Made by a program: the position numbers and the translations under genes. Shown here piece after piece: positions 1 through 64,000 of a stretch of 64,000 nt of DNA. Position 1 is the first letter of the stretch. Each line of letters starts with the position of its first letter. Source of the DNA: Candidatus Eisenbacteria bacterium (GTDB taxonomy: Bacteria; Eisenbacteria; RBG-16-71-46; CAIMUX01; JAHJDP01); contig JAHJDP010000084.1 in NCBI GenBank assembly GCA_018831195.1, forward strand, positions 62,001 through 126,000, given 5' to 3'. The notes beneath the pieces are model-generated. The model saw only the letters and a list, made by a program, of their open reading frames with translations. It ran no database searches and was not told the DNA's origin.

Positions 1-221
1 TGAAGGACAGCCCCAAGATGGAGGTCACTTTTCTGGACCGGCCCTGGCAGGGAGGGGCTTTTGGAGCCAAAGGGATCGGCGAGTTGCCGATGAATGGCGC
101 GGCGCCCGCAGTCATTCAAGCGATCGAAAACGCCACCGGCATCATACCGGTCGCCTTACCGTCCACGCCGGAGCGGCTCTATCGATGGATGATGGAGGGG
201 AGAACAACGGGTGAAGATTGA
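1..221 (+). CDS. Molybdenum hydroxylase large (Mo-binding) subunit, C-terminal fragment
   Basis: The reading frame is open from the window edge (first full codon at base 3) to the TGA at 219-221, so the start lies outside. The visible tail contains GGAFGAKGIGELPMNGAAPA, the conserved C-terminal molybdopterin-binding GxFGAKGxGE signature of xanthine dehydrogenase-family large subunits; the second hydroxylase in this window has the same motif near 3978. The next two genes encode the 2Fe-2S and FAD subunits, so this is probably the catalytic subunit of a three-subunit enzyme oxidising a purine or other N-heterocycle. The substrate cannot be told from this fragment. Confidence 0.85.
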   Translation, partial: KDSPKMEVTFLDRPWQGGAFGAKGIGELPMNGAAPAVIQAIENATGIIPVALPSTPERLYRWMMEGRTTGED

Positions 222-666
222 TTTCGTGCTGAACGGGCGGAAAGTGTCGGCTGAAGGCGATCCGATGGATCGGCTTCTCGATTTGCTGCGTGAAAAGTTC
301 AAGCTCACCGGGACCAAGGAGGGATGCGGTGAAGGCGAATGCGGCGCCTGCACGGTTTTACTCGACGGAGAGCCGGTTCTCTCATGCCTGGTCCCGATCT
401 TCCAGTGCCAAGGCCGCGAGGTTATGACGGTGGAGGGGGTCGCCGCCGATCCCGAGGCGCAAGCCTTTCTTGAGCGCTTTGTGCAAGAGGGCGGCGTTCA
501 GTGCGGGGCTTGTACGCCGGGCATTATCGTTACGGGATGGAAGCTGTCTCAAAATAAAGCGCGGTTGCGCCGGGGCGAGATTAAAAACGCCCTGGCCGGG
601 AATCTCTGCCGCTGCACAGGTTATGAAGCGATCGTGCGGGCGCTGGAGCGGGAGAGTCCCTCATGA
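211..666 (+). CDS. Molybdenum hydroxylase 2Fe-2S subunit (XdhC/CoxS type)
   Basis: A 151-residue iron-sulfur subunit that passes electrons from the Mo site towards FAD. It has the plant-ferredoxin-like cluster cysteines C39, C44, C47 and C59 (CGEGECGACT) and the second cluster C98, C101, C133 and C135 (CGACTP ... CRCTGY), the full set expected of two [2Fe-2S] centres, and it has normal length for the family. The start is GTG at 211, inside the end of the preceding large subunit (11-base overlap), with GGAGGGG at about 194-200 as ribosome site. It overlaps the following FAD-subunit gene by ATGA, so translation is probably coupled along the operon. Confidence 0.93.
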   Translation: MKIDFVLNGRKVSAEGDPMDRLLDLLREKFKLTGTKEGCGEGECGACTVLLDGEPVLSCLVPIFQCQGREVMTVEGVAADPEAQAFLERFVQEGGVQCGACTPGIIVTGWKLSQNKARLRRGEIKNALAGNLCRCTGYEAIVRALERESPS

Positions 667-1511
667 TACGCGCCCTGGCTCCGCGCTCGCTCGAAGAAGC
701 GATTTATTGTCTAACCGAGAATCCGGATTTGATTCCCGCCGCTGGTTGCACGGACCTCATGGTGACACAGCATGTCATGGGACTCGATGCGACGGGTGTG
801 ATGGATCTGCTGCGGATACCCCGTCTCCGCGGTATCCGCCGCTACCCCGGTGGATGGGAGATCGGCGCGACGACGACCTTCTCTGACATCAGCCGTTCGC
901 GGCGGTTGCATGCAGCGCTTCCCGCATTGACCGTCGCCGCGTCGCACATCGGCGCCTGGCAGATTCAAAATCGGGCCACACTGGGCGGTAATATCGCCAA
1001 TGCCAGTCCCGCGGGGGATTCCCTGCCCGTTCTGCTGTCCCTCGGCGCCCGGATTGTTGCGGCCGGCAGTGAGGGGCTGCGCGAAATCCCCTATGAGTCC
1101 TTTCATACCGGCTATCGTAAGACGGCTTTGAGCAAGGGTGAGATCATCGCCTGGGTCCATATTCCCGATCCGCTGCCGGAGTCGATCCAATTTTTCCGCA
1201 AAGTCGGTACGCGCCAAGCCCAATCGATCAGCAAAATCGCGCTGGCGCTTTGCGCTGCTTATCGGAACGGCCGGATCGAATCGGTGCGCATCGGCGCGGG
1301 CAGTATCGCGCCGGTGCCGATCCGCCTGTACAAAACAGAGCAACTGCTGACGGGCCGGCCGGGTGATCCGGCGGCGGCGGATGAAGCGGCGGCGGCCGCG
1401 ATGAATGAGGTCACCCCGATCGACGACGTCCGCTCCACGGCGGAATACCGCCGCTACGTCCTGGGGCGCCTCGTGCGCCGGATGGTTCTTCGTCTGGGCG
1501 GGTATCTCTAG
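663..1511 (+). CDS. Molybdenum hydroxylase FAD-binding subunit (CoxM/XdhB type)
   Basis: A 282-residue member of the FAD-binding domain family found in CO dehydrogenase and xanthine dehydrogenase medium subunits. Visible signatures are the N-terminal AAGCTDLMV FAD loop and TLGGNIANASPAGDS at about residues 108-122, which contacts the flavin. It should hand electrons from the 2Fe-2S subunit to NAD or another acceptor. The ATG at 663 overlaps the stop of the iron-sulfur gene by four bases, and the stop shares one base with the GTG of the next gene. In E. coli the comparable subunit of this locus is YgfM. Confidence 0.92.
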   Translation: MIRALAPRSLEEAIYCLTENPDLIPAAGCTDLMVTQHVMGLDATGVMDLLRIPRLRGIRRYPGGWEIGATTTFSDISRSRRLHAALPALTVAASHIGAWQIQNRATLGGNIANASPAGDSLPVLLSLGARIVAAGSEGLREIPYESFHTGYRKTALSKGEIIAWVHIPDPLPESIQFFRKVGTRQAQSISKIALALCAAYRNGRIESVRIGAGSIAPVPIRLYKTEQLLTGRPGDPAAADEAAAAAMNEVTPIDDVRSTAEYRRYVLGRLVRRMVLRLGGYL

Positions 1512-4150
1512 TGAGCGCTAATCACATAGAGTTTCTCCTCAACGGCGCCGTTCAACGGGTCACGACGCGGCCTGGAGAAACTCTTCTCGATACTCTGCGA
1601 AACCGGTGCGGCATCCGGTCGATCAAAGACGGTTGCAGCCCTCAGGGCCAATGCGGATGCTGTCTCGTGCTGATCAATGGACACCCGCGGACGACCTGCG
1701 CTCTGCCGACAGAACGGATTCAAGGGAAAGAGATCCTCACTCTCGAAGGACTCCCCGAAGAGGAGCGCCGCTGGATCGCCCGGTCCTTTGTCGCGGCGGC
1801 CGGGCTTCAGTGTGGCTTCTGTATTCCCGGAATCGCCCTTCGCGCCAAGGTTCTCATCGACAAGAATCCGAATCCCACGCGGGCGGAAATCGCTCTGGCG
1901 CTTGACGGACACCTCTGCCGGTGCACTGGTTATACAAAAATCATCGACGCCGTGGAGCTTATGGCCCGGGCGCGACGGGAGGAGTTTTTGCCCGAACCAT
2001 GCGCCGACGGCCGCGTGGGTGATCCTCTGGCCCGCTACCGTGGGGAGGATCTGGTGCTGGGGCAGCGTCCCTATGTCGCCGATCTGCACAAACCCGGTAT
2101 GTTGCACGGAGCCGTTCTGCTATCCCCCCACGCCCGGGCGAAGGTGTTGAAGATCGAGACCTCGCGCGCCGAAGCTCTTCCCGGTGTGAAAGCTGTGATC
2201 ACGGCCGCCGATGTGCCGGGAGAACGGTGGTACGGCCTCATCCATAATGATTGGCCCGGTTTTGTCTCCATCGGCGAAGAGGTCCGCTGCGTGGGGGATA
2301 TTCTGGCCGCGGTCGCCGCGATTGATGAAGCAACCGCCCGCGAAGCGCGTGACTTGATTGCGGTCGAATATGAAGTGTTGGAACCGGTGCTGGACCCCAT
2401 ATCCGCCATGCGGGATGAATGCCATCGGGTCAATCCGCGACATGCGAATATCCTTTCCCGCACTGAAATCAAACGCGGGAATGTGGAAGAGGCGCTGAAG
2501 GCATCAGCTCATGTTGCCTGCGGAACTTGGGAAACACAGAGAATTGAACATCTCTTTCTGGAGACCGAGTGCGCCCTGGCCGAGGTTCGACCCGGCGGCA
2601 AACTGACGCTCTATACGCAGGGCCAGGGGATTTTCGACGACCGCCGCCAGGTCGCCGGCTTTTTGAACATTCCTGAGGATGATGTGTTTGTCGAGTTGGT
2701 TCCCAATGGCGGCGCTTTCGGCGGGAAAGAGGATATCTCGATTCAGACCCATGCCGCCCTGCTGGCCTGGATGACCCAAAAACCGGTCATGCTGGCGCTC
2801 AGCCGCGAGGAATCAATCCGTATCCATCCCAAAAGGCATCCACTGACGCTGCATTATACATTGGGATGCGATAACGAAGGTCATTTCACCGCTTTGAAGG
2901 CGAAAATCGTCGGCGACACCGGCGCCTATGCCTCTGTCGGAGACAAGGTTTTAGAGCGCGCCGCCGGCCATGCCTGCGGTCCGTATCGCGTGCCTGCGGT
3001 CGATTTGGAAGCGACGGCCGTTTGTACAAACAATCCGCCCTCAGGGGCCATGCGCGGTTTCGGCGCCAACCAGGCCCATTTTGCGATGGAGGGGTGCATT
3101 GACCAGTTGTGCAGCAAAACAGGGATCGATCCTTGGGACATGCGCTGGCGGAACGCCGTCGAAGTTGGAGATATGCTCTCTACCGGCCAGATCCTTGAGG
3201 CATCGGTGGGGGTGAAGAAAACACTGACAGCCGTGAAAGGCGATTACGATGAGGCCCGGGCACAGGGCCGCGCGGTGGGTATTGCCTGTGGGATCAAGAA
3301 CAGCGGGATTGGGAACGGCGTTTTGGAATGGGGGAAGGCCCGCCTTGTTGTCGAGAAGGATGGTACGATTACCTTATACAATGGATACACTGAAATGGGC
3401 CAGGGCTTGCTGACCGTTCTTATCCAATGCGCCGTCGAGGTAACCGGACTTCCCGCCGCGCGATTCCGTCCAAGAGTCGATACGACCTATGCGCTGGGAT
3501 GCGGCCAGACGACCGGTTCGCGGGCGACCCTCTTCGGCGGCCGGGCCGTCAAGAGCGCGGCTGAAAAGTTGAAGAAGGATCTCGACCGGGAGGGATCATT
3601 GAGTCTTCTGACCGGCCGTGTCTATGCGGCCGATGTCCTTGTCGATGATACGACAGCGCTGGGAGCGCCGGTCCCCAAGATCAAAACGCATACGGCCTAC
3701 GGTTATGCGACGCAGCTTTGCATCCTTGATGAAACGGGGCGAGTGAAGCGGATGGTAGCGGCGCATGATGTGGGCCGGGTGATCAATCCGGCTCTGTGCG
3801 AGGGGCAGATTCAGGGAGCGATCCACATGGGGCTCGGATACGCCCTGACGGAGGAATTGCCCTGTCCCGATGGGATGCCGGCGACTTTCACATTACGGGA
3901 GCTGGGCGTGCTGCGGGCGAAGGATATGCCCGAAATCAAGGTGATCCTAATTGAGGAGCACGAACCCGAGGGGCCTTTCGGCGCCAAGGGAGTGGGGGAA
4001 ATCGGCCTCGTTCCGACGGCGGCGGCCGTGGCCGGGGCCCTGGAAGCTTATGATGGGATCCGCCGGACCCGTCTTCCGATGAAGGATTCGCCGGCGGCCC
4101 ACGCCATGAGTGTCGGCCGGATCCGCGCCCGGCGGGGCCGCTCGTCATGA
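1511..4150 (+). CDS. Selenium-dependent xanthine dehydrogenase-like hydroxylase, fused 2Fe-2S and Mo domains
   Basis: An 879-residue protein with an N-terminal 2Fe-2S region (GCSPQGQCGCC from about C42; second cluster CGFCIP and CRCTGY) followed from about residue 160 by a complete Mo-binding catalytic region. Moco-site motifs are NGGAFGGKED (about 402), GAMRGFGANQ (about 514), GQTTGSRATLFGG (about 665) and EGPFGAKGVGEIG (about 823). This domain order without a FAD domain matches the family named selenium-dependent xanthine dehydrogenase, related to E. coli XdhD, which would need the FAD subunit encoded at 663-1511. It starts at a GTG immediately after the preceding stop and overlaps ssnA by ATGA. 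The selenium requirement is family knowledge; no selenocysteine is visible, which fits a labile Se ligand. Confidence 0.88.
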   Translation: MSANHIEFLLNGAVQRVTTRPGETLLDTLRNRCGIRSIKDGCSPQGQCGCCLVLINGHPRTTCALPTERIQGKEILTLEGLPEEERRWIARSFVAAAGLQCGFCIPGIALRAKVLIDKNPNPTRAEIALALDGHLCRCTGYTKIIDAVELMARARREEFLPEPCADGRVGDPLARYRGEDLVLGQRPYVADLHKPGMLHGAVLLSPHARAKVLKIETSRAEALPGVKAVITAADVPGERWYGLIHNDWPGFVSIGEEVRCVGDILAAVAAIDEATAREARDLIAVEYEVLEPVLDPISAMRDECHRVNPRHANILSRTEIKRGNVEEALKASAHVACGTWETQRIEHLFLETECALAEVRPGGKLTLYTQGQGIFDDRRQVAGFLNIPEDDVFVELVPNGGAFGGKEDISIQTHAALLAWMTQKPVMLALSREESIRIHPKRHPLTLHYTLGCDNEGHFTALKAKIVGDTGAYASVGDKVLERAAGHACGPYRVPAVDLEATAVCTNNPPSGAMRGFGANQAHFAMEGCIDQLCSKTGIDPWDMRWRNAVEVGDMLSTGQILEASVGVKKTLTAVKGDYDEARAQGRAVGIACGIKNSGIGNGVLEWGKARLVVEKDGTITLYNGYTEMGQGLLTVLIQCAVEVTGLPAARFRPRVDTTYALGCGQTTGSRATLFGGRAVKSAAEKLKKDLDREGSLSLLTGRVYAADVLVDDTTALGAPVPKIKTHTAYGYATQLCILDETGRVKRMVAAHDVGRVINPALCEGQIQGAIHMGLGYALTEELPCPDGMPATFTLRELGVLRAKDMPEIKVILIEEHEPEGPFGAKGVGEIGLVPTAAAVAGALEAYDGIRRTRLPMKDSPAAHAMSVGRIRARRGRSS

Positions 4151-5223
4151 GTTCCCCCGCGAGAAAGCCGGGGCGGGTCAACGCCCACACCCACCTCTAC
4201 AGCGGGTTGGCTTCATTGGGAATGCCGCCGCCGAAAAAGGAACCCGAAAACTTTCTTGAGATTCTCGAACACGTTTGGTGGAAGCTTGATGGCGCGCTCG
4301 ATGAAAGGGGCCTACTCGCTGCGGCGCGCTATTATGTCGCCGATGCCCTGTATGCCGGCACGTCGACATTGATAGATCACCATGAATCCCCGAATCTGAT
4401 TGAGGGCTCCCTCGATCTGCTGGCGGATACCTGCCAGATGCTGGGCATGAGAGCGGTTCTCTGCTATGGGGCTACGGAACGCAACGGCGGAAGGACTGAA
4501 GCCCGGCGCGGCTTGGAAGAATCCCGCCGCTTTATCAAAGAAAACAATCGGCCCTTGGTCCGGGGTGTCGTCGGCCTGCATGCCTCCTTCACCGTTTCCG
4601 ACGAAACGATCCGGGAGGCGGGCGATTTGTGCCGTGATTTGGGAACGGTCCTGCATATCCATCTGGCCGAAGATAGAGCGGATGTTGAGGATGCCCGGTC
4701 GCGGGGGTACGAGGGTCCACTGGAAAGGTTGATCCAGCTTGGCGCCTTGCCCAAGGGATCGATTCTCGCCCACGGCGTTCATCTGACCGCGGCGCAGGTC
4801 CGCCGAACGCAAGAGCATGGCTGTTGGATTGTACAAAACCCGCGCTCGAATCGTGGGAACCGGGTTGGTTACCCCAAGGCGCTTGGGAACAGCGATCGGA
4901 CCGCCTTGGGGACCGATGGTTATCCCGCCCGGATGGATGAGGAGGAAGAAGCCCTCTTTGAAACGGGGCTTCCGCATGAGGCCCGGGAATTACTGGAAGA
5001 ACGTTTGGCCGGGGGGTATAGATTGACCGCCGAGCGCTTCGATGATCCTGACGTGGAAATGAAAGATGCGGTCTACCATGAGGAAGGCCGCGTCATGAGC
5101 CTCTTTGTCGATAACCGTGCGGTTATCGAATGTGGCCGGCTGCATACAGCGGATTGGGAGGAGATTCAATTCCACGCCCGCCAAGAAGCGGAACGGCTGT
5201 GGGATAGAATGGATTTTCTGTAG
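4147..5223 (+). CDS. ssnA: SsnA-like amidohydrolase lacking the N-terminal beta domain
   Basis: A 358-residue metal-dependent amidohydrolase of the TRZ/ATZ-SsnA type. Metal-site motifs are NAHTHLYSG (H15, H17), LHIHLAED (about 171), LAHGVHL (about 207) and LGTDGYPAR (about 255). The HTHLYSG-LxxGMPPP signature is typical of SsnA, found with Mo hydroxylases and proposed to act as an aminohydrolase on purine-derived rings. Usual SsnA proteins are about 440 residues with a beta-sandwich stretch before the HxH; here HxH lies only 15 residues from the start, so that domain is missing. The ATG overlaps the preceding stop (ATGA), so a longer start would run into the hydroxylase gene. Function is inferred from family and context. 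Confidence 0.85.
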   Translation: MSSPARKPGRVNAHTHLYSGLASLGMPPPKKEPENFLEILEHVWWKLDGALDERGLLAAARYYVADALYAGTSTLIDHHESPNLIEGSLDLLADTCQMLGMRAVLCYGATERNGGRTEARRGLEESRRFIKENNRPLVRGVVGLHASFTVSDETIREAGDLCRDLGTVLHIHLAEDRADVEDARSRGYEGPLERLIQLGALPKGSILAHGVHLTAAQVRRTQEHGCWIVQNPRSNRGNRVGYPKALGNSDRTALGTDGYPARMDEEEEALFETGLPHEARELLEERLAGGYRLTAERFDDPDVEMKDAVYHEEGRVMSLFVDNRAVIECGRLHTADWEEIQFHARQEAERLWDRMDFL

Positions 5224-5283
5224 GATATCGATAGGATTTTAAAATCTGGTCGTGCGCCTGATGATCTAACCTGAGAGGAAACG

Positions 5284-6801
5284 ATGCCCAAACTTGGATT
5301 GGAAACGCATGTTGTCGATAATAATGTCTATAAGAACAGTGTTAAACGCTTTAAAGATGCGGGGATAATCCTCCCCTCTTTTGCGGAGCTGGCCGATCCA
5401 TCCCAAATCCCGCAATCGATCACTCAGGCCCTCGTGGATGTGGATCCCGGCGCCGCCGCGTCATTGAATCTTTTCCGTGTACATTGGTTCAACGAGGCGG
5501 GGGGGCGGGGCACGCAGAAGATCCCGGATCATATCGTGCTGCCGAAATCACTCACCGGGGTTTCCGCTCGAATTATCGTTCTCTTCGGGGACCTCTTTCC
5601 GATGATCCAAACGCACAAGGTTCTTGCGGCGTACGGTTGTTTGGCGCCGCGGATCATCACGGGACAATTTGACCCGATCACACATCGAGCCGTATGGCCG
5701 TCAACGGGAAATTACTGCCGCGGGGGCGTCGCCATCTCAAAGATCATGGGATGCCGCGGGGTGGCGGTCCTCCCCGCGGGGATGAGTCGCGAGAGGTTCC
5801 AGTGGCTCGAAAATTGGGTCATGGAGCCTGAAGATATCATCAAGACTCCGGGATCGGAAAGTAATGTTAAGGAGATATACGATAAATGCAATGAGCTGGA
5901 TGCCGACGCGCAAAATATAATATTTAACCAGTTTTGCGAGTTTGGAAACAGCCTTTCGCACTACCTCTGCACCGGCCGGGCCATGGAATCCGTTTATGAG
6001 ACGGCGGCCGGGACGCGCCCCGGATCGCGTCTGCGGGCCTTTGTCGCCTCGTCGGGATCCGCGGGGACGCTGGCCGCGGGAGATTACTTAAAGGAGAAGT
6101 TCGGCAGTCTCACGGCGGTCGTCGAGGCGCTGGAATGTCCTACAATATTGTATAATGGTTTTGGGGAACACAATATTCAGGGAATCGGCGATAAGCATAT
6201 TCCATTTATTCATAATGTGATGAAGACCGATCTTGCCATGGCTGTTTCAGAGGTCAGCACCGATGCGTTGAACGTCCTTTTCAATACAAAGACGGGGCGC
6301 GACTACCTCGTCGAGCGGAAGGAAATCCCATGGTCGGTTGTGGAGGCTCTGGGGCGATTCGGCCTCTCGAGTATATGCAATATCATGGCCGCTGTGAAAA
6401 TCGCCAAGCATTACGATATGGGACCCGATGATGTCATTATGACGGTGGCGACTGATGGCGCCGAATTATACAGAACAGAGCGGGACAAGGTTCTCAAAGA
6501 AACGTACTCGACGGGATTTTCGGATCTTGATGCAGCGGAGGTTTTCGGTCGGGATCTCATGGGTATTACAACGGATCACCTACTGGAGCTTTCCCATCTC
6601 GACCGGCAGCGGATCTTTAATCTGGGATATTATACCTGGGTTGAGCAGCAGGGAGTGACAATCGAGGAATTCACCGCGCGGAGAGAAAATCATTTCTGGA
6701 CCGGTCTGCGGGAACTTATCCCGGTATGGGACGAGATGATCGCGGAATTCAACTCGAAAACGGGGCTGAGAAAATCCACCGGCGCGGAGAGCAAAGTGTG
6801 A
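5284..6801 (+). CDS. PLP-dependent enzyme, fold type II (cysteine synthase/threonine synthase-like)
   Basis: A 505-residue protein with a probable Schiff-base lysine in MIQTHKVLAAYG (about residue 108) and a phosphate-binding STGNYCRGG loop (about 142), the fold-type-II arrangement of cysteine synthase and diaminopropionate ammonia-lyase relatives. Such proteins are often annotated only as PLP-dependent subunit beta in anaerobe purine clusters. In E. coli the position is filled by YgeX (2,3-diaminopropionate ammonia-lyase), but this protein is about 100 residues longer and not clearly YgeX. It begins 60 bases after ssnA behind GAGAGGAAACG, and its end overlaps the next PLP gene by GTGA. Its reaction is unknown; a lyase acting on a late nitrogen-rich intermediate is an inference. 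Confidence 0.8.
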   Translation: MPKLGLETHVVDNNVYKNSVKRFKDAGIILPSFAELADPSQIPQSITQALVDVDPGAAASLNLFRVHWFNEAGGRGTQKIPDHIVLPKSLTGVSARIIVLFGDLFPMIQTHKVLAAYGCLAPRIITGQFDPITHRAVWPSTGNYCRGGVAISKIMGCRGVAVLPAGMSRERFQWLENWVMEPEDIIKTPGSESNVKEIYDKCNELDADAQNIIFNQFCEFGNSLSHYLCTGRAMESVYETAAGTRPGSRLRAFVASSGSAGTLAAGDYLKEKFGSLTAVVEALECPTILYNGFGEHNIQGIGDKHIPFIHNVMKTDLAMAVSEVSTDALNVLFNTKTGRDYLVERKEIPWSVVEALGRFGLSSICNIMAAVKIAKHYDMGPDDVIMTVATDGAELYRTERDKVLKETYSTGFSDLDAAEVFGRDLMGITTDHLLELSHLDRQRIFNLGYYTWVEQQGVTIEEFTARRENHFWTGLRELIPVWDEMIAEFNSKTGLRKSTGAESKV

Positions 6802-8270
6802 CGCTACCCGTATCCACAATGATCTGCGCCGGATGTGGATATGAACTCCCACCCGGAAGCCCATATCCCTTTCGATGCCCCCAACAAGATGGATCCGATG
6901 ATATCGATCATGTACTGACCCGCGTGCTGAGCACGGATGAGATCGCAACGAAGAAGGAATGGAAAGCGATCTTCACTCATCCGGAGGCGAATCCTTTTGT
7001 TAAATACCGGAAGCTTTTTCATTCCTATCATGCCGCCCGCGCCGGAGGACTGAAGGATGCGGAGTATGTCGGCATTGTAAAGAAACTCGATTCGGCGGTT
7101 TCGAAGGCCGATGGACGGGGGTTCGAAGCGACGCCCTTGCTTGAGCATACGGAGCTGGCGGTGCGTCTGAATTGTCCACCCGGCGCCGCCGTCTGGATCA
7201 AAGATGAGACCGGCAATGTCTCCGGTTCGCATAAAGCCCGGCATCTCATGGGATTGATGATCTGGCTGGAGATCGTCCGCAAACTTGGGATTGCCATGGT
7301 GAAGCCCGGCATCCGGCCGACCCTTTCGATCGCCAGTTGCGGGAATGCCGCATTGGCCGCGGCGGTTGTCGCCGCCGCCGCCGGGTATCCCCTCAATGTA
7401 TATGTTCCCGCATCAGCAAAGCGCTCGACGATTCAACTCCTTAAAGAGCTCGGCGCACAATGCACGATCTGCCGGCGGCGGAAGAATGAGGCGGGCGACC
7501 CCTGTATCAGGGAGTTTCATCGGTCGCTTTCCCGCGGCGCGTTACCCTTCACCGTGCAGGGAAGCGAAAACGGCCTGGCGATCGAAGGGGGTGAAACACT
7601 TGGATGGGAGATGATCTCAACGCTGATTCAAAAGAAGAAACGTTTGGACCGCTTGATCATTCAAGTTGGGGGCGGAGCCTTGGCGGCCTCCTGTATTCAG
7701 GCCTTCCGGGAAGCCAGAGAGATCGGTCTTATCAGGAGTCTTCCCATTATCCATACCGTTCAGACCCGCGGCGCCTATCCACTGCAACGTGCTTTTCAAG
7801 GTTTAACAAAAAATATCTTGGAGCGCTACCGCAGAGAATCGGGTGAATCCTTTGCCATCCCGCGGGGCAACTATGAGCGAACGGCATTGATCCGGGAGCG
7901 GGTTCCCGAGGTGGTTTTGGATGAAGCTCTTTACTACGCCGTCACGCATCGCTCAAAATTCATGTTCCCCTGGCCGGTAACGCCCAAAAGCCTGGCCGAG
8001 GGGATTCTGGACGATGAAACCTATGACTGGATGGCTGTGATTCGGGGGATGCTGCTGACAGGCGGGTATCCGGTTGTGGTTTCCGAGAGCGATCTCACGA
8101 AAGCGCAGGCCGTCGCTCATCGCGCCACTGGAATTCCGGCCGGCTATACCGGGATAGCGGGTTTGGCCGGCTATATCCGGCTGCTCCGGTCCAAAGAAAC
8201 GGCGGCGGGTGAAACCGTCGCCCTTCTCTTCACCGGGCTCGATCGTCAAGACCCCAGCGCCCCGCGGTAG
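6798..8270 (+). CDS. Threonine synthase-like PLP-dependent enzyme
   Basis: I place the start at GTG 6798, which overlaps the preceding stop as GTGA and follows GGAG at about 6786, giving 490 residues. The N-terminus carries a small zinc-ribbon-like element (CAGCGYELPPGSPYPFRC), as in ThrC-type proteins. The PLP lysine is in NVSGSHKARHLMG (about residue 145), followed by the SCGNAALAAAVVAAAAGYP phosphate loop. It belongs to fold type II but is only distantly similar to the preceding enzyme, so the pair is probably not a recent duplication. Being translationally coupled suggests a complex or consecutive steps. Its 3' end overlaps the convergent M20 gene by 25 bases. True threonine synthase activity is unlikely in this context but not excluded. 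Confidence 0.8.
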   Translation: MTLPVSTMICAGCGYELPPGSPYPFRCPQQDGSDDIDHVLTRVLSTDEIATKKEWKAIFTHPEANPFVKYRKLFHSYHAARAGGLKDAEYVGIVKKLDSAVSKADGRGFEATPLLEHTELAVRLNCPPGAAVWIKDETGNVSGSHKARHLMGLMIWLEIVRKLGIAMVKPGIRPTLSIASCGNAALAAAVVAAAAGYPLNVYVPASAKRSTIQLLKELGAQCTICRRRKNEAGDPCIREFHRSLSRGALPFTVQGSENGLAIEGGETLGWEMISTLIQKKKRLDRLIIQVGGGALAASCIQAFREAREIGLIRSLPIIHTVQTRGAYPLQRAFQGLTKNILERYRRESGESFAIPRGNYERTALIRERVPEVVLDEALYYAVTHRSKFMFPWPVTPKSLAEGILDDETYDWMAVIRGMLLTGGYPVVVSESDLTKAQAVAHRATGIPAGYTGIAGLAGYIRLLRSKETAAGETVALLFTGLDRQDPSAPR

Positions 8271-9796
8271 AGGCTCGGGAAGCGGGCGAGAAAAGCGATG
8301 ACGGGGGCCAGTTCTCTTGAATCGACGCATTCCCCGATCTTATGTGTGTTTTGTTCAATGCCCGGGCCGATACCGATCATGGCGGGGTGATGATAACTGC
8401 CGGAGGTGACCCAGCCTTTTCCCGGCGGCAGAGAGAAGCTGTAATCACTGACCGGGATGCAATAGCCGACGCCGTCCGTTGAAAAAACCCAGCGATCCAC
8501 ACGGGCCTTTTTGCGGAATAATCCGGTTTCACCGAATGGGTGAACGAGGGGCGACGCGACCTTTTCATAGGTTTCCACCGCTGTTTTTACAACAAGATGA
8601 TTCTCCGGGGTCGCCCAGCCGGGATAAATTTGAGGATTATTGGGCGCATATCCTCGCCAGGTTGGTTCGCAGTATATCGGTGCGTGAATATGAAGGTGGA
8701 GCCCCGCCTCGATGGCTCTCCTCACGGTCGACATTGATTTTACATCAGCCAGAGCCTCGATGGGATCTTCTCCCGCCGTCAAACGGCGGTCAAAACGGAA
8801 TGTGAAACGTTCGGGAACAGCGCAATCGCTGGGTGTTTGCAGGACGGCATCACTGGCTGTCCGGGTCCCGCGTCCCAGGAAAGGATCGTCACCGAATCCC
8901 TCGCCGCGCGCATGCCGGTCCGCCGCCTCCGCGATAATCGCGGCGCCGTATTCAAGAGGATTGCGCCCTTCCCATGGCATCGATCCATGGCATGACCTTC
9001 CCGTGATCTCGACCTCGATCTGCATCCGTCCCCGTTGTCCCCGGTAAAGTCCCAGGGCCCCCTTTTTCGCACACCCCGTTCCTTCGGTCAGCAGAACCAC
9101 GTCGGGTATCCGGCCCGAACCCATACCTGAAGTCTCTTTGAGGGGTACCTCATTGTGGAGGATATAGATCGGTCCGCCGCCGTCATTATCTTCTTCGGAC
9201 ACGGTTCCATAGGATTGGATGATGACACCACGCAGGGTTCCCTCGGAACGAAGTTCCCGGAGAATCTTTGCCGCGATGATTTGGCAGACCACGCCGCCCA
9301 ACTGATCAGCGGCGCCCCTGCCCCAGATTAAATGTGAACGTTCCTCTTCCGGCGGTAGATAGCCCAATTCCTGCGAGAGCACCGCCCAGTCAACCTGAGA
9401 TATATTTGTGAGTCCAAGATAGGGATCCAAGCCGCCGCCCAGAGATTCATGCCACCGCTGTCTCAATGCCTGAACGGTGTCGGTATGCCCGTCCATATAG
9501 ATGATGGTTTTTTCATCTTCCGGAATGCCGTCGGATGGATCATGGACTCTCCACCAGAGATTGCCGAAAGCGTCGCTGCCGACATCGGCGGGGCTCCGGA
9601 CGGCGCCGATCTCGAGAATACGCCTCCGAAAATACTCCAACCGCGGCCCCTCATGATTAGAAAGTCCACATTCAGGATCACCACCCTCAGCGATGGGCCG
9701 ATTGATATAGTCGTCGGGGATACGGATGGCCTCCTGGAGTATCTCGACGGCCAGAGATTTATACCGCTCCGCCAATTCAATAATTTTACCATCCAT
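8246..9796 (-). CDS. M20/DapE-family metallohydrolase, YgeY-like
   Basis: A 516-residue zinc-dependent hydrolase of the M20 peptidase/deacylase family. Visible site motifs are YMDGHTDTVQ, GRGAADQLGG (bridging aspartate), GTVSEEDNDGG (catalytic Glu pair) and HGSMPWEGRNP. It is the third gene of the minus arm (MFS, ygfK, ygeW, then this), the order typical of ygeY loci, where the protein is expected to hydrolyse an amide or carbamoyl bond of a purine-derived or ureido compound. It is longer than E. coli YgeY (about 400 residues), with extra sequence mainly in the middle and C-terminal parts. The ATG at 9796 lies 14 bases after ygeW, with AAGGGG just upstream. Confidence 0.85.
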   Translation of the reverse strand: MDGKIIELAERYKSLAVEILQEAIRIPDDYINRPIAEGGDPECGLSNHEGPRLEYFRRRILEIGAVRSPADVGSDAFGNLWWRVHDPSDGIPEDEKTIIYMDGHTDTVQALRQRWHESLGGGLDPYLGLTNISQVDWAVLSQELGYLPPEEERSHLIWGRGAADQLGGVVCQIIAAKILRELRSEGTLRGVIIQSYGTVSEEDNDGGGPIYILHNEVPLKETSGMGSGRIPDVVLLTEGTGCAKKGALGLYRGQRGRMQIEVEITGRSCHGSMPWEGRNPLEYGAAIIAEAADRHARGEGFGDDPFLGRGTRTASDAVLQTPSDCAVPERFTFRFDRRLTAGEDPIEALADVKSMSTVRRAIEAGLHLHIHAPIYCEPTWRGYAPNNPQIYPGWATPENHLVVKTAVETYEKVASPLVHPFGETGLFRKKARVDRWVFSTDGVGYCIPVSDYSFSLPPGKGWVTSGSYHHPAMIGIGPGIEQNTHKIGECVDSRELAPVIAFLARFPSLYRGALGS

Positions 9797-9810
9797 CTCT
9801 GTACCCCTTG

Positions 9811-10980
9811 TTAAATGTCGCTGGATAGTGCGGCAAGGTATTCAGTAAGCAATTCCTTCAGATCCGGCTCCTTGGCCGCGGCAAGCAAAGCCATAATAGC
9901 ATAGACCTTTTTATTCGCCTCGCGGGCAAGGTCAAACCGAAAGCGCTCCAATACGCCCCGGCTCACTTCAGCTCCAATATCTGCAGGCAGGCAATGCATG
10001 TAGAGGGCACCGCCCTTTGCGGTGGATTTCATCCGCCGCTCATCGCAAATCCAATCGGTGTGAAGGGCGTTCCTCTCCAGCGCCGCCGCTTCGATCCGCC
10101 GCAGCCCTTCATGATCTTTTCGGCGGTTGGCCTCGACCCGTTCCAGCATCAGGTCATAAGGCCCCCAACTTTTTGGATAAACAATATCGGCCTCGCTAAA
10201 AACTTCGTCCATGACGTTCGATTGTACAAAACTGCCACCGGCCGCCTTGGCATTGCTTTGCGCGGTGTCGAGGCATTCCGGCATCAATCCGTAACCCTCT
10301 GGGTGAGCCAGCCGGACATTCATACCGAACCGGGTTAATAAAGTAATCAAACCCTGAGGCACAGAAAGGGGCTTGGCGTAACTGGGAGAATAAGCCCAGC
10401 TGACGGCGATCGTTCTCCCCGAGAGTCCCTTTGGAAACTTTTCCCGGAGCCAGCAAAGATCGGCCAGCGTCTGCGTCGGGTGATCGATATCACACTGGAG
10501 ATTTACGATCGGCACAGCCCGCTGGCTGCCCACCGATTTGAGATAGTCATCGATTCCTTTCTTGGCATCCCGCATGAACCGGTTGCCCTCGCCGAGAATC
10601 AAATCATGGCGGATGCCCATGGCGTGGGCGTTCATTCCGAGCATGGCGCCCGTCTCTTCCGCCGTTTCTCCATGCGCGACCTGGGTCGTGGAACCATCCA
10701 CGATGACCGGATGAGCTCCAAGCCGCGCCGCGGCCCCCGCCCAACTTGACTTTGTGCGCGTGGAGCCGTCAAAGAAAAGGGCATAGGCGAGTTCGTCAGG
10801 GAAGAGCGGAAAAGAACATCCCTCGCGGTCGGCTTCTTCGAAGAACTCGATCAGCTGACAGAGTGTTTTTATCTCGCCAGTGGTCCAATCCTGCGTGAGG
10901 AGCATGCTGCGATGGGCCAGGCGCGAGAGGATCTTTTCATCGAGTTGGTCGATTTTTTTCAGTAAATAATCATAATCCAT
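9811..10980 (-). CDS. ygeW: Carbamoyltransferase YgeW
   Basis: A 389-residue aspartate/ornithine carbamoyltransferase-family protein. The carbamoyl-phosphate motif FDGSTRTKSSW and the late HCLPADI motif are both present, so it looks catalytically intact. The frame is open to 11004, but the ATG at 10980 has AAGGAG eight bases upstream and is preferred; it lies inside the last codons of ygfK (11-base overlap). YgeW homologues occur almost only with selenium-associated Mo-hydroxylase loci and are thought to use carbamoyl phosphate in purine or ureide breakdown, possibly releasing energy as ATP with a carbamate kinase. No carbamate kinase gene is seen in this window. Confidence 0.92.
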   Translation of the reverse strand: MDYDYLLKKIDQLDEKILSRLAHRSMLLTQDWTTGEIKTLCQLIEFFEEADREGCSFPLFPDELAYALFFDGSTRTKSSWAGAAARLGAHPVIVDGSTTQVAHGETAEETGAMLGMNAHAMGIRHDLILGEGNRFMRDAKKGIDDYLKSVGSQRAVPIVNLQCDIDHPTQTLADLCWLREKFPKGLSGRTIAVSWAYSPSYAKPLSVPQGLITLLTRFGMNVRLAHPEGYGLMPECLDTAQSNAKAAGGSFVQSNVMDEVFSEADIVYPKSWGPYDLMLERVEANRRKDHEGLRRIEAAALERNALHTDWICDERRMKSTAKGGALYMHCLPADIGAEVSRGVLERFRFDLAREANKKVYAIMALLAAAKEPDLKELLTEYLAALSSDI

Positions 10981-12886
10981 CTTTAGACTCCTTGATGTGA
11001 ACAAGGGTGTTTATGTAATTGATCCGACCTGTTTCCAGTAGAACCCGGCGGAAAAAATCCATAATGAAATAGGGCCTAAGGTCCAATTTCTCGGGAACGT
11101 TTCCTGAGATTGTGCCTTGGGGATGCGACGCCTGAAAGCGAATATTGAAACCTGTTCCAGAGAAAGAGACCCTGTCGCCGGTTTTTTCCAATCGGTATTC
11201 ACGGCCCGCGATGCGGCCGAGAACGGTCGTTGTCGCCGATCCGCCGGCAAGATAAAACGCGCTGGCGTGCCGGGATTCTCTCCAAGACGTTTCACTCCCG
11301 TAGAATGCCGGTTTCATGAATTGCGGGCCGCCGTCCTCCGGGCAAAAGACATCGCAATTTCCGCATTGATTGCAGAAATCGCCGAAAAGACCGATTTGAT
11401 GCTTTTCGGCCAGGGATCCAATCCCGGCGCTGGGGACTTCGGTTTCGCCGTCGGCAAAAGCAAACAAAGCGTTGTTGGGACAGACGGCGAGACAAATATC
11501 ACACGTCAAGCAATCAAAGAGTTCCAATTTGCGTTGAATTTTGCGAGGCGGCTTGTTGTTGCGTGTGTGTGAATAGCGGGAGTCGGCCGCAACCTGCTTT
11601 AAATAATATTCCGTATTCGCTGAAACGTCCCCCGAAGATCCCTCCGGAGCATAAGCCTTTTTTTTAAATTCATCCACTGTCGTCGCGCCCACGGCCTCCA
11701 TCCGGCGGTACAGTTCCCCGTAATAGAGCGGAAACCGCGAATAACCTCCGGGTTTTAAAAGATCGGTGCAAGCTGTAATCGGCTTCAGTCCGAGCGCGAC
11801 GGCATCGGGGAAATTTTTCCGGTCGATTCCCGCGGATAAAGAGATAGGGAAGCGGTCTCGAAATATTTTTCTGAAGCGGGAGATCAGCCGCATGGCCAGC
11901 GGGTGCAGCGGGGGGCCGGAAAGATAGGCGGTCTCTTCGCTTTCCGGAAGAGATGTGCCGGTGTTTTTAACGATGAGTGTATTTGTGAATTTTACACCGA
12001 GTTGAAGCCCCAGTTCGTCGGCCGTCCTTCCCAGCCGTTCCACCAAGTTGATAGCGCGGTCCCAGGAGAGATCGTCGTCAAAAGCCTCATCCCGTATGAT
12101 GATGCGCTCATATCCGAGTTGGTTATTGATCAACTCCCGGGTTTCGCGTTTGCCGAGAAGAGTGGGGTTGAACTTGATAACGCAATTCAGCCGGTACTCC
12201 CTAAAAAGAAAGTCGATGATGCTTTCGATCTCATCGGGCGGGCACCCGTGAAAGGTGCTGAGGGTCACGGAATCGGCAAGCCGATCCGGGACATCGAGTT
12301 CGGCATGATGTCTGAATTCCGCCGGAATGGACCGGCGGAAATAATCCGCCCGCGTTTTTGTGTTTAACATTCCATCAATGAAATTCCGGACCTTTCCACC
12401 GCTGATGCCCGCGAGATCATATCCGACGCTCAGATCGTAGAGCACCGGCCCGCGGTTCGGATCCTGGCTCCAGGGAGCGCTCTGTCTCAGCATCTCAATG
12501 AGCATGTATCCTTTGATATACTCATCGAGCGATTCGTCGAGACTCAGCTCCTGTGACCACTCGGTATTGAATCCGACAGTCCGCATGTCGATGCAGGGAC
12601 GGGACAGCTCCAATCGATCCATAACCTGGATCGTTTTAAGCTCCAAGATCCCCGCACCGGCGAGCCAGGCAAGAACGATATTCTGCGCCATCTGCGTATG
12701 CGGCCCTGCGGCGGGTCCCAGCGGGCTGGTCGCCCTGCGTCCGAAGTAGGAAATGGAAAGATCCATCCGCGGATGACTTTGTAAGGCCTTTCGCAGCGGC
12801 AGGCCAAAAACAGCTTGATCCCGTTCGCATTCTCGAAAGATGCGGGATACGAGGGCTTCAAATGGATAAGGTTTCAGCATCGCCAT
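10970..12886 (-). CDS. ygfK: YgfK-like oxidoreductase subunit, short form
   Basis: A 638-residue protein. The N-terminal two thirds resemble a dihydropyrimidine/dihydroorotate dehydrogenase-like TIM barrel (FGRRATSPLGPAAGPHTQMA near residue 48; TLSTFHGCPPDEIE). Two 4Fe-4S motifs follow, CLTCDICLAVCP (about 459) and CNQCGNCDVFCPEDGGP (about 504). E. coli YgfK, annotated as a putative selenate reductase subunit, is about 1030 residues and, as I recall, includes a GltD-like FAD/NAD(P) region. That part is absent here, so electrons must come from another protein. It sits between the MFS gene (58-base gap) and ygeW (overlap). A role reducing a purine-ring intermediate is inferred. Confidence 0.85.
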   Translation of the reverse strand: MAMLKPYPFEALVSRIFRECERDQAVFGLPLRKALQSHPRMDLSISYFGRRATSPLGPAAGPHTQMAQNIVLAWLAGAGILELKTIQVMDRLELSRPCIDMRTVGFNTEWSQELSLDESLDEYIKGYMLIEMLRQSAPWSQDPNRGPVLYDLSVGYDLAGISGGKVRNFIDGMLNTKTRADYFRRSIPAEFRHHAELDVPDRLADSVTLSTFHGCPPDEIESIIDFLFREYRLNCVIKFNPTLLGKRETRELINNQLGYERIIIRDEAFDDDLSWDRAINLVERLGRTADELGLQLGVKFTNTLIVKNTGTSLPESEETAYLSGPPLHPLAMRLISRFRKIFRDRFPISLSAGIDRKNFPDAVALGLKPITACTDLLKPGGYSRFPLYYGELYRRMEAVGATTVDEFKKKAYAPEGSSGDVSANTEYYLKQVAADSRYSHTRNNKPPRKIQRKLELFDCLTCDICLAVCPNNALFAFADGETEVPSAGIGSLAEKHQIGLFGDFCNQCGNCDVFCPEDGGPQFMKPAFYGSETSWRESRHASAFYLAGGSATTTVLGRIAGREYRLEKTGDRVSFSGTGFNIRFQASHPQGTISGNVPEKLDLRPYFIMDFFRRVLLETGRINYINTLVHIKESKDGL

Positions 12887-12944
12887 GATCCGTATATTGC
12901 CAGAATTACGGAAAAATGGGGAGGATAAAGTCCGATTCCGGAAT

Positions 12945-14147
12945 TTAGGAGCGGTGGAGGACGCTGCTTTTCGACGCGGAGGGTCCGTTAAGCGGAAGAC
13001 GCATGATAAAGGGACATCCGATCAGGGGCATGACGGCGCTGATTGTAAAGGCTGTTCGCATGCCGAAGGAATCACCCAGGCCGCCATAGATGATGACCAC
13101 CAACGCGCGAAGGCTGAAACTCATGGCCATGTAGATGCCGTTTGCCAAGGCGCGGTTCTCAGGATTCTGTTCTTGTACCATCGCCATAATGACGGGCGTC
13201 GTTGAAAGGGCCGTGAAGCCCATCAGCACAAGGCTCAGCAGGCGAAGCCATCCGCCGCTGAAGAGGAAGAGCATCATCAGGGGAGGTGTGGCCCCCAAGG
13301 AAAGAAAGAGGATGGCCCGGCGCCCTATCCGATCGCTCAAAGTCCCACCGAGCAGGGCGCCTGCGACACCGGCGCCCTCCAGTATCGAAAGGGATGCCCC
13401 CGCCGTCCAGAGATCGCTCCCTTGGTCAATGAGAAAGGTGGGAAGATAAATTGTGAGTGCTACCAGGGCGAAAGCGCGGGTGAAGACAATCGCCGAAAGC
13501 GGAAGCAGAAATGCCCTCATTGAGACAAGTGTCTGCCTCCAGGGGCGTCCCTCTCGCGCCGCGGCCGGGCGTTCAGGGATACGCCGCAATTTGTAAAAGA
13601 GCAGTATCGATATCGCCAGGCCGCCGGTCATCAACCAGGGTGTTCCATTAAGGGAGAGAACACCGACGGCGCTGACAATGATGATGGGTCCCAAGGTTCG
13701 GCCGAGTTCCCCACCGACCATCCAAAATCCCATCCCGCGGCCCAAATTGGATCCAGAGAGATGACCCGCGAGGACGGGACCGACGGCGTGAAGGCCGGCG
13801 GAGCTGATCCCTGCGAGGAGAAGGAGAAGGGCCAGCCAGCCGTACCCTGGGGCAATGCCGAGCAGGCTCATCAGGATGGCGGATAGAGCGGGAGTCAGAA
13901 TGACGAAATAGCGAAGACTGACACGATCGGCCAGATGCCCGATAAAGGGCTGCAACAGTGATGCGCCTTGAATAAAGACCGACAGCAAGCCGGCTTCCGT
14001 TCTTGAGAGGGCGAATTTTTGGATGAATGCAGGGAGCAGTGGTGGGAGAAAAGCGGTATAGGTGTCATGCAGTGCATGACCGGCGCTGATCGCCAATACA
14101 CCGCCTGAATCAAAGCGATCATTCTGGGTCTTGGATTCAACCGCCAT
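12945..14147 (-). CDS. MFS transporter, fosmidomycin-resistance (Fsr)-like
   Basis: A 400-residue, 12-helix major facilitator. The first segment (SAGHALHDTYTAFLPPLLPA) and the loop GHLADRVSLR resemble the Fsr subgroup, and a second half-repeat loop GGTLSDRIGRR is present. Fsr-type proteins are usually drug exporters. Here, however, the gene is the first in line before ygfK-ygeW-ygeY with a 58-base gap, so import of a purine or ureide, or export of an end product, is an equally reasonable inference. The sensor kinase gene upstream ends 67 bases before its start on the same strand. Confidence 0.8.
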   Translation of the reverse strand: MAVESKTQNDRFDSGGVLAISAGHALHDTYTAFLPPLLPAFIQKFALSRTEAGLLSVFIQGASLLQPFIGHLADRVSLRYFVILTPALSAILMSLLGIAPGYGWLALLLLLAGISSAGLHAVGPVLAGHLSGSNLGRGMGFWMVGGELGRTLGPIIIVSAVGVLSLNGTPWLMTGGLAISILLFYKLRRIPERPAAAREGRPWRQTLVSMRAFLLPLSAIVFTRAFALVALTIYLPTFLIDQGSDLWTAGASLSILEGAGVAGALLGGTLSDRIGRRAILFLSLGATPPLMMLFLFSGGWLRLLSLVLMGFTALSTTPVIMAMVQEQNPENRALANGIYMAMSFSLRALVVIIYGGLGDSFGMRTAFTISAVMPLIGCPFIMRLPLNGPSASKSSVLHRS

Positions 14148-14214
14148 GACCGGAGTTTACCCCTGGACGGTCTCAATCTCCAGCGCGATCGCCGGCAACG
14201 GTCCAAACAGGCAT

Positions 14215-16008
14215 TTAGGCGGCCATTTTCTCGCGGAATTCAAGGAAAGTGCTTAGTAATTCATGCTGCTGAACGGGTTTTGTCATGTGAACATAACTTC
14301 CGGTCCGGTTCAGCGCTCTGCTTCCCGGCCGCCTTAGCGATGAGGAAGAGAGGAGGATGGAAAGACCTGAGTGCAACATTCGTCCAAGGATGAAGTCGGG
14401 CAGTGAAATGCTCTGATCCCACATGATTTGATCATCCAGGATGAGCCCCTCAAAGGGCGCCCCCTCACGTTTTGCCTCCATCAGAACTTGAACGGCCTCG
14501 TCGGCGTTGGTTGCGGTAACCGTTTTCATTCCCCAATTTTTTGTGAGCTGGGAAAGGACACGAAGGGTCGTTTGGTTATCATCGACAATCAAAACAGAAC
14601 CTCCGGCAAGACAGTTCTTTGATCCGGCGTGCGATGTCGCCGGTGCATGCTTGTCGGCGGGAAGATCAAAAAAGAGATGGAATGTACTACCCAGGCCGGG
14701 TTCGCTGTCAACCCGGATTTCCCCGCCCATCAGGGCTGTGAGCTCTGTTGAAATTGTTAAGCCGAGCCCCGTTCCACCGAATTTTCTGGATATGGATCCA
14801 TCCGCCTGCGAGAAGGCGGAGAAAATTATTTGTTGGAGTTCCTGAGGAATTCCAATCCCCGAATCGATGACCTCGATGTGGTTGTGGACATGTCCATTGG
14901 GCAAAGCTTTGGAATGAAGCCGGACGAGTATCTCGCCTTTTTCAGTGAACTTTATTGCATTCCCCAATAAGTTTGTAAAAATCTGACCGATCCGGATAGG
15001 ATCGCCGACAATGCGAGAGGGTCCATCGGCATGGATTTCGATGATGAGTTCCAGGCCCTTTTGGTGTGCATTGATGGATAGGGATCGCGCCCTTTCCATG
15101 ATGCAATCTTCAAGGTCGAATACCTTGGAATCCAGTTGAAACTTCCCGACCTCGATCTTCGAAAGATCGAGGATATCATTGATGATGCTGAGGAGGCTGG
15201 AAGCGGAGGCTTTCACAAGCTTTAAGTATTCATATTGCTCTTCGGTCAGTTCAGTCGTCAAAGCGAGGTCCGTCATCCCCATAATGCCGTTCATTGGTGT
15301 CCGGATTTCATGACTCATATTGGCCAGGAATTGGCTTTTTGCGAGACTCGCCTCTTCCGCATTTGACTTTGCCCTCTCCAATTCCTGTGTTTTTATCTTC
15401 AACATGACATTTGCCTTCAAGGACCGCCAGTATTCTGCATTTTGCTTTGTCGTCTGGTAAAGGAGAAAAGAAGAATAAAGAATAACACAGAAAAAAATTG
15501 CAATCCCTTCATTTTCCATTGTCAGAAAACAAACAACGGCCAAGGGCGCCAGATAAATAATTAAAAAGGCGCGAATCAATCTGAGACTTGGCGACAGGGA
15601 GACGGATGCACCGGCGCACATGCCCGTCGAAATGATGACAACGAAGGTCGTGGTCCAGGAGATTTTGTATATGTAGGTGGCGAAACCTCCGAAGAGTCCC
15701 CACACGATACAAGAAAGATAGACGCCGGTGGAAAAGAGCCTTCGCCATAACTCGGGATTGGCGGGGTAGAGTCGTCGAAACCAGAGGGTGACACCAAGGC
15801 GGAAAGCCACAGTGAGACAGGTCGTGGCGATCAGAAGCCCCATCATGGTGGGGTGATCATGCATGAAAGGGGTGGCGAAGGGGATGAGGAATAGGAAGGA
15901 AATATAGAGAATAAATCCTGCGAAAGAGCGGTCGCGGAGTTCTTTGTCGGCCCGCCATTGAAGGGTCGCCTGGGCATTGAGCAACAAGGGTTGCTGGGGC
16001 TGGGGCAT
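14215..16008 (-). CDS. Membrane hybrid sensor histidine kinase
   Basis: The preferred start at 16008 has AAGGAG about 12 bases upstream; the frame is open to 16104 but the added residues look non-coding. The 597-residue protein has about six N-terminal membrane helices and a short coiled linker. A HisKA segment follows with SHEIRTPMNG (phosphoacceptor His), then a HATPase domain (DSGIGIP, FGGTGLGLTIS) and a C-terminal receiver domain beginning VLIVDDNQTT. The receiver has a likely acceptor Asp in LILDDQ and the TKP lysine but is divergent between them. No extracytoplasmic sensor domain is visible, so the membrane bundle probably senses. No cognate DNA-binding regulator is adjacent. Confidence 0.9.
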   Translation of the reverse strand: MPQPQQPLLLNAQATLQWRADKELRDRSFAGFILYISFLFLIPFATPFMHDHPTMMGLLIATTCLTVAFRLGVTLWFRRLYPANPELWRRLFSTGVYLSCIVWGLFGGFATYIYKISWTTTFVVIISTGMCAGASVSLSPSLRLIRAFLIIYLAPLAVVCFLTMENEGIAIFFCVILYSSFLLYQTTKQNAEYWRSLKANVMLKIKTQELERAKSNAEEASLAKSQFLANMSHEIRTPMNGIMGMTDLALTTELTEEQYEYLKLVKASASSLLSIINDILDLSKIEVGKFQLDSKVFDLEDCIMERARSLSINAHQKGLELIIEIHADGPSRIVGDPIRIGQIFTNLLGNAIKFTEKGEILVRLHSKALPNGHVHNHIEVIDSGIGIPQELQQIIFSAFSQADGSISRKFGGTGLGLTISTELTALMGGEIRVDSEPGLGSTFHLFFDLPADKHAPATSHAGSKNCLAGGSVLIVDDNQTTLRVLSQLTKNWGMKTVTATNADEAVQVLMEAKREGAPFEGLILDDQIMWDQSISLPDFILGRMLHSGLSILLSSSSLRRPGSRALNRTGSYVHMTKPVQQHELLSTFLEFREKMAA

Positions 16009-16430
16009 GCTCAACCGGACTCTCCTTGAAAACCTAAAAACGAATCTAGTATTCCTGTAATATCTTGTCTTACAATAAGTTACTAGAAAAAATAATGGTG
16101 GCAACTTTAGATACTTGCATCTATTCCGTTAAAGCATCTTATTTTTTCAAAGAAGGTTAGACCATCAAGACTCCCTCCAACAATGGGTGTGCTGAGCCTC
16201 TGGATGGACCTGTCATCCCGCTATCAATATGTCGGATACCAGCAGGGCGTCCCTTAGTGGAGATTTCGCAACGGATTCTCTGTCAAAGGGTTCGCAGCTC
16301 TTATCCGACCCGTGAAGAGGGATTTTCAGAAGGGCTGTCCTAGTGGATTTGGGCTCATTTCTCTTGCTATACTGCCGTTTCCACGCCTTCCCTTGGGGGG
16401 TATCTACCGGATCGATCCATGGAGGAGAAG
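16009..16430. other. Divergent intergenic region between sensor kinase and Xaa-Pro aminopeptidase
   Basis: This stretch of about 420 bases lies between two divergent genes. Its left part is AT-rich and holds the possible kinase promoter. In its right part a TATACT-like box lies near 16368, about 60 bases before the aminopeptidase, without a well-spaced -35 element. I see no convincing gene, RNA or repeat in it. Confidence 0.5.
16048..16075 (-). promoter_or_regulatory. Possible sigma-70 promoter of the sensor kinase gene
   Basis: Read on the minus strand, TTGTAA (16075-16070) and AATACT (16053-16048) are separated by 16 bases, about 40 bases upstream of the chosen ATG at 16008. The -10 is a close match and the -35 is weak, and the region is AT-rich. 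Prediction by eye only. Confidence 0.3.
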
Positions 16431-18218
16431 ATGTCCGTCAAGAAACGTGTCCAAGCGCTCCGGCAACAGATGAAAAAACACAACATTAGCGCTTACCTCG
16501 TCCCCAGCACGGACCCGCACCAGAGTGAATATGTCCCCGAGTGCTGGCAGCGCAGGCCGTGGATCAGCGGTTTTACCGGCTCGGCGGGTGATGTTGTTGT
16601 CGGCGCGACGGAGGCTGGTTTGTGGACCGATGGGCGCTATTTCCTTCAGGCAGAGGATGAGTTGAAGGGAAGCGGGATTCAACTCTACAAAATGGGACTC
16701 CCGGGAGTACCCCAGATCGACGAATATCTCGCCCGGATTCTCAAGAAGGGCGAGTTGCTGGGTGTCGACCCCCGAACGATCTCTCTTGAAAGGTCAAAAG
16801 GGATCGAGAAGGCTTTGGAACCGACGGGCGCCCGCCTGAAATGCATCGATACGAATCTTGTCGATGAGGTTTGGGCTGATCGACCGAGCATCCCCCGAGA
16901 CCCGATTCGGCTCTTGCCGGCGAGGTATGCTGGTGAAACGGTCTCCTCCAAATTAGGCCGCTTGCGGACTGAGATGAAGAATAGGGGGGCCAAGGCCCAT
17001 CTTCTGACCACGCTGGATTCGATTGCGTGGTTATACAATATCCGCGGAAATGATGTCGACTTTAATCCTGTCGCTATCTCGTATGCGCTCATCATGGAGA
17101 AAAAATCCTTGCTCTTTGTGGAGACGGAGAAGGTTCCCAAAAGCGTCGCAGCGAAACTGAGGCGGCATATTACGATCCGTCCCTATGGGGAAATCCAGAC
17201 GGCGCTGAAGGATCTTGCGAAGAAGAAGACGAAGATCTGGGTTGACGGTGCTTCCGTATCCCGCTGGGTCATCGACATGTTGAAGGGGTGCGATCTGGTG
17301 ATGGAAATGTCGCCCATCAGGGTCATGCAGGCGAAGAAGAACGACGTGCAGGTCGCGGGGATGAAGGCGGCCCATATCCGTGACGGTGTTGCGATGGTCC
17401 GGTTCCTCCATTGGCTTGAGCGTGAAGTGACCAAAGGGGGTCTGACCGAAATCCGCGCCGCGGATCGGCTTGCCCGCTTCCGATCCGAAGAGGATCTCTT
17501 CCAAGGGCTCGGATTCAGGACCATATCGGGTTATGCGGCGCATGGAGCCATTATCCACTATGGACCGACACCTGAGAGCGATCTTCCGCTTCGTCCGAAA
17601 GGGATCTATCTCATCGATTCCGGCGGGCAGTATCTGGATGGAACGACCGACATTACCCGAACGATTTTGCTGGGCCCCAGGGCGACGGCGGAGCAGCAAG
17701 ACCGATTTACCCGCGTTCTCAAGGGACATATAGCCTTGGCAAGCGTCCGGTTCCCCGCCGGGATCCTGGGCGGACGGCTTGATACTTTGGCGCGTTTGCC
17801 TCTCTGGGATGCCGGTCTTGATTATAACCATGGTACGGGGCATGGTGTCGGCGCCTATCTCAGTGTTCATGAGGGGCCGCAGAATATCGGTATCAGAACC
17901 GTCGGCAAGCCGCTGGAACCGGGCAATACCCTCTCGAATGAACCCGGCTTTTACAAAGAGGGTGAGTATGGGATGCGTATTGAAAACCTGATTTTGGTCG
18001 TCGAAGACAAGCAGCGATCGAAGAAGGGCCGGTCGTTTCTGGGGTTTGAGACGATCACGATGTGTCCGATTGATACCCGGTTGGTGGATGTCCGGTTGCT
18101 TGATGAGGGCGAGCGGGATTGGCTCAATCAGTATCACAAAACGGTATACAAAAACCTATCAGGTCGCCTCGATCTGAAAGACCGCGCTTGGCTTAAAAAG
18201 GCCTGTAGGACTCTCTAA
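16431..18218 (+). CDS. Xaa-Pro aminopeptidase, M24B family
   Basis: A 595-residue protein with the three-domain layout of the long (eukaryotic XPNPEP1-like) aminopeptidase P group: two creatinase-N-like domains, then the pita-bread M24 catalytic domain. Metal ligands are visible in LIDSGGQYLDGTTDITRT (two Asp), NHGTGHGVG (His), LSNEPGFY (Glu) and ENLILV (second Glu). It would remove N-terminal residues preceding proline from peptides in the cytoplasm; no signal peptide is seen. ATG 16431 is preferred over 16419 because GGAGGAG ends just before it at normal spacing. The convergent S9 peptidase gene ends 8 bases downstream. Confidence 0.93.
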   Translation: MSVKKRVQALRQQMKKHNISAYLVPSTDPHQSEYVPECWQRRPWISGFTGSAGDVVVGATEAGLWTDGRYFLQAEDELKGSGIQLYKMGLPGVPQIDEYLARILKKGELLGVDPRTISLERSKGIEKALEPTGARLKCIDTNLVDEVWADRPSIPRDPIRLLPARYAGETVSSKLGRLRTEMKNRGAKAHLLTTLDSIAWLYNIRGNDVDFNPVAISYALIMEKKSLLFVETEKVPKSVAAKLRRHITIRPYGEIQTALKDLAKKKTKIWVDGASVSRWVIDMLKGCDLVMEMSPIRVMQAKKNDVQVAGMKAAHIRDGVAMVRFLHWLEREVTKGGLTEIRAADRLARFRSEEDLFQGLGFRTISGYAAHGAIIHYGPTPESDLPLRPKGIYLIDSGGQYLDGTTDITRTILLGPRATAEQQDRFTRVLKGHIALASVRFPAGILGGRLDTLARLPLWDAGLDYNHGTGHGVGAYLSVHEGPQNIGIRTVGKPLEPGNTLSNEPGFYKEGEYGMRIENLILVVEDKQRSKKGRSFLGFETITMCPIDTRLVDVRLLDEGERDWLNQYHKTVYKNLSGRLDLKDRAWLKKACRTL

Positions 18219-18225
18219 AGATGTA

Positions 18226-20370
18226 TTACGGGTTTTTTCTCCCGATCCAGCGTTTAAGCCACGACAGAAATTCGTCATACCAGAAGATGCTGTTGCGCGG
18301 TTTTAAAATCCAATGGTTTTCATCCGGATAACAGACAAGCCGCGCCGGCAGCTTCATCGCCTTATAGACATTATATATTTGGATCCCCTGAACATAGGGG
18401 ACGCGATAGTCCTGTTCGCCGTGAATGATCAGCATCGGTGACTTAAATCCCGCGGCCTGACGCATCGGATTATAGCGATCCAATCCCTCTTGATTGTTCC
18501 AGACCTCGCCGCCCATTGACCGGCGCCGGCCCTGTGTGATATCGGAAGCGTATTGTGTCTGGAAATCGCAGACGCCGGCGTGATTGATGAGGCAGGCGAA
18601 TCGATCGGTCTGCGATGCGATCCAAGAAACCAGGTATCCACCGTAGGATCCGCCGGTCGCCGCCATCCGTTTGGGGTCGGCAAGGCCGCGGGAGATCAAC
18701 TCATCCGTCGCCGCCATGATATCTTTGTAAGGCTGATCACCCCAGCGTCCCAAAATCGAACTGGTGAAACCCTGTCCCCAGCTGGTGGAACCGTGAAAGT
18801 TCACCATGGCGACAAGATAACCCGGAGCAGCAAAGACTTGGCCGTTCCAACGCCAATGCCAGGAGTCTGAAGAGGTGCCATGCGGACCACCGTGGATCAC
18901 ATGAACAAGAGGAAGCCTTTTCGCCCGGGCCGGCTTTTTTGTGACTTTTTCAATCTTTACCGTTTCAGGGGGGTGAATCAGGAACATCTGAACCGGATGT
19001 TCTTCGGCGCCGGCAAAGATAAATTCTTCAACTTTGCCGAGCCGGATGCCGTTCATAATCGGTTTTGTAAAAGCGGTATGACGCCTTTCAGCACGTCCTT
19101 GAAGGTCGAAACTCACAATCTCGGGGGGTGCGCTCAGTGTGGAAACGTTGGTATAAAGCCGCTTGCCTGCTGGTCTGGGGGGGGAGAAAGATCCGCCTCG
19201 CACCAATTCCCATGGCTTGGTCGATTGCGGGTCCTTCAATGCTGCTTGAAAATTAAAAGAAAAGATCGCCATGCGCGCTGCGACCTCTGCTTCAAGGTAG
19301 ACAGTCCGGCTGTCATTGCCGAATGTCCAACCGATGGCTGAACAATCCCAGTCCTCGGTCAGAACCGTTTGCCTGCCTGTACTGCGATCATGCGCGATCA
19401 ACCGAACCCGATCGGCATAAAAATCATATTCTCTCTGAAACCCAAAGAGAATCCACCGGCCGTCCGGCGAATAAACTGGATGAACGGCATCAGCGGCAAA
19501 GCGAGGTGTCAGACTTTTAGTTCGCCCTGCCTTGGCGCTCTTTGTCATGCTTGACGGCACCTTGACCGTAAAGACGCCCCACTGAACCGGATCATGTGGA
19601 GGGGTGGACCGCGACGCCGCGAAGGCGATCTCTTTACCATCAGGAGATATTTGGAATTGACCACTCAAATCCATCCAATCAAACCAGCGGCGGGAATTCG
19701 GTGTCAGGTCGCGCACGTCCCCCGTCTCTAAATCGAGAATAAAAATATGGTGAACCTTCCCCTCGGTAAGCCATTGATCCCAGATGCGGTAGAAACGGTC
19801 TTCAGTCGTCCGCGCCTTCACCGGATCTTTTGCCCTTTGCCGGGCCTGTTCTGCGGTGGCTTTGAGTTTCGGCGCATCGGAGTAGACCGGCGCGAGAAAG
19901 GCGACACGCCGCCCGTCGGGGAAGAATCGGGGCGCCGCGATGCCGAAGGGAAAATCGGTTAAACGTTCCGGTTCACCCCCGTCGAGAGAGAGAAGGTAAA
20001 GCTGGGGTTGATCGGGGAACGCCGTTGAAAGTCCGGCACCTTTCGGATGGGTTTTGGAGGATGTTTCGCCCCGCCCCGCCGTTCCACCCGGCTTTCTGAC
20101 AAAGAGGATCCTGCGCCCGTCCGGCGCCCAGGCCGGCTGGTTGCTGGATTGTTCATTGCCTGTCAGGGGGCGGGCGGCATCCCCTTTTCGCTCCATGCCG
20201 GCATGGAGCGCATCGGATGGAAGCAGCCACAAACGGCTCTTACCCTGATTCTGTTCGAGGTTATGGGTGGTGACGGTCACCAGGATCTGCTTCCCGTCGG
20301 GAGAGGGTTCCGGGGCGCCAACGCGTGGAATTGTCCAGAGGTCGGTTGCGGTTAAAGTCCTGCTGGCCAT
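18226..20370 (-). CDS. S9 family acyl-peptide hydrolase/prolyl oligopeptidase
   Basis: A 714-residue serine peptidase starting at ATG 20370 behind a strong AAGGAGGT. An N-terminal beta-propeller is suggested by repeated WAPDGRRILF, SPDGKEIAF and SPDGRWILFG blades. The C-terminal alpha/beta-hydrolase domain carries HVIHGGPHG (oxyanion region), GGSYGGYLVSW (nucleophile Ser), HGEQDYRVP (Asp) and PDENHW (His), so the triad is complete. There is no signal peptide, so it should act in the cytoplasm on short or N-acylated peptides. It sits tail to tail with the Xaa-Pro aminopeptidase, and together they look like a peptide-salvage pair. Confidence 0.93.
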   Translation of the reverse strand: MASRTLTATDLWTIPRVGAPEPSPDGKQILVTVTTHNLEQNQGKSRLWLLPSDALHAGMERKGDAARPLTGNEQSSNQPAWAPDGRRILFVRKPGGTAGRGETSSKTHPKGAGLSTAFPDQPQLYLLSLDGGEPERLTDFPFGIAAPRFFPDGRRVAFLAPVYSDAPKLKATAEQARQRAKDPVKARTTEDRFYRIWDQWLTEGKVHHIFILDLETGDVRDLTPNSRRWFDWMDLSGQFQISPDGKEIAFAASRSTPPHDPVQWGVFTVKVPSSMTKSAKAGRTKSLTPRFAADAVHPVYSPDGRWILFGFQREYDFYADRVRLIAHDRSTGRQTVLTEDWDCSAIGWTFGNDSRTVYLEAEVAARMAIFSFNFQAALKDPQSTKPWELVRGGSFSPPRPAGKRLYTNVSTLSAPPEIVSFDLQGRAERRHTAFTKPIMNGIRLGKVEEFIFAGAEEHPVQMFLIHPPETVKIEKVTKKPARAKRLPLVHVIHGGPHGTSSDSWHWRWNGQVFAAPGYLVAMVNFHGSTSWGQGFTSSILGRWGDQPYKDIMAATDELISRGLADPKRMAATGGSYGGYLVSWIASQTDRFACLINHAGVCDFQTQYASDITQGRRRSMGGEVWNNQEGLDRYNPMRQAAGFKSPMLIIHGEQDYRVPYVQGIQIYNVYKAMKLPARLVCYPDENHWILKPRNSIFWYDEFLSWLKRWIGRKNP

Positions 20371-20633
20371 GGAACCTCCTTGTTTCATCCTTTCCCTTTT
20401 CTGGGGCGCAGCGCTTCCCCGCGCGTCAGCTCAAAGCGCCTTTCTGAGGATTAAGGACCATGAGGAGGAGGTCAAGCATCGGATCCCCTGCCCGATAAAA
20501 AACCATAACCACCTTTCCTGACGCCCCTTCGCTTTTCTCTTCAGGCCGCAACCGGAAGAACGTAATATATTCTGCAACCGCCCCTTCGGTCGGTGGACCG
20601 GGGCTATTTCTGATGATTCCCCAGGAGGAACTT

Positions 20634-23180
20634 ATGAGACACGGCCGTCCCAATACCATGTTCGTTCTCTTTGCCGCACTGGCTGTTCTACTGCCGTGCT
20701 CGATCCTGTCAGCAGGGGCCGGGGAGAATCCGGAATCCTTGAATTCTCATTTTGGAATGGGAGGTCTGGTCGGCGCCCCGGGAATCCTGCGAAGCGTTGA
20801 AGCCGGATTGATAAACCCCGCCGCCTGGCCTATCCAGCAGCGTCCCGGGCTCTTTCTCGCGTGGGATGATCCTGTCGAATCGGACGGCGTGAGAGATTTT
20901 CGCACCGTTCTCTCTCTTAACAACCTCGCCTTCGCCATGAAGCGCGCCGGATTCCAGGACAGTGCGGGGAAGCATATTCAATATGATTATACAATAGGAA
21001 TGGGGTTCGGAAACAGATCCCACTCTTCAGGCATTTCCTACTCCTGGACCCATGGGGGCTGTCCGGCCATCCCACCCAGTGAGCGGATTGCGGTAGGTGA
21101 TATATTCCGGTGGCGGCCGTTTTCCATCGGAATGTCGAGTGCCTGGGATCTTGATAGCAAAGAGGGCGTGCTGCAGGCGGATGCCGGTCTGCGCCCGATT
21201 CAATTTGGAGATGCCCGCTTCACCCTCTTTGCGGAGGCGCTGCTACGGCATGGGGACGATATTGATGAGCTAAAAGTAGGATATGGGATAGAGACTCACA
21301 TTCTTCCAGGTTTAACTTTGGCTGCCCGCGTTGATGATGAAAATTTCCTCAGCTTCCGTGTGGATCTCGGATTTGCCGATTTCCGGCCGGGGTACCGCCA
21401 CCATATCGATGATGACAATGAGCATGTCTCCTCTACTTATACAGTCGAGCTGACCGATGGTCCGGAAATCAGCCGGCTCTTTGCGCCGAAGAACAAATAC
21501 CCTGAGATTGAACTGAAGGCACCGGTCACTTACCGACGGTATCGCCTCTTTGACGATCGCCTGTGTTTTCTCAGGATTCTGGAGCAGATCAACGGCTTGG
21601 CTGATGATCGCACGGTTGACGGGGTGATTCTGAATCTATCCGGATTGAAAGCCAGTCCCGCTCAGCTTTGGGAAATTCGCGGCCAGTTGGCCGGTCTGCG
21701 GGAACGTGACAAGAAAGTGATTGTCTATTTTGACCGGCTCGGTCTCATGGGATTCATGCTCGCTTCGGTGGCCGATGAGATCTGGATGGATCCCTACGGC
21801 AATTTGGATATTTCCGGTCTCAATCTCGGCCGTACCTATATTAAACGACTCTTGGATAAGGTGGGGATCGGTTTTGATGAATGGCGCTACTATACGTACA
21901 AATCCGCCCTGGAATCTTTTTCCCGCACTTCGATGTCGGAGGCTGATCGCGAGCAACTCGATGCGGTCCTTAATGATTTGTATGAGGAGCCGGTTCGTCT
22001 GATCACCAGTGCCCGCGAAATGAGCCGCGGGGATTGGGATCGGCTGGTGGGGGAAAAGGCGATCCTCACTGCCAAAGAGGCCCTCGAGAACGGGCTTATT
22101 GACAAGGTCGGTGATTTTAACGAGGTGCGAAAAACGGCAAAAGAAGCCGAGCGCCGTGGATCGGGGGATGCCGCGCTCACGACCCTCTATGGCGTCAAGG
22201 GAGACCCGGTTTGGGGGCCCGAGGAGTGGGGCGAGCCGCTGCGGATCGCACTTCTCTATGGTATTGGAGTTTGTGACATGGATACCGGTATCCGCGGCCG
22301 GGAGCTCTCTAAAAAAATCCGGCAAGCCCGCGAAGATAAAAATGTCAAAGCCATTGTCCTTCGGGCGGATTCACCAGGCGGTGATCCGCTTCCCAGTGAT
22401 CTGGTGGCAAGAGAGCTGAGGGAAACGGCCAAGATAAAGCCGGTTATCGTGTCCCAGGGCTTTATCGCCGGATCGGGGGGGTATTGGATTTCGATGCACG
22501 GTGATTCGATTCTCGCAACACCGGTATCGATTACCGGTTCAATCGGTGTCATCTCCGGGCACTTCTGGGATGAGAGTCTTGGTGACAAGATCGGAACCGA
22601 TTATGACAATGTAAAGCGGGGTGAGCATTCCGACATGGAGGACGGCGTCATCCTGCCGCTGATTGGGGCCGAGATACCCGATCGGCCGGTGACTGAGGAG
22701 GAACGCAACCGGATGAAAGATGTCATCGATGATTTGTACAATGATTTTCTTAATCAGGTTGCAGAAGGGCGCGGCATGACGACCGAAGAAGTCGCCGCCA
22801 TCGCCCAGGGCCGTATTTGGTCTGGAGCCGACGGCCTTCAGATCGGCCTCGTGGATGAATTGGGCGGTCTTTGGCGGAGTTTGGAGATGGCCAAGGATGC
22901 GGCCGGCCTGCCTGCATGGCGCACGATAGCGATTCAGGAAGGACCCGGCCTGGGCTGGATTAATCCAAAAATATTCGGTTCGGATGACGGAATCGGAATC
23001 TCACTTCCTTGGGCGCACGGCGCCGATGAAAAGGCGCCGGCCCGGCTCTTCGAGGGTGGAATTTGGGAATCCCTTTCTCAGAGTGAAAGGGATTACTTGG
23101 AAACTCTATTCCGGGCGAAGAGAAGACCGGTACTGATGGTTCCGCCGATGGGGTTTGATAAATTGACGGAGGAGCCATGA
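20634..23180 (+). CDS. sppA: Signal peptide peptidase SppA (67K type) with an extra barrel-like N-terminal region
   Basis: An 848-residue protein starting at ATG 20634 (AGGAGG at 20623-20628), with a clear signal peptide. Two tandem S49 domains follow from about residue 290. The general-base lysine is in YTYKSALESFS (about 421) and the nucleophile serine in AGSGGYWIS (about 614), the split Lys/Ser layout of 67K SppA. Residues about 35-270 are not part of usual SppA: they contain GAPGILRSVEAGLINPAAWP and alternating strands with the NPA-type start seen in PorV-like outer-membrane barrels. It should cleave signal or membrane peptides in the envelope. The acetyltransferase gene overlaps its stop by ATGA. 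Confidence 0.88.
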   Translation: MRHGRPNTMFVLFAALAVLLPCSILSAGAGENPESLNSHFGMGGLVGAPGILRSVEAGLINPAAWPIQQRPGLFLAWDDPVESDGVRDFRTVLSLNNLAFAMKRAGFQDSAGKHIQYDYTIGMGFGNRSHSSGISYSWTHGGCPAIPPSERIAVGDIFRWRPFSIGMSSAWDLDSKEGVLQADAGLRPIQFGDARFTLFAEALLRHGDDIDELKVGYGIETHILPGLTLAARVDDENFLSFRVDLGFADFRPGYRHHIDDDNEHVSSTYTVELTDGPEISRLFAPKNKYPEIELKAPVTYRRYRLFDDRLCFLRILEQINGLADDRTVDGVILNLSGLKASPAQLWEIRGQLAGLRERDKKVIVYFDRLGLMGFMLASVADEIWMDPYGNLDISGLNLGRTYIKRLLDKVGIGFDEWRYYTYKSALESFSRTSMSEADREQLDAVLNDLYEEPVRLITSAREMSRGDWDRLVGEKAILTAKEALENGLIDKVGDFNEVRKTAKEAERRGSGDAALTTLYGVKGDPVWGPEEWGEPLRIALLYGIGVCDMDTGIRGRELSKKIRQAREDKNVKAIVLRADSPGGDPLPSDLVARELRETAKIKPVIVSQGFIAGSGGYWISMHGDSILATPVSITGSIGVISGHFWDESLGDKIGTDYDNVKRGEHSDMEDGVILPLIGAEIPDRPVTEEERNRMKDVIDDLYNDFLNQVAEGRGMTTEEVAAIAQGRIWSGADGLQIGLVDELGGLWRSLEMAKDAAGLPAWRTIAIQEGPGLGWINPKIFGSDDGIGISLPWAHGADEKAPARLFEGGIWESLSQSERDYLETLFRAKRRPVLMVPPMGFDKLTEEP

Positions 23181-23671
23181 GGGGGATGGACAATCAGAGC
23201 AAGACAAATAATGGGGGCTATCTGAGCCATTTTAGCGGCGTGACTATCCGGCCCTATGAAGAATCGGATGAAGCGGGCGTCGCCGCGCTATGGCGCGAGG
23301 TCTTTCCCGATGCGCCGCTCTGGAATCATCCCGAAACCGATATTCATAGAAAACTCACGGTTCAACGGGAGTTGTTCTTTGTCGCGAAGGCGCAGCCGGA
23401 GTCAGCATCGGAGTCGGAAATCATTGGAACAGCCATGGGTGGTTTTGACGGCCACCGGGGCTGGGTCTATTATGTCGCCGTGAACCCGAGGCTGAGGCGC
23501 AAAGGGATCGGTAAAGCCCTGATGGAGAGGGTTGAAAGGGGATTGATCGAGATCGGTTGTCCCAAATTGAATCTACAGGTTCGGGCTGATAATCACACGG
23601 TCATTTCATTTTACCGGAGACTTGGTTATAACGTAGAGGAGAGGGCGAGTCTCTCAAAACGCTTGGAGTGA
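23177..23671 (+). CDS. GNAT-family N-acetyltransferase
   Basis: A 164-residue acyl-CoA-dependent acetyltransferase. The fold is indicated by VYYVAVNPRLRRKGIGKAL (acetyl-CoA pyrophosphate loop RRKGIGKAL) and LNLQVRADNHTVISFYRRLG, resembling the AypI/YpeA-like subgroup. The start overlaps the sppA stop (ATGA at 23177), with a second in-frame ATG at 23186. The potassium-channel gene starts 4 bases after its stop, so the three genes are probably cotranscribed. The substrate is unknown. Confidence 0.88.
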   Translation: MRGMDNQSKTNNGGYLSHFSGVTIRPYEESDEAGVAALWREVFPDAPLWNHPETDIHRKLTVQRELFFVAKAQPESASESEIIGTAMGGFDGHRGWVYYVAVNPRLRRKGIGKALMERVERGLIEIGCPKLNLQVRADNHTVISFYRRLGYNVEERASLSKRLE

Positions 23672-23675
23672 ATGG

Positions 23676-24689
23676 ATGGCTAGAATCTCCTTCCCCGCGG
23701 CAAGAATAATCTGGATACTCCTTCTTCTCCTCATTTTTGTGGTGGGTGGCACGACCATCTTTATTCACTTTGAAAACCTATCACTTCTGGACGCCCTCTA
23801 TCTTACCGCCGAGACACTATCCACGGTCGGCTACGGCAATATCGCGCCCGAAACAAGCGAAGGAAAGATTGTCAGCCTTATCCTCATGGTGGCGGGCGCA
23901 TCCGTGGCATTGGCCGCCGCCGGTATCCTTGTCGGATTTATTGTTGAAGGGCGTCTATTGCGCCACTTCGGAGCTCGAAGAATGATAAAGCAAATCGAAA
24001 AACTAAAGGACCATATTATTCTATGTGGCTATGGTGCCATGGGCCGCCGAGTCGCCGCCATTTTGAAAATCTCGGGCATTCCTTTTGTCATCGTTGAAAA
24101 ACAATCAACGCTCATTGAGGAAATTCGTGAATCCGGGATGCTCGTCTTGGAGGGAGAGGCGACGCAAGAAGAGGTCTTGCGTCAGGCCGGCCTGACCCGT
24201 GCTAAAGGACTGCTCACCGCAATTGGTGATGATGTGGAGAATCTATATATCGGAATGACGGCCAAAATGATCCGCCCTAATCTTCCCATCGTATGCCGTG
24301 TCCTCTCCGATAAAGCGGTCAGTCATTTAAAACGGGCCGGCATCAATCAGGTCATTTCTCCCGAGGAGATGGGTGCGGGCCGGATGGTTCAGCAATTGCT
24401 AAGACCCGAGGTGGTTGATTTCCTCGACCTGATGCTGACACCCGGGACGACAGGCGCTGGATTGGAGGCCTATCAGATACCGGATGGATGTAAGCTCGCC
24501 GGGCAAAAGCTCAAAGATAGCGGTATCCGGGAAAGATTCGGACTCTTTGTCATTGCCCTTCGGCGGGCGGGGGCCTATATCCCCAATCCCGGCTCCGATG
24601 TGGTCATACAGGATGATGATGTCCTCATTCTTGTCGGTACGGAGGCTGCATTTGTAAAATTCCGGGATGAGCTGGCGCCGGTTTGTTAG
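23676..24689 (+). CDS. Potassium channel protein with TrkA-N/TrkA-C domains
   Basis: A 337-residue MthK/Kch-like channel subunit: an N-terminal helix, a pore helix with the selectivity filter STVGYGN (about residue 50) and a second helix, followed by a Rossmann RCK domain (ILCGYGAMGRRVA, about 110) and a C-terminal TrkA-C domain ending at about 335. It should form a tetrameric K+ channel gated by a ligand bound to the RCK domains. It lies four bases after the acetyltransferase gene and 52 bases before the sigma-54 activator gene. Confidence 0.92.
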   Translation: MARISFPAARIIWILLLLLIFVVGGTTIFIHFENLSLLDALYLTAETLSTVGYGNIAPETSEGKIVSLILMVAGASVALAAAGILVGFIVEGRLLRHFGARRMIKQIEKLKDHIILCGYGAMGRRVAAILKISGIPFVIVEKQSTLIEEIRESGMLVLEGEATQEEVLRQAGLTRAKGLLTAIGDDVENLYIGMTAKMIRPNLPIVCRVLSDKAVSHLKRAGINQVISPEEMGAGRMVQQLLRPEVVDFLDLMLTPGTTGAGLEAYQIPDGCKLAGQKLKDSGIRERFGLFVIALRRAGAYIPNPGSDVVIQDDDVLILVGTEAAFVKFRDELAPVC

Positions 24690-24741
24690 AAAAGATTCGA
24701 GGATCAAGGGCGAATGAGTGGATTGAACGGCGGACACGATC

Positions 24742-26115
24742 ATGACATCGGATAACCGGCCCCGTCTTCAAGGCGATCAGACTTTGGAGCTTTGTGTCGC
24801 CCAGCGCGATAATATCCGCGCTATTTTTGATAGTGTTGAGGATGCCATTTTTACCGTCGATGCCGCCTGTAAAATCGGAAACGCCAACCAATCCTTCCTT
24901 AGAATGATCGGAATCAAAGAGCAGGATGCCATCGGCAAGGATCCAAACGATCTATTAAAACTCCGTTATCATTCCCTGAGGGATGTCTGTGACCGGACAC
25001 TGGGAGGAGAAGCGCTGCATGGTCTGGAAGTCAGCATCACACCGCCAAAGGGGGGCACTATCCTGGCGATCCTCTCATCAGCCCCTCTCCGCGATCGTGA
25101 GCGTGAGTTGGGTGGAGCCGTTATCGTCCTCCACGACATGACCCGCCTAAGGGCTTTGGAGGAGGACTTGAAGCGGGCTCAGGGCCGCGGCAAGCTGGTC
25201 GGCAACAATGTTCGCATGCGTGAGATATATGAATTGATCGATCAACTTGCGGATAATGACGTGACGGTTCTTATCACCGGCGAGAGCGGCACGGGCAAAG
25301 AACTAGTGGCTGGTGCGATTCATGGTGCGAGTCATCGGTCAAAAGGCCCCTTTATTCGCGTCAATTGCGCGGCGCTTTCTGAGACATTACTGGAGAGTGA
25401 ACTCTTCGGGCATGTTAAAGGCGCCTTCACCGGTGCGGTGAATGATCGTATCGGCCGGTTTGAAGCGGCGAACGAGGGCACGATATTCTTGGATGAGATT
25501 GGTTCGGTGAGTGAGGCTGTGCAACAAAGACTTCTACGTGTGCTTCAGGAGCGTGAATTCGAGCGGGTAGGGGATACACAAACGCGGAAGGCGGATGTGC
25601 GCGTTATTGCCGCCACCAACGCAGATCTGCGCCGTCTTGTCGATGAGCGGCGGTTTCGCGAGGACCTGTATTATAGACTCCATGTCGTTGAGATCAATCT
25701 TCCTCCTCTGCGGGAGCGGAAGGAAGATATTCCCGTCCTTGCCGAGCACCTTTTGGCGCAGCATACCGAGAGGATGGGGCGCAGTGCGACAACGATTTCA
25801 TCCGACGCCATGGCGGCGCTCATGGCTTGCCGCTGGGACGGCAATATTCGTCAACTCGAGAATGCGATTCAGCGCGCCCTGGTTGTCGTTCGTGGGAGGG
25901 TTATTCATCGCGAGCATTTGCCGCCGGAGCTGGTGGGAATGGGGGAATCTGAGATTTTGGGCCGGAGTGGGTCTTTTAGGCATTCTGACAGCGAAGAAGC
26001 TGATCTTCGCCGGGCCCTTGAGGAAGCCGGCGGTGACAAGGGCCGCGCGGCGGAGATTCTTGGAATTCATCGAACGACATTTTGGCGAAGGATGAAGAAA
26101 CATAACTTTGAATGA
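24742..26115 (+). CDS. Sigma-54-dependent transcriptional activator with N-terminal PAS domain
   Basis: A 457-residue enhancer-binding protein. Residues about 15-130 form a PAS sensor domain ([19 protein letters not shown]), and residues about 150-385 form the AAA+ domain with GESGTGKE (Walker A), GAFTGA (sigma-54 contact loop), GTIFLDEIG (Walker B) and an arginine-rich [10 protein letters not shown]. The C-terminal Fis-type helix-turn-helix ends in [20 protein letters not shown]. There is no receiver domain, so it responds directly to a ligand or redox cue through PAS. Two strong candidate sigma-54 promoters occur later in the window (36560 and 39036); whether it serves them is not known. 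Confidence 0.93.
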
Positions 26116-26212
26116 CTATGAAGGCTTCTTCACAGATGCCGGCTTCAGCGCATCGATCGGATCAGTAGACGCGACCGGCGGCGGTCTGTAATTTTCACTT
26201 CGCCGATCGGCG

Positions 26213-28546
26213 CTAGAAGCGATAGCCGGCGCGAAGACCAATCACCGTCGGTTCCTCAATAGCGGCGCCACCCTCCTGAATGTAGATGTAACGCCAATTC
26301 TTTGTCGGCTTTATTATATTCTGTCCAAAAATCGTCACGGAGAGAGGACTCGATAACTTATAAGATACTGACATATCGAACCTGACATCGGCCTCAAATA
26401 TATCATTCTTGCGCATGTGCTCGATGTTTTCTTCGACCAGACTTTCAACAGCCTTCCCTTGGGCGCCCTTTTCATACATTGTCATCCAGTTCTGATTGCC
26501 CTCGTATCCCCAGGTGGCGCGAATGCTGTTATAAACCATCAGCCGATCGGTGATTCTGGCTATAGAGTGGAACTTTGTCATGTTATTGGCCCAGTTCATG
26601 CGGTCATTTCCATAACCCTCACGACTGACACTTTCATAATCGGTATCATGTGATTCCGACCGGCTGATATAACTGCCAAGCTCACCTTCAGCGAGTGAGA
26701 AATCCAGCTGCTTGCAGTATACATGGTTGATGCCGATCCTGAGGTCTCCTTTATCAGTTGCATACTCCACGGCCATTTCGACGCCTCCGACCTTCAGGTT
26801 TCCGGCCTTTGAGGTTGTTCTGAATTGTTCCGCATCGGTTTCCCCGCCGGAGGCATTCCAACCGAGTAGATCAGCGGCACTGTAAAAAAGCGATACGTCA
26901 GTGGTGAAGTTATTAAATGATCTGCCGTACATCAACTCGGCGCCATTGAACATTTCCTGCTCCGGCTCCATGTTCCCAAAATAATCTGTTGCGGCAAGCT
27001 GGATGAGTGTGTTTTCCCGGATGGATCGCTGTAGGGAAAGTTTAAACAATCCAAGATTCTCCGCATTGTAAATAACAGCGAGACGGGGAGATAGGACCAT
27101 TTTTGAGAATTGATGTTTGTCGAGCCGGCCGGAGAGCAATACGTTGCAACGGTGGAATACCATGCTGCTGATTTCACCCAGCAATGCATAGTTATACATG
27201 TTATATGCGGTTCGATAGACTTGCTGATCGGGTCCAATCCAAGGACGGGCTTGGAGCGCGGGCGAGTTTGGACCGCTTACAAAAAGGACCCCATCATCCA
27301 TGATGAAAGCGTCCTTGTCGGTATCACCCCATCCCATCCCCAAATGGTCATAGGAGAACTCGCATCCGACGGCGGTTTTTAACTTGTCCGTCGGGCTGAA
27401 TCTTAGCAATGATTTGAAGAGCAGATTGCTCTCTGCATAATTCTCAACGTAGTTGCCCTTGCCGTAAGTCTTATCATCAATTCTTTCCTGGTCTGTGGAG
27501 AGCGCACTAAGCGTGGTCTTTAGATCCAGATTGTGGGCAAAAATATGATTGTTTTCCAGGGTGATTTCCGCCTGCTGTACGCCCGTGGATGGATTGTTCT
27601 CCCACTTGCCGTTTTCCGTCAAACGTTTTTGAAACCAGCGCGTTTGCAATTCAGGGTCGGGATTGAGCGGATCATCTGTCCAGCATACAATACGTGATGT
27701 TCCGGAATTGACATACCGCGTCCACAGTTTCCATTCTCTGAGAAAGGTCATCTGGCCATAAAGCTTCATCTGGGGTTTATCGCGTGAATCGGGATAAAAG
27801 TCGAGAATGGGAGTCTGCATGCTTACATTTGTTCCATCCTCGGTGCCGACATATCCCGCCTCTCGTGATGGGGGCGCGAAAGCATAGATGTTGGGGTTGG
27901 TAAATCCCCCTGTTTTTGTAAGACTTCCATAAAACAAGATGGTATAGTTTGAACCGATTAATGAGTGGCTGGCATATGCACCCTGCGAATGATAGCCGGA
28001 TACATATTGGAAACCCGCGGAAGAACCCTGTGGTTCTGCTTGCCCCTTCGTAGTGATGTTGATCACGCCTGCAACAGCGCCTGGACCATAAGTCACCGAA
28101 CCGGGCCCCCGGATGACTTCCACCAACTCGATATCGTTAAGATCCCAATTCTCCAATTCGGTCGTAGCCCCATTATGGGATCTTTGGTTCACACATCTGC
28201 CGTTTACCAAGAGGAGAAACGAGTAATCACGGTCGACAATAAGACCCCGCAAACCCATGTGGGAGGCATCGAAATGCGTCATGTAATGGAAACCAGGCAC
28301 ATAGACTTCGAGGAGGTCATACAAATTCCTGGCCGGTGTTATCCTTATCATCTCCTCATCAATGACAGTGATTGATACGGGATTCATGTCGGTCTCTGTC
28401 TCAACCAGGGCGCCGATGACCATGGGAATCTCTTGAAAGAGCAGCATCTCCGACGGTTCTTCAGCCAGCAGCGCCCCTGATTTGAAAATGACAATGATGA
28501 TGAGCAGGATGGCTAAGAGTCGGGCATTCTTTAAAGCTGAGGTCAT
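26213..28546 (-). CDS. TonB-dependent outer-membrane receptor
   Basis: A 777-residue protein starting at ATG 28546 (AGGAGA upstream), with a signal peptide. The plug domain has PVSITVIDEEMIRITPARN and VEVIRGPGSVTYGPGAVAG, and a long beta-barrel ends in the aromatic GLRAGYRF typical of outer-membrane proteins. It should bind and import a ligand (siderophore, cofactor, glycan or peptide) using TonB energy. No binding-protein, SusD or ABC partner is adjacent, so the ligand is unknown. I looked for a cobalamin-riboswitch-like B12 box upstream and saw none. The sigma-54 activator gene converges on its 3' end. Confidence 0.92.
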   Translation of the reverse strand: MTSALKNARLLAILLIIIVIFKSGALLAEEPSEMLLFQEIPMVIGALVETETDMNPVSITVIDEEMIRITPARNLYDLLEVYVPGFHYMTHFDASHMGLRGLIVDRDYSFLLLVNGRCVNQRSHNGATTELENWDLNDIELVEVIRGPGSVTYGPGAVAGVINITTKGQAEPQGSSAGFQYVSGYHSQGAYASHSLIGSNYTILFYGSLTKTGGFTNPNIYAFAPPSREAGYVGTEDGTNVSMQTPILDFYPDSRDKPQMKLYGQMTFLREWKLWTRYVNSGTSRIVCWTDDPLNPDPELQTRWFQKRLTENGKWENNPSTGVQQAEITLENNHIFAHNLDLKTTLSALSTDQERIDDKTYGKGNYVENYAESNLLFKSLLRFSPTDKLKTAVGCEFSYDHLGMGWGDTDKDAFIMDDGVLFVSGPNSPALQARPWIGPDQQVYRTAYNMYNYALLGEISSMVFHRCNVLLSGRLDKHQFSKMVLSPRLAVIYNAENLGLFKLSLQRSIRENTLIQLAATDYFGNMEPEQEMFNGAELMYGRSFNNFTTDVSLFYSAADLLGWNASGGETDAEQFRTTSKAGNLKVGGVEMAVEYATDKGDLRIGINHVYCKQLDFSLAEGELGSYISRSESHDTDYESVSREGYGNDRMNWANNMTKFHSIARITDRLMVYNSIRATWGYEGNQNWMTMYEKGAQGKAVESLVEENIEHMRKNDIFEADVRFDMSVSYKLSSPLSVTIFGQNIIKPTKNWRYIYIQEGGAAIEEPTVIGLRAGYRF

Positions 28547-28828
28547 GGTTTTTCTCCTGACTTGGTAGGCCATATAAGGTATCGGGAGAAAAGAGGGGAA
28601 TGATAAGCGTTGATGTGATTGGGGCGACGGCCGCCAGTTTCGGTCTGTGGGTCGGATATTAGGGGGGTTCCATCATTTGAGGTGTTTATGGGCGCACATC
28701 ACCCCTCGGGTGCTCATCATTGCGGCGATAGCACTTGAAAACGGAGGGAGCCCCAGCGGCATTTCGGCCGATGGCGCTTATCTGTTTGTACGCCCGTATG
28801 TTCGTATATTGGCAATTAGGGCGATAGC

Positions 28829-28945
28829 TCAATCAAAGGAGCTTTTGCCGTCTTTCTTGGCTTTCTTTTCCGCCCGTTTCTCTTTCAGCGTCTTGGTCGG
28901 CTTCTTCTGGGGCTCTTTCTTCTTCTTATCTTGGTCCTTACCCAT
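28829..28945 (-). CDS. Small lysine-rich protein, 38 residues
   Basis: A 38-codon frame on the minus strand from ATG at 28945 to TGA at 28829, preceded by GGAGGT at normal spacing. About half the residues are lysine (MGKDQDKKKKEPQKK...), and it ends in SSFD. The strong ribosome site and consistent composition argue for a real gene. Short, highly charged lysine-rich proteins of unknown role are common in bacteria and might bind nucleic acid or be disordered. It stands alone, 280 bases upstream of the TonB receptor start on the same strand, so the two could share a transcript. Confidence 0.55.
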   Translation of the reverse strand: MGKDQDKKKKEPQKKPTKTLKEKRAEKKAKKDGKSSFD

Positions 28946-29298
28946 GGTGTTACCTCCGCTGGCTTCCCGCCGGCAATCTCCTCGATTGGCAGATAGCTAA
29001 GGCAGCTAGACTCTAGCTTTATTCAAAGCCAATCTACCGTAACTCCAATCAAAACACCAGATGAATGAAACATCCAAAGCATACATCGTAAGCAATACTT
29101 ATTCGTAGATCAACGCATTTAAATACAATAAGATACGGCTGATTTCCCCTTGAAATTTCGGGGCAATCACCTAATGATATGGGTGTCGGCCGCACCGTCA
29201 CATAGTGACGGACTTTTTTTGGCCGTCTGTTTTTTGCATTATTGGAACATTGAATAATGACACCCCCAAAAACCTCAGTGAATAACGAGGAGCGCAGG
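28946..29298. other. Intergenic leader region upstream of the hydrogenase operon
   Basis: This AT-rich stretch of about 350 bases lies between the divergent lysine-rich ORF and the hydrogenase genes. It holds a TACAAT box near 29130 that could be a -10 element with a poor -35, and the terminator-like hairpin at 29195-29220. I see no open frame with a ribosome site. It is the likely control region of the hydrogenase operon. Confidence 0.5.
29195..29220 (+). terminator. Terminator-like hairpin or palindromic operator before the hydrogenase operon
   Basis: CCGTCAC (29195-29201), a 3-base loop, and GTGACGG (29205-29211) form a perfect 7-bp inverted repeat followed by AC and a run of seven T (29214-29220). 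This is the form of a Rho-independent terminator on the plus strand, yet no plus-strand gene lies close upstream. It could be an attenuator within the hydrogenase leader, the end of a small RNA, or a protein-binding palindrome. Confidence 0.55.
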
Positions 29299-31197
29299 AT
29301 GACTCGATTGATGTTGGAACAGGGCAGGGTGGACGATTTTATCAGGCATCTCCAGGCACAGCGGCCCGTTTATGCCCCGCGGCGCAAGGGACAATCTTCC
29401 TATGTCTTCGCGCCGGTAGATGACCCGAATGATGTCGTACTCGATTACCCCAGAACCCTGCACTCGGTGAAGAAGTACTTTCTTCCCCCGAGGGAAGAGT
29501 TGCTCAACTTCAATTTAAAGGCGAATTCCTATGGACAGCCGGAGATCGAGACGGCGAATGCCATTATGCTGGGTGTTCATTCGTATGATATGCATGCCGT
29601 GTTGAGGTTGGACTATAACCTCGCCAAAGGTAATAAAGAACGAAACTACTTTGCCCGGCGGCAAGGAACTCTCTTCATCGGGGTCTCGTTCTCGCCCGAT
29701 AAGTTTCATTTCTCGGGATCCTTGGGTATCTCTCCCTACGACACGACCGGCTTCGATCTCTTTTTGTATAAGGTTGACAAAGGTTTCGCTTTGGAGATTA
29801 TCACCGCGATGGGGGAGAAGCTTCTATCCGGCTTCGACCTTCCGGCGTTGGGAGTGCCTCTGCCTCCGCACGGCGAATTTCAGCAACATATTTATGTGCC
29901 GCAGAGTAAATTGTCCGAAGTCTTTGATCACAGCCAGGAAAACGCTGTTTGGGAAGAGGAGGCTGCGCGGTGCGTGAGCTGCGGCACCTGCAATATGGTC
30001 TGTCCGACTTGTTACTGTTTCGATGTAGAAGATGAAGTTGATGTAAGAGTCGTTGAGGGTACTAGAAATCGGCGTTGGGACGCCTGCATGCTGCGCGATT
30101 TCACGGAGGTCGCCGGTGGAGAGGTTTTCCGCCATAAATCGGCGGCCCGCCAGCGGCATCGTGTCTACCGGAAATTCAAGTATATTTCTGACCATACCGG
30201 CGAGCCATGGTGTGTCGGCTGCGGGCGTTGCACGGCATATTGCACGGCGAATATCAGCATTGTCAGCATTGTGAACCGCTTGGTGAACGATTACGAAAAA
30301 GACTCGACAGCGCGTCTCCCGCAGACCCAGCCGATAATCGATAGGGCTCGGGAAGGACACTCCGATCCGGCCGGGGAGGCGAAAGACCTCTATTCACCGG
30401 TCATGGCGGAAATCAAGTCGGTGCAACAGATGACCGATTTGGAGAAACTCTTCGAAATACAGCTGCCGGATGGCGCAGAACTCAATCACAAGCCGGGTCA
30501 GTTTGTCGAACTCTCTCTCTTTGGCGCGGGTGAAGCGCCGATCTCGATCTCTTCATCCCCGGCAAAGAAGGGTGTCTTTGATTTGGGGATCCGGAAGGTC
30601 GGCCGGTTGACGGAGATGATGCATCGTTTGCAGCCGGGTGACCGCGTCGGAATCCGGGGCCCTTTCGGCAATGGATTTGATCTGGAGAAACTCAAAGGCA
30701 AAGACGTCCTGATCATTGCCGGGGGGATCGGTTTGGTGCCCCTGCGCTCTTTGATCAATACTGTCATTGCCGACCGGGAAGCTTATGGACGCCTCATCAT
30801 CTGCTACGGCAGCAAGAGTGATCAAGAGCTGCTCTTTGGGAATGAGCGCAAGATGTGGGATGAGGATCCCTCCATCGAGTTTCATGTCACCGTCGATAGG
30901 GGTTCTCCCGATTGGACCGGAAAAATAGGGGTCATCACGACACTCATCCCCGAGCTGGCGCTTGATCTTGAAAGAACGATCGCCTGTATTTGCGGTCCGC
31001 CCATCATGTATCGGTTCGTACTCCTCGCCCTCAAATCAAAACGATTCCCGGAAGAGAATATCTATCTGTCGCTGGAGCGGCGGATGAAATGCGGTGTCGG
31101 CAAATGCGGCCATTGCCAGATCAATAACTCCTATGTCTGCCAAGACGGCCCAGTTTATCACTATCCGGCTATCAAGGGCCTCAAGGAGGCGCTCTAA
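29299..31197 (+). CDS. Group 3b [NiFe] hydrogenase electron-transfer subunit, fused beta (Fe-S) and gamma (FAD/NAD(P))
   Basis: The start is ATG 29299, six bases after GAGGAG; the upstream ATG at 29257 has no ribosome site. The 632-residue protein joins two parts usually encoded separately. Residues 1-330 match the sulfhydrogenase beta-subunit type, with 4Fe-4S motifs CVSCGTCNMVCPTC (about 224) and CVGCGRCTAYC (about 305). Residues about 365-632 match the gamma-type ferredoxin-NADP reductase-like part: SISSSPA (FAD), GGIGLVPLRSL (NAD(P)) and CGVGKCGHC for a 2Fe-2S cluster (about 597). It should link the hydrogenase to NAD(P)H in the cytoplasm. The small-subunit gene follows after one base. 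Confidence 0.9.
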   Translation: MTRLMLEQGRVDDFIRHLQAQRPVYAPRRKGQSSYVFAPVDDPNDVVLDYPRTLHSVKKYFLPPREELLNFNLKANSYGQPEIETANAIMLGVHSYDMHAVLRLDYNLAKGNKERNYFARRQGTLFIGVSFSPDKFHFSGSLGISPYDTTGFDLFLYKVDKGFALEIITAMGEKLLSGFDLPALGVPLPPHGEFQQHIYVPQSKLSEVFDHSQENAVWEEEAARCVSCGTCNMVCPTCYCFDVEDEVDVRVVEGTRNRRWDACMLRDFTEVAGGEVFRHKSAARQRHRVYRKFKYISDHTGEPWCVGCGRCTAYCTANISIVSIVNRLVNDYEKDSTARLPQTQPIIDRAREGHSDPAGEAKDLYSPVMAEIKSVQQMTDLEKLFEIQLPDGAELNHKPGQFVELSLFGAGEAPISISSSPAKKGVFDLGIRKVGRLTEMMHRLQPGDRVGIRGPFGNGFDLEKLKGKDVLIIAGGIGLVPLRSLINTVIADREAYGRLIICYGSKSDQELLFGNERKMWDEDPSIEFHVTVDRGSPDWTGKIGVITTLIPELALDLERTIACICGPPIMYRFVLLALKSKRFPEENIYLSLERRMKCGVGKCGHCQINNSYVCQDGPVYHYPAIKGLKEAL

Positions 31198-31198
31198 A

Positions 31199-31948
31199 AT
31201 GTCTAAGAAAGCACGAGTGGCCATCTTCGATTTTACGGGATGTGAAGGGTGCGAGCTGAACCATCTGAACTTCGAGGCTCAGCTGCTGGATATCCTCGAG
31301 CATGTCGAGATTGTTGAATGGCGTGAGGCGATGGATGAAAAGGCCGACGGGTACGACATCGCCTTTGTCGAGGGGTCGCTGTCGACACCCGATTGCATCA
31401 CTCGCATCCACAAGATCCGCCGCAAAGCTAAATTCCTCGTCGCGGTCGGCGCCTGTGCGGTGATCGGCGGCGTCAATGCCATGAAGAATACGCGGCCCAG
31501 TGAGGAAATCCGCGAGGAGGTTTATGGGAAAGATAAATACCTCTTCCCAAGCCTTCCGGCGCTTCCCCTGAGCGCGGTGGTCAAGGTTGATTTTAATGTC
31601 CGCGGCTGTCCCATGACCCAGATCGAGTTCCTCAAAGTCTTCACGGCTCTGGTGATGGGGAAGATGCCGGTTGAGCCCGATCATTCGGTCTGTGTCGAGT
31701 GCAAGCTGAAGGAAAACGAATGCGTTTATGATAAAGGGATGATCTGTCTTGGTCCGGTAACACGGGCTGGATGCGACGCCCACTGTCCGAGCTTCGGCCA
31801 GTATTGTTACGGATGCCGGGGACTCGTGTCGGAGCCGAATCTGAAGGCGATGGAAGAGATCCTTGTGAATCATGGGCTCTCGATGGATGAAGCGCATAAA
31901 CGGCTGCTTCTTTTCAACGCCAATCAGATTGAGGGGGTGACTTCGTGA
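31199..31948 (+). CDS. [NiFe] hydrogenase small (delta) subunit, group 3b-like
   Basis: The start is ATG 31199, nine bases after AAGGAGG, giving 249 residues; the frame is open further upstream only as a shadow of the preceding gene. Proximal-cluster cysteines appear in FTGCEGCELNH (C15, C18), GACAVIGG and VRGCPMTQ. The C-terminal half has cysteine-rich CVECKLKENEC, MICLGPVTRAGC and CPSFGQYCYGCRG motifs for two further 4Fe-4S clusters. There is no Tat signal, so the enzyme is cytoplasmic, as in NAD(P)-linked group 3 hydrogenases. The GTG of the large-subunit gene overlaps its stop by four bases. Confidence 0.93.
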   Translation: MSKKARVAIFDFTGCEGCELNHLNFEAQLLDILEHVEIVEWREAMDEKADGYDIAFVEGSLSTPDCITRIHKIRRKAKFLVAVGACAVIGGVNAMKNTRPSEEIREEVYGKDKYLFPSLPALPLSAVVKVDFNVRGCPMTQIEFLKVFTALVMGKMPVEPDHSVCVECKLKENECVYDKGMICLGPVTRAGCDAHCPSFGQYCYGCRGLVSEPNLKAMEEILVNHGLSMDEAHKRLLLFNANQIEGVTS

Positions 31949-33249
31949 GTCAAAATCTGGAAATCAAAGTGAAACACCTGACCAGGGTGGAGGGTCACGG
32001 CAACATCGTCGTGAACATGCTGGAAGGGGTCCTTGAGAAGGCGCAGCTTGATATTGTTGAAGCGCCACGTTATTTCGAGGCGATGCTGAAGGGCCGGTCC
32101 TTCCACGAGGCGGCTATTATCACATCACGGATCTGTGGAATCTGTTCGCTTGGGCATCAAATGACCTCGTTCAAAACGACTGAAGAGGCCTTGGGGCTGG
32201 AAATCAGCGAGCAGACCATCGCCCTGCGCAAGATCCTGATCCATGGCGCGACCATTCAATCCAACATCCTGCACTCCCTCTTTCTGGCGGCCCCTGATTT
32301 TTTAAAAGTCGGATCGGTTTTCCCGCTGATCGGCACCCATCCCGAAGTAGTCAAGGCGGCGCTAAGGATGAAAGGGCTGGCTAATGATATCAGTTCGGTG
32401 ATCGCCGGTCGGGCCGTCCATCCGATTTCCTGTGTCCCCGGTGGATTCACAAAACTGCCGGACGCGGCTCAGCTCGCGGAGCTGAAGGGGCGGCTCGAAA
32501 AGGAGATGATCCCCGATCTTACCTTTGCGGCGGAAGTGCTGACTTCGTTGGCATCCGAGATCCCCGGCTTCACCCGCGATACCGAGTATATTTCACTGCG
32601 CAGCGATGACGATTATGCCCTCTATGACGGCGATATCTGCTCATCCGACACAGGGCGCGTTCCCGACTCGGAATATCGATCGATGACGAATGAATTTATC
32701 GTCCCGCATAGCACCGCGAAGCACAGCAGGGCGAATCGCTCGTCATTCATGGTCGGTGCGCTGGCGCGCTGGAACAATAACCATGACCGGCTCTGCCCGG
32801 AGGCGATGGCAGTTGCAGAGAAACTTGGGCTGAAGGCGCCTTGCACAAATCCTTTTATGAATACGATCGCCCAGGTTGTCGAGTCGGTGCATTGCGCCAT
32901 AGATGCCATCCGGCTTATTGACAGTCTCCTCACCAAGGGGATTAAGCCGGAGCTGCCGAACCAGAAGCCGACACGCTACGGTTCGGGTGTGGGAGCGACC
33001 GAAGTCCCGCGAGGCATCCTCTACCATGAGTATGCGTATGATCGGCAGGGAAGGATTATGTCGGCGAATTGTGTCATTCCGACGAGCCAGAATTTGGCCA
33101 ACATTGATGATGACATGAAGAAGATCGTTCCGGAAATATGCGATCGCCCAAAGAAAGAGATAATCCATGGGCTCGAGATGTTGGTTCGCGCTTATGACCC
33201 GTGTATCTCCTGCTCCGTCCACATGCTTGATGTCGAGTTTGTGGAATAG
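31945..33249 (+). CDS. [NiFe] hydrogenase large (alpha) catalytic subunit, group 3b-like
   Basis: A 434-residue catalytic subunit starting at GTG 31945. Both nickel-ligand motifs are intact: RICGICSLGH (about residue 62, N-terminal CxxC) and DPCISCSVH near the end (about 418-426). After the final His there is an eight-residue tail, MLDVEFVE, the type of C-terminal extension removed by a dedicated endopeptidase after nickel insertion; such an endopeptidase is encoded directly downstream. Group 3b enzymes couple H2 to NADP(H), can run in both directions, and some reduce sulfur. Assignment to 3b rests on the beta/gamma-type partner and small subunit and should be confirmed by phylogeny. Confidence 0.93.
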   Translation: MSQNLEIKVKHLTRVEGHGNIVVNMLEGVLEKAQLDIVEAPRYFEAMLKGRSFHEAAIITSRICGICSLGHQMTSFKTTEEALGLEISEQTIALRKILIHGATIQSNILHSLFLAAPDFLKVGSVFPLIGTHPEVVKAALRMKGLANDISSVIAGRAVHPISCVPGGFTKLPDAAQLAELKGRLEKEMIPDLTFAAEVLTSLASEIPGFTRDTEYISLRSDDDYALYDGDICSSDTGRVPDSEYRSMTNEFIVPHSTAKHSRANRSSFMVGALARWNNNHDRLCPEAMAVAEKLGLKAPCTNPFMNTIAQVVESVHCAIDAIRLIDSLLTKGIKPELPNQKPTRYGSGVGATEVPRGILYHEYAYDRQGRIMSANCVIPTSQNLANIDDDMKKIVPEICDRPKKEIIHGLEMLVRAYDPCISCSVHMLDVEFVE

Positions 33250-33257
33250 GCGGTCCG

Positions 33258-33743
33258 GTGGAAATCGACATGGTGAAGATCATCGCCGTTGGAAATCCGT
33301 ATTACGGGGATGACGGGGTTGGCGCCGCGGTCTTGACCCGTATTCGGGAGGAATCCCTCTTCCCGAATGCCGAGTTGATAGATGCGCAAACCGATTCCCT
33401 TTCGTTGGTAGAACACTTCACTAACGACGGATTACATGTCATCATTGATGCAGCGAAGATGGGTTTGCCCCCCGGCGGCGTCGCCCGTTTTTTGCCGGAT
33501 GAAGTCTCCCAGAGGATCCGGTGGGATCGGCTCTCGCTTCACGGGTTTGGTCTGGCGGAGACATTGGAATTGGCCCGGCGGATCGACAAGGTGCCGGAAC
33601 GTTTGGTGATTATCGGAGTGGAACCCGAGATCGTGGAAATCGATCAAGGGCTCTCAAATAGTGTGGCTGCGGCCATTCCGGAGATTCTGGCGAGTATCGA
33701 AGCGGAGGTTCAGTCCTATGAATCGGACCATTCTGATCATTGA
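33258..33743 (+). CDS. Hydrogenase maturation endopeptidase (HycI/HoxW family)
   Basis: A 161-residue protease with the family signature GNPYYGDDGVGAAV near the N-terminus (metal-sensing Asp) and DAQTDSLSLVEHF, then IIDAAKMGLPPG and LSLHGFGLAETL (His). It cleaves the C-terminal tail of the large subunit once nickel is in place, which fits its position 9 bases downstream of that gene. The start may be GTG 33258 or ATG 33270; neither has a strong ribosome site, and coupling to the upstream stop is likely. Its 3' end overlaps the response regulator gene by 26 bases. Confidence 0.92.
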   Translation: MEIDMVKIIAVGNPYYGDDGVGAAVLTRIREESLFPNAELIDAQTDSLSLVEHFTNDGLHVIIDAAKMGLPPGGVARFLPDEVSQRIRWDRLSLHGFGLAETLELARRIDKVPERLVIIGVEPEIVEIDQGLSNSVAAAIPEILASIEAEVQSYESDHSDH

Positions 33744-34110
33744 CGACGACATCGACCTGGTGGAGGTCATCCGGCTGACCCTCGAAGCGGAAGGTTTCGA
33801 GGTGATTGATGCGCAGAACGGAGCTCGCGGGATTGAGTTGGCGCGCCAAAAGAATCCTGACATCATTTTGCTGGATGTTATGCTGGAGGATATTGATGAG
33901 GGATTCCAGGTGGCCTACGAGCTGCGCAAGGGTGATGACACCAAAGATATCCCTATCCTGATGCTGTCGGCCGTATCCGATCAAACCGGCTACAGTTTCG
34001 ATAGGGATAAGGACCAAGAGTTTCTTCCTGTGGATGAGTTCATCGAAAAGCCGGTCAGTCCTAAAGCGCTCGTGGACCTTGTGAGGAAACATTTGCCAGC
34101 GAATGCATGA
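33718..34110 (+). CDS. Single-domain response regulator (receiver only)
   Basis: A 130-residue receiver domain starting at ATG 33718 (GGAGG nine bases upstream), inside the end of the protease gene. Features are TILIIDDDIDLVEV (acidic pocket), IILLDVMLEDI (acceptor Asp, about residue 52), a switch Ser in MLSAVSD and FIEKPV (Lys). There is no output domain: the protein stops right after the last receiver helix. It overlaps the kinase gene by ATGA. A CheY-like mode, acting on a protein partner or relaying phosphate to another regulator, is therefore more likely than direct DNA binding. Confidence 0.93.
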   Translation: MNRTILIIDDDIDLVEVIRLTLEAEGFEVIDAQNGARGIELARQKNPDIILLDVMLEDIDEGFQVAYELRKGDDTKDIPILMLSAVSDQTGYSFDRDKDQEFLPVDEFIEKPVSPKALVDLVRKHLPANA

Positions 34111-35471
34111 TGAATGATAAGACGGCCGATACCGAACTGATTGCGGAGGATTCCGCGCAGTTTGTTTCTGCGACCTCTCTTCGCATCCGCACCGATTGGT
34201 TTAACCGGATCCGGTGGGGGGTTGGGGCCTGGATTATGGCCCTGGTGCTTTTGGCCGAAGCGGTTTATCACATTCCGCTCCCCTTGCCTCAAATCATCTT
34301 AGTACTTGCTGTCTTGCTTCTGCTCAATGTCACCTATGTCATTCGCAATCGCCGCGTTGCTCCAACCGAGTTCAAGGCGGAGATCCGGATGGTCAAGATC
34401 GAAATGATTCTGGATCTATTGTTTGTCACTGTTTTATTGAACTTTTCAGGTGGATTGGAGAATCCCTTCTATTTCATTTATGCCCCGCATGTATTGATCG
34501 CCAGCTTGCTGTTTAAGGGCCGCGAGATTTATCAGATAACATTTGCCGCCGCCCTCATGTTTACCGGGCTGGTGATCGGTGAATTCACCGGGATCCTGCC
34601 CCATTATCAGCTTATGGAAGGGATGACCGCCTCCAGCAGCCTACCGTACATTACGGTGACGTTGGTTGTCTTTTGGCCCGTGCTTTTCGGTATAGCCTAT
34701 CTCGGCGCCAGGATTATGAGGCATAACCGCTCCATCAAGGATGAGCTGGTCCTGCGCCAGCGGCAGCTCATTGTCGCCGACAAGGCGAAGATCGATTTCT
34801 TTCGTTATGTTTCGCACGAGGTGAAAACGCCGATTGTGACAGCGCAAAGTGCGCTTGAGGCAGTCCTTCAGCTTTCCGGCGATGAGCTTCCCGAAAAATC
34901 CAGAGATATGCTGCTACGCGCTGTAAAGCGGCTAAATCAGGCGATCAATATTGTTAAAGATCTTTCGGAAATAACAAAAACCAGGATGCATGCCGTTCAG
35001 GATGTTAAAGAAATCAATCTCAACGAGATGATCGACCTTCTTTTGCAGAAGCATACGGAGAGGATCACCGAGAAGCAAATCAGGGTTGAAACGCATCTGC
35101 CGCAGCCGACGGTTATTCTGCGGGGCAATGAGACGATGATTGAGATGATGATTGGCAATCTCATCAGCAATGCCGTACGGTATAATCGTACGGATGGCCA
35201 AATTGATATTACGGTGCGGGATCTCGGCGTCCAGATCGCAATTAGTGTTGCCGATTCGGGAATCGGAATCGCGCCGGAGAACCGGGAACGCGTTTTTGAA
35301 GAATTCTACCGCTCACCGGAGGCCAGAGAGATCTCCTCGGCTGGAACCGGTCTGGGGTTGCATATCGTGAAGCAATTTGTGGAACAATTGGGAGGAGCGG
35401 TCCAGGTGGAGAGTGAGCAGGGCAAGGGGTCCACTTTTACAATCTATCTGCCGACAACGAAGAAGTTATGA
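34107..35471 (+). CDS. RegB/PrrB-like redox-sensing membrane histidine kinase
   Basis: A 454-residue kinase with about six N-terminal membrane helices. Between helices, at about residues 115-121, lies GGLENPF, which matches the GGxxNPF heptapeptide described as the quinone-binding site of RegB/PrrB/ActS kinases. Then come a linker, HisKA (YVSHEVKTPIVTAQSA, His about 235), and a HATPase domain with GNLISNAVRYN, DSGIGIAPENR and GTGLGLHIVKQF. RegB systems are known to control hydrogenase and respiratory genes by quinone redox state. Here the gene sits in the hydrogenase operon between a receiver-only regulator and an ACT protein, with four-base overlaps on both sides. No long extracytoplasmic domain is visible. 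Confidence 0.9.
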   Translation: MMNDKTADTELIAEDSAQFVSATSLRIRTDWFNRIRWGVGAWIMALVLLAEAVYHIPLPLPQIILVLAVLLLLNVTYVIRNRRVAPTEFKAEIRMVKIEMILDLLFVTVLLNFSGGLENPFYFIYAPHVLIASLLFKGREIYQITFAAALMFTGLVIGEFTGILPHYQLMEGMTASSSLPYITVTLVVFWPVLFGIAYLGARIMRHNRSIKDELVLRQRQLIVADKAKIDFFRYVSHEVKTPIVTAQSALEAVLQLSGDELPEKSRDMLLRAVKRLNQAINIVKDLSEITKTRMHAVQDVKEINLNEMIDLLLQKHTERITEKQIRVETHLPQPTVILRGNETMIEMMIGNLISNAVRYNRTDGQIDITVRDLGVQIAISVADSGIGIAPENRERVFEEFYRSPEAREISSAGTGLGLHIVKQFVEQLGGAVQVESEQGKGSTFTIYLPTTKKL

Positions 35472-35947
35472 CGGATAAAATCGAATGCGGCGGCCTGATT
35501 CGACGCGAGGACCTTTGCCTCCTCGAAATCCTGGGATACGATCTGAAAGCATGCGGGAAATTCGATATTTTGGATCTCTTCGGTGATGCGAAGATCCCCA
35601 TTTCCTATCTTGCCGTCAGCAATGGAGCTGACGGACTGCGGAACATGTCATTGTGCGTCCCCCTGGAACACCTCTATCAATTGCGCAATCTAAGGGAAGG
35701 CATCCAGAAAGGGTGCGCCCCCCAGCGACTGAAGACTGTAGAAAACACGATGGTCCTCACCATCTACGGTCCTCATTTCTACGAAAAGGCATCGATTGCC
35801 GGCGTTGTCTATGGCGCGCTCCGCCGGGAGGAGATCTATACTCATTCGATCAATTCCTCTGTGAACAGTATCTCTTTTGTCATCAACGCGGATGACTGCC
35901 AGCGGACAATCCGCTGCTTGAAAACACGCATCTCCTGGCCGGAATGA
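35468..35947 (+). CDS. ACT-domain protein in the hydrogenase/redox-sensor operon
   Basis: A 159-residue protein whose ATG overlaps the kinase stop. The C-terminal part (about residues 85-155) contains VLTIYGPHFYEKASIAGVV and NSISFVINADDCQRTIRCL. This strongly resembles the second ACT domain of aspartate kinases (VSIVGxxMxxxxGIAGxxF ... ISFVVxxxD). The N-terminal half may be a degenerate first ACT domain and has cysteines at about 7, 17 and 29. No kinase domain is present, so it should be a ligand-binding regulator, perhaps sensing an amino acid and modulating the kinase or hydrogenase. I do not know a described counterpart in hydrogenase operons. Confidence 0.7.
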   Translation: MTDKIECGGLIRREDLCLLEILGYDLKACGKFDILDLFGDAKIPISYLAVSNGADGLRNMSLCVPLEHLYQLRNLREGIQKGCAPQRLKTVENTMVLTIYGPHFYEKASIAGVVYGALRREEIYTHSINSSVNSISFVINADDCQRTIRCLKTRISWPE

Positions 35948-35948
35948 T

Positions 35949-36506
35949 CTAATATGTCACTTCAGATTCAATACCTTTCAGATCCTTGAGTTGTATCTCA
36001 ACATTCACTGAGCCCGGTTCGATCGTGGAAAGGTCGGCCCGTGCAAAGAGATAATCTTGTATGAAGAGAGTCATCCCGCCACAGAGCTTGCACTGGCCAG
36101 GCTCCATTTGAACGACATCCGGATGCATCGGGCAAAAATAGATGGAGGTTTCATCGTCAGCCGGTTTTTGCTGTAGCAAGGGGATCACTTCCTTCGTTTT
36201 ATTCTTATAAATCAAAGTGGCCGTTCCGGTTGATTTTTGTATCATCATCGGGGCCTGTTGGGCCGAGTAAATGAAAACCCGTATCCCATCCTTTGCGAAG
36301 AGTGTCTCGAACTGATGATGATCAGTTATGCTGAGCTTTCCACCATGAAGTCCGACACTGTCTGAATGTTCACCCATCTCTCCATCGGCAGATTTCTCGG
36401 CCATGGCGTGAGATCCGGCATCATGATGATCCGATAAAGCCATCCCGGTCAAGAAAGCCATAAAAAAAGCAATGCTGAGTACGAGTGTTCTTGGTATGCG
36501 CTGCAT
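35949..36506 (-). CDS. Exported heavy-metal-binding-domain protein
   Basis: A 185-residue protein starting at ATG 36506 (AAGGAG seven bases upstream) with a signal peptide ending near MALSDHH. A His/Asp-rich segment follows (DHHDAGSHAMAE), and the C-terminal half has a heavy-metal-binding motif YFCPMHPDVVQMEPGQCKLC then GGM, as in the YHS/HMBD domains of copper and other metal-handling proteins. It probably binds copper or nickel in the periplasm. Its stop lies one base from the convergent ACT gene. A strong sigma-54 promoter precedes it. Placement next to hypB and hypA suggests a link with nickel supply, but this is inference. Confidence 0.82.
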   Translation of the reverse strand: MQRIPRTLVLSIAFFMAFLTGMALSDHHDAGSHAMAEKSADGEMGEHSDSVGLHGGKLSITDHHQFETLFAKDGIRVFIYSAQQAPMMIQKSTGTATLIYKNKTKEVIPLLQQKPADDETSIYFCPMHPDVVQMEPGQCKLCGGMTLFIQDYLFARADLSTIEPGSVNVEIQLKDLKGIESEVTY

Positions 36507-36559
36507 GAGATTCTCCTTCTGTTAAAATTCTGTTCTTCTCAGCGAACATTATCTACTTG

Positions 36560-36574
36560 GCAAAAGAGGTGCCA
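36560..36574 (-). promoter_or_regulatory. Sigma-54 (-24/-12) promoter of the heavy-metal-binding protein gene
   Basis: On the minus strand the sequence reads TGGCACCTCTTTTGC: TGGCAC (36574-36569), five bases, then TTGC (36563-36560), with the invariant GG and GC separated by exactly ten bases. This matches the sigma-54 consensus TGGCACN5TTGC. Transcription would begin near 36548, about 40 bases before the ATG at 36506. The same bases form a TTGGCA/TGCCAA inverted repeat, so an operator is an alternative reading. Confidence 0.7.
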
Positions 36575-36629
36575 ATCGGCGATTTTGGTTGTAACTCATT
36601 GGGAGAATAGGAGATAGTGTGATTACTGC

Positions 36630-36649
36630 CCGGTGATTCGTCGCACCGG
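36630..36649. promoter_or_regulatory. Inverted repeat, candidate enhancer site for the 36.57 kb sigma-54 promoter
   Basis: CCGGTG (36630-36635), eight bases, CACCGG (36644-36649) form a perfect dyad centred about 90 bases upstream of the predicted start site, the usual distance for an activator binding site of a sigma-54 promoter. It lies in the gap after hypB. By-eye prediction. Confidence 0.4.
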
Positions 36650-36736
36650 CTGTGAATCAGAGGCGCTTATGTGCCAGATTCTGGCCAGCCGACCCCAGAA
36701 ACTGGCGGTTTTATCCGATAGCCCGGGCGGAGTCTA

Positions 36737-37579
36737 TCAATGACTCTGCGGGGGATCGGCGGGATGGCTTTCTTTATAATTCCGAAGCCACTTCAACCAA
36801 GCTTGTATTCCATCGCCCTGCGTTGCTGAAATTTCTATGAATTCCAATGACGGATTGACCTTTAGCGCGGCTTCTTTACATGCTTGTACATTGAAATTCA
36901 CATACGGAAGCAGATCGATCTTGTTGATCAAGCAGAGGGATGAAACCGCAAACATGGTGGGGTACTTCATCGGTTTGTCATCGCCCTCGGTAACGCTGAT
37001 AATCACAATCTTGGCCGCCTCGCCCAAATCGAATAAGGCCGGGCAGACGAGATTTCCTACATTTTCGATCATCAAAATAGAGCCGTGGACCGGATTCAGT
37101 TCGTGGCAGGCCTTGTGAATCATTTCAGCATTGAGGTGGCAGCCGTGGCCAGTGTTGATTTGTAATACAGGAGCGCCGGTTGCGGCGATTCGCTCGGCAT
37201 CCCTCAAAGTCTGTTGATCTCCCTCGATCACCGCGACGGCTGGGTCATTCTGAAGGCCGGAGATGGTGCATTCGAGCAATGTTGTCTTGCCGGAACCCGG
37301 AGAGGAGACGAGATTCAAGGCAAGGATCTCCTTCGCCTCAAACCAGCCCCGGTTTCTTTGTGCAAGAAGGTTATTCAGCTGGAGGATATCCTGCTCGACG
37401 GCCACCTCCCGGCTGCCGGTCGGTGCCTGATGATCATGATCGTGATGACCATGATGGTGATGATCATGATGGTGATGATCGTGATCGTGATGATCGTGAT
37501 CGTGATGATCGTGATGGTGACCCGGCTTACGGTACGTGACACTGTCGGCCGGCTGACCGCATCCGCAATGATCACACAT
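36737..37579 (-). CDS. hypB: Hydrogenase nickel-incorporation GTPase HypB
   Basis: A 280-residue protein starting at ATG 37579 (AGGAGG seven bases upstream). It begins MCDHCGCG, then has a long His/Asp-rich stretch (residues about 20-52) able to store nickel. The SIMIBI GTPase domain follows: SSPGSGKTTLLE (Walker A), EGDQQT, NTGHGCHLNAEM (metal-site Cys and His), LMIENVGNLVCP, and the guanine-specificity NKIDLLPY. It inserts nickel into the hydrogenase large subunit together with HypA, encoded 26 bases upstream. The repetitive His codons create long spurious frames on the opposite strand. Confidence 0.96.
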   Translation of the reverse strand: MCDHCGCGQPADSVTYRKPGHHHDHHDHDHHDHDHHHHDHHHHGHHDHDHQAPTGSREVAVEQDILQLNNLLAQRNRGWFEAKEILALNLVSSPGSGKTTLLECTISGLQNDPAVAVIEGDQQTLRDAERIAATGAPVLQINTGHGCHLNAEMIHKACHELNPVHGSILMIENVGNLVCPALFDLGEAAKIVIISVTEGDDKPMKYPTMFAVSSLCLINKIDLLPYVNFNVQACKEAALKVNPSLEFIEISATQGDGIQAWLKWLRNYKESHPADPPQSH

Positions 37580-37605
37580 GTCGCATCCTCCTGAAAAGCT
37601 CCTCG

Positions 37606-37947
37606 TTAGACAATCTGAATCGATCGAACACGCAACTCCCTGCCTTTCCGGATCTCATTGACCGCTTCTCCGCAATCGGGGCAAATCGACACGAAGAAAT
37701 CGATCGGAAATTCCTTCTCACAATGGCGGCAGAATCCCAGGGCTTGGATCTCGTCAATCACCAACTCGGCTCGATCGGCGGCGGTGCCTTTGCGCGCGAC
37801 CCGGTAGCAGAACTCCAATGCGGAAATTTCCACGCCGGCCAGCGCGCCGATCTCTATATTGATAGAGCGAATTTCCGCCGCGCCGTGCTCCTGGGCTTCC
37901 CTGCCGGCGATGTTGATAATATTTAAAGCTATGGACATCTCGTGCAT
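37606..37947 (-). CDS. hypA: Hydrogenase nickel-incorporation protein HypA
   Basis: A 113-residue protein. ATG 37947 gives the canonical MHEMSIALNI start, where the His after the initiator Met is a nickel ligand; upstream in-frame residues are not expected. The zinc site is CRHCEKEF ... CPDCGEAV (two CxxC pairs). It delivers nickel with HypB to the hydrogenase precursor. The hypC, hypD, hypE and hypF genes needed for the Fe(CN)2CO group are not in this window and must lie elsewhere. Confidence 0.96.
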   Translation of the reverse strand: MHEMSIALNIINIAGREAQEHGAAEIRSINIEIGALAGVEISALEFCYRVARKGTAADRAELVIDEIQALGFCRHCEKEFPIDFFVSICPDCGEAVNEIRKGRELRVRSIQIV

Positions 37948-37986
37948 AGAACCATCCTCGATCGCCGGATCAGCCATAACCTCTTT

Positions 37987-38015
37987 ATCGTATCAGGTTT
38001 TGCATGGAGGGTCGA
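37987..38015 (-). promoter_or_regulatory. Possible sigma-70 promoter of hypA-hypB
   Basis: On the minus strand TCGACC (38015-38010) and TACGAT (37992-37987) are separated by 17 bases, about 40 bases before hypA. Each box has four of six consensus positions, so this is a modest prediction. Confidence 0.3.
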
Positions 38016-38160
38016 CTGGGCACTAGCCTATCTCGTAATGGCCTGTTTATCAACAAAATGTGTTGTTTCGCCGCGAGACGTTCTGTGTTTCGGCAACACC
38101 GTATCACTCCCGGCGATGGGCATTTTACCGGCAGCGAAATGAGCGGGTCTTAAGGCCGGT

Positions 38161-38193
38161 AAAAAAAAGGGGGAGAGCGTCGCCGCTCTCCCC
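38161..38193 (-). terminator. Rho-independent terminator of the 38.2-38.9 kb gene
   Basis: On the minus strand a perfect 10-bp stem (GGGGAGAGCG / CGCTCTCCCC, 38193-38184 and 38179-38170) with a 4-base loop is followed by a run of eight T (38168-38161). It lies 24 bases after the stop of the minus-strand secreted-protein gene. Confidence 0.85.
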
Positions 38194-38217
38194 AATAAAA
38201 GGCCAATCTTCAAAATT

Positions 38218-38934
38218 CTAGCGGTCACTGGGCTTGATCGTACCCCAGGTATTAAACTTGATGGGTGTCGGCTGTGTTTCGGGATGGTACTCAATCCGGC
38301 CGATGGCGCCACTGCTGCTAAAGGCGACCTTGTCAATATCCATAATGGTGATGTAGTCAATGATGAAGGGAGAATCGAATTCGAAGAGAATCTCTCCACC
38401 ACCGGCGTCATCATCCGGATCATCCACGCGACCGTCCCCGTTGGCATCAACAATATTCTCGGCAATGATGAGGAGATTGTACAAAGGTTCACAATTCTCG
38501 CCCTGCTGACCTTGTTCGCCGCCTTGTCCCTGGCCCGGTCCCGGGGGATCACAGGTTTCATTCGGTGTTCCCAGATCGAAGTCATCACCGGTCGGGTGGC
38601 TCGAATCAAAGATGATTAAGGATTGCGGGCCATTGCCATGATTGACGGCGCTCACGATGAAGTCGGGAAAGAAGGTTCCGTCGGCGGGAATGCCATAAGG
38701 ATGATCACCGAAAATGACCGTTCCGGCGGGAGGATCCCCATAAGATCCAAAATCCTGGACAACAGCTGCGGAAGAAAATGAGAACACGAATACGAAGCTG
38801 AAAACCAGGAGAGCAAGTCTAAAAACCCCGCGACCAATAGCTAATGACCTGTCACGGAGGGCGATATGCCCGTTGCGTATGTTGCGCAACGTTGCGCAAC
38901 ATGCTGCAATTGGGTGCATCGTTTGCAACATCAT
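38218..38934 (-). CDS. Secreted protein of unknown function with a Ca-binding-like loop
   Basis: The frame is open from ATG 38934 (238 residues), but the start is uncertain. The first 20 or so codons coincide with palindromic repeats and no candidate start has a ribosome site. A signal peptide (FRLALLVFSFVFVFSFSSAA) follows. The mature part has DSSHPTGDDFDLGTPN, a Gly/Gln-rich linker (GPGQGQGGEQGQQGE), LLIIAENIVDANGDGRVDDP with an EF-hand/dockerin-like DxNxDGxxD loop, and FEFDSPFIIDYITIMDID. The DSSxPTGxDxDLGTPN ... LIIAE pattern recalls exosortase-associated (PEP-CTERM) surface proteins, but no PEP-CTERM tail is present. Function is unknown. Confidence 0.65.
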   Translation of the reverse strand: MMLQTMHPIAACCATLRNIRNGHIALRDRSLAIGRGVFRLALLVFSFVFVFSFSSAAVVQDFGSYGDPPAGTVIFGDHPYGIPADGTFFPDFIVSAVNHGNGPQSLIIFDSSHPTGDDFDLGTPNETCDPPGPGQGQGGEQGQQGENCEPLYNLLIIAENIVDANGDGRVDDPDDDAGGGEILFEFDSPFIIDYITIMDIDKVAFSSSGAIGRIEYHPETQPTPIKFNTWGTIKPSDR

Positions 38935-38939
38935 GTTGC
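38872..38939. promoter_or_regulatory. Cluster of GTTGC/GCAAC palindromes, candidate enhancer of the RND operon
   Basis: Two adjacent copies of the 10-bp palindrome GTTGCGCAAC (38881-38890, 38891-38900), flanked by AT on both sides, make a perfect 24-bp palindrome (38879-38902). A second dyad, GCAACAT-C-ATGTTGC, lies at 38925-38939, and a further half-site GTTGC at 38872-38876. The cluster sits roughly 120-190 bases upstream of the predicted start site of the sigma-54 promoter at 39036, where an enhancer-binding protein would bind. Confidence 0.7.
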
Positions 38940-39035
38940 GCCAACTCTTCAGAAATCAAACAGGAGTAGGGCTGTAAAGCCATTTATAACAACGTATTGA
39001 AAATGAAACTTTCTTTTTTGATGGGTTCTCTACTT

Positions 39036-39051
39036 TGGCATGCCCATTGCA
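39036..39051 (+). promoter_or_regulatory. Sigma-54 (-24/-12) promoter of the RND operon
   Basis: TGGCAT (39036-39041), five bases, then TTGCA (39047-39051); GG at 39037-39038 and GC at 39049-39050 are separated by exactly ten bases, as required for sigma-54. Transcription would start near 39062, about 40 bases before the GTG at 39104. Any start codon inside or upstream of this element for the exporter is therefore unlikely. Confidence 0.75.
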
Positions 39052-39103
39052 CTACTGGATAGTGTGCAACAAAACACTTACTTCACTTATGAGGGGGGCT
39101 GCC

Positions 39104-42100
39104 GTGAGAGATTTTTTAATTAATATAGCCATCAGACGACCCAAGTGGGTTCTCATCATCACTGCCTTGATCACCCTGGCGTTCTTGGCGCAATTTCCTC
39201 GCATCAAGATCGACACCGATCCCGAGAATATGCTGCCGGAGAATGAACAGGTTCGGGTCTTCCACTCTGAAGTGAAGGAGAACTTCAACCTTCGCGATTT
39301 CCTCGTCTTGGGAATCGTTCATGAAGCGGGAATGTTTACCCCCGAACGGCTTGCGCGGGTGCAGGAGATGACCAATGAGATCCGCGAGCTGGATGGCGTT
39401 ATCACCGACGATCTGCTCGCTCCGGCTGACGTCGATGACATAACGGTCGAGGAGGGTGGCATCCTGCGCGTTTCTCCTCTCATGGGAGAAGCGCCTGAGG
39501 ATCAAGCCGGCGCCGACCTTATACTGGAGCGGATCCGGCAGAATCCCATCCTTCGCGGCAAGCTGGCCAGCGATGACGGACGGGCTATCGCCCTTTTCAT
39601 TCCTCTTGAAAGTAAAGATATCAGTTTCGAAATCGCCCAGAAAATCACGACGATCGCTAACAATATGGGCGGCGACGAAGAATACTATCTTGCGGGACAG
39701 CCGGTGGCTCAGGACACATTCGGCGCGGCGATGTTCAAGCAGATGGCTGTCTCGGCGCCATTAGCCGGCCTTGTTATCTTTTTGTTGATGCTTTTCTTCT
39801 TCCGCGAACCGCGTACGGTCGGCACCGCAATGCTGGTGGCCGTTATGTCGGTTATCTGGGGGATGGGTGCTCTGATCGGCACCGGATTTACAGTTCATAT
39901 TATGAGCTCCATGATCCCCATTTTCCTAATCCCGATCGCGATCCTTCCATCCATTCATATTCTCAGCGACATGTATGACCGCCGCGGCCGCTGCGGAAGC
40001 ACGGAAGAGGCCGTGCGCCAGTCGCTGACACACCTCTTTAAGCCGATCCTGTTCACGACCATCACGACAATTGTGGGATTCGGCAGCCTTATGCTGACAC
40101 CGATTCCTCCCGTCCAGATCTTTGGCGGATTTGTCGCGGCCGGCATTCTGGCGGCCTGGTTGATGTCGATGACGTTCCTTCCCGCGCTCGTCATGCTCGA
40201 GTCACATCGGGGGAAGGATCCCTTGGTTTGCCACTCGGCGAAAAAGACGGGAATGGCAAATTACCTTCAGACCGTCCGCAGGCTTTCGATGAGAGGCCGT
40301 TGGGCCGTGACAGGCGTCTCGGTATTGATTCTCATCTTTTCAATCATCGGCCTCAGTAAGATTCGCGTGAATGACAATCCGGTGCGCTGGTTCAAATCAA
40401 ATCATCCGCTGAGGGTCGCTGATAGAATTATGAACGAGCATCTTGCCGGAACCTATATAGCCTACCTGGAGCTCGGCGGGGATGAAGAAGGCCGGATTAA
40501 GGATCCCGAGGTCATGACCTATATTGAGTCCCTGCAGAAGCACCTCATGGACCATTCTAATGTCGGGGCCACCTCCTCTGTCGCGGATGTCGTCAAGAAA
40601 GTTGGTTTTGAACTCGCCTTTGAGGATCCTGAGCAAATGGTGATCCCGGATAGTCGCGAGGCGGTTGCTCAATACCTATTCCTCTACGAGATGAGCGGTG
40701 GAAATCCCGACGATCTTTATCATTTCATCACACCCGAAGCCAACAAAGCCATCATCTGGGTGCAGATGCATGAAGGCGATAACAATGCTGTTCAGTCGGT
40801 CGTTGAGTCGGCTGAAATCTACATGGCGGCGAATCCCATTCCTGACGGATTAGAGAAGGGTTGGGCCGGTCTTAGTTATGTGAACATTGTGTGGCAGGAC
40901 AAGATGGTCAAGGGTATGGGCAAGGCGTTGCTGGGAAGCTTCATCACGGTCTTCATCATGATGACGATCCTCTTTCGGTCGCTCATTTGGGGTCTAGTCT
41001 CAATGCTGCCCCTCACCGGCACCATCGCCTTTATCTATGGTCTGCTGGGATGGTTCGGCAAGGATTATGACATGCCGGTGGCTGTTCTGAGCTCATTGAC
41101 GCTTGGGCTCTCCATTGATTTCGCCATCCACTTCATTCAGCGAAGTCGGGAGATACACAAAGAAACAAAGAATTACGAGGAGACAATGATAAGAACATTT
41201 GAGGGTACCGGACGGGCGATTTTCCGGAACGTCATGGTTCTGGCCATCGGCTTCGTGCCGATGCTTTTCGCCTCATTAACGCCGTATTTCACGGTGGGTT
41301 TATTCTTCTTTCTCATCATGATGGTCAGCGGCCTTGTGACGCTGGTTCTTCTGCCCGCCATCACCGCCCTGAGGCCGTCGCTTTTCTATGCGGCCGCGGC
41401 CAAGCAGCGGAAAAGCCGGTTGGCGCCTGCAGCCGCGACGGCTGTTCTGCTCCTTTTCGCCGGGCAGGCTCTCATGCCGCTGATCTCTCCGGTTGAAGCC
41501 GCAGAGACCGACGCCGTGGAAATCATGAAGCAGGCTCATATGAATCTTTTCTATGCCGGAGATGATGGTATCGCTGAGGTGAAAATGACTCTGGTCGATA
41601 AGAACGGCCGCGAGCGTGAACGTGAGTTTACGATGCTCCGTTGGGATGGCGAAGACGGTGGTGAGCAGCGGTATTATACATACTTTAATAAACCGGCTGA
41701 TGTCCGCCGGACAACTTTCATGGTGATCAAACAAGTAGATAAGGACGATGACCGCTGGATCTATATCCCGGCCGTCGACCTGGTCCGCCGAATCAGCTCG
41801 AATGATAAAAACAGCAGCTTTGTTGGAAGCGACTTCAGCTATGAAGATGTCTCCGGCCGCCATTGGCTGGATGATGCACACGAGTTGACCGGTGAGGGAG
41901 AGCTGGACGGAACCCCCGTCTACATCGTCAAGAGCACTCCAAACGACGGCGCCAAGTGGGCCTACCGGATTTCCTACATCGATAGAGAGCGGCGCCTGCC
42001 TTTGAAGGAAGAGTACTTTGACAAAAAGGACGAAATGATCCGGCTCTTCACCGCAGATGAAATCAAGGAGATTGACGGATTCTCTACGGTGACAACCCGC

Positions 42101-42232
42101 ACAATGAAGGATCTCAAGCGGGATCACCATACCGTCGTCACCTTCAGCGAGGTTAAATACAACGTCGGTGTCGAGCCGGATATCTTTGCGGAGCGCTATC
42201 TGAAGAATCCTCCACGGGAATATATCAAGTAA
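39104..42232 (+). CDS. RND-superfamily (MMPL-type) exporter fused to a LolA-like lipoprotein-carrier domain
   Basis: The preferred start is GTG 39104 (GAGGGGG seven bases upstream), giving 1042 residues; earlier in-frame codons fall in the promoter. Residues 1 to about 765 form a 12-helix RND protein of the hydrophobe/MMPL type: two halves, each with one helix, a large periplasmic loop and a five-helix bundle (GLSIDFAIHFIQRSREIHKE is the conserved second-half segment). After a further hydrophobic stretch ending SPVEAAETD, residues about 800-1042 match outer-membrane lipoprotein-sorting (LolA/LolB-like, COG2834) proteins: RWIYIPAVDLVRRIS and SDFSYEDVSGR. The protein may move lipids or hydrophobic molecules from the inner membrane to the cell surface. 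Confidence 0.88.
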   Translation: MRDFLINIAIRRPKWVLIITALITLAFLAQFPRIKIDTDPENMLPENEQVRVFHSEVKENFNLRDFLVLGIVHEAGMFTPERLARVQEMTNEIRELDGVITDDLLAPADVDDITVEEGGILRVSPLMGEAPEDQAGADLILERIRQNPILRGKLASDDGRAIALFIPLESKDISFEIAQKITTIANNMGGDEEYYLAGQPVAQDTFGAAMFKQMAVSAPLAGLVIFLLMLFFFREPRTVGTAMLVAVMSVIWGMGALIGTGFTVHIMSSMIPIFLIPIAILPSIHILSDMYDRRGRCGSTEEAVRQSLTHLFKPILFTTITTIVGFGSLMLTPIPPVQIFGGFVAAGILAAWLMSMTFLPALVMLESHRGKDPLVCHSAKKTGMANYLQTVRRLSMRGRWAVTGVSVLILIFSIIGLSKIRVNDNPVRWFKSNHPLRVADRIMNEHLAGTYIAYLELGGDEEGRIKDPEVMTYIESLQKHLMDHSNVGATSSVADVVKKVGFELAFEDPEQMVIPDSREAVAQYLFLYEMSGGNPDDLYHFITPEANKAIIWVQMHEGDNNAVQSVVESAEIYMAANPIPDGLEKGWAGLSYVNIVWQDKMVKGMGKALLGSFITVFIMMTILFRSLIWGLVSMLPLTGTIAFIYGLLGWFGKDYDMPVAVLSSLTLGLSIDFAIHFIQRSREIHKETKNYEETMIRTFEGTGRAIFRNVMVLAIGFVPMLFASLTPYFTVGLFFFLIMMVSGLVTLVLLPAITALRPSLFYAAAAKQRKSRLAPAAATAVLLLFAGQALMPLISPVEAAETDAVEIMKQAHMNLFYAGDDGIAEVKMTLVDKNGREREREFTMLRWDGEDGGEQRYYTYFNKPADVRRTTFMVIKQVDKDDDRWIYIPAVDLVRRISSNDKNSSFVGSDFSYEDVSGRHWLDDAHELTGEGELDGTPVYIVKSTPNDGAKWAYRISYIDRERRLPLKEEYFDKKDEMIRLFTADEIKEIDGFSTVTTRTMKDLKRDHHTVVTFSEVKYNVGVEPDIFAERYLKNPPREYIK

Positions 42233-42291
42233 ACACGAAGGGTGTGATAGAACGAATGGCGGAACCAAACATGGGAAGAGAAGGTGAAATC

Positions 42292-43566
42292 ATGAATACA
42301 GCAGGCGATCGTATCAGTGATAGAACTCCCCGGGGAAAGTTACTGGGCAAAGTCCTCACCGTTCTGGTCCTGGCCGCCGTTATGATTCCGTCCGCGGGGT
42401 GGGGGCAGGAGATCCATGGGTTTATCGAAGGCCTCAATGGTGTGCGCTTGACGGAAGGCGGGGGATTCGATGAGGGCAGCTATACGGCGCGTGAAACACG
42501 GTTTCAATTGAGGCTCAATGACTACGGCGATACCGGCGAATATTTCGCCCGTCTCGATTATTTCTTTGATTCTTTCGATGATCGCGGCGGTGATTTGGAG
42601 ATTCGGGAAGCCTATTTCACCTATACCGGTTTTGGAGCGGTCGATTTCAAAATCGGCCGGCAGATAACAACATGGGGGACAGGCGATCTTCTCTTTATCA
42701 ATGATGTCTTCCCCAAGGATTGGCAAAGCTTCTTCATCGGCCGCGAGGATCAATATCTCAAAGCTCCCATGGATGTCTTCAGAGCCGGAGTCTATAGCGG
42801 CCTGTTCGATATCAATGTCATCGCCATGCCGCGATTTGAGCCGGATCGCCTACCGACACCCGACCGGTTGACCTTCTATAATCCCATGAACATGCCGATC
42901 ATCCCGGTGGAACCTGAAAACAATTTGGATAAGGGCGAAATCGCCATCCGCCTTTCCCGCCAGATCAGCGGCTGGGAAGCGGCTCTGTACGGCTACCGGG
43001 GGTATTTCCGCCAACCGGTTGGATTCAACACGACCTCCCAACAGACTTTCTACCCCAGACTGAATGTCTATGGTGCCAGCTTGCGTCGCGGTCTGTTGGG
43101 CGGTGTGTTTAATTTAGAGGGCGGCTATTACGACAGCCGGGATGACCAGGACGGAGACAATCCCTTCGTTGAGAACAGTACGCTGCGCGGAATGGCCGGA
43201 TTCGACCGTCAGCTTATGACGGACCTTCAACTCGGTCTGCAGGGTTATTTCGAGCAGATGCAGAATCACGATCTGTACGCCGGCGGAATTCAGCCGGGGG
43301 CCTATGAAAAAGAAGAGCTTCGGCAGCTCTATACGATGCGTCTGACGCGCTGGCTCAAGTATCAGACAATAATGCTGTCATTGTTCACTTTCTACTCGCC
43401 TACTGATGAGGATTTCTATGTGAGGGCCAATGCAAGCTACAAGCTCAGCGATCCCATGGAAGTCTCACTGGGGGCGAATCTATTCGGCGGCGAGTACGAG
43501 CAAACACTCTTCGGCCAGTTCGAAGATAATGACAATGTCTATCTTAGGCTGCGTTATTCATTTTAA
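42292..43566 (+). CDS. DUF1302-like outer-membrane barrel protein
   Basis: ATG 42292, preceded by AGAAGGTGAA, gives 424 residues; the frame is also open from GTG 42244. A signal peptide (LTVLVLAAVMIPSAGWGQ) is followed by regular amphipathic strands, with the family-like FKIGRQITTWGTGDLLFINDV, and the protein ends in RLRYSF, an outer-membrane C-terminal aromatic. DUF1302-type porin-like proteins are often encoded beside MMPL/RND exporters, as here (59 bases downstream), and could be the outer-membrane station of the same export route. The cargo is unknown. Confidence 0.8.
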   Translation: MNTAGDRISDRTPRGKLLGKVLTVLVLAAVMIPSAGWGQEIHGFIEGLNGVRLTEGGGFDEGSYTARETRFQLRLNDYGDTGEYFARLDYFFDSFDDRGGDLEIREAYFTYTGFGAVDFKIGRQITTWGTGDLLFINDVFPKDWQSFFIGREDQYLKAPMDVFRAGVYSGLFDINVIAMPRFEPDRLPTPDRLTFYNPMNMPIIPVEPENNLDKGEIAIRLSRQISGWEAALYGYRGYFRQPVGFNTTSQQTFYPRLNVYGASLRRGLLGGVFNLEGGYYDSRDDQDGDNPFVENSTLRGMAGFDRQLMTDLQLGLQGYFEQMQNHDLYAGGIQPGAYEKEELRQLYTMRLTRWLKYQTIMLSLFTFYSPTDEDFYVRANASYKLSDPMEVSLGANLFGGEYEQTLFGQFEDNDNVYLRLRYSF

Positions 43567-43638
43567 GACAGGCCAGGACCTCAGAACGAGGAAGAATAAT
43601 GCGAAGGAACAGAGTGCGAATAAAAAGGAGTTGATCCG

Positions 43639-43863
43639 ATGAAAAATCATCAAAGCTCATCCATGGAGATGGTCATCCGCCGCTTTGCTGGTGTCTTTAT
43701 ACTCGCCAGCCTGGCCTTGGGGTGGTGGGTTCATCCCGGCTGGTTTCTCTTCACAGCCTTCGTCGGAGTAAACCTATTCCAAAGCAGTATAACAGGGCTC
43801 TGCCCGCTGGAGAGGATGCTTCGCAAGGCCGGCGTTGGGCAAAGCGCTGGGTCGCTGCAGTAG
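43639..43863 (+). CDS. DUF2892 small inner-membrane protein
   Basis: A 74-residue protein with two hydrophobic helices separated by a short turn (RRFAGVFILASLALGWWVHP, then FLFTAFVGVNLFQSSITGLC) and a C-terminal PLERMLRKAG tail. This is the DUF2892/YgaP-TM pattern (FxGxNLxQSxxTGxCP). The ATG at 43639 has AAGGAG eight bases upstream. It follows the barrel gene by 72 bases and is probably the last gene of the RND operon. Its biochemical role is unknown, although the family is often found with sulfur-transfer proteins. Confidence 0.85.
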   Translation: MKNHQSSSMEMVIRRFAGVFILASLALGWWVHPGWFLFTAFVGVNLFQSSITGLCPLERMLRKAGVGQSAGSLQ

Positions 43864-44095
43864 CGGGAATCAGCTTACTTCTTCCGGGGCCGGGGGTTAT
43901 CCAAAAATGAACGGCAGCTCATCAGCGCCCCCGGTTCCACCCTCTCCTCATCAAGTTTCATCATTCAGCTTCATCTTGGCGCACCCCCTTCCTGATGTTA
44001 GATTCCCTAGATGGACGATGTTCCTGGGACTGCCAGCCGGAGCCGCGTAGCCGTTTGGCGAACTGACATGAGAAGCAAGCTGTAATGGAGCTCTG

Positions 44096-47000
44096 ATGGT
44101 GCGATACAAGACTCTCGAAGAAATCGCGGGACATTTGGAGAAGAAACGAATTTCTTTCTCTTCACTGATGCCCTGGCGGATCAGCAATATCCTGCTCGTT
44201 TCCAGCCTCTATGATTCATTTACTTTTCAGGAAGACGGGAATCTGACGGAGATGCTCTTTTCAGAGTATCTCGATTTGAATCTGAGCTATGCCCCCTCAA
44301 TCAGCCGGGTCTCTACGGCGGAAGCGGCCCTGGAGAATGTGCGCACCGAGCAGCCCGATCTTATCATCTCAATGCTTCGCGTTGGCGACACCGACATCTT
44401 TGAGTTCGGCAAGGCGCTGCGTGAGATCGCCCCGGACCTGCCCCTTGTTCTGCTCGCATATGATACCCGTGAGCTTGCCATGTTAAAGGCTCGTGAACCC
44501 ATCCCGGGGGTGGATCATATCTTCGTCTGGCAGGGGGATGTTCGTCTCTTTCTCGCCATTATCAAGTGTTATGAAGATGTTATGAATGCTCGCCATGATG
44601 CAGAGGTGGCCGGCGTAAAGACGATTATCCTGATTGAAGATAACGCCCGGTTCTATTCGTCGTATCTGCCCCTGCTCTATACCGAGATCATGGAGCAGAC
44701 GCAGGGACTCATGACGGAAGGCGTCAATCGCATGCAGCGGCTTCTTCGCATGCGGGCGAGACCCAAAATCCTTTGGTCAGCCAGCTACGAAGGGGGATTG
44801 GAATCTTACGAAAGATACCGTGATCACATTCTCGGAGTGATTGTTGATGCGAGGTTCCCCAAAAATGGAAAGATCGATCCTTCGGCGGGCCTCCAATTCG
44901 CAAAAATGGTTAAAACCCACGATATTCGGACACCCGTGTTGATGCAGTCGAGCGACACGTCGAATAGGGATAAGGCAAGCGCCACCGGTTCAACATTTAT
45001 CGATAAGAACTCGCCCACTCTGCTTCATGATGTTCAGGAATTCATGAGGAACTATCTTGGGTTCGGGGACTTCATTTTCAGACACCCGGATGAATCGGAA
45101 ATCATGAGAGCCTCGGATCTCCGGGGCCTCACACGAGGCCTGAAAAGGGTGCCTGATGATTCAATTCTGCATCATGCGCAAAGGAATGACTTTTCAACAT
45201 GGCTTATGGCGAGAACTGAGTATGATTTGGCCAAGGCTTTGCGTCCCCGCAAGCCGGAAGAATTCAAATCACCGGCCGCGCTTCGCGAGTACCTTGTTCA
45301 GACGCTGAGAGATTATCGGGATCAGAGTCGCGCCGGACTTGTCGAGGAGTTTTCCACGGACTCGTTCGAGGCCGAGGAGGGTTTCACCAAGATCGGCTCG
45401 GGATCGCTTGGCGGCAAGGGCCGGGGTTTGGCATTCTTGAATTCATTGTTAAAGGATTATGATATTGAGGATCGGTTTGCCGGTATCAAGATTTCGGTTC
45501 CCCCATCAACGGTGTTGGCCACTGGCGTCTTTGACAAATTTATGGAGGAGTCCAACCTCACGCAGCTTGCCCTCAATGAAAGCGATGACGATAAAATACG
45601 CGAGGCTTTTCTCAAAGCCAGGCTCCCTGAGAAAACCTCGCAGGCGCTCCGGGCTTACCTGCAGGAAGTGACCTACCCTTTAGCGGTCCGGTCCTCCAGT
45701 CTTCTAGAGGATGCTTCCTATCAACCGTTTGCCGGAATCTTTCAGACTTTCATGCTGCCTAACAATAATGAAGATATCGAAATCCGGTTGGATGAACTTT
45801 GCAGGGCTATTCGTCTTGTTTATGCATCGACCTACTATAACGATTCCAAGAGCTATATCGAATCGACTCCGAATCGACTCGAAGAAGAAAAGATGGCTGT
45901 TGTAATTCAACAGATTGTTGGAAGACAACATGATCATTATGTCTACCCGAATTTCGCCGGCGTCGCTCGCTCATATGATTATTACCCCATGGAAGGGATG
46001 AAAGCGGAGGATGGTGTCGCCTCCATCGCTCTCGGCCTTGGCAGTATGGTGGTCGATGGGGGAATGGCTGTGCGCTTTTCCCCTTCTCAACCGCAAAGGT
46101 TGTATCAGTTTTCTTCGACAAAGGATTATTTGAAAAATTCCCAGCGTGAATTCTATGGATTGGATCTTCAAAGACCAGGCCCTACGGGGTCGGCGGATGA
46201 ACCCGTCAAAAGCAATCTGGTGCTACTCGATCTTGGCACGGCGCTTAAACACGGGACATTGGATGCGGTGGGATCCGTCTACTCACCGCAGAATGACAAG
46301 ATATATGAAGGTGTTCATCGGAAGGGTATTAGTCTGGTTTCAATGGCGGGAGTCTTGACAGGGACTCATTTCCCTTTACCTGAGGTCCTTCGGTTTATTC
46401 TGGATGTCGGCGTCGCCGGATTTTCATGTCATGTAGAGATGGAATTTGCCGTGACGCTGCATCCTTCCAAAGAAGAGCCTCATGAATTCGCCTGTCTGCA
46501 GATCCGGCCGTTGGTTTTCAGCACGGTGTCCGAAGCGATAAATATCGGGGAAACACCAAAGGATCAAATTATCTGCATGTCGGGAAGCGCCCTTGGCCAC
46601 GGCCGGTTCACTGGAATCCGCGATATCATATATATTCGCGATGAGGATTTCGATCGGAGCCAAACCAAAGAGATCGCCAATGAGGTGGGACTGCTCAACC
46701 GGCAATTGAGACAGGCGGGGCGTCCATACCTGCTGATCGGTCCGGGCCGTTGGGGTAGCGCCGATCCCTGGCTGGGTATCCCCGTTACATGGTCGCAGAT
46801 TTCGGGTGTTCGCTGCATTGTAGAATCGGAGATGAAAGATATCCAAATTGCTCCTTCTCAGGGAACGCATTTCTTTCAGAATATAACTTCGTTTGGAATA
46901 GGCTATTTCACCATGAACTCCCAAGATCCTATATCATTTATCAATCAGACTTGGCTAAACGAGCAACCGGCGGCGTGGGAGACGGAAACAATCCGTCACA

Positions 47001-47110
47001 TTGCCTTTTCCGAATCATTTGAAATTGTCGTTGATAGCCGGAGCGGAAAGGGCGCCGTTTTCCAGCCGGGATGGTCACTGACACGGGAAAGTGGAAGCTC
47101 CTCGAGCTGA
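44096..47110 (+). CDS. PEP/pyruvate-binding (PPDK-N ATP-grasp) protein with N-terminal receiver-like domains
   Basis: A 1004-residue cytoplasmic protein. Residues about 30-165 look like a degenerate receiver domain (NILLVSSLYDS ... PDLIISMLRVGD, acidic site incomplete). Residues about 175-325 form a second one (TIILIEDNARFYSS ... VIVDARFPKNG). From about 430 the PEP-synthase/PPDK N-terminal ATP-grasp begins: GSGSLGGKGRGLAFL, YPLAVRSSSLLEDASYQPFA and ALGLGSMVVDGG. The phosphohistidine and PEP-barrel domains of real PEP synthase are absent. Homologues occur in Bacteroidota-like genomes as PEP/pyruvate-binding proteins. Its reaction is unknown; a regulated nucleotide-dependent kinase or ligase is possible. 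The ATG has GGAG just upstream. Confidence 0.8.
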   Translation: MVRYKTLEEIAGHLEKKRISFSSLMPWRISNILLVSSLYDSFTFQEDGNLTEMLFSEYLDLNLSYAPSISRVSTAEAALENVRTEQPDLIISMLRVGDTDIFEFGKALREIAPDLPLVLLAYDTRELAMLKAREPIPGVDHIFVWQGDVRLFLAIIKCYEDVMNARHDAEVAGVKTIILIEDNARFYSSYLPLLYTEIMEQTQGLMTEGVNRMQRLLRMRARPKILWSASYEGGLESYERYRDHILGVIVDARFPKNGKIDPSAGLQFAKMVKTHDIRTPVLMQSSDTSNRDKASATGSTFIDKNSPTLLHDVQEFMRNYLGFGDFIFRHPDESEIMRASDLRGLTRGLKRVPDDSILHHAQRNDFSTWLMARTEYDLAKALRPRKPEEFKSPAALREYLVQTLRDYRDQSRAGLVEEFSTDSFEAEEGFTKIGSGSLGGKGRGLAFLNSLLKDYDIEDRFAGIKISVPPSTVLATGVFDKFMEESNLTQLALNESDDDKIREAFLKARLPEKTSQALRAYLQEVTYPLAVRSSSLLEDASYQPFAGIFQTFMLPNNNEDIEIRLDELCRAIRLVYASTYYNDSKSYIESTPNRLEEEKMAVVIQQIVGRQHDHYVYPNFAGVARSYDYYPMEGMKAEDGVASIALGLGSMVVDGGMAVRFSPSQPQRLYQFSSTKDYLKNSQREFYGLDLQRPGPTGSADEPVKSNLVLLDLGTALKHGTLDAVGSVYSPQNDKIYEGVHRKGISLVSMAGVLTGTHFPLPEVLRFILDVGVAGFSCHVEMEFAVTLHPSKEEPHEFACLQIRPLVFSTVSEAINIGETPKDQIICMSGSALGHGRFTGIRDIIYIRDEDFDRSQTKEIANEVGLLNRQLRQAGRPYLLIGPGRWGSADPWLGIPVTWSQISGVRCIVESEMKDIQIAPSQGTHFFQNITSFGIGYFTMNSQDPISFINQTWLNEQPAAWETETIRHIAFSESFEIVVDSRSGKGAVFQPGWSLTRESGSSSS

Positions 47111-47440
47111 ATCTGATTCAAACCAATACCAGCGCCTGCCGAGGCCGGGTAAAGCCACATCGCGGGCAGGATCCGTTATCAGCTGTACAATGGCTCAAAG
47201 GTTCTGGAGGAATCTCATGAAATTGTCTGCTTGTCTGATCTGGTTCTTTGCTCCGAGTCTGGTTTGGGCGCTACAGGTCACTACTTAGCGTCAATGATGG
47301 CCATGAATCAATAGATCCCGTTTTTTGCAAGTAATCTCTCCTCAAAACGTGTATCCTCCCTAAGAAGTTTATCCGCAAAATCACAGCGCGCCGGTATGAT
47401 TTGCAGGCGCAAAAACATATGACATCGAGAGGAATTGGTC
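47111..47440. other. Intergenic region with a signal-peptide remnant
   Basis: About 330 bases between the ATP-grasp gene and the Fn3 lipoprotein gene. Apart from the short signal-peptide frame at 47217-47288 I see no gene, hairpin terminator or clear promoter. It looks like decayed coding sequence. Confidence 0.5.
47217..47288 (+). pseudogene. Truncated secreted-protein gene: signal peptide followed by stop
   Basis: ATG 47217, six bases after GGAGG, encodes only 23 residues. They form a near-perfect signal peptide (MKLSACLIWFFAPSLVWA) plus LQVTT, then TAG. The sequence downstream does not continue an obvious frame. This looks like the start of a secreted-protein gene cut by deletion or nonsense mutation; a genuine tiny exported peptide is the alternative. 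Confidence 0.5.
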
Positions 47441-48814
47441 ATGAACCTCCACAAATGGTTGATCGCATCGATCACGCTCATTTTCATCCTTCTTGGTCTC
47501 GGTTGTAACGACGATGACAAGCCGTCCGGACCGGGCGACGCCATCGCTCCCTCGGCCGTGAACGATCTAGCCGCATCTGATGCAACCGAAAACAGTATCC
47601 AGCTCACCTGGACCGCGACGGGCGATGACAATACGAGCGGTACAGCAAGCGACTACGACATCCGCTTTGCCACCGCGGACATCACGGTGGCGAATTGGTC
47701 GAACGCAACAAAAGCGGCCGGCGAGCCGAATCCGGCCGCAGCAGGAACGCCGCAGACCTTCACCGTTACGAACCTTCGCGGAGGAACAGAGTACTTCTTT
47801 GCCCTGAAGGTTGCGGACGAGGAGCCGAATTGGTCCGACCTCTCCAACACGGCGGTAGACACAACCCTCCCGAGTAGTTTGATGTTGGTCGCTTCCTCTG
47901 GCGGAAAGTACGCCATCATCGATCCCGTGACCGGTGAGGATTCGGTGATTGTTGAGCCAAACGGCACGTATGATGGAAACGGGGATTATTGGGCATTCGG
48001 GTATGGTTGCCGCCGGGTTTACTTCATGGCTAAACCGGCGGGAAGCGGCACCAAGGCGATCTTCGGGTGCGATGCCTTCGATGGAGTCAATGTGGAGAGG
48101 CTCACTGACGCCGCACAGATGAATGTGGAGCATCTCGACGGCTCGCCGGCGGAAGAGAAGATTGTCTTCCAGGCGTGGGGGGGTGCGGAATCGAACTACC
48201 CTGGTCGGAATATCTTCGTCATCAATGAGAGTGGCAGCGGTCTCACCCAGCTCACCCACAGCGGGGAAGCGATGGAAGAGCCAGACGGCACCGACGTCAC
48301 CATTGATGGGGGTTATATGCCGATCTGGTCACCGGACGGAACGAAGATCGCCTTCTTCGCGAGGTCGCTCACCAGGAGCAAGGCGCTGCACTATGATTGG
48401 GTTGTGATGGATGCGGACGGGAACAACAAGGAAGTGGTAAATGTCTACAATGGCTTCTCCGACATCCGACGCGGTGGTTGGTCCCAGGACGGCGAGTTCC
48501 TCTTTATAAATCAACTGGAAGGAGCCGATTGGAGTATCTACGCCCTTCATATCGACTCGCGGATCGAGACTGAGATCACCGCCGCGCTAGGCCTTTCTCC
48601 GGCGGCGCCGTATTGGATCGCGCCGTCTCCTCTGGACGACGAGATCGCCTTTGATCGTTTTATGGCGAGCGCGACGTCGCTCTACAAGGCGGACTACACC
48701 GTCACCGGCACCAGCGTCTCCGTCTCTAACTCGCGGGAGGTCGCTCATTCGAACCAGTATGGCGTTCTCTCCTATGACGAGCCGGATTGGGCTCCCTTCT
48801 ATCCGGAGAACTGA
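47441..48814 (+). CDS. Lipoprotein with fibronectin type III and TolB-like beta-propeller regions
   Basis: ATG 47441 follows GAGAGGAA; the 457-residue product has a lipobox (LGLGC) after a signal peptide, so it is lipid-anchored. Residues about 35-145 form an Fn3-like domain (PSAVNDLAASDATENSIQLTW ... TNLRGGTEYFFALKVADEEP). The rest has repeated blade-like motifs (PIWSPDGTKIAFFA, GWSQDGEFLFINQ) of a TolB/WD40-like propeller. The role is probably binding or structural at the cell surface. A GC-rich inverted repeat lies 30 bases downstream (48845-48864). Confidence 0.82.
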   Translation: MNLHKWLIASITLIFILLGLGCNDDDKPSGPGDAIAPSAVNDLAASDATENSIQLTWTATGDDNTSGTASDYDIRFATADITVANWSNATKAAGEPNPAAAGTPQTFTVTNLRGGTEYFFALKVADEEPNWSDLSNTAVDTTLPSSLMLVASSGGKYAIIDPVTGEDSVIVEPNGTYDGNGDYWAFGYGCRRVYFMAKPAGSGTKAIFGCDAFDGVNVERLTDAAQMNVEHLDGSPAEEKIVFQAWGGAESNYPGRNIFVINESGSGLTQLTHSGEAMEEPDGTDVTIDGGYMPIWSPDGTKIAFFARSLTRSKALHYDWVVMDADGNNKEVVNVYNGFSDIRRGGWSQDGEFLFINQLEGADWSIYALHIDSRIETEITAALGLSPAAPYWIAPSPLDDEIAFDRFMASATSLYKADYTVTGTSVSVSNSREVAHSNQYGVLSYDEPDWAPFYPEN

Positions 48815-48844
48815 TTCCGATCTCAACCATCGTCGTAAGGCGCT

Positions 48845-48864
48845 CCGTCCGGACCTCCGGACGG
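48845..48864. repeat. GC-rich inverted repeat after the Fn3/TolB lipoprotein gene
   Basis: CCGTCCGGA (48845-48853), two bases, TCCGGACGG (48856-48864) form a perfect 9-bp dyad. No T-run follows on either strand, so it may stabilise the mRNA end or act as a weak terminator rather than a classical one. Confidence 0.5.
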
Positions 48865-48900
48865 GGCAAGGCGACATGTTATGTTAGATCGAATTAAACA

Positions 48901-48935
48901 AAAAAAGCGGCGGGGAGGATTTTCATCCTCCCCGC
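48901..48935 (-). terminator. Rho-independent terminator of gdhA
   Basis: On the minus strand an 11-bp perfect stem (GCGGGGAGGAT / ATCCTCCCCGC, 48935-48925 and 48920-48910) with a 4-base loop is followed by CGC and a T-run (48906 onwards). It lies 80 bases after the gdhA stop. Confidence 0.85.
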
Positions 48936-49014
48936 TTGCTACTTCTTCGCCTCGGCATCACTCCGGCCGGGATTCCATTCATCTGAACAGAAATCGTTCA
49001 GTGACGCAGCTCTC

Positions 49015-50376
49015 TTACACAACACCCTGATCCAGCATCGTGTCGGCGACCTTGAGGAAGCCGGCGATGTTGGCGCCGTTCACGTAGTTGCCGGGAGTTC
49101 CGAATTCAGCGGAGGCGGCGACGCACGCGGCGTGGATGTTCTTCATGATGCCTTGGAGGCGCTTGTCGACTTCCTCGCGCGTCCAGCTCAACCGCAGGCT
49201 GTTCTGGCTCATCTCGAGCCCGGATACCGCGACGCCACCCGCGTTGGCGGCTTTGCCGGGACCGTAGAGGATCTTGGCTTCGATGAAGTGCTCGACCCCA
49301 CCAGGAACTGTCGGCATATTCGCACCCTCGGAGACAACGTAGACGCCGTTCTTGAGCAGGTTCGCGGCATCCTTTTCGTTAATCTCGTTCTGGGTCGCGC
49401 TGGGGAATGCGCAATCAGCCTTGTGGTTCCAAAGCGGATCGCAATCCCGATTGGGATCGGTCGGGGTGTAGACGACATTGGGAAACTTATCGGCGTACTC
49501 TTTGATCCGGCCACGCCGGTTGTTCTTGAGATCCATGGCAAAGGCGAGTTTCTCGCGAGTGAAACCGGCTTCGTCATAAATGCAGCCGCTGGAGTCGGAC
49601 ATGGTGACGACCTTGGCGCCCATATCCAGGAGTTTCTGTATTGTATACTGGGAAACATTTCCGCTGCCGGAGACGAGGCAGGTCTTGCCTTCGAGTGTCT
49701 GGCCGCGCGTGCTGAGCATCTCAGCGGCGAAATAGACCGAGCCATAACCGGTGGCTTCCGGACGAATGAGGCTGCCGCCCCAGTTGAGGCCCTTGCCGGT
49801 CAAAACGCCCACAAACTCGTTCCGGAGCCTTTTGTACTGACCGAAGAGGAAACCGATTTCACGGCCGCCGACGCCGATGTCGCCCGCGGGAACATCCGTG
49901 TTGGCTCCGATGTGCCGGAACAATTCCGACATGAAGCTCTGGGTGAATCTCATAACCTCGAGATCAGATTTGCCCTTGGGATCAAAATCGGAGCCGCCCT
50001 TACCGCCGCCCATGGGTAGCGTTGTGAGGCTGTTCTTGAGGACCTGCTCGAAGGCCAAGAACTTAAGGATTCCAAGATTGACGCTGGGGTGGAAGCGGAG
50101 GCCGCCCTTATAGGGGCCGATCGCGCTGTTCATCTCAATGCGGAATCCGCGATTGACCTGAACCTCACCTTTATCATCAACCCAGGGTACCCGGAACAGA
50201 ATTACCCGCTCAGGCTCGCAGATCCGCTCAAAAATCTTCGCCTTGCGGTATTCGGGCCGTTTCTCGAGGACGGGCCACACCGACTCCGTGACCTCTTCAA
50301 CAGCCTGGTGGAATTCCGGCTCCGCCGGGTTCTTTGCTTTGATTGCCGCCATGAAGTCAGCGATTGATTTCGACAT
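49015..50376 (-). CDS. gdhA: Glutamate dehydrogenase (hexameric, probably NADP-type)
   Basis: A 453-residue enzyme of normal length for the hexameric class that interconverts glutamate with 2-oxoglutarate and ammonia. Features are YKGGLRFHPSVN, the catalytic-lysine motif LPMGGGKGGSDFDPKGKS, a nucleotide-binding LVSGSGNVSQYT and C-terminal ANAGGVAVSGLEMSQNS. ATG 50376 has AGGAGG upstream. It could take up ammonia freed by the purine-catabolic locus, although no direct linkage is seen. It is a single-gene unit with its own promoter, palindrome and terminator. Confidence 0.96.
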   Translation of the reverse strand: MSKSIADFMAAIKAKNPAEPEFHQAVEEVTESVWPVLEKRPEYRKAKIFERICEPERVILFRVPWVDDKGEVQVNRGFRIEMNSAIGPYKGGLRFHPSVNLGILKFLAFEQVLKNSLTTLPMGGGKGGSDFDPKGKSDLEVMRFTQSFMSELFRHIGANTDVPAGDIGVGGREIGFLFGQYKRLRNEFVGVLTGKGLNWGGSLIRPEATGYGSVYFAAEMLSTRGQTLEGKTCLVSGSGNVSQYTIQKLLDMGAKVVTMSDSSGCIYDEAGFTREKLAFAMDLKNNRRGRIKEYADKFPNVVYTPTDPNRDCDPLWNHKADCAFPSATQNEINEKDAANLLKNGVYVVSEGANMPTVPGGVEHFIEAKILYGPGKAANAGGVAVSGLEMSQNSLRLSWTREEVDKRLQGIMKNIHAACVAASAEFGTPGNYVNGANIAGFLKVADTMLDQGVV

Positions 50377-50419
50377 GTTGGTTTTCCTCCTGCCTAGCTA
50401 GGTTACTTCGCGAAGAGAC

Positions 50420-50458
50420 ACAATCCGGATTGTATACACAGTGGACCTCCATCGCCAA
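50420..50458 (-). promoter_or_regulatory. gdhA sigma-70 promoter with palindrome at the start site
   Basis: On the minus strand TTGGCG (50458-50453), a 16-base spacer and TATACA (50436-50431) form a plausible promoter. The 14-bp perfect palindrome ACAATCCGGATTGT (50433-50420) overlaps the -10 edge and the predicted start site, a classic repressor position. A second palindrome, CTTCGCGAAG (50406-50415), lies in the untranslated leader. Confidence 0.55.
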
Positions 50459-50541
50459 GATGCATTTTATTAGATCTTTGAACTTATATCTTCGCTGGGG
50501 ATCGGGAAAGGCAGAGGGCAGAATGAAGAAGACGGACAATG

Positions 50542-50570
50542 TAACTCTTTGTAATTGTTAGAGTTATAAT
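50542..50570 (+). promoter_or_regulatory. Possible regulated promoter: dyad plus TATAAT box
   Basis: TAACTCT (50542-50548) and AGAGTTA (50560-50566) are inverted arms, and TATAAT spans 50565-50570. A consensus -35 is lacking where expected (about 50542), and the dyad sits there instead, as for an activator- or repressor-controlled promoter. It would transcribe the small ORF at 50610 and the desulfurase gene. Confidence 0.35.
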
Positions 50571-50609
50571 CGTCGAATCGATAAGATGCAGTAGAGAAGG
50601 AGGCATTTT

Positions 50610-50687
50610 ATGCGCAAGCCCGGCCCACCGCCCGATGGGAAGAATCCATTGGACCCCTCTGTTGCCCGGTCAGGGCATCCACGCTAG
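50610..50687 (+). CDS. Possible 25-residue leader peptide ORF
   Basis: ATG 50610 lies seven bases after GAAGGAGG and encodes 25 residues, beginning MRKPGPPPDGKNPLDPS and ending in GHPR, before TAG at 50685-50687. It is rich in Pro and Arg and precedes the desulfurase start by 170 bases. The strong ribosome site and upstream -10 box support translation. It may be a leader peptide or a chance or decayed ORF; nothing known matches. Confidence 0.3.
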   Translation: MRKPGPPPDGKNPLDPSVARSGHPR

Positions 50688-50857
50688 AATCAGATCCAGA
50701 TTTGAAAATCCCGGCAGTCTCCCGGATTTTATCAGAAGCGAACCGGATGGTCCCCGCCGCGCAGAGAGAAAATGAGCGTATCTTATCTTATGGTCTTCTG
50801 TCTGCTTTTGGATTTCACTCCTCGAGAATGCTCGGAAAAAGAAAAATGGAGCGCGGA

Positions 50858-52003
50858 ATGAGTCTCTATTTGGATAATGCGGCGACATCCTGGCCGAAAC
50901 CCCCCGGGGTCATTCAGGCCATGGTGCGGTTTATGGAGGATATCGGCGCCAACCCAGGCCGAGCAGGGCACCGCCGGGCCATTGAGGCGGGACGCATCGT
51001 CAATGCGGCCAGAGAGGTGCTGGCTGAATTCTTTGGCGCCAAGGATCCACTGCGTGTCGTCTTCGGTTCCAACGGAACGGAAGCCCTGAATCTGGCCATC
51101 TGCGGATTGTTAAACCCGGGTGACCATGTCATCACCAGTTCCGTGGAGCACAACTCGGTCATGCGGCCTCTCCGGGCGCTGGGCGGCGTCACAGTCGATG
51201 TCGTTCAATGCGCGCCCGACGGCACATTGGATCCGCAGGATGTTGAAAGAGCCATCCGTCCTGAAACGCGATTAATTATTCTAAATCACGCCTCAAATGT
51301 CATGGGAACGGTTCTTCCTGTCGCAGAGGTCGGTGGGATCGCCCGGCGGCATGATCTCCTCTTTCTTCTCGATTCCGCCGCGGGCGCGGGAACCCTGCCG
51401 ATCAATATGGAAACCGACGCCATTGATCTTCTGGCCTTCACCGGACACAAATCGCTTCTCGGCCCGATGGGAACCGGAGGATTGGTGTTGGGTGACCGGG
51501 TGGATGTCAGGCGCATGCAACCGATTAAAAGGGGCGGAACCGGCAGCCTATCGGAAAAGGAGATCCAGCCGGAATTCGTCCCGGATATTTTCGAAAGCGG
51601 AACGTTGAATGTCGGGGGCCTGGCCGGTCTCGAGGCGGGTGTTCGCTGGATCATGGAGCGGGGCCTTTCTTCACTGCGGGAAGGCACGCGATCGATTGTG
51701 CAGAAATTCATCGACGGGCTCTGCTCGATACCCGCTGTGACGGTCTACGGGACACGCGACGCCGCCCGGCAATCATCCGCCATATCCTTTAACATTTTAG
51801 GCAAGCCCTGTTCAGAGGTGGGACTGCGCCTTGATGAGGAATTTGGGATCTGTTGCCGCGTGGGGCTGCATTGCTCCCCTGCGGCGCACCGGACAATCGG
51901 CACCTTTCCAGAGGGTGCCGTGCGTTTTGCGCCCAGCCACTTTACGACCGAAGAAGAAGTGGGCGCCGCATTGAAGGCTGTCGAGCGATTGGCGCAGGAA
52001 TGA
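50858..52003 (+). CDS. Cysteine desulfurase-family aminotransferase (EF2568-like, selenium-associated)
   Basis: The preferred start ATG 50858 (GGAGCGCGG upstream) gives MSLYLDNAATSWPKPPGV, the usual N-terminus of this family, and 381 residues; the open frame back to 50702 is not expected. Features are SSVEHNSVMRP, LNHASNVMGT, LLDSAAGAGT and the PLP lysine in FTGHKSLLGPMGTGGL. A C-terminal CCRVGLHCSPAAH holds the likely catalytic cysteine in RVGLHC. The DNAATSWPKP subgroup (cysteine desulfurase family protein, EF2568 type) is reported beside orphan SelD and selenium-dependent Mo-hydroxylases, where it probably mobilises S or Se. The DUF3343 partner follows 51 bases later. Confidence 0.88.
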   Translation: MSLYLDNAATSWPKPPGVIQAMVRFMEDIGANPGRAGHRRAIEAGRIVNAAREVLAEFFGAKDPLRVVFGSNGTEALNLAICGLLNPGDHVITSSVEHNSVMRPLRALGGVTVDVVQCAPDGTLDPQDVERAIRPETRLIILNHASNVMGTVLPVAEVGGIARRHDLLFLLDSAAGAGTLPINMETDAIDLLAFTGHKSLLGPMGTGGLVLGDRVDVRRMQPIKRGGTGSLSEKEIQPEFVPDIFESGTLNVGGLAGLEAGVRWIMERGLSSLREGTRSIVQKFIDGLCSIPAVTVYGTRDAARQSSAISFNILGKPCSEVGLRLDEEFGICCRVGLHCSPAAHRTIGTFPEGAVRFAPSHFTTEEEVGAALKAVERLAQE

Positions 52004-52054
52004 CATTGAACGGTTGCGGTGTCGGAAGGATTAGAGGAAGAGAGCGCGGAACTC

Positions 52055-52288
52055 ATGACGGATGCTGATTATGCGGTCGTTCTTTTTCACTCCAGCAGCC
52101 ATGCGCTGCGAGCCGAAAAATTCCTTGTAGAAGCTGGATTTATCTGCAAATTGATTCCCGTGCCGCGCCAGCTCAGTTCCGACTGCGGTGTTTGTCTCAG
52201 AATACCCGGGCGAGAGAGTGAATCGGTTCGTGAGACACTCGAAAAATTAAATGTTGAATATGCGGACCTCTGCGCTATCGAATCTTAA
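52055..52288 (+). CDS. DUF3343 putative Se/S carrier-like protein
   Basis: ATG 52055 gives 77 residues; the frame is open from GTG 52019. It has YAVVLFHSSSHALRAEKFL, IPVPRQLSSDCGVCLRI and a C-terminal EYADLCAIE, the DUF3343 pattern with a conserved Cys in SSDCGxC that could carry a persulfide or selenide. The family is a regular neighbour of the EF2568-type desulfurase, with which it is probably cotranscribed here. Its 3' end overlaps the convergent endonuclease-like gene by 14 bases. Confidence 0.85.
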   Translation: MTDADYAVVLFHSSSHALRAEKFLVEAGFICKLIPVPRQLSSDCGVCLRIPGRESESVRETLEKLNVEYADLCAIES

Positions 52289-53570
52289 TCCACAGTTTTG
52301 ATGTGTGCCTGGAGCCTTGCTGGAGATCAATGAAGTAGGCGCCTGATGGGAGGTTTCCGCCGGAATGATCGGTTCCATCCCAGCCCACCGAATAGTGACC
52401 GGGTCTTTGGAATTCATCAACGAGTGTTTTAAGGCAACGGCCGGATGGCGCGATGATGCGCAGCTTAATCCTTGATAAACTCGTCAAATTGTATTCAACG
52501 GTGGCCTTCTCCCCGCGCATCGGATTGGGACGCATTTGAAGTGTGTTGGAGGAAATGACCGGCGGGTCCGGGGGTTCGATACCGGAAGTTGTCCGGGAAA
52601 AATCGATTGATAGGGCATAATGATCCGAAGCGATATGGCCCAGGCTGTCATTCACCGTTTCAGCCGCTTCCAGATTCCACATTCCGCCCGGTGATTTGAG
52701 GATGAAATCGACCCTCTGCACGGGCCATAACCCGTAGAACCCCTCCGTGCCCTGGGTGTACCCCAATTCCAGCGGATGCAATGTGCGGAAGGCGTCTTCG
52801 TAGCCCAAGTTTAACAACGCTTCCATCGGCTCCCAGCCCTTGATTTCCGGCGGCTGGGCGCCCCAATCATACCAGGGCGGCGTCGGGCTCCCGGGTTCGG
52901 TATCGACCGGGGAATAGCTGTTAAAATCTCCGCCGATCCAAATCGTTTCGCCGGCGGGGATTGATTCAAGGATGGAAACAAGGGCCCGGCTTTCCGTCTC
53001 GCGATCCAGCCGGTTATCGCCGGGTTTAAAATGGACGCCGATCAGGTGAACTGTCTCATTATATATTTCAATAGTGGCATGGATAAAGACATGGTAGATG
53101 GGGATGACTTCCTCTCCCGTATCGACCACGTTATAGAATTCGAAATCGTTGATCGGAAACCGGCTTAGAACGGCGACATGGAATCCCGATCCGGCGGTTC
53201 CGATCCGTCCTTCATAAGGAAGCTGATCTGGAAACGCCGTGTTGAGTGAATCAACAACGGCGGCGAGGACGCCGTCCTCCTGCTCCGTCCAGCCGACGGC
53301 TTCTTCAATCAGCAGGATGTCGGGGTTGCGGCTCTTGATGACTCCCAGCCACTCATAATTCCGGCCTTCAACAGGATCGTGATCAAAGCCGCCCCAATAA
53401 ATGTTATAGGTCATAAGCCTGAAGGAATGGATTGTTGCGGATGAAGGGATGGAGAGAGCCATAAGAACGAATGCAAGCAGCAAGATCATGTAAAAGGATG
53501 GAATGCCGGAGAACCCGGCCGTGTTGCGGGTCGGCGGTGGAAGCGAATGTGGTTTTTTAAACAATGTCAT
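52275..53570 (-). CDS. Secreted endonuclease/exonuclease/phosphatase-family protein with FlgD-like sorting module
   Basis: A 431-residue exported protein: the signal peptide (FYMILLLAFVLMALSIPSSA) is followed by an EEP-fold hydrolase with MTYNIYWGG, DILLIEEAVGW, HLIGVHFKPGDN, WIGGDFNSYSP and ASDHYALSIDF, which together supply the catalytic Asn, Glu, Asp and His residues. The last 80 residues form a FlgD-like/type-IX-style module: MRPNPMRG, CLKTLVDEFQRPG, WDGTDHSGGNLPSGAYFI and a basic end. It may cleave nucleic acid or phosphodiesters outside the cell. It lies nine bases after the next gene upstream on the same strand and is probably its operon partner. Confidence 0.87.
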   Translation of the reverse strand: MTLFKKPHSLPPPTRNTAGFSGIPSFYMILLLAFVLMALSIPSSATIHSFRLMTYNIYWGGFDHDPVEGRNYEWLGVIKSRNPDILLIEEAVGWTEQEDGVLAAVVDSLNTAFPDQLPYEGRIGTAGSGFHVAVLSRFPINDFEFYNVVDTGEEVIPIYHVFIHATIEIYNETVHLIGVHFKPGDNRLDRETESRALVSILESIPAGETIWIGGDFNSYSPVDTEPGSPTPPWYDWGAQPPEIKGWEPMEALLNLGYEDAFRTLHPLELGYTQGTEGFYGLWPVQRVDFILKSPGGMWNLEAAETVNDSLGHIASDHYALSIDFSRTTSGIEPPDPPVISSNTLQMRPNPMRGEKATVEYNLTSLSRIKLRIIAPSGRCLKTLVDEFQRPGHYSVGWDGTDHSGGNLPSGAYFIDLQQGSRHTSKLWIKIR

Positions 53571-53579
53571 AAATAATTA

Positions 53580-55844
53580 TCAACGCAGGATGAGCACCGG
53601 GGCGACCGTTTGCTTACCCGTTACATCATCCATAGAGGACAAGACGCGGATCCAATAGTGGCCGCTGGGTACAAGGCGCCCTGCTTCATCGCGCCCATCC
53701 CAGATGAACAAGTTGGTGCCAGTTCTATGGATGGACGATCCGGAGGCTCCTTGATTGTGATTCGTGGCGATCCGGCGTCCCAGGACGTTGACGACTTCAA
53801 TGCGCGTTGGTTCGGCATTTGGAGGAAGCAGGCGGAACCAGACTTGATCATTGGCGGGATTCGGCCATACTTTCAAATGTGTTCGAACAGGTAATTCGAT
53901 CGCATCGTCATCGGTCTCATCATCCACTTCAGCGGGTGTAGCTATCATGATAATCTTCACTGTATCCTGAATGGAATAGGTCTGGTTATTACCGCGGTCG
54001 ATGGCGACGACACGAACCCAGAGAGGGTATCCCGGCATCGAGTTGATTCTGATCTCTTGTTCCGTCTCCATTGTCGGAAGCATGGGAAAGGCTTTCTCAA
54101 AAAGGCTGTCCGAAGCGACTTCGACACGATAGGTGATCTGGTCAAAGGGTTCGAAATCGGTACTCTCTTCCCATTTGAAGAGTTGGGGGTAATTTGTCCA
54201 AAGGGTGTCTCCCTCGACCGGCTTTAATAGATTGAAGGGCTCCGAAGGGATAACAAAAGGCTCCCGATAGTACTCACGGCCAAGCTCCAGCTGTTGCAAA
54301 ACGTGAAATCGATCGGAGGGGTTCGCCCAATTGTCCCGAGTGTCCACAAATGTTTCAATATCGTTGATCCAATCGAGGAAATGGGCGGCACTTTCACGGC
54401 TGCGCACAGGTATTGTATCCAATTCCACATAGACCGCTCCCGTGTGCGCGAAAAGATTGGGTGCCGCCGCATGCCGCAGAGAGGTCACGCCATCGACGCG
54501 CAGGGCGAGCCATGAGCTTTCCTGAAGCGGAATTTGAACTGTCGTGTCGACGATTGTTTCCCCGAAGTGCGTCTCAACCGGGATCTCGACTTCTATGTCG
54601 CCGTTTCGAATGATACGAACGAATTGGATCGGCAGGATTGATTCGACCCGCAGGCTGACATCGACCAGTGTGTCGGGATGGCAGAGTTTCAGCTCACCGC
54701 CGGAACCCACGCCGTTGACAGAGAATTCGGGGATGAGGGGGTAGTTGGTGACAAAGGATCTTCCCTGTTTCAGCGCGCTGACCCATTTCGACGGATCGTG
54801 ATCTTCCGGGGGAACCTCCCTGACATAAACCTTGTAACCGCCGATCGGGTAACTCCAGTACATATTCGTGACGCCATCCGTTCCGGCGGAGGGCGGTACC
54901 TTCAAGCCGCAGTTCAGAAGATGATACCAATCATCAAGGTAAACGAAGGGATCATTGGAATAGGCGGCGATATCCAAATGGTCGAGATGTCCCAATGCGG
55001 CCATGACCGGAAGCTCGCGTCCCAGGCCATTTGTCGGCCACCCGCCGGTATCATCGAAGAAACCCGAGCCGTTGTGGGGATGAAGAAGACCCATCGATTC
55101 GTCCCACTGAGGATCCCATTGCTCATGGATATCTTCCAAGGTTGGAAAAGCCGGTTCGGGCAGCCAGCAACAGGAGACGCCAAAGATCTCCTTGAGACCC
55201 AGTAACGCCACATGGCCCAAGGCATTGTTTCTGTACTCGACGGTAAAATAAATTGAAGCTTCGGGGGTGCTGACCGCGTGTTCTGTTCCGGTGAACTGGT
55301 ATTCCTGATCAAGACACCATGTTTGCTGTAGATCTTCGCAGTGGGCGATGAAGTGCAATTCCTCGGGAGAGACGTCATAATCAAGTGGAGGATGCTTGAC
55401 ATGGGTTTGTATATCGCCCGAGAACCATCCCTGGCTGCGCATATCGAAGATCTTTTCTAATGATATGACAAAGCTGGTATCAGATTGTACATTCGGCACG
55501 ATCTGCATCGGCCGCCACTCGAATCCACGTCCGACGACGATGTTGGTGGGGCCTTTGGGGACAAAGATTTCGAATGTTCCCTCTGTGTAAAAGTAGCCGC
55601 CCAGGGGGCCGTGAGCCATCAGTGTTGAATCAAAGACGCCTGGAAAGGCGTGGTTATGAGAATCAAGAACATGAACCCTCGCAGGGATTAATTCTCGGTT
55701 GGCGTCTTGAACCTGAACATAGACATAAACGGAATCGGCGGCATAAAGGATGGATGGCGGGAGAAGTGTCAGACATATTCCCAGCCACAAACAAAAGAAT
55801 GAAAATCGAGCAATCAGGTGCTTATCCAAAATGTCATACCTCAT
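53580..55844 (-). CDS. Secreted CehA/McbA-like (PHP-fold) metallohydrolase with FlgD-like sorting module
   Basis: A 754-residue protein with a signal peptide. Residues about 130-400 resemble CehA/McbA metal-dependent phosphoesterases: GWFSGDIQTHVKHP (usual GDxHxH start), an HP box in GLLHPHNGS, GLKVPPSAGTDGVT and a final LKQGRSFVTNYP. A Fn3-like region follows (FKWEESTDFEPFDQITYRVEV). The C-terminal ninety residues are a FlgD-like module with KVWPNPANDQVWF, VVNVLGRRIA and FIWDGRDEAGRLVPSGHY. It would act outside the cell on an unknown phosphorylated or ester substrate. A strong promoter precedes it and the EEP-family gene follows. Confidence 0.82.
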   Translation of the reverse strand: MRYDILDKHLIARFSFFCLWLGICLTLLPPSILYAADSVYVYVQVQDANRELIPARVHVLDSHNHAFPGVFDSTLMAHGPLGGYFYTEGTFEIFVPKGPTNIVVGRGFEWRPMQIVPNVQSDTSFVISLEKIFDMRSQGWFSGDIQTHVKHPPLDYDVSPEELHFIAHCEDLQQTWCLDQEYQFTGTEHAVSTPEASIYFTVEYRNNALGHVALLGLKEIFGVSCCWLPEPAFPTLEDIHEQWDPQWDESMGLLHPHNGSGFFDDTGGWPTNGLGRELPVMAALGHLDHLDIAAYSNDPFVYLDDWYHLLNCGLKVPPSAGTDGVTNMYWSYPIGGYKVYVREVPPEDHDPSKWVSALKQGRSFVTNYPLIPEFSVNGVGSGGELKLCHPDTLVDVSLRVESILPIQFVRIIRNGDIEVEIPVETHFGETIVDTTVQIPLQESSWLALRVDGVTSLRHAAAPNLFAHTGAVYVELDTIPVRSRESAAHFLDWINDIETFVDTRDNWANPSDRFHVLQQLELGREYYREPFVIPSEPFNLLKPVEGDTLWTNYPQLFKWEESTDFEPFDQITYRVEVASDSLFEKAFPMLPTMETEQEIRINSMPGYPLWVRVVAIDRGNNQTYSIQDTVKIIMIATPAEVDDETDDDAIELPVRTHLKVWPNPANDQVWFRLLPPNAEPTRIEVVNVLGRRIATNHNQGASGSSIHRTGTNLFIWDGRDEAGRLVPSGHYWIRVLSSMDDVTGKQTVAPVLILR

Positions 55845-55928
55845 TCTCGCGGCCCGATGTCATACCCCAGTTGCCATTCTATTCGCAGGAAATGTCGGTT
55901 GGCGCATACAGATCGCACACAGAAGATT

Positions 55929-55957
55929 AGTATACACTAAAATAGTAGCTTAGTCAA
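55929..55957 (-). promoter_or_regulatory. Strong sigma-70 promoter of the CehA-like/endonuclease operon
   Basis: On the minus strand TTGACT (55957-55952), 17 bases, then TATACT (55934-55929): each box differs from consensus at one position and the spacing is optimal. The start site would be near 55922, leaving a leader of about 78 bases before ATG 55844. Confidence 0.75.
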
Positions 55958-56005
55958 ATAGAGCGAACGGTTTACGGGTCAGCTGATGGGGCGGGGGTGG
56001 GGCTT

Positions 56006-57340
56006 TCAACCCAGGGATGGATCCTCTTTTATCACACAGACTTCCCGTCCGGCGCGGTGAAGCTTCGAAGCGGCCCATGCTGCCTTTCTTCCGGTTAGAG
56101 CGACCGGTCCCTCATCGGGGGGCGGGGTTTTCCCGGCATGAACCGGGGTATAATCTGATGGACTGGCCCCAAGAACCGGAATCATGGGGCATCCGGGTTC
56201 CCAATCGTTGATATCGATGAACTTCCAGGAAGTCAGTACCGAATGAATCAGATCGGGGGGGAGGGCCCCATGAGCATTGTTCAACTCCCACCGGCGGGCC
56301 GCAACCGCCACAGGGCCATCCGACAGGTCGCAGACCTCCTTCGCGCGGGCCGAGAGGTTGTGGGTCCCCACGAGCCGGGATCTATTGATAATTTCAATCT
56401 TTGAAAAACCGGAAAGGGGGCGGAGGATTGTTGTTGTACAATGACAGTCGATCGCGGCGAGGTGGGCTATCGTCTGGCTTGAGACCTGTCCCACCGATTC
56501 TCCCGTCACGAGAACGAGGTGCCCAAACGACTTTAACACCAGTTCGGCGACAGCGACCATAAACTGCTTCAAAACAACCTGCCGCAGGCTCGAATCGACA
56601 TACTTGAGCAGGGCTTCCTTGACCGGCTGGAAATCGATCCTGTGATAAAAGGACTGGTTTCCGTGTCCCCAGCGTTTGACCAACTCATAGGTCACGGCGG
56701 TGGCGTGCTCGCTTTGAGCGCAATCGAGGGAGAAGTGGAGAAAATCCATCGGTACACCGCGGCGCATGATCATCCAGGCGGCGACCGCTGAATCGAATCC
56801 GCCGGAAATCAGGGTCAAGGCGCGGCCTTGCACACCGAGGGGCAATCCGTCCGGGCCCTCCAGCGTTTCTTCCACCAGGGATGTTTGATCTCCCTGCACA
56901 TAGACTTGCACCGTCACCTGCGGATGGATCAGATCGACGCCGGCGGCATACGGAAAAAGATGGGATCCAATAAGACGCTCAGCATCAAGGGATGTCCATG
57001 CGTGCCCTCCCCGTCGACGAACGCGGACGGCGAAGGTTTTGCCCACGACACGGTCGCGGGACGCCTCTGCGACGGCTACAGACATCTCCTCAAGAGGGGC
57101 GTTACTGACAGGGCGGATTTTCTCAACGCGTTGAACCCCAAAGGTTTCGGATGCAATAAGCGCCGCCTGATCCAGATCCTCGCCCCTGATGACGATCCGG
57201 TTCCAGGTTCTGCTCAATTGGGCGCCCGGAGCCTCCTCACACAACCGCGATTTGAGATTTTCCGCCAAGATCCGGATGAATCGGTGCCGTGTTCGGGGGG
57301 ATTTAATATGAATCTCAGAGGACAGTGTCAGAAGAATCAT
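56006..57340 (-). CDS. thiI: tRNA 4-thiouridine synthetase ThiI (no rhodanese domain)
   Basis: A 444-residue protein with an N-terminal ferredoxin-like plus THUMP region (residues about 1-170) and a PP-loop ATP pyrophosphatase, LISGGFDSAVAAWMIMRRG (about 180). GESVGQVSSQT and a RPLSGFSKIEII segment complete the active-site region. It adenylates U8 of tRNA for sulfur insertion and can also feed thiazole synthesis. The C-terminal rhodanese domain of the E. coli enzyme is absent, so sulfur must arrive from a separate desulfurase. ATG 57340 has GGGAGAGG upstream. It is the last gene of an FmdB-DUF456-ThiI set. Confidence 0.92.
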   Translation of the reverse strand: MILLTLSSEIHIKSPRTRHRFIRILAENLKSRLCEEAPGAQLSRTWNRIVIRGEDLDQAALIASETFGVQRVEKIRPVSNAPLEEMSVAVAEASRDRVVGKTFAVRVRRRGGHAWTSLDAERLIGSHLFPYAAGVDLIHPQVTVQVYVQGDQTSLVEETLEGPDGLPLGVQGRALTLISGGFDSAVAAWMIMRRGVPMDFLHFSLDCAQSEHATAVTYELVKRWGHGNQSFYHRIDFQPVKEALLKYVDSSLRQVVLKQFMVAVAELVLKSFGHLVLVTGESVGQVSSQTIAHLAAIDCHCTTTILRPLSGFSKIEIINRSRLVGTHNLSARAKEVCDLSDGPVAVAARRWELNNAHGALPPDLIHSVLTSWKFIDINDWEPGCPMIPVLGASPSDYTPVHAGKTPPPDEGPVALTGRKAAWAASKLHRAGREVCVIKEDPSLG

Positions 57341-57361
57341 CGGTGCCGCGCCTCTCCCTGC

Positions 57362-57904
57362 CTAGTGAACCTGGATGACGATATAGATCACCATAGCGAG
57401 TCCGATGGCGATTTTAAATGAGGAGGCCATGACCTTTCCCACAAAGGCGCCCGCGCCGGCCCGGATCCCCTTCTCTTTGCCCGAGCCCCTTCCCAGTTCG
57501 AGAAGGATGGCGCCGATGGCGGTCCCGAGGAAGGAGCCGATGAGGGTGCCGACAATGGGTAGGGCGATGGTGCCCAGGGTGGCGCCGATCGCCCCCCCCA
57601 GAATCGCGCCGCCCCATCCGCCCAGGAAGGCCCCTGACATGCCCCAGCCCGTCGCGCCGTACTTCTTGGCCATGAGAGAAGACAGAAACGATTCCACGAT
57701 CTCGCCCACGATAACCCCAATGGTCATAATGAGTAACGCCAGCCAGCCGATCATTTGAAACTTGCTGATCAACGCCACGATCAGAGCGGCGCCGAGAATG
57801 ATGAAGTTTCCCGAGAGGCCGAGGGGGATGGCCAGGAGCCCGGCCAGCAGGATGAGATCAAGAAGGATCATCCCGGCGATTTTTGGAAGGAGAAGCCAAT
57901 TCAT
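57362..57904 (-). CDS. DUF456 membrane protein
   Basis: A 180-residue, very glycine- and alanine-rich integral membrane protein with about five hydrophobic segments, starting MNWLLLPKIAGMILLDLILL. The middle contains repeated small-residue helices (GGAILGGAIGATLGTIALPI, GTLIGSFLGTAIGAILLELG) typical of DUF456. Its function is unknown. It lies 21 bases upstream of thiI and 57 bases downstream of the FmdB gene on the same strand. Confidence 0.85.
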   Translation of the reverse strand: MNWLLLPKIAGMILLDLILLAGLLAIPLGLSGNFIILGAALIVALISKFQMIGWLALLIMTIGVIVGEIVESFLSSLMAKKYGATGWGMSGAFLGGWGGAILGGAIGATLGTIALPIVGTLIGSFLGTAIGAILLELGRGSGKEKGIRAGAGAFVGKVMASSFKIAIGLAMVIYIVIQVH

Positions 57905-57961
57905 GGGAGTTCGATCATTATCGAATCCGGCTTGCGTCTGCGACCGCAGACAGGATCAGCC

Positions 57962-58171
57962 TCATGAATACCGTTTCGAGTGGGCGCAGCTTGCCGGCGA
58001 CATCGGCGCTGCTCCGTTCTTGCCCTTTGAAATAGAGGGAGCCGAGATCTGCCGTTCAGAATCAAGGGCGCCGCAACGGGGGCACCGGATCGCATCATCA
58101 GACGTTGCAATGGGAACCATCTCTTCAAAGATGTTGTCGCACTTGCGGCATTTATAATCATAGAAGGGCAT
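57962..58171 (-). CDS. FmdB-family zinc-ribbon protein
   Basis: A 69-residue protein beginning MPFYDYKCRKCDNIFEE, the standard FmdB-type N-terminus, with a second CxxC pair in IRCPRCGALDSERQIS. This should bind one zinc ion. The tail is short and low in complexity. The family was named from a formamidase gene cluster and its members are putative regulators without a settled function. It is the first gene of the minus-strand set that ends with thiI. Confidence 0.9.
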   Translation of the reverse strand: MPFYDYKCRKCDNIFEEMVPIATSDDAIRCPRCGALDSERQISAPSISKGKNGAAPMSPASCAHSKRYS

Positions 58172-58499
58172 CCTGACAACTCCTTATACAAAAGACAAAG
58201 ATCATACAAAAACCGTCCAACGGAGACCGTCGTACAGAAACAGGGGCCCGGCATTCCCCAGGGAAGGGGCCGTTTTTTGGCGGCCCCAGCAGTTCATTAT
58301 ACCTTTGCGAGGGAAAAAGTTTCAAGGTAGATTCTGTTTACAGGGTGCTGCCCATACCTTCGGTCAGGACTTCATGATACGATATCCGTGCTTGGTAACT
58401 CTATGGACGATACCAAGTCGCGAATTTGGCTACAGGCCGGACTTTCGGTTCGGCCTGGGATTCGGTTGCCGCCTTGGCTGCCATGAAATGGAGCTTTTT
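58172..58499. other. Divergent intergenic region between the FmdB and FG-GAP genes
   Basis: About 330 bases. It contains an inverted repeat GGGGCCG / CGGCCCC (58266-58272 and 58281-58287) around a T6GG spacer, followed by TTCATTATACCTTT, which could supply a -10 box for the rightward gene. The frame of the FG-GAP gene is open back to 58305 but without a ribosome site. No other gene is seen. Confidence 0.5.
58266..58287. repeat. Inverted repeat upstream of the FG-GAP protein gene
   Basis: Perfect 7-bp arms GGGGCCG and CGGCCCC are separated by TTTTTTGG. This could be an operator, or a hairpin in the leader; it lies about 10 bases before a TATACC box. Confidence 0.4.
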
Positions 58500-59975
58500 A
58501 TGCGCCGATTGCAGTGGGTCCTTATTTTGGTGCTTGCCCCCGTTTTCATTCCCGGTGGCGTCCTGGCCGATGAGGTTCCACTTCCCGCGACGCCCGACTG
58601 GCAGGCCGATCTGGAGCGCGCTGTCGGGGGGATGGCCTGGATCGATGCCAACAATGACGGATGGCAGGATCTCGCCGTCGGCTGCTACTGGGCCAACGCC
58701 TATCCGCCGATCATCGACTATTACAATTACATCTATATGAATCTCGGCGGAACACTGGAAACGACGCCCTCCTGGATGACGACGGCGGAGCGGCACACGA
58801 CCGATCTCTATGTCATCGATATCAACAATGATGATTATGACGACCTCTTTGTCGCCAATGGCGGCGAATCGCTGCAACCCAGCGTCATCTATTTCGGTTC
58901 AGCCGGCGGATTGTCCAACAGCCCCGGATGGTTCAGTGCCGACGCCACCTGGACGATCGGCTGCGATTTCGGCGATGTGGATGGGGATGGGGATCTCGAT
59001 CTGGCCACGGCGAATCAAGGCAACTCGGCCGATCCCACCCGCCCGGTTTATATCTTCGCCAATACCGGCGGCGCGCTCTCGACGACGCCGACCTGGGCCA
59101 GCAATGATCTCGGTATCTCCAACAGCGTTCATTTCGGTGACGCCGACGGCGATGACAACCTCGATCTGGCCGTTTCCAAATGGGTCAACTGGCCGACCGG
59201 CGTCTATTACAATACCGGCGGCGGTCTGAATGCGACCCAGGGGTGGTCGACCGGCGAGCCGAATCGCTCGGATAAGGGGATCGGCTGGGCCGATGTCGAC
59301 GGCGACGGCGTTCTGGAACTGGCCGTGGGCGGCAACAGCGCTCCCTGCCAGCTCTTTGAAAATCCAGGCACCGGTCCCGTCACACCGGCCGTGTGGGAAT
59401 CGGCCGACAGCTATCACGGCTGCCAGGAGCTTTTCTGGTGCGATATCGATGAAGATAACGACCCCGACCTGTTCACGGTCAATTTCGGGAACGGACACGC
59501 GCGGGTCTACTTGAACAATGAGGGCGTGCTCTCGACGACGGCCGATTGGACCTATGATTGTTCGTCCAGCGCAACGGCGATCGCCGTGGGGGATATGAAC
59601 CGCGACGGTCATCTCGATCTTGCCGTCGCCACCGCCCGCCAGCCGGTGATGGTTTTTCTGAATACGTTGCCGTCGTCATCAACACCCGGCGTGAATACGG
59701 ATCTCTTCTCAACACGATTGATCATTTCACCGCAACCGTCGCGCGGCTCGGTTTCACTGCGCCGTCCCGGTCTCCCCTTGACGGATCCCGGACAGGTCGT
59801 GATCTATCGCGCCGACGGCCGTGAAGTTGTCACATTGCCCCTTTCCGGCGGCCGATCTGAGATCCAATGGGACGGCCTTGACGCCCGCGGTCTCCGCGTC
59901 GGCAGCGGGGTCTATCTTGTGAAATGGATTCAGGCCCATCAGGCGACAGCGGGTCGGATATTGATGTTGAAGTGA
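58500..59975 (+). CDS. Secreted FG-GAP/VCBS-repeat protein with FlgD-like sorting module
   Basis: ATG 58500 (GGAG six bases upstream) gives 491 residues with a signal peptide (LQWVLILVLAPVFIPGGVLA). Most of the protein is FG-GAP/VCBS-like repeats with Ca-binding DxDxDG loops: IDANNDGWQDLAV, IDINNDDYDDLFV, DVDGDGDLDLATA, DADGDDNLDLAVS, DVDGDGVLELAVG, DIDEDNDPDLFTV and DMNRDGHLDLAVA, so about seven blades forming a beta-propeller. The C-terminus is a FlgD-like module (ISPQPSRGSVSLR ... IQWDGLDARGLRVGSGVYLV). It is probably a cell-surface or released adhesion or binding protein. Confidence 0.88.
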   Translation: MRRLQWVLILVLAPVFIPGGVLADEVPLPATPDWQADLERAVGGMAWIDANNDGWQDLAVGCYWANAYPPIIDYYNYIYMNLGGTLETTPSWMTTAERHTTDLYVIDINNDDYDDLFVANGGESLQPSVIYFGSAGGLSNSPGWFSADATWTIGCDFGDVDGDGDLDLATANQGNSADPTRPVYIFANTGGALSTTPTWASNDLGISNSVHFGDADGDDNLDLAVSKWVNWPTGVYYNTGGGLNATQGWSTGEPNRSDKGIGWADVDGDGVLELAVGGNSAPCQLFENPGTGPVTPAVWESADSYHGCQELFWCDIDEDNDPDLFTVNFGNGHARVYLNNEGVLSTTADWTYDCSSSATAIAVGDMNRDGHLDLAVATARQPVMVFLNTLPSSSTPGVNTDLFSTRLIISPQPSRGSVSLRRPGLPLTDPGQVVIYRADGREVVTLPLSGGRSEIQWDGLDARGLRVGSGVYLVKWIQAHQATAGRILMLK

Positions 59976-60036
59976 TTGGCGCCGAAAGTAATGATCTAGA
60001 CAGCGGTGAATTCGACTCATATTTTGGAGCTTCGCG

Positions 60037-61365
60037 ATGACTCAATTATTATATCGTGTTTTATGGATGGGGCTGATGCTCTCGATCCCATTATTTATTG
60101 CCGGTTGCAGCGAAGAAGATAACCCGGAAGTGCCCGAACTGCAGTTGGGTACGATTGTCATGGACCCCTCGCCGGACGGCCTCAACGCCCCTTGGGCTCT
60201 GACAGGGCCCGGTGGCTACAATGCAAGTGGCGCGGGCGATTCGACAGTGGCTGACCTGGCGTTGGGTGACTATACAATATCGTGGGGCGCGGTTGAGCGT
60301 TGGATCAGACCTTTCGGCGAAACACAAACATTGATGTCGGATTCAACATTGACATTCATTGGCGCTTATATTGAAAACACCGGCACGATTATCATGGACC
60401 CCTCGCCCGACGACCTCGATGCGCCATGGACGCTCACCGGGCCCGGCGGTTACAGCGAGAACGGCGCCGGCGACGAGATATTGAATGATCTGCCGCCGGG
60501 TGATTATACAGTCTCCTGGAATACCGTTTCCGGATGGAATATCCCCTCGGATGAGACGCGAACGCTGGCGGCGGAGGATACCACGATATTCCGGGTCGCC
60601 TATATCGCGGATTCAGGCGTTTCAGGAGACTTTGTGCTCATTTCCGCCGGTGTCTTCACCATGGGCAGCCCCGCCGACGAACCGGGACGGGACGACGATG
60701 AAACAGAACACCCTGTTACTTTGACCCGGGGGTTCTACATATCAAAGTATGAAGTGACGGAGCAATGGTGGGACGATGTCATGGGAACGGGCTCCTCGAC
60801 CTCAGCGCTGCCGAAGAATGATCTAAGCTGGGACGACGCCGTGGCCTTTTGCAACGCGCTTTCGAATGCGGAGGGCTTGACGGCGGTCTATACCATCAAT
60901 GGTTCCAATGGATATGTGACATGGAATCAAACGGCAAACGGCTACCGTTTACCGACAGATGCGGAGTGGGAATACGCGTGCCGGGCCGGCAGCGCGACCC
61001 CCTTTGCGAACGGCCGGATCAACAATACAAATTGTAATGATACAGTACTCAATGAGATCGGCTGGTACTGCGGCAACTCCAATCTCAGTCGTCATGATGT
61101 TGGACAACTGATTCCCAATGCGTGGGGTCTTTATGACATGCACGGCAATTTATGGGAGTGGTGTTATGACGGCTACATCAGCGATTATGAAATTCTAGCG
61201 GAGCAGGATCCTGTATTCCTTGATGAGTCGAACGGCCATAGGGTCATTCGGGGAGGCGATTGGAGATACAATTCGAGGAATTGCCGATCCGCCAGCCGGC
61301 ACAGCAGCAGCCCGATATTTTCGGACGAAGGGACCGGCTTGCGGCCCGTGAGATCGGGTGACTGA
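60037..61365 (+). CDS. Lipoprotein with duplicated PEGA-like repeats and a formylglycine-generating-enzyme-like domain
   Basis: A 442-residue lipoprotein (lipobox FIAGC). Two near-identical copies of about 77 residues follow, each beginning with TI-V/I-MDPSPD and containing APW-LTGPGGY, GAGD and GDYT-SW, which resemble PEGA-type surface modules. From about residue 210 comes an FGE-sulfatase/SUMF1-like domain: FVLISAGVFTMGSP, ISKYEVTEQWWDDVMG, YRLPTDAEWEYACRAGS, GLYDMHGNLWEWCYDG and RVIRGGDWRYNSRNCRSA. The family includes formylglycine-generating enzymes, but many members are non-catalytic. I cannot confirm the active-site cysteine pair, and no sulfatase is nearby. Confidence 0.87.
   Translation: MTQLLYRVLWMGLMLSIPLFIAGCSEEDNPEVPELQLGTIVMDPSPDGLNAPWALTGPGGYNASGAGDSTVADLALGDYTISWGAVERWIRPFGETQTLMSDSTLTFIGAYIENTGTIIMDPSPDDLDAPWTLTGPGGYSENGAGDEILNDLPPGDYTVSWNTVSGWNIPSDETRTLAAEDTTIFRVAYIADSGVSGDFVLISAGVFTMGSPADEPGRDDDETEHPVTLTRGFYISKYEVTEQWWDDVMGTGSSTSALPKNDLSWDDAVAFCNALSNAEGLTAVYTINGSNGYVTWNQTANGYRLPTDAEWEYACRAGSATPFANGRINNTNCNDTVLNEIGWYCGNSNLSRHDVGQLIPNAWGLYDMHGNLWEWCYDGYISDYEILAEQDPVFLDESNGHRVIRGGDWRYNSRNCRSASRHSSSPIFSDEGTGLRPVRSGD
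60157..60620 (+). repeat. Tandem internal duplication of about 231 bp within the FGE-like lipoprotein gene
   Basis: The sequence near 60157 (CATGGACCCCTCGCC...) recurs about 231 bases later, near 60390, and encodes two similar 77-residue modules. DNA-level identity over the start of each copy suggests a fairly recent duplication. Confidence 0.7.
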
Positions 61366-61380
61366 TACCGCCCGGCAACA

Positions 61381-62934
61381 TCAGCTCCCCATCGCCCCTT
61401 CGGCCCGCTCTAACAAAGCCTCCATCCCCGCGAGGATCTTTTGCTGCGTGGGGGATTGGATTTCGGCGCGCAGGCGGGCGAAATCCTCCGAGCGGATGAG
61501 GCGCATCAGGACAATCCCCAAAATCAATCCGATGAGAACAAGATTGATCCTCACCAGAAGACTCGGCCATATCAAGGGAACATATTTTAAGACGAACGCC
61601 GCGGAAATGACGAGCAGGGCCGCCGTTCCCCATGTTTTGAGAGCCACACCGACACGGGCCCGCTGTGTCTCCGGGAAGATCCGTCCGACGGCGATCATCG
61701 CCGGGATTAATGTTACGAGGGAGCTGACGACGCTGGCGATGGCGACGCCGGTAATTCCGAAGATGGGAATCAAAACGGGATACAGGCCCAATTCGACGAC
61801 CAGCTTGACACCGGCCAGCCAGAAAACGATCCGTGTTTTCTCAAATGTATAAAATGTCACATTGAAAGGCTGGTTTAACGTTCTGAAGAGGAAGACGAGG
61901 GACATGACCTGCAAGGCGACCATCGCATCCATATAATCAAAGCCGCCGAGAACGACAATGATCTCGCGGGCCAAGGTGAAAAGCACGACGGAAAAGATAA
62001 GGGCCAGGGCCGAGGTGATGCGGAATCCGGCCACAAGAATCTTCTCAATGCCGGCGTGATCTTTGAGGCCGCGCAGACGCGACATCGAGGGCAGCAGCGA
62101 GATCGGTATCGCGTAGGCCAAGCCGACAAAACGCTCGGTCGTCACGATGGCAAAAGAGATAAGGCCCAGCTCGCGGGAGCCGAGGAAGGCGCCGAGGATC
62201 GCGCGGGTGAGATGCTGTCCCGCCATGAAGAAGGAACGGGCGCCGAGCAGCGGCAGGACATAGCGCCAGATTTCACGAAAAGCGGGCGGCGGGTCCTCCG
62301 GTTTCTTTTCGCCCGGCGGCAGGAGGCGCCAGACCAGAAATCCGGCAGTAATGGTCATCAATCCCACGGCGCCGATGAGTCCCCAAGCCAACTCAACCAG
62401 ACCGCCGTGGAAGGCCGCGACGAGGCCGACCATCACCATCTTGCTGATATTGCTGACGAGCGCCAGAATCCAGATCAACTTAAAACGCTGCAGACCGAAG
62501 AGGGTGGCGCGGAAGACGACATAGCAGGCTTCAAGGAAGATCATCCACGCCACGGCGGGGAGAACGGCGGCCAGTTCCGGCTTTTCATAAAAGCGGGTCA
62601 GAACTCCCGCCAGCAGGGTCACCGCAAAGATGCCGCCGACACCAAGCGAACCTTTGACGGCGAGGATCTTCCCCACAAGAGTCCGAAGAATGTGGGATCG
62701 GCCGGAGGCCTGAAATTCGGCGACAAAACGTTCGAGGTAGGAGTCGAGATTGAGGGTCGCGATTCCCGCCATACCGGCCACCGCCAAGCCAAGGCTCAGG
62801 ATACCGTAGAGTGACGGCCCCAAGAGGCGTAGAATAGCCATTGAATAGAGGGTGCCGAAGATGACCTGGGTGAGCTGCTCCAGGCCGAGATAAAGGCTGC
62901 CGCGAGATATATCGCGGAGGGTGGATCGTTCCAC
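61381..62934 (-). CDS. Polysaccharide flippase, Wzx/MATE-like
   Basis: A 517-residue integral membrane protein with about 12-14 helices. The N-terminal LYLGLEQLTQVIFGTLYSMA and repeated loops (SLGLAVAGMAGIATLNLDSY, GLISFAIVTTERFVGLAYA) resemble the polysaccharide-biosynthesis (O-antigen/teichoic acid exporter) family of the MOP superfamily. It should flip lipid-linked oligosaccharides across the inner membrane. The C-terminal soluble tail (LRAEIQSPTQQKILAGMEAL) is short. No glycosyltransferase gene is adjacent in the window; the next gene on the right is divergent. The FGE-like gene converges on its 3' end. Confidence 0.9.
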   Translation of the reverse strand: MERSTLRDISRGSLYLGLEQLTQVIFGTLYSMAILRLLGPSLYGILSLGLAVAGMAGIATLNLDSYLERFVAEFQASGRSHILRTLVGKILAVKGSLGVGGIFAVTLLAGVLTRFYEKPELAAVLPAVAWMIFLEACYVVFRATLFGLQRFKLIWILALVSNISKMVMVGLVAAFHGGLVELAWGLIGAVGLMTITAGFLVWRLLPPGEKKPEDPPPAFREIWRYVLPLLGARSFFMAGQHLTRAILGAFLGSRELGLISFAIVTTERFVGLAYAIPISLLPSMSRLRGLKDHAGIEKILVAGFRITSALALIFSVVLFTLAREIIVVLGGFDYMDAMVALQVMSLVFLFRTLNQPFNVTFYTFEKTRIVFWLAGVKLVVELGLYPVLIPIFGITGVAIASVVSSLVTLIPAMIAVGRIFPETQRARVGVALKTWGTAALLVISAAFVLKYVPLIWPSLLVRINLVLIGLILGIVLMRLIRSEDFARLRAEIQSPTQQKILAGMEALLERAEGAMGS

Positions 62935-62960
62935 TTCTGGGGTCCCTTCAGGTGGGGTTC

Positions 62961-62992
62961 CCTTCGGGTCTACGGGCCTTCGGGTCTACGGG
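62961..62992. repeat. Two tandem copies of a 16-bp repeat
   Basis: CCTTCGGGTCTACGGG occurs twice in direct succession (62961-62976 and 62977-62992) in the gap between the divergent flippase and the partial lipoprotein gene. A related CCCTTCAGGTGGGG lies just before. No function is evident. Confidence 0.8.
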
Positions 62993-63108
62993 ATGTGAGC
63001 TTATCACCGGCGTTCATCCCCGGGCAAGGTGCTGACAGCCTTCCCTCAAGAGCGCCCCTCCCCGGCACTTCAAGGGGCGTCCAAGAGCGGTCATGCGAGG
63101 CGCGAACG

Positions 63109-64000
63109 ATGCCCCGTCTAAGAGAAAGATCGTCTCGGCTCGCTGGGATCCTGAACCCCAGACGGTGGAGACTGACCGGTATCTTCTTCTTATGCCTTCT
63201 GTTGCCGGCCTGCAATGAGGGTCCGGCGCGGCCTGACCCCTACGGCCCGTCCCGCCCCTTCCTCATGGCCCTATCCTCATTCCCGGCCTATCCGGCCTGG
63301 GATGCGGTATTGCAGTCGATCGACTATGCCGCCGGACACGCCGATATGGTGGTGCATCAACATGATGAGGGCGTGCCTTGGCTGGAGCTCTCCCCGGAGG
63401 GGAGCGGGAATATCCCCGAGGGATTGAGGCTCGAGATCGAAGAGCGGGTTTACGAATCCCGCCGGGCGGGATTGGGGATTTTCCTCGCGACGACACCGAT
63501 GAATAATTCGCGGGATGGACTCGCGCCGGAGTGGAATACCGGCTCTCTTCCGTCCGGTTGGGAGGATAAAAACTTCGCCGATCCGTCGGTGATTGTCGCT
63601 TATACGGAGTGGTGTCTTCTATTGGCGGAGCTTTACCGGCCCGATCTCTTCGCCATCGTCATTGACGCGAACATTTATGAAGAGGCCCATCCCGAGGATT
63701 GGCCCTTTCTCACCAGCCTCTATGACCGGATCTATGCAACGATTAAACAGAGGCTGGGAGATATCCCGGTCTTTGTGACCTTCCAGATGGAATATCTTCA
63801 AGGCAGCCTGCCGTTGGGCGCCGAGCCGCAGTGGCGGCTGTTGGATGATTTCACGGCGCCGCAAGATTTCCTGGCGCTTTCGACCTATCCCAGCCTTCTC
63901 GGTTTGCGATCGGATGAGATAGAAACATCATATTTTTATGATGCGGTCTCAGAGGCGCTCAACTCCATCGATGCGCCGGTACTCATCGCGGAGACCGGCT
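63109..64000 (+). CDS. Lipoprotein with glycosidase-like TIM barrel (3' end outside window)
   Basis: The frame runs from ATG 63109 to the window edge without a stop (297 codons visible). A basic N-terminus is followed by FFLCLLLPAC, a lipobox. The rest looks like a beta/alpha-barrel glycoside hydrolase: VVHQHDEGVPWLEL, DLFAIVIDANIYEE (position of the usual acid/base Asn-Glu region), VFVTFQMEY, LALSTYPSLLG and finally VLIAETG, where the Glu would be the nucleophile. This layout resembles GH53- and GH5-type proteins, but the exact family cannot be set from the fragment. It is divergent from the flippase gene. Confidence 0.7.
   Translation, partial: MPRLRERSSRLAGILNPRRWRLTGIFFLCLLLPACNEGPARPDPYGPSRPFLMALSSFPAYPAWDAVLQSIDYAAGHADMVVHQHDEGVPWLELSPEGSGNIPEGLRLEIEERVYESRRAGLGIFLATTPMNNSRDGLAPEWNTGSLPSGWEDKNFADPSVIVAYTEWCLLLAELYRPDLFAIVIDANIYEEAHPEDWPFLTSLYDRIYATIKQRLGDIPVFVTFQMEYLQGSLPLGAEPQWRLLDDFTAPQDFLALSTYPSLLGLRSDEIETSYFYDAVSEALNSIDAPVLIAETG

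Follow-up and report, generated by a model that had tools for sequence, protein, structure and literature searches.

The genes that follow a [NiFe]-hydrogenase on a Candidatus Eisenbacteria contig raise the question of whether a receiver, a histidine kinase and an ACT protein at the end of the operon form a control system belonging to this enzyme, and how such a system might work. In the window, i.e. the whole stretch of 64,000 nucleotides analysed here, seven genes on the + strand form one operon-like unit in the order HydBG (fused), small subunit, large subunit, protease, receiver, kinase and ACT, with identities assigned from Pfam and NCBIfam profile matches. The HydB-HydG fusion (29257..31197) joins a 4Fe-4S beta subunit (approximately residues 1–350) to an FAD/NAD(P) gamma subunit (approximately residues 376–646). 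The gene for the small subunit (31199..31948; start MSKKARVAIF) begins 1 base past the HydBG stop and is followed by that for a large subunit of group 3b type with a C-terminal extension beyond CSVH (31945..33249) and by a hydrogenase maturation protease gene of the HycI/HyaD family (33258..33743). Downstream lie the genes for a receiver-only response regulator (33718..34110), a membrane histidine kinase with six TM helices, HisKA and HATPase_c (34107..35471) and a stand-alone tandem ACT protein of the aspartokinase regulatory type (35468..35947). The open reading frames of protease, receiver, kinase and ACT protein are all intact. A previous sequence-only reading had given overlaps of 26, 4 and 4 bases for protease/receiver, receiver/kinase and kinase/ACT, which we confirmed base for base, and had assigned these genes to a single unit with the hydrogenase genes, which holds for the window and for the clade-wide association described below. 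The convergent gene that comes next has its end 1 base past the ACT stop.

All features of a group 3b [NiFe]-hydrogenase were found, namely the large and small subunits, HydB, HydG, the protease and the C-terminal extension. Judged by its sequence, the enzyme is a cytosolic, NAD(P)-linked hydrogenase of group 3b type, for which NAD(P)-dependent H2 activity is predicted. The nearest solved relatives of the large subunit are archaeal cytosolic enzymes (5yxy, sulfhydrogenase 1). Group 3b enzymes and archaeal sulfhydrogenase I have subunits and gene order in common with the window operon, but the window enzyme belongs to a distinct clade, and archaeal equivalog models give it 266 of 880 bits, far under their cut-off. 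The same subunits in the same order are encoded in Caldithrix abyssi (Cabys_3226-3229), whose genome paper reports a group 3b enzyme, listing its four subunits and, in the same cluster, a protease gene, but makes no mention of a histidine kinase (PMC5317091).

The receiver was described by the sequence-only reading as a regulator without output domain. Indeed, a single Response_reg domain was the only match (Pfam, 1.4e-17). The protein has the residue set for phosphorylation (D10, D11, D53, S84 and K111), with Asp53 (codon 33874..33876) as the predicted phospho-acceptor, and a long loop that ends in FLPVDEFIEKP. All 18 operon receivers have Asp53, and the remaining phosphorylation residues are likewise conserved in all of them, position 84 being S or T. 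Among 385 genomes, 15 of the best 20 receiver homologues are located within 8 kb of hydrogenase-related genes ([NiFe]-3b type, [FeFe]/NuoF hydrogenase, sulfhydrogenase beta-gamma pair or hyp genes); for lower-ranked homologues the count is 9 of 20. Members of the receiver subfamily are also found beside many [FeFe]-hydrogenases, and beside hyp genes.

The kinase had been called RegB-like because of its GGLENPF motif (residues 115–121; 34449..34469). For the sensor half this is correct. In the AlphaFold2 model the six TM helices comprise residues 22–52, 60–83, 89–113, 120–135, 139–161 and 179 onward, and GGLENPF lies between TM3 and TM4, i.e. in the RegB loop. As in RegB, PrrB and ActS, the motif is thus part of a six-TM sensor that can be aligned over its whole length; in the alignment with RegB-like kinases it is in register, and a BLAST search with the sensor alone gave E values of 1e-10 to 5e-8 in a tiny database of three sequences. 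The ActS/PrrB/RegB model had 48 matches in the same genome, of which the window kinase was the best and the only one spanning the sensor. Roles of both GGXXNPF and the redox-box Cys265 have been described for RegB (PMC8191878). The redox-box cysteine is missing from the window kinase, since the protein has no cysteine at all; the alignment places a non-Cys residue at the conserved Cys of RegB-like kinases, and no conserved Cys was found among the clade kinases. The catalytic half is that of an ordinary HisKA and HATPase kinase, whose core and H-box SHEVKTP, with the predicted phospho-acceptor His237 (codon 34815..34817), differ from those of RegB/PrrB/ActS. Accordingly, the family model NF033792 (RegB/PrrB/ActS) gives 108 bits against a cut-off of 350. 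A true RegB above this curated cut-off was not present in the searched genomes, and the three RegB-like kinases used as a yardstick scored 225–252 bits, also below it. A further difference from RegB-RegA is the genetic setting: the kinase gene sits in a hydrogenase operon, and the partner is a lone receiver without the DNA-binding part of RegA. The sensor is therefore of RegB type, yet the protein is not a member of the RegB family.

Every one of the 24 full-length module kinases that have a membrane sensor conforms to GGxx[NS]P, with GG and P never varying. The strict GGxxNPF is kept in 7 of the 24; four have S instead of N, and most relatives have another residue instead of F. Since the strict form is retained in so few, though GG and P are invariant, the quinone reading is plausible rather than compelling, and we give a membrane or quinone redox input an even chance.

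The ACT protein (159 aa) matches the regulatory half of aspartokinases only (TIGR00657, positions 319–439 of 442, E 1.4e-9), and no aspartokinase catalytic domain is encoded in the gene, as the sequence-only reading had recognized, or in the operon. A match to the regulatory half was likewise obtained for all 37 aligned members of the family. The structural model (pLDDT 92) shows a tandem ACT fold like that of aspartokinase regulatory (beta) subunits such as C. glutamicum LysC-beta. Its best PDB matches are aspartokinase regulatory subunits (TM about 0.83), and every one of the 50 PDB matches listed is an aspartokinase structure; with a family profile, E values go down to 6e-38 for the best PDB hit. 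In addition to lacking the catalytic domain, the protein differs from the LysC-beta type by the signature G-P-H-F-x-E in ACT2 (GPHFYE in the window, 35768..35785), in which G, P, H, F and E are invariant in 37 of 37 members and in place of which aspartokinases have a G-x-G-M loop. The signature defines a new family of stand-alone ACT proteins; IMG/VR contained no match to the protein.

Positions D274, P276, G277 and N374 (C. glutamicum numbering), which we take to be effector site residues of aspartokinases, can be compared across the family. Most members keep the effector residues (P276/G277 in 35 of 37, N374/I375 in 32 of 37, S381 in 37 of 37). In contrast, effector residues have been lost in the window lineage (D274 to L, G277 to C, N374 to Y and I375 to T); the window protein also has A at P276 and K at A279. 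In the C. glutamicum aspartokinase, mutants at I272, A279, Q298, I375 and S381 alter feedback (PMC10464499). An amino-acid ligand, as previously suggested, is therefore plausible in most family members. It is doubtful in the window protein, whose reading as a lysine/threonine sensor is weakened by the loss of these residues.

To follow the association across genomes, 84,980 species genomes were scanned with the pattern [TGA][VI][YF]GPHF[RY]E, which is blind to hydrogenases and favours GPHF-bearing members. The 36 confirmed ACT loci belong mainly to Calditrichota and Neomarinimicrobiota, the others to Eisenbacteria, Fermentibacteria, one Gemmatimonadetes-labelled genome and a few further genomes. 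Seven are on contigs that end too early; at 20 of the 29 judgeable loci the same-strand order hydrogenase-protease-receiver-(kinase)-ACT was found, with ACT last, and nine are unlinked. Starting from the hydrogenase, 39 of the 245 genomes of one phylum, to which G100 belongs, have a large subunit with at least 60% identity. Where the contig permitted a call, the receiver was found behind 35 of 35 hydrogenases of this clade and the ACT gene behind 31 of 31; four hydrogenases with 39–50% identity have neither. In 385 genomes across the domain, all four hydrogenases with at least 67% identity carry the module, which is cut by the contig end in one case and lacks the kinase in another. ACT was found at none of the 34 hydrogenases with 41–55% identity, two of which have only a receiver directly behind them (in one case with a kinase) and one a convergent receiver and kinase. 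Over both surveys, ACT is thus present at 0 of 38 related hydrogenases with 39–55% identity. The window's own phylum, surveyed by order and class, yielded the clade hydrogenase only in the window. Nearly all relatives are metagenome-assembled, and short contigs were not used for calls of absence.

In a maximum-likelihood tree of 84 large subunits, rooted for drawing only, the holders of the module form one clade (support 100/99). Large subunit, receiver, kinase and ACT have congruent pairwise distances (r 0.86–0.93; 0 of 2000 permutations as high), and gene order, overlaps and receiver phosphorylation residues are kept across several phyla, with kinases down to 25% identity. The same order in several phyla and the congruent distances show that the arrangement is not due to chance. 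The co-occurrence test proposed in the sequence-only reading was thus strongly positive from the ACT as well as from the hydrogenase side, and in this clade the homologues do not normally occur away from hydrogenases. That the genes constitute a real functional module is practically certain. Its presence suggests that the hydrogenases of the clade are directly controlled by a signal.

Several loci show how the module comes apart. In G633 and G635, protease and receiver still adjoin the hydrogenase and the kinase and ACT genes are found elsewhere as an adjacent pair; such a detached pair lies beside hypEDCF-like genes (L111) or ahead of an ahcY-like gene (L115). The G100/L094 lineage (G100/G583) has lost the local kinase and retains receiver and ACT. 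Like this kinase-less lineage, two further findings count against the model given below: in an Eisenbacteria relative (L081), a receiver, a GAF kinase and ACT are located in this order away from a hydrogenase, and no clade hydrogenase was seen in four ACT-bearing genomes (G631, G634, G636 and G638), whose assemblies are possibly incomplete. The split operons assign the receiver to the hydrogenase, and ACT to the kinase or the receiver. This is the main ground for a model in which kinase and ACT sense and the receiver delivers.

Starting from conservation, gene order, co-inheritance, the intact phosphorelay residues, the position of the loop and the ACT fold, we infer the signal, the partner of the ACT protein and the output as follows. 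Kinase and ACT would be the sensing half, the bare receiver the switch on the hydrogenase side. The RegB-type membrane domain of six helices, whose GGxxNP loop would be close to the membrane surface, might read a membrane redox signal, most likely the state of the quinone or menaquinone pool. This signal would set autophosphorylation of His237, followed by phosphotransfer to Asp53; that the kinase phosphorylates the receiver of the operon is very probable. The ACT protein, whose translation is coupled to that of the kinase, would adjust the kinase (or the phosphorylated receiver) and so bring in a second, metabolite-type input. Its action on the kinase may be likened to that of PII on NtrB, which serves as a working analogy for control of a histidine kinase by a small metabolite protein and has no sequence relation to ACT or kinase. 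We consider it likely that ACT works with one of these two proteins. The phosphorylated receiver could then bind the hydrogenase or its maturation system, so that H2 production or uptake would be matched to the respiratory state; that the receiver acts on the hydrogenase system through protein contact is tentative, with slightly less than even chances. The data are best explained by a regulatory module that is dedicated to one clade of group 3b type hydrogenases and inherited together with them, and we hold with moderate confidence that it works in this way.

Spo0F and DivK are examples of single-domain receivers that function in relays. By analogy, the receiver might pass its signal to an unlinked DNA-binding protein, by phosphorelay or partner binding, and the operon might be autoregulated; its missing DNA-binding domain is compatible with such a partner. 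The known HoxJ-HoxA hydrogenase systems control transcription (PMC10073562), and a 7-bp inverted repeat precedes HydBG by 46–62 bases (29195–29211). However, the repeat, which has a T run behind it, may be a terminator, and such sites are not enriched over shuffles. The loci examined showed no DNA-binding gene inside the module, and the receiver stays by the structural genes after kinase and ACT have departed, as expected for the part that touches the enzyme. We therefore rate a transcriptional two-component system as possible but rather unlikely. Neutral hitch-hiking would place the regulators beside the hydrogenase solely through descent or joint transfer, as operons move as blocks and the clade is monophyletic. 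We reject it because order, overlaps and receiver phosphorylation residues have been conserved over large divergence in several phyla, and detached kinase-ACT pairs stay together.

The direction of signalling could also be reversed, with receiver, kinase and ACT reporting H2 or NAD(P)H turnover by the hydrogenase to cell physiology. H2-sensing HoxBC/HupUV pair a hydrogenase with a kinase, and a receiver gene of this kind beside a cytosolic [NiFe]-hydrogenase in Syntrophaceticus was interpreted in this sense (PMC5113046). Yet the full electron-transfer set (HydB, HydG and the NAD(P) site), the C-terminal extension and the protease are those of a catalytic hydrogenase, and the kinase, of a redox-sensor type and integral to the membrane, is unlike the soluble PAS kinases HoxJ/HupT; this makes the reverse direction improbable. 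Almost equally improbable is a gate in which ACT is the main sensor, for the lysine/threonine family, and links H2 production to amino-acid fermentation, the kinase being secondary. Caldithrix ferments peptides (PMC5317091), the kinase-less G100/L094 lineage keeps receiver and ACT, and most ACT proteins have the aspartokinase effector positions. On the other hand, the window lineage has maintained the operon despite their loss, and GPHF.E is the invariant part.

With the preferred reading, control by the kinase and ACT through the receiver, the module resembles HoxBC/HupUV-HoxJ/HupT-HoxA/HupR in that two-component control is tied to hydrogenase genes. There, sensing is done by a regulatory hydrogenase together with a soluble PAS kinase (PMC10073562), whereas the window has a membrane kinase and ACT; HoxA/HupR is an NtrC-type transcription activator with a DNA-binding domain, whereas the window regulator is a bare receiver. 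The literature searched, which left most subscription journals outside, held no description joining ACT domain, histidine kinase, hydrogenase and operon, in agreement with the earlier view that this combination is undescribed. The module is almost always carried by one cytosolic hydrogenase branch in several little-studied phyla, and no earlier description of it was found.

Group 3b hydrogenases are widespread among anaerobes and among dark-ocean and sediment bacteria. Nearly every member of the clade has the conserved module, whose phosphorelay is intact; this makes control of the direction of H2 metabolism, i.e. making or using, testable. Since relatives of Caldithrix carry the module, a cultivated bacterium may be available. 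The receiver subfamily follows hydrogenases of two unrelated types. A phosphorylated receiver, fed by a redox kinase with ACT as co-sensor, could bind the hydrogenase and rapidly switch its activity or direction; with the same subfamily acting on [NiFe]- and [FeFe]-hydrogenases in many phyla, this would amount to a general post-translational switch, a speculative extension that we think is more probably wrong. A minor observation concerns some hydrogenases with 49–50% identity, for which selenocysteine at in-frame stops was considered and rejected: where the frame was readable (L169, L170, L209 and L216), the stops are normal ends right after CSVH.

Relatives of the receiver encoded in the window also lie beside hydrogenases of another type. 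In 14 loci (L077, L082, L083, L088, L089, L091, L092, L240, L245, L247, L249, L251, L252 and L259), genes of this subfamily adjoin [FeFe]-hydrogenase/NuoF or hyp genes, and the hallmark of the encoded receivers is a long loop with the end FLPV.EF.EKP. The receiver subfamily therefore looks like a general companion of hydrogenases.

The sensor of the kinase differs in some loci. At L041:352–1975, a convergent receiver gene and a kinase gene accompany a hydrogenase of the same class whose large subunit is 53% identical to that of the window enzyme; judged by eye, the N-terminus of this kinase resembles a Rossmann NAD(P)-binding domain rather than a membrane sensor. The sensor is exchanged in the L081/L103 module (1051–3224), which consists of a receiver, a GAF-like kinase and an ACT protein and whose contig carries no hydrogenase.

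Some ACT genes have neighbours of metabolic type. A class II fructose-bisphosphate-aldolase-like gene precedes a GPHF-type ACT gene in Fermentibacteria and Eisenbacteria (L107:380–2372, by Pfam; L108:8408–10468, by eye). At L115:2368–5555 and L118:1310–5271, an S-adenosylhomocysteinase-like gene is found close to kinase-ACT or receiver-ACT genes that are detached, and at L112:3994–8865 such detached genes follow saccharopine/lysine-dehydrogenase-like genes; all these neighbours were assigned by eye.

Related hydrogenases with 48–50% large-subunit identity (L169, L170, L209 and L216; L168 alike) end at CSVH without a C-terminal extension, and no protease gene was found behind them. Thus, these enzymes may mature without proteolysis.

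In the window, HydB and HydG are fused into a single protein of 646 amino acids (29257–31197), whereas relatives such as L239 show two separate matches with a gap between them. An inverted repeat, CCGTCACATAGTGACGG (29195–29211), followed by a T run, lies 46–62 bases upstream of HydBG and may be a terminator or an operator. At the other end of the operon, a gene with a heavy-metal-binding domain (HMBD; 35949–36506) is convergent to the ACT gene and ends 1 base from its stop codon.
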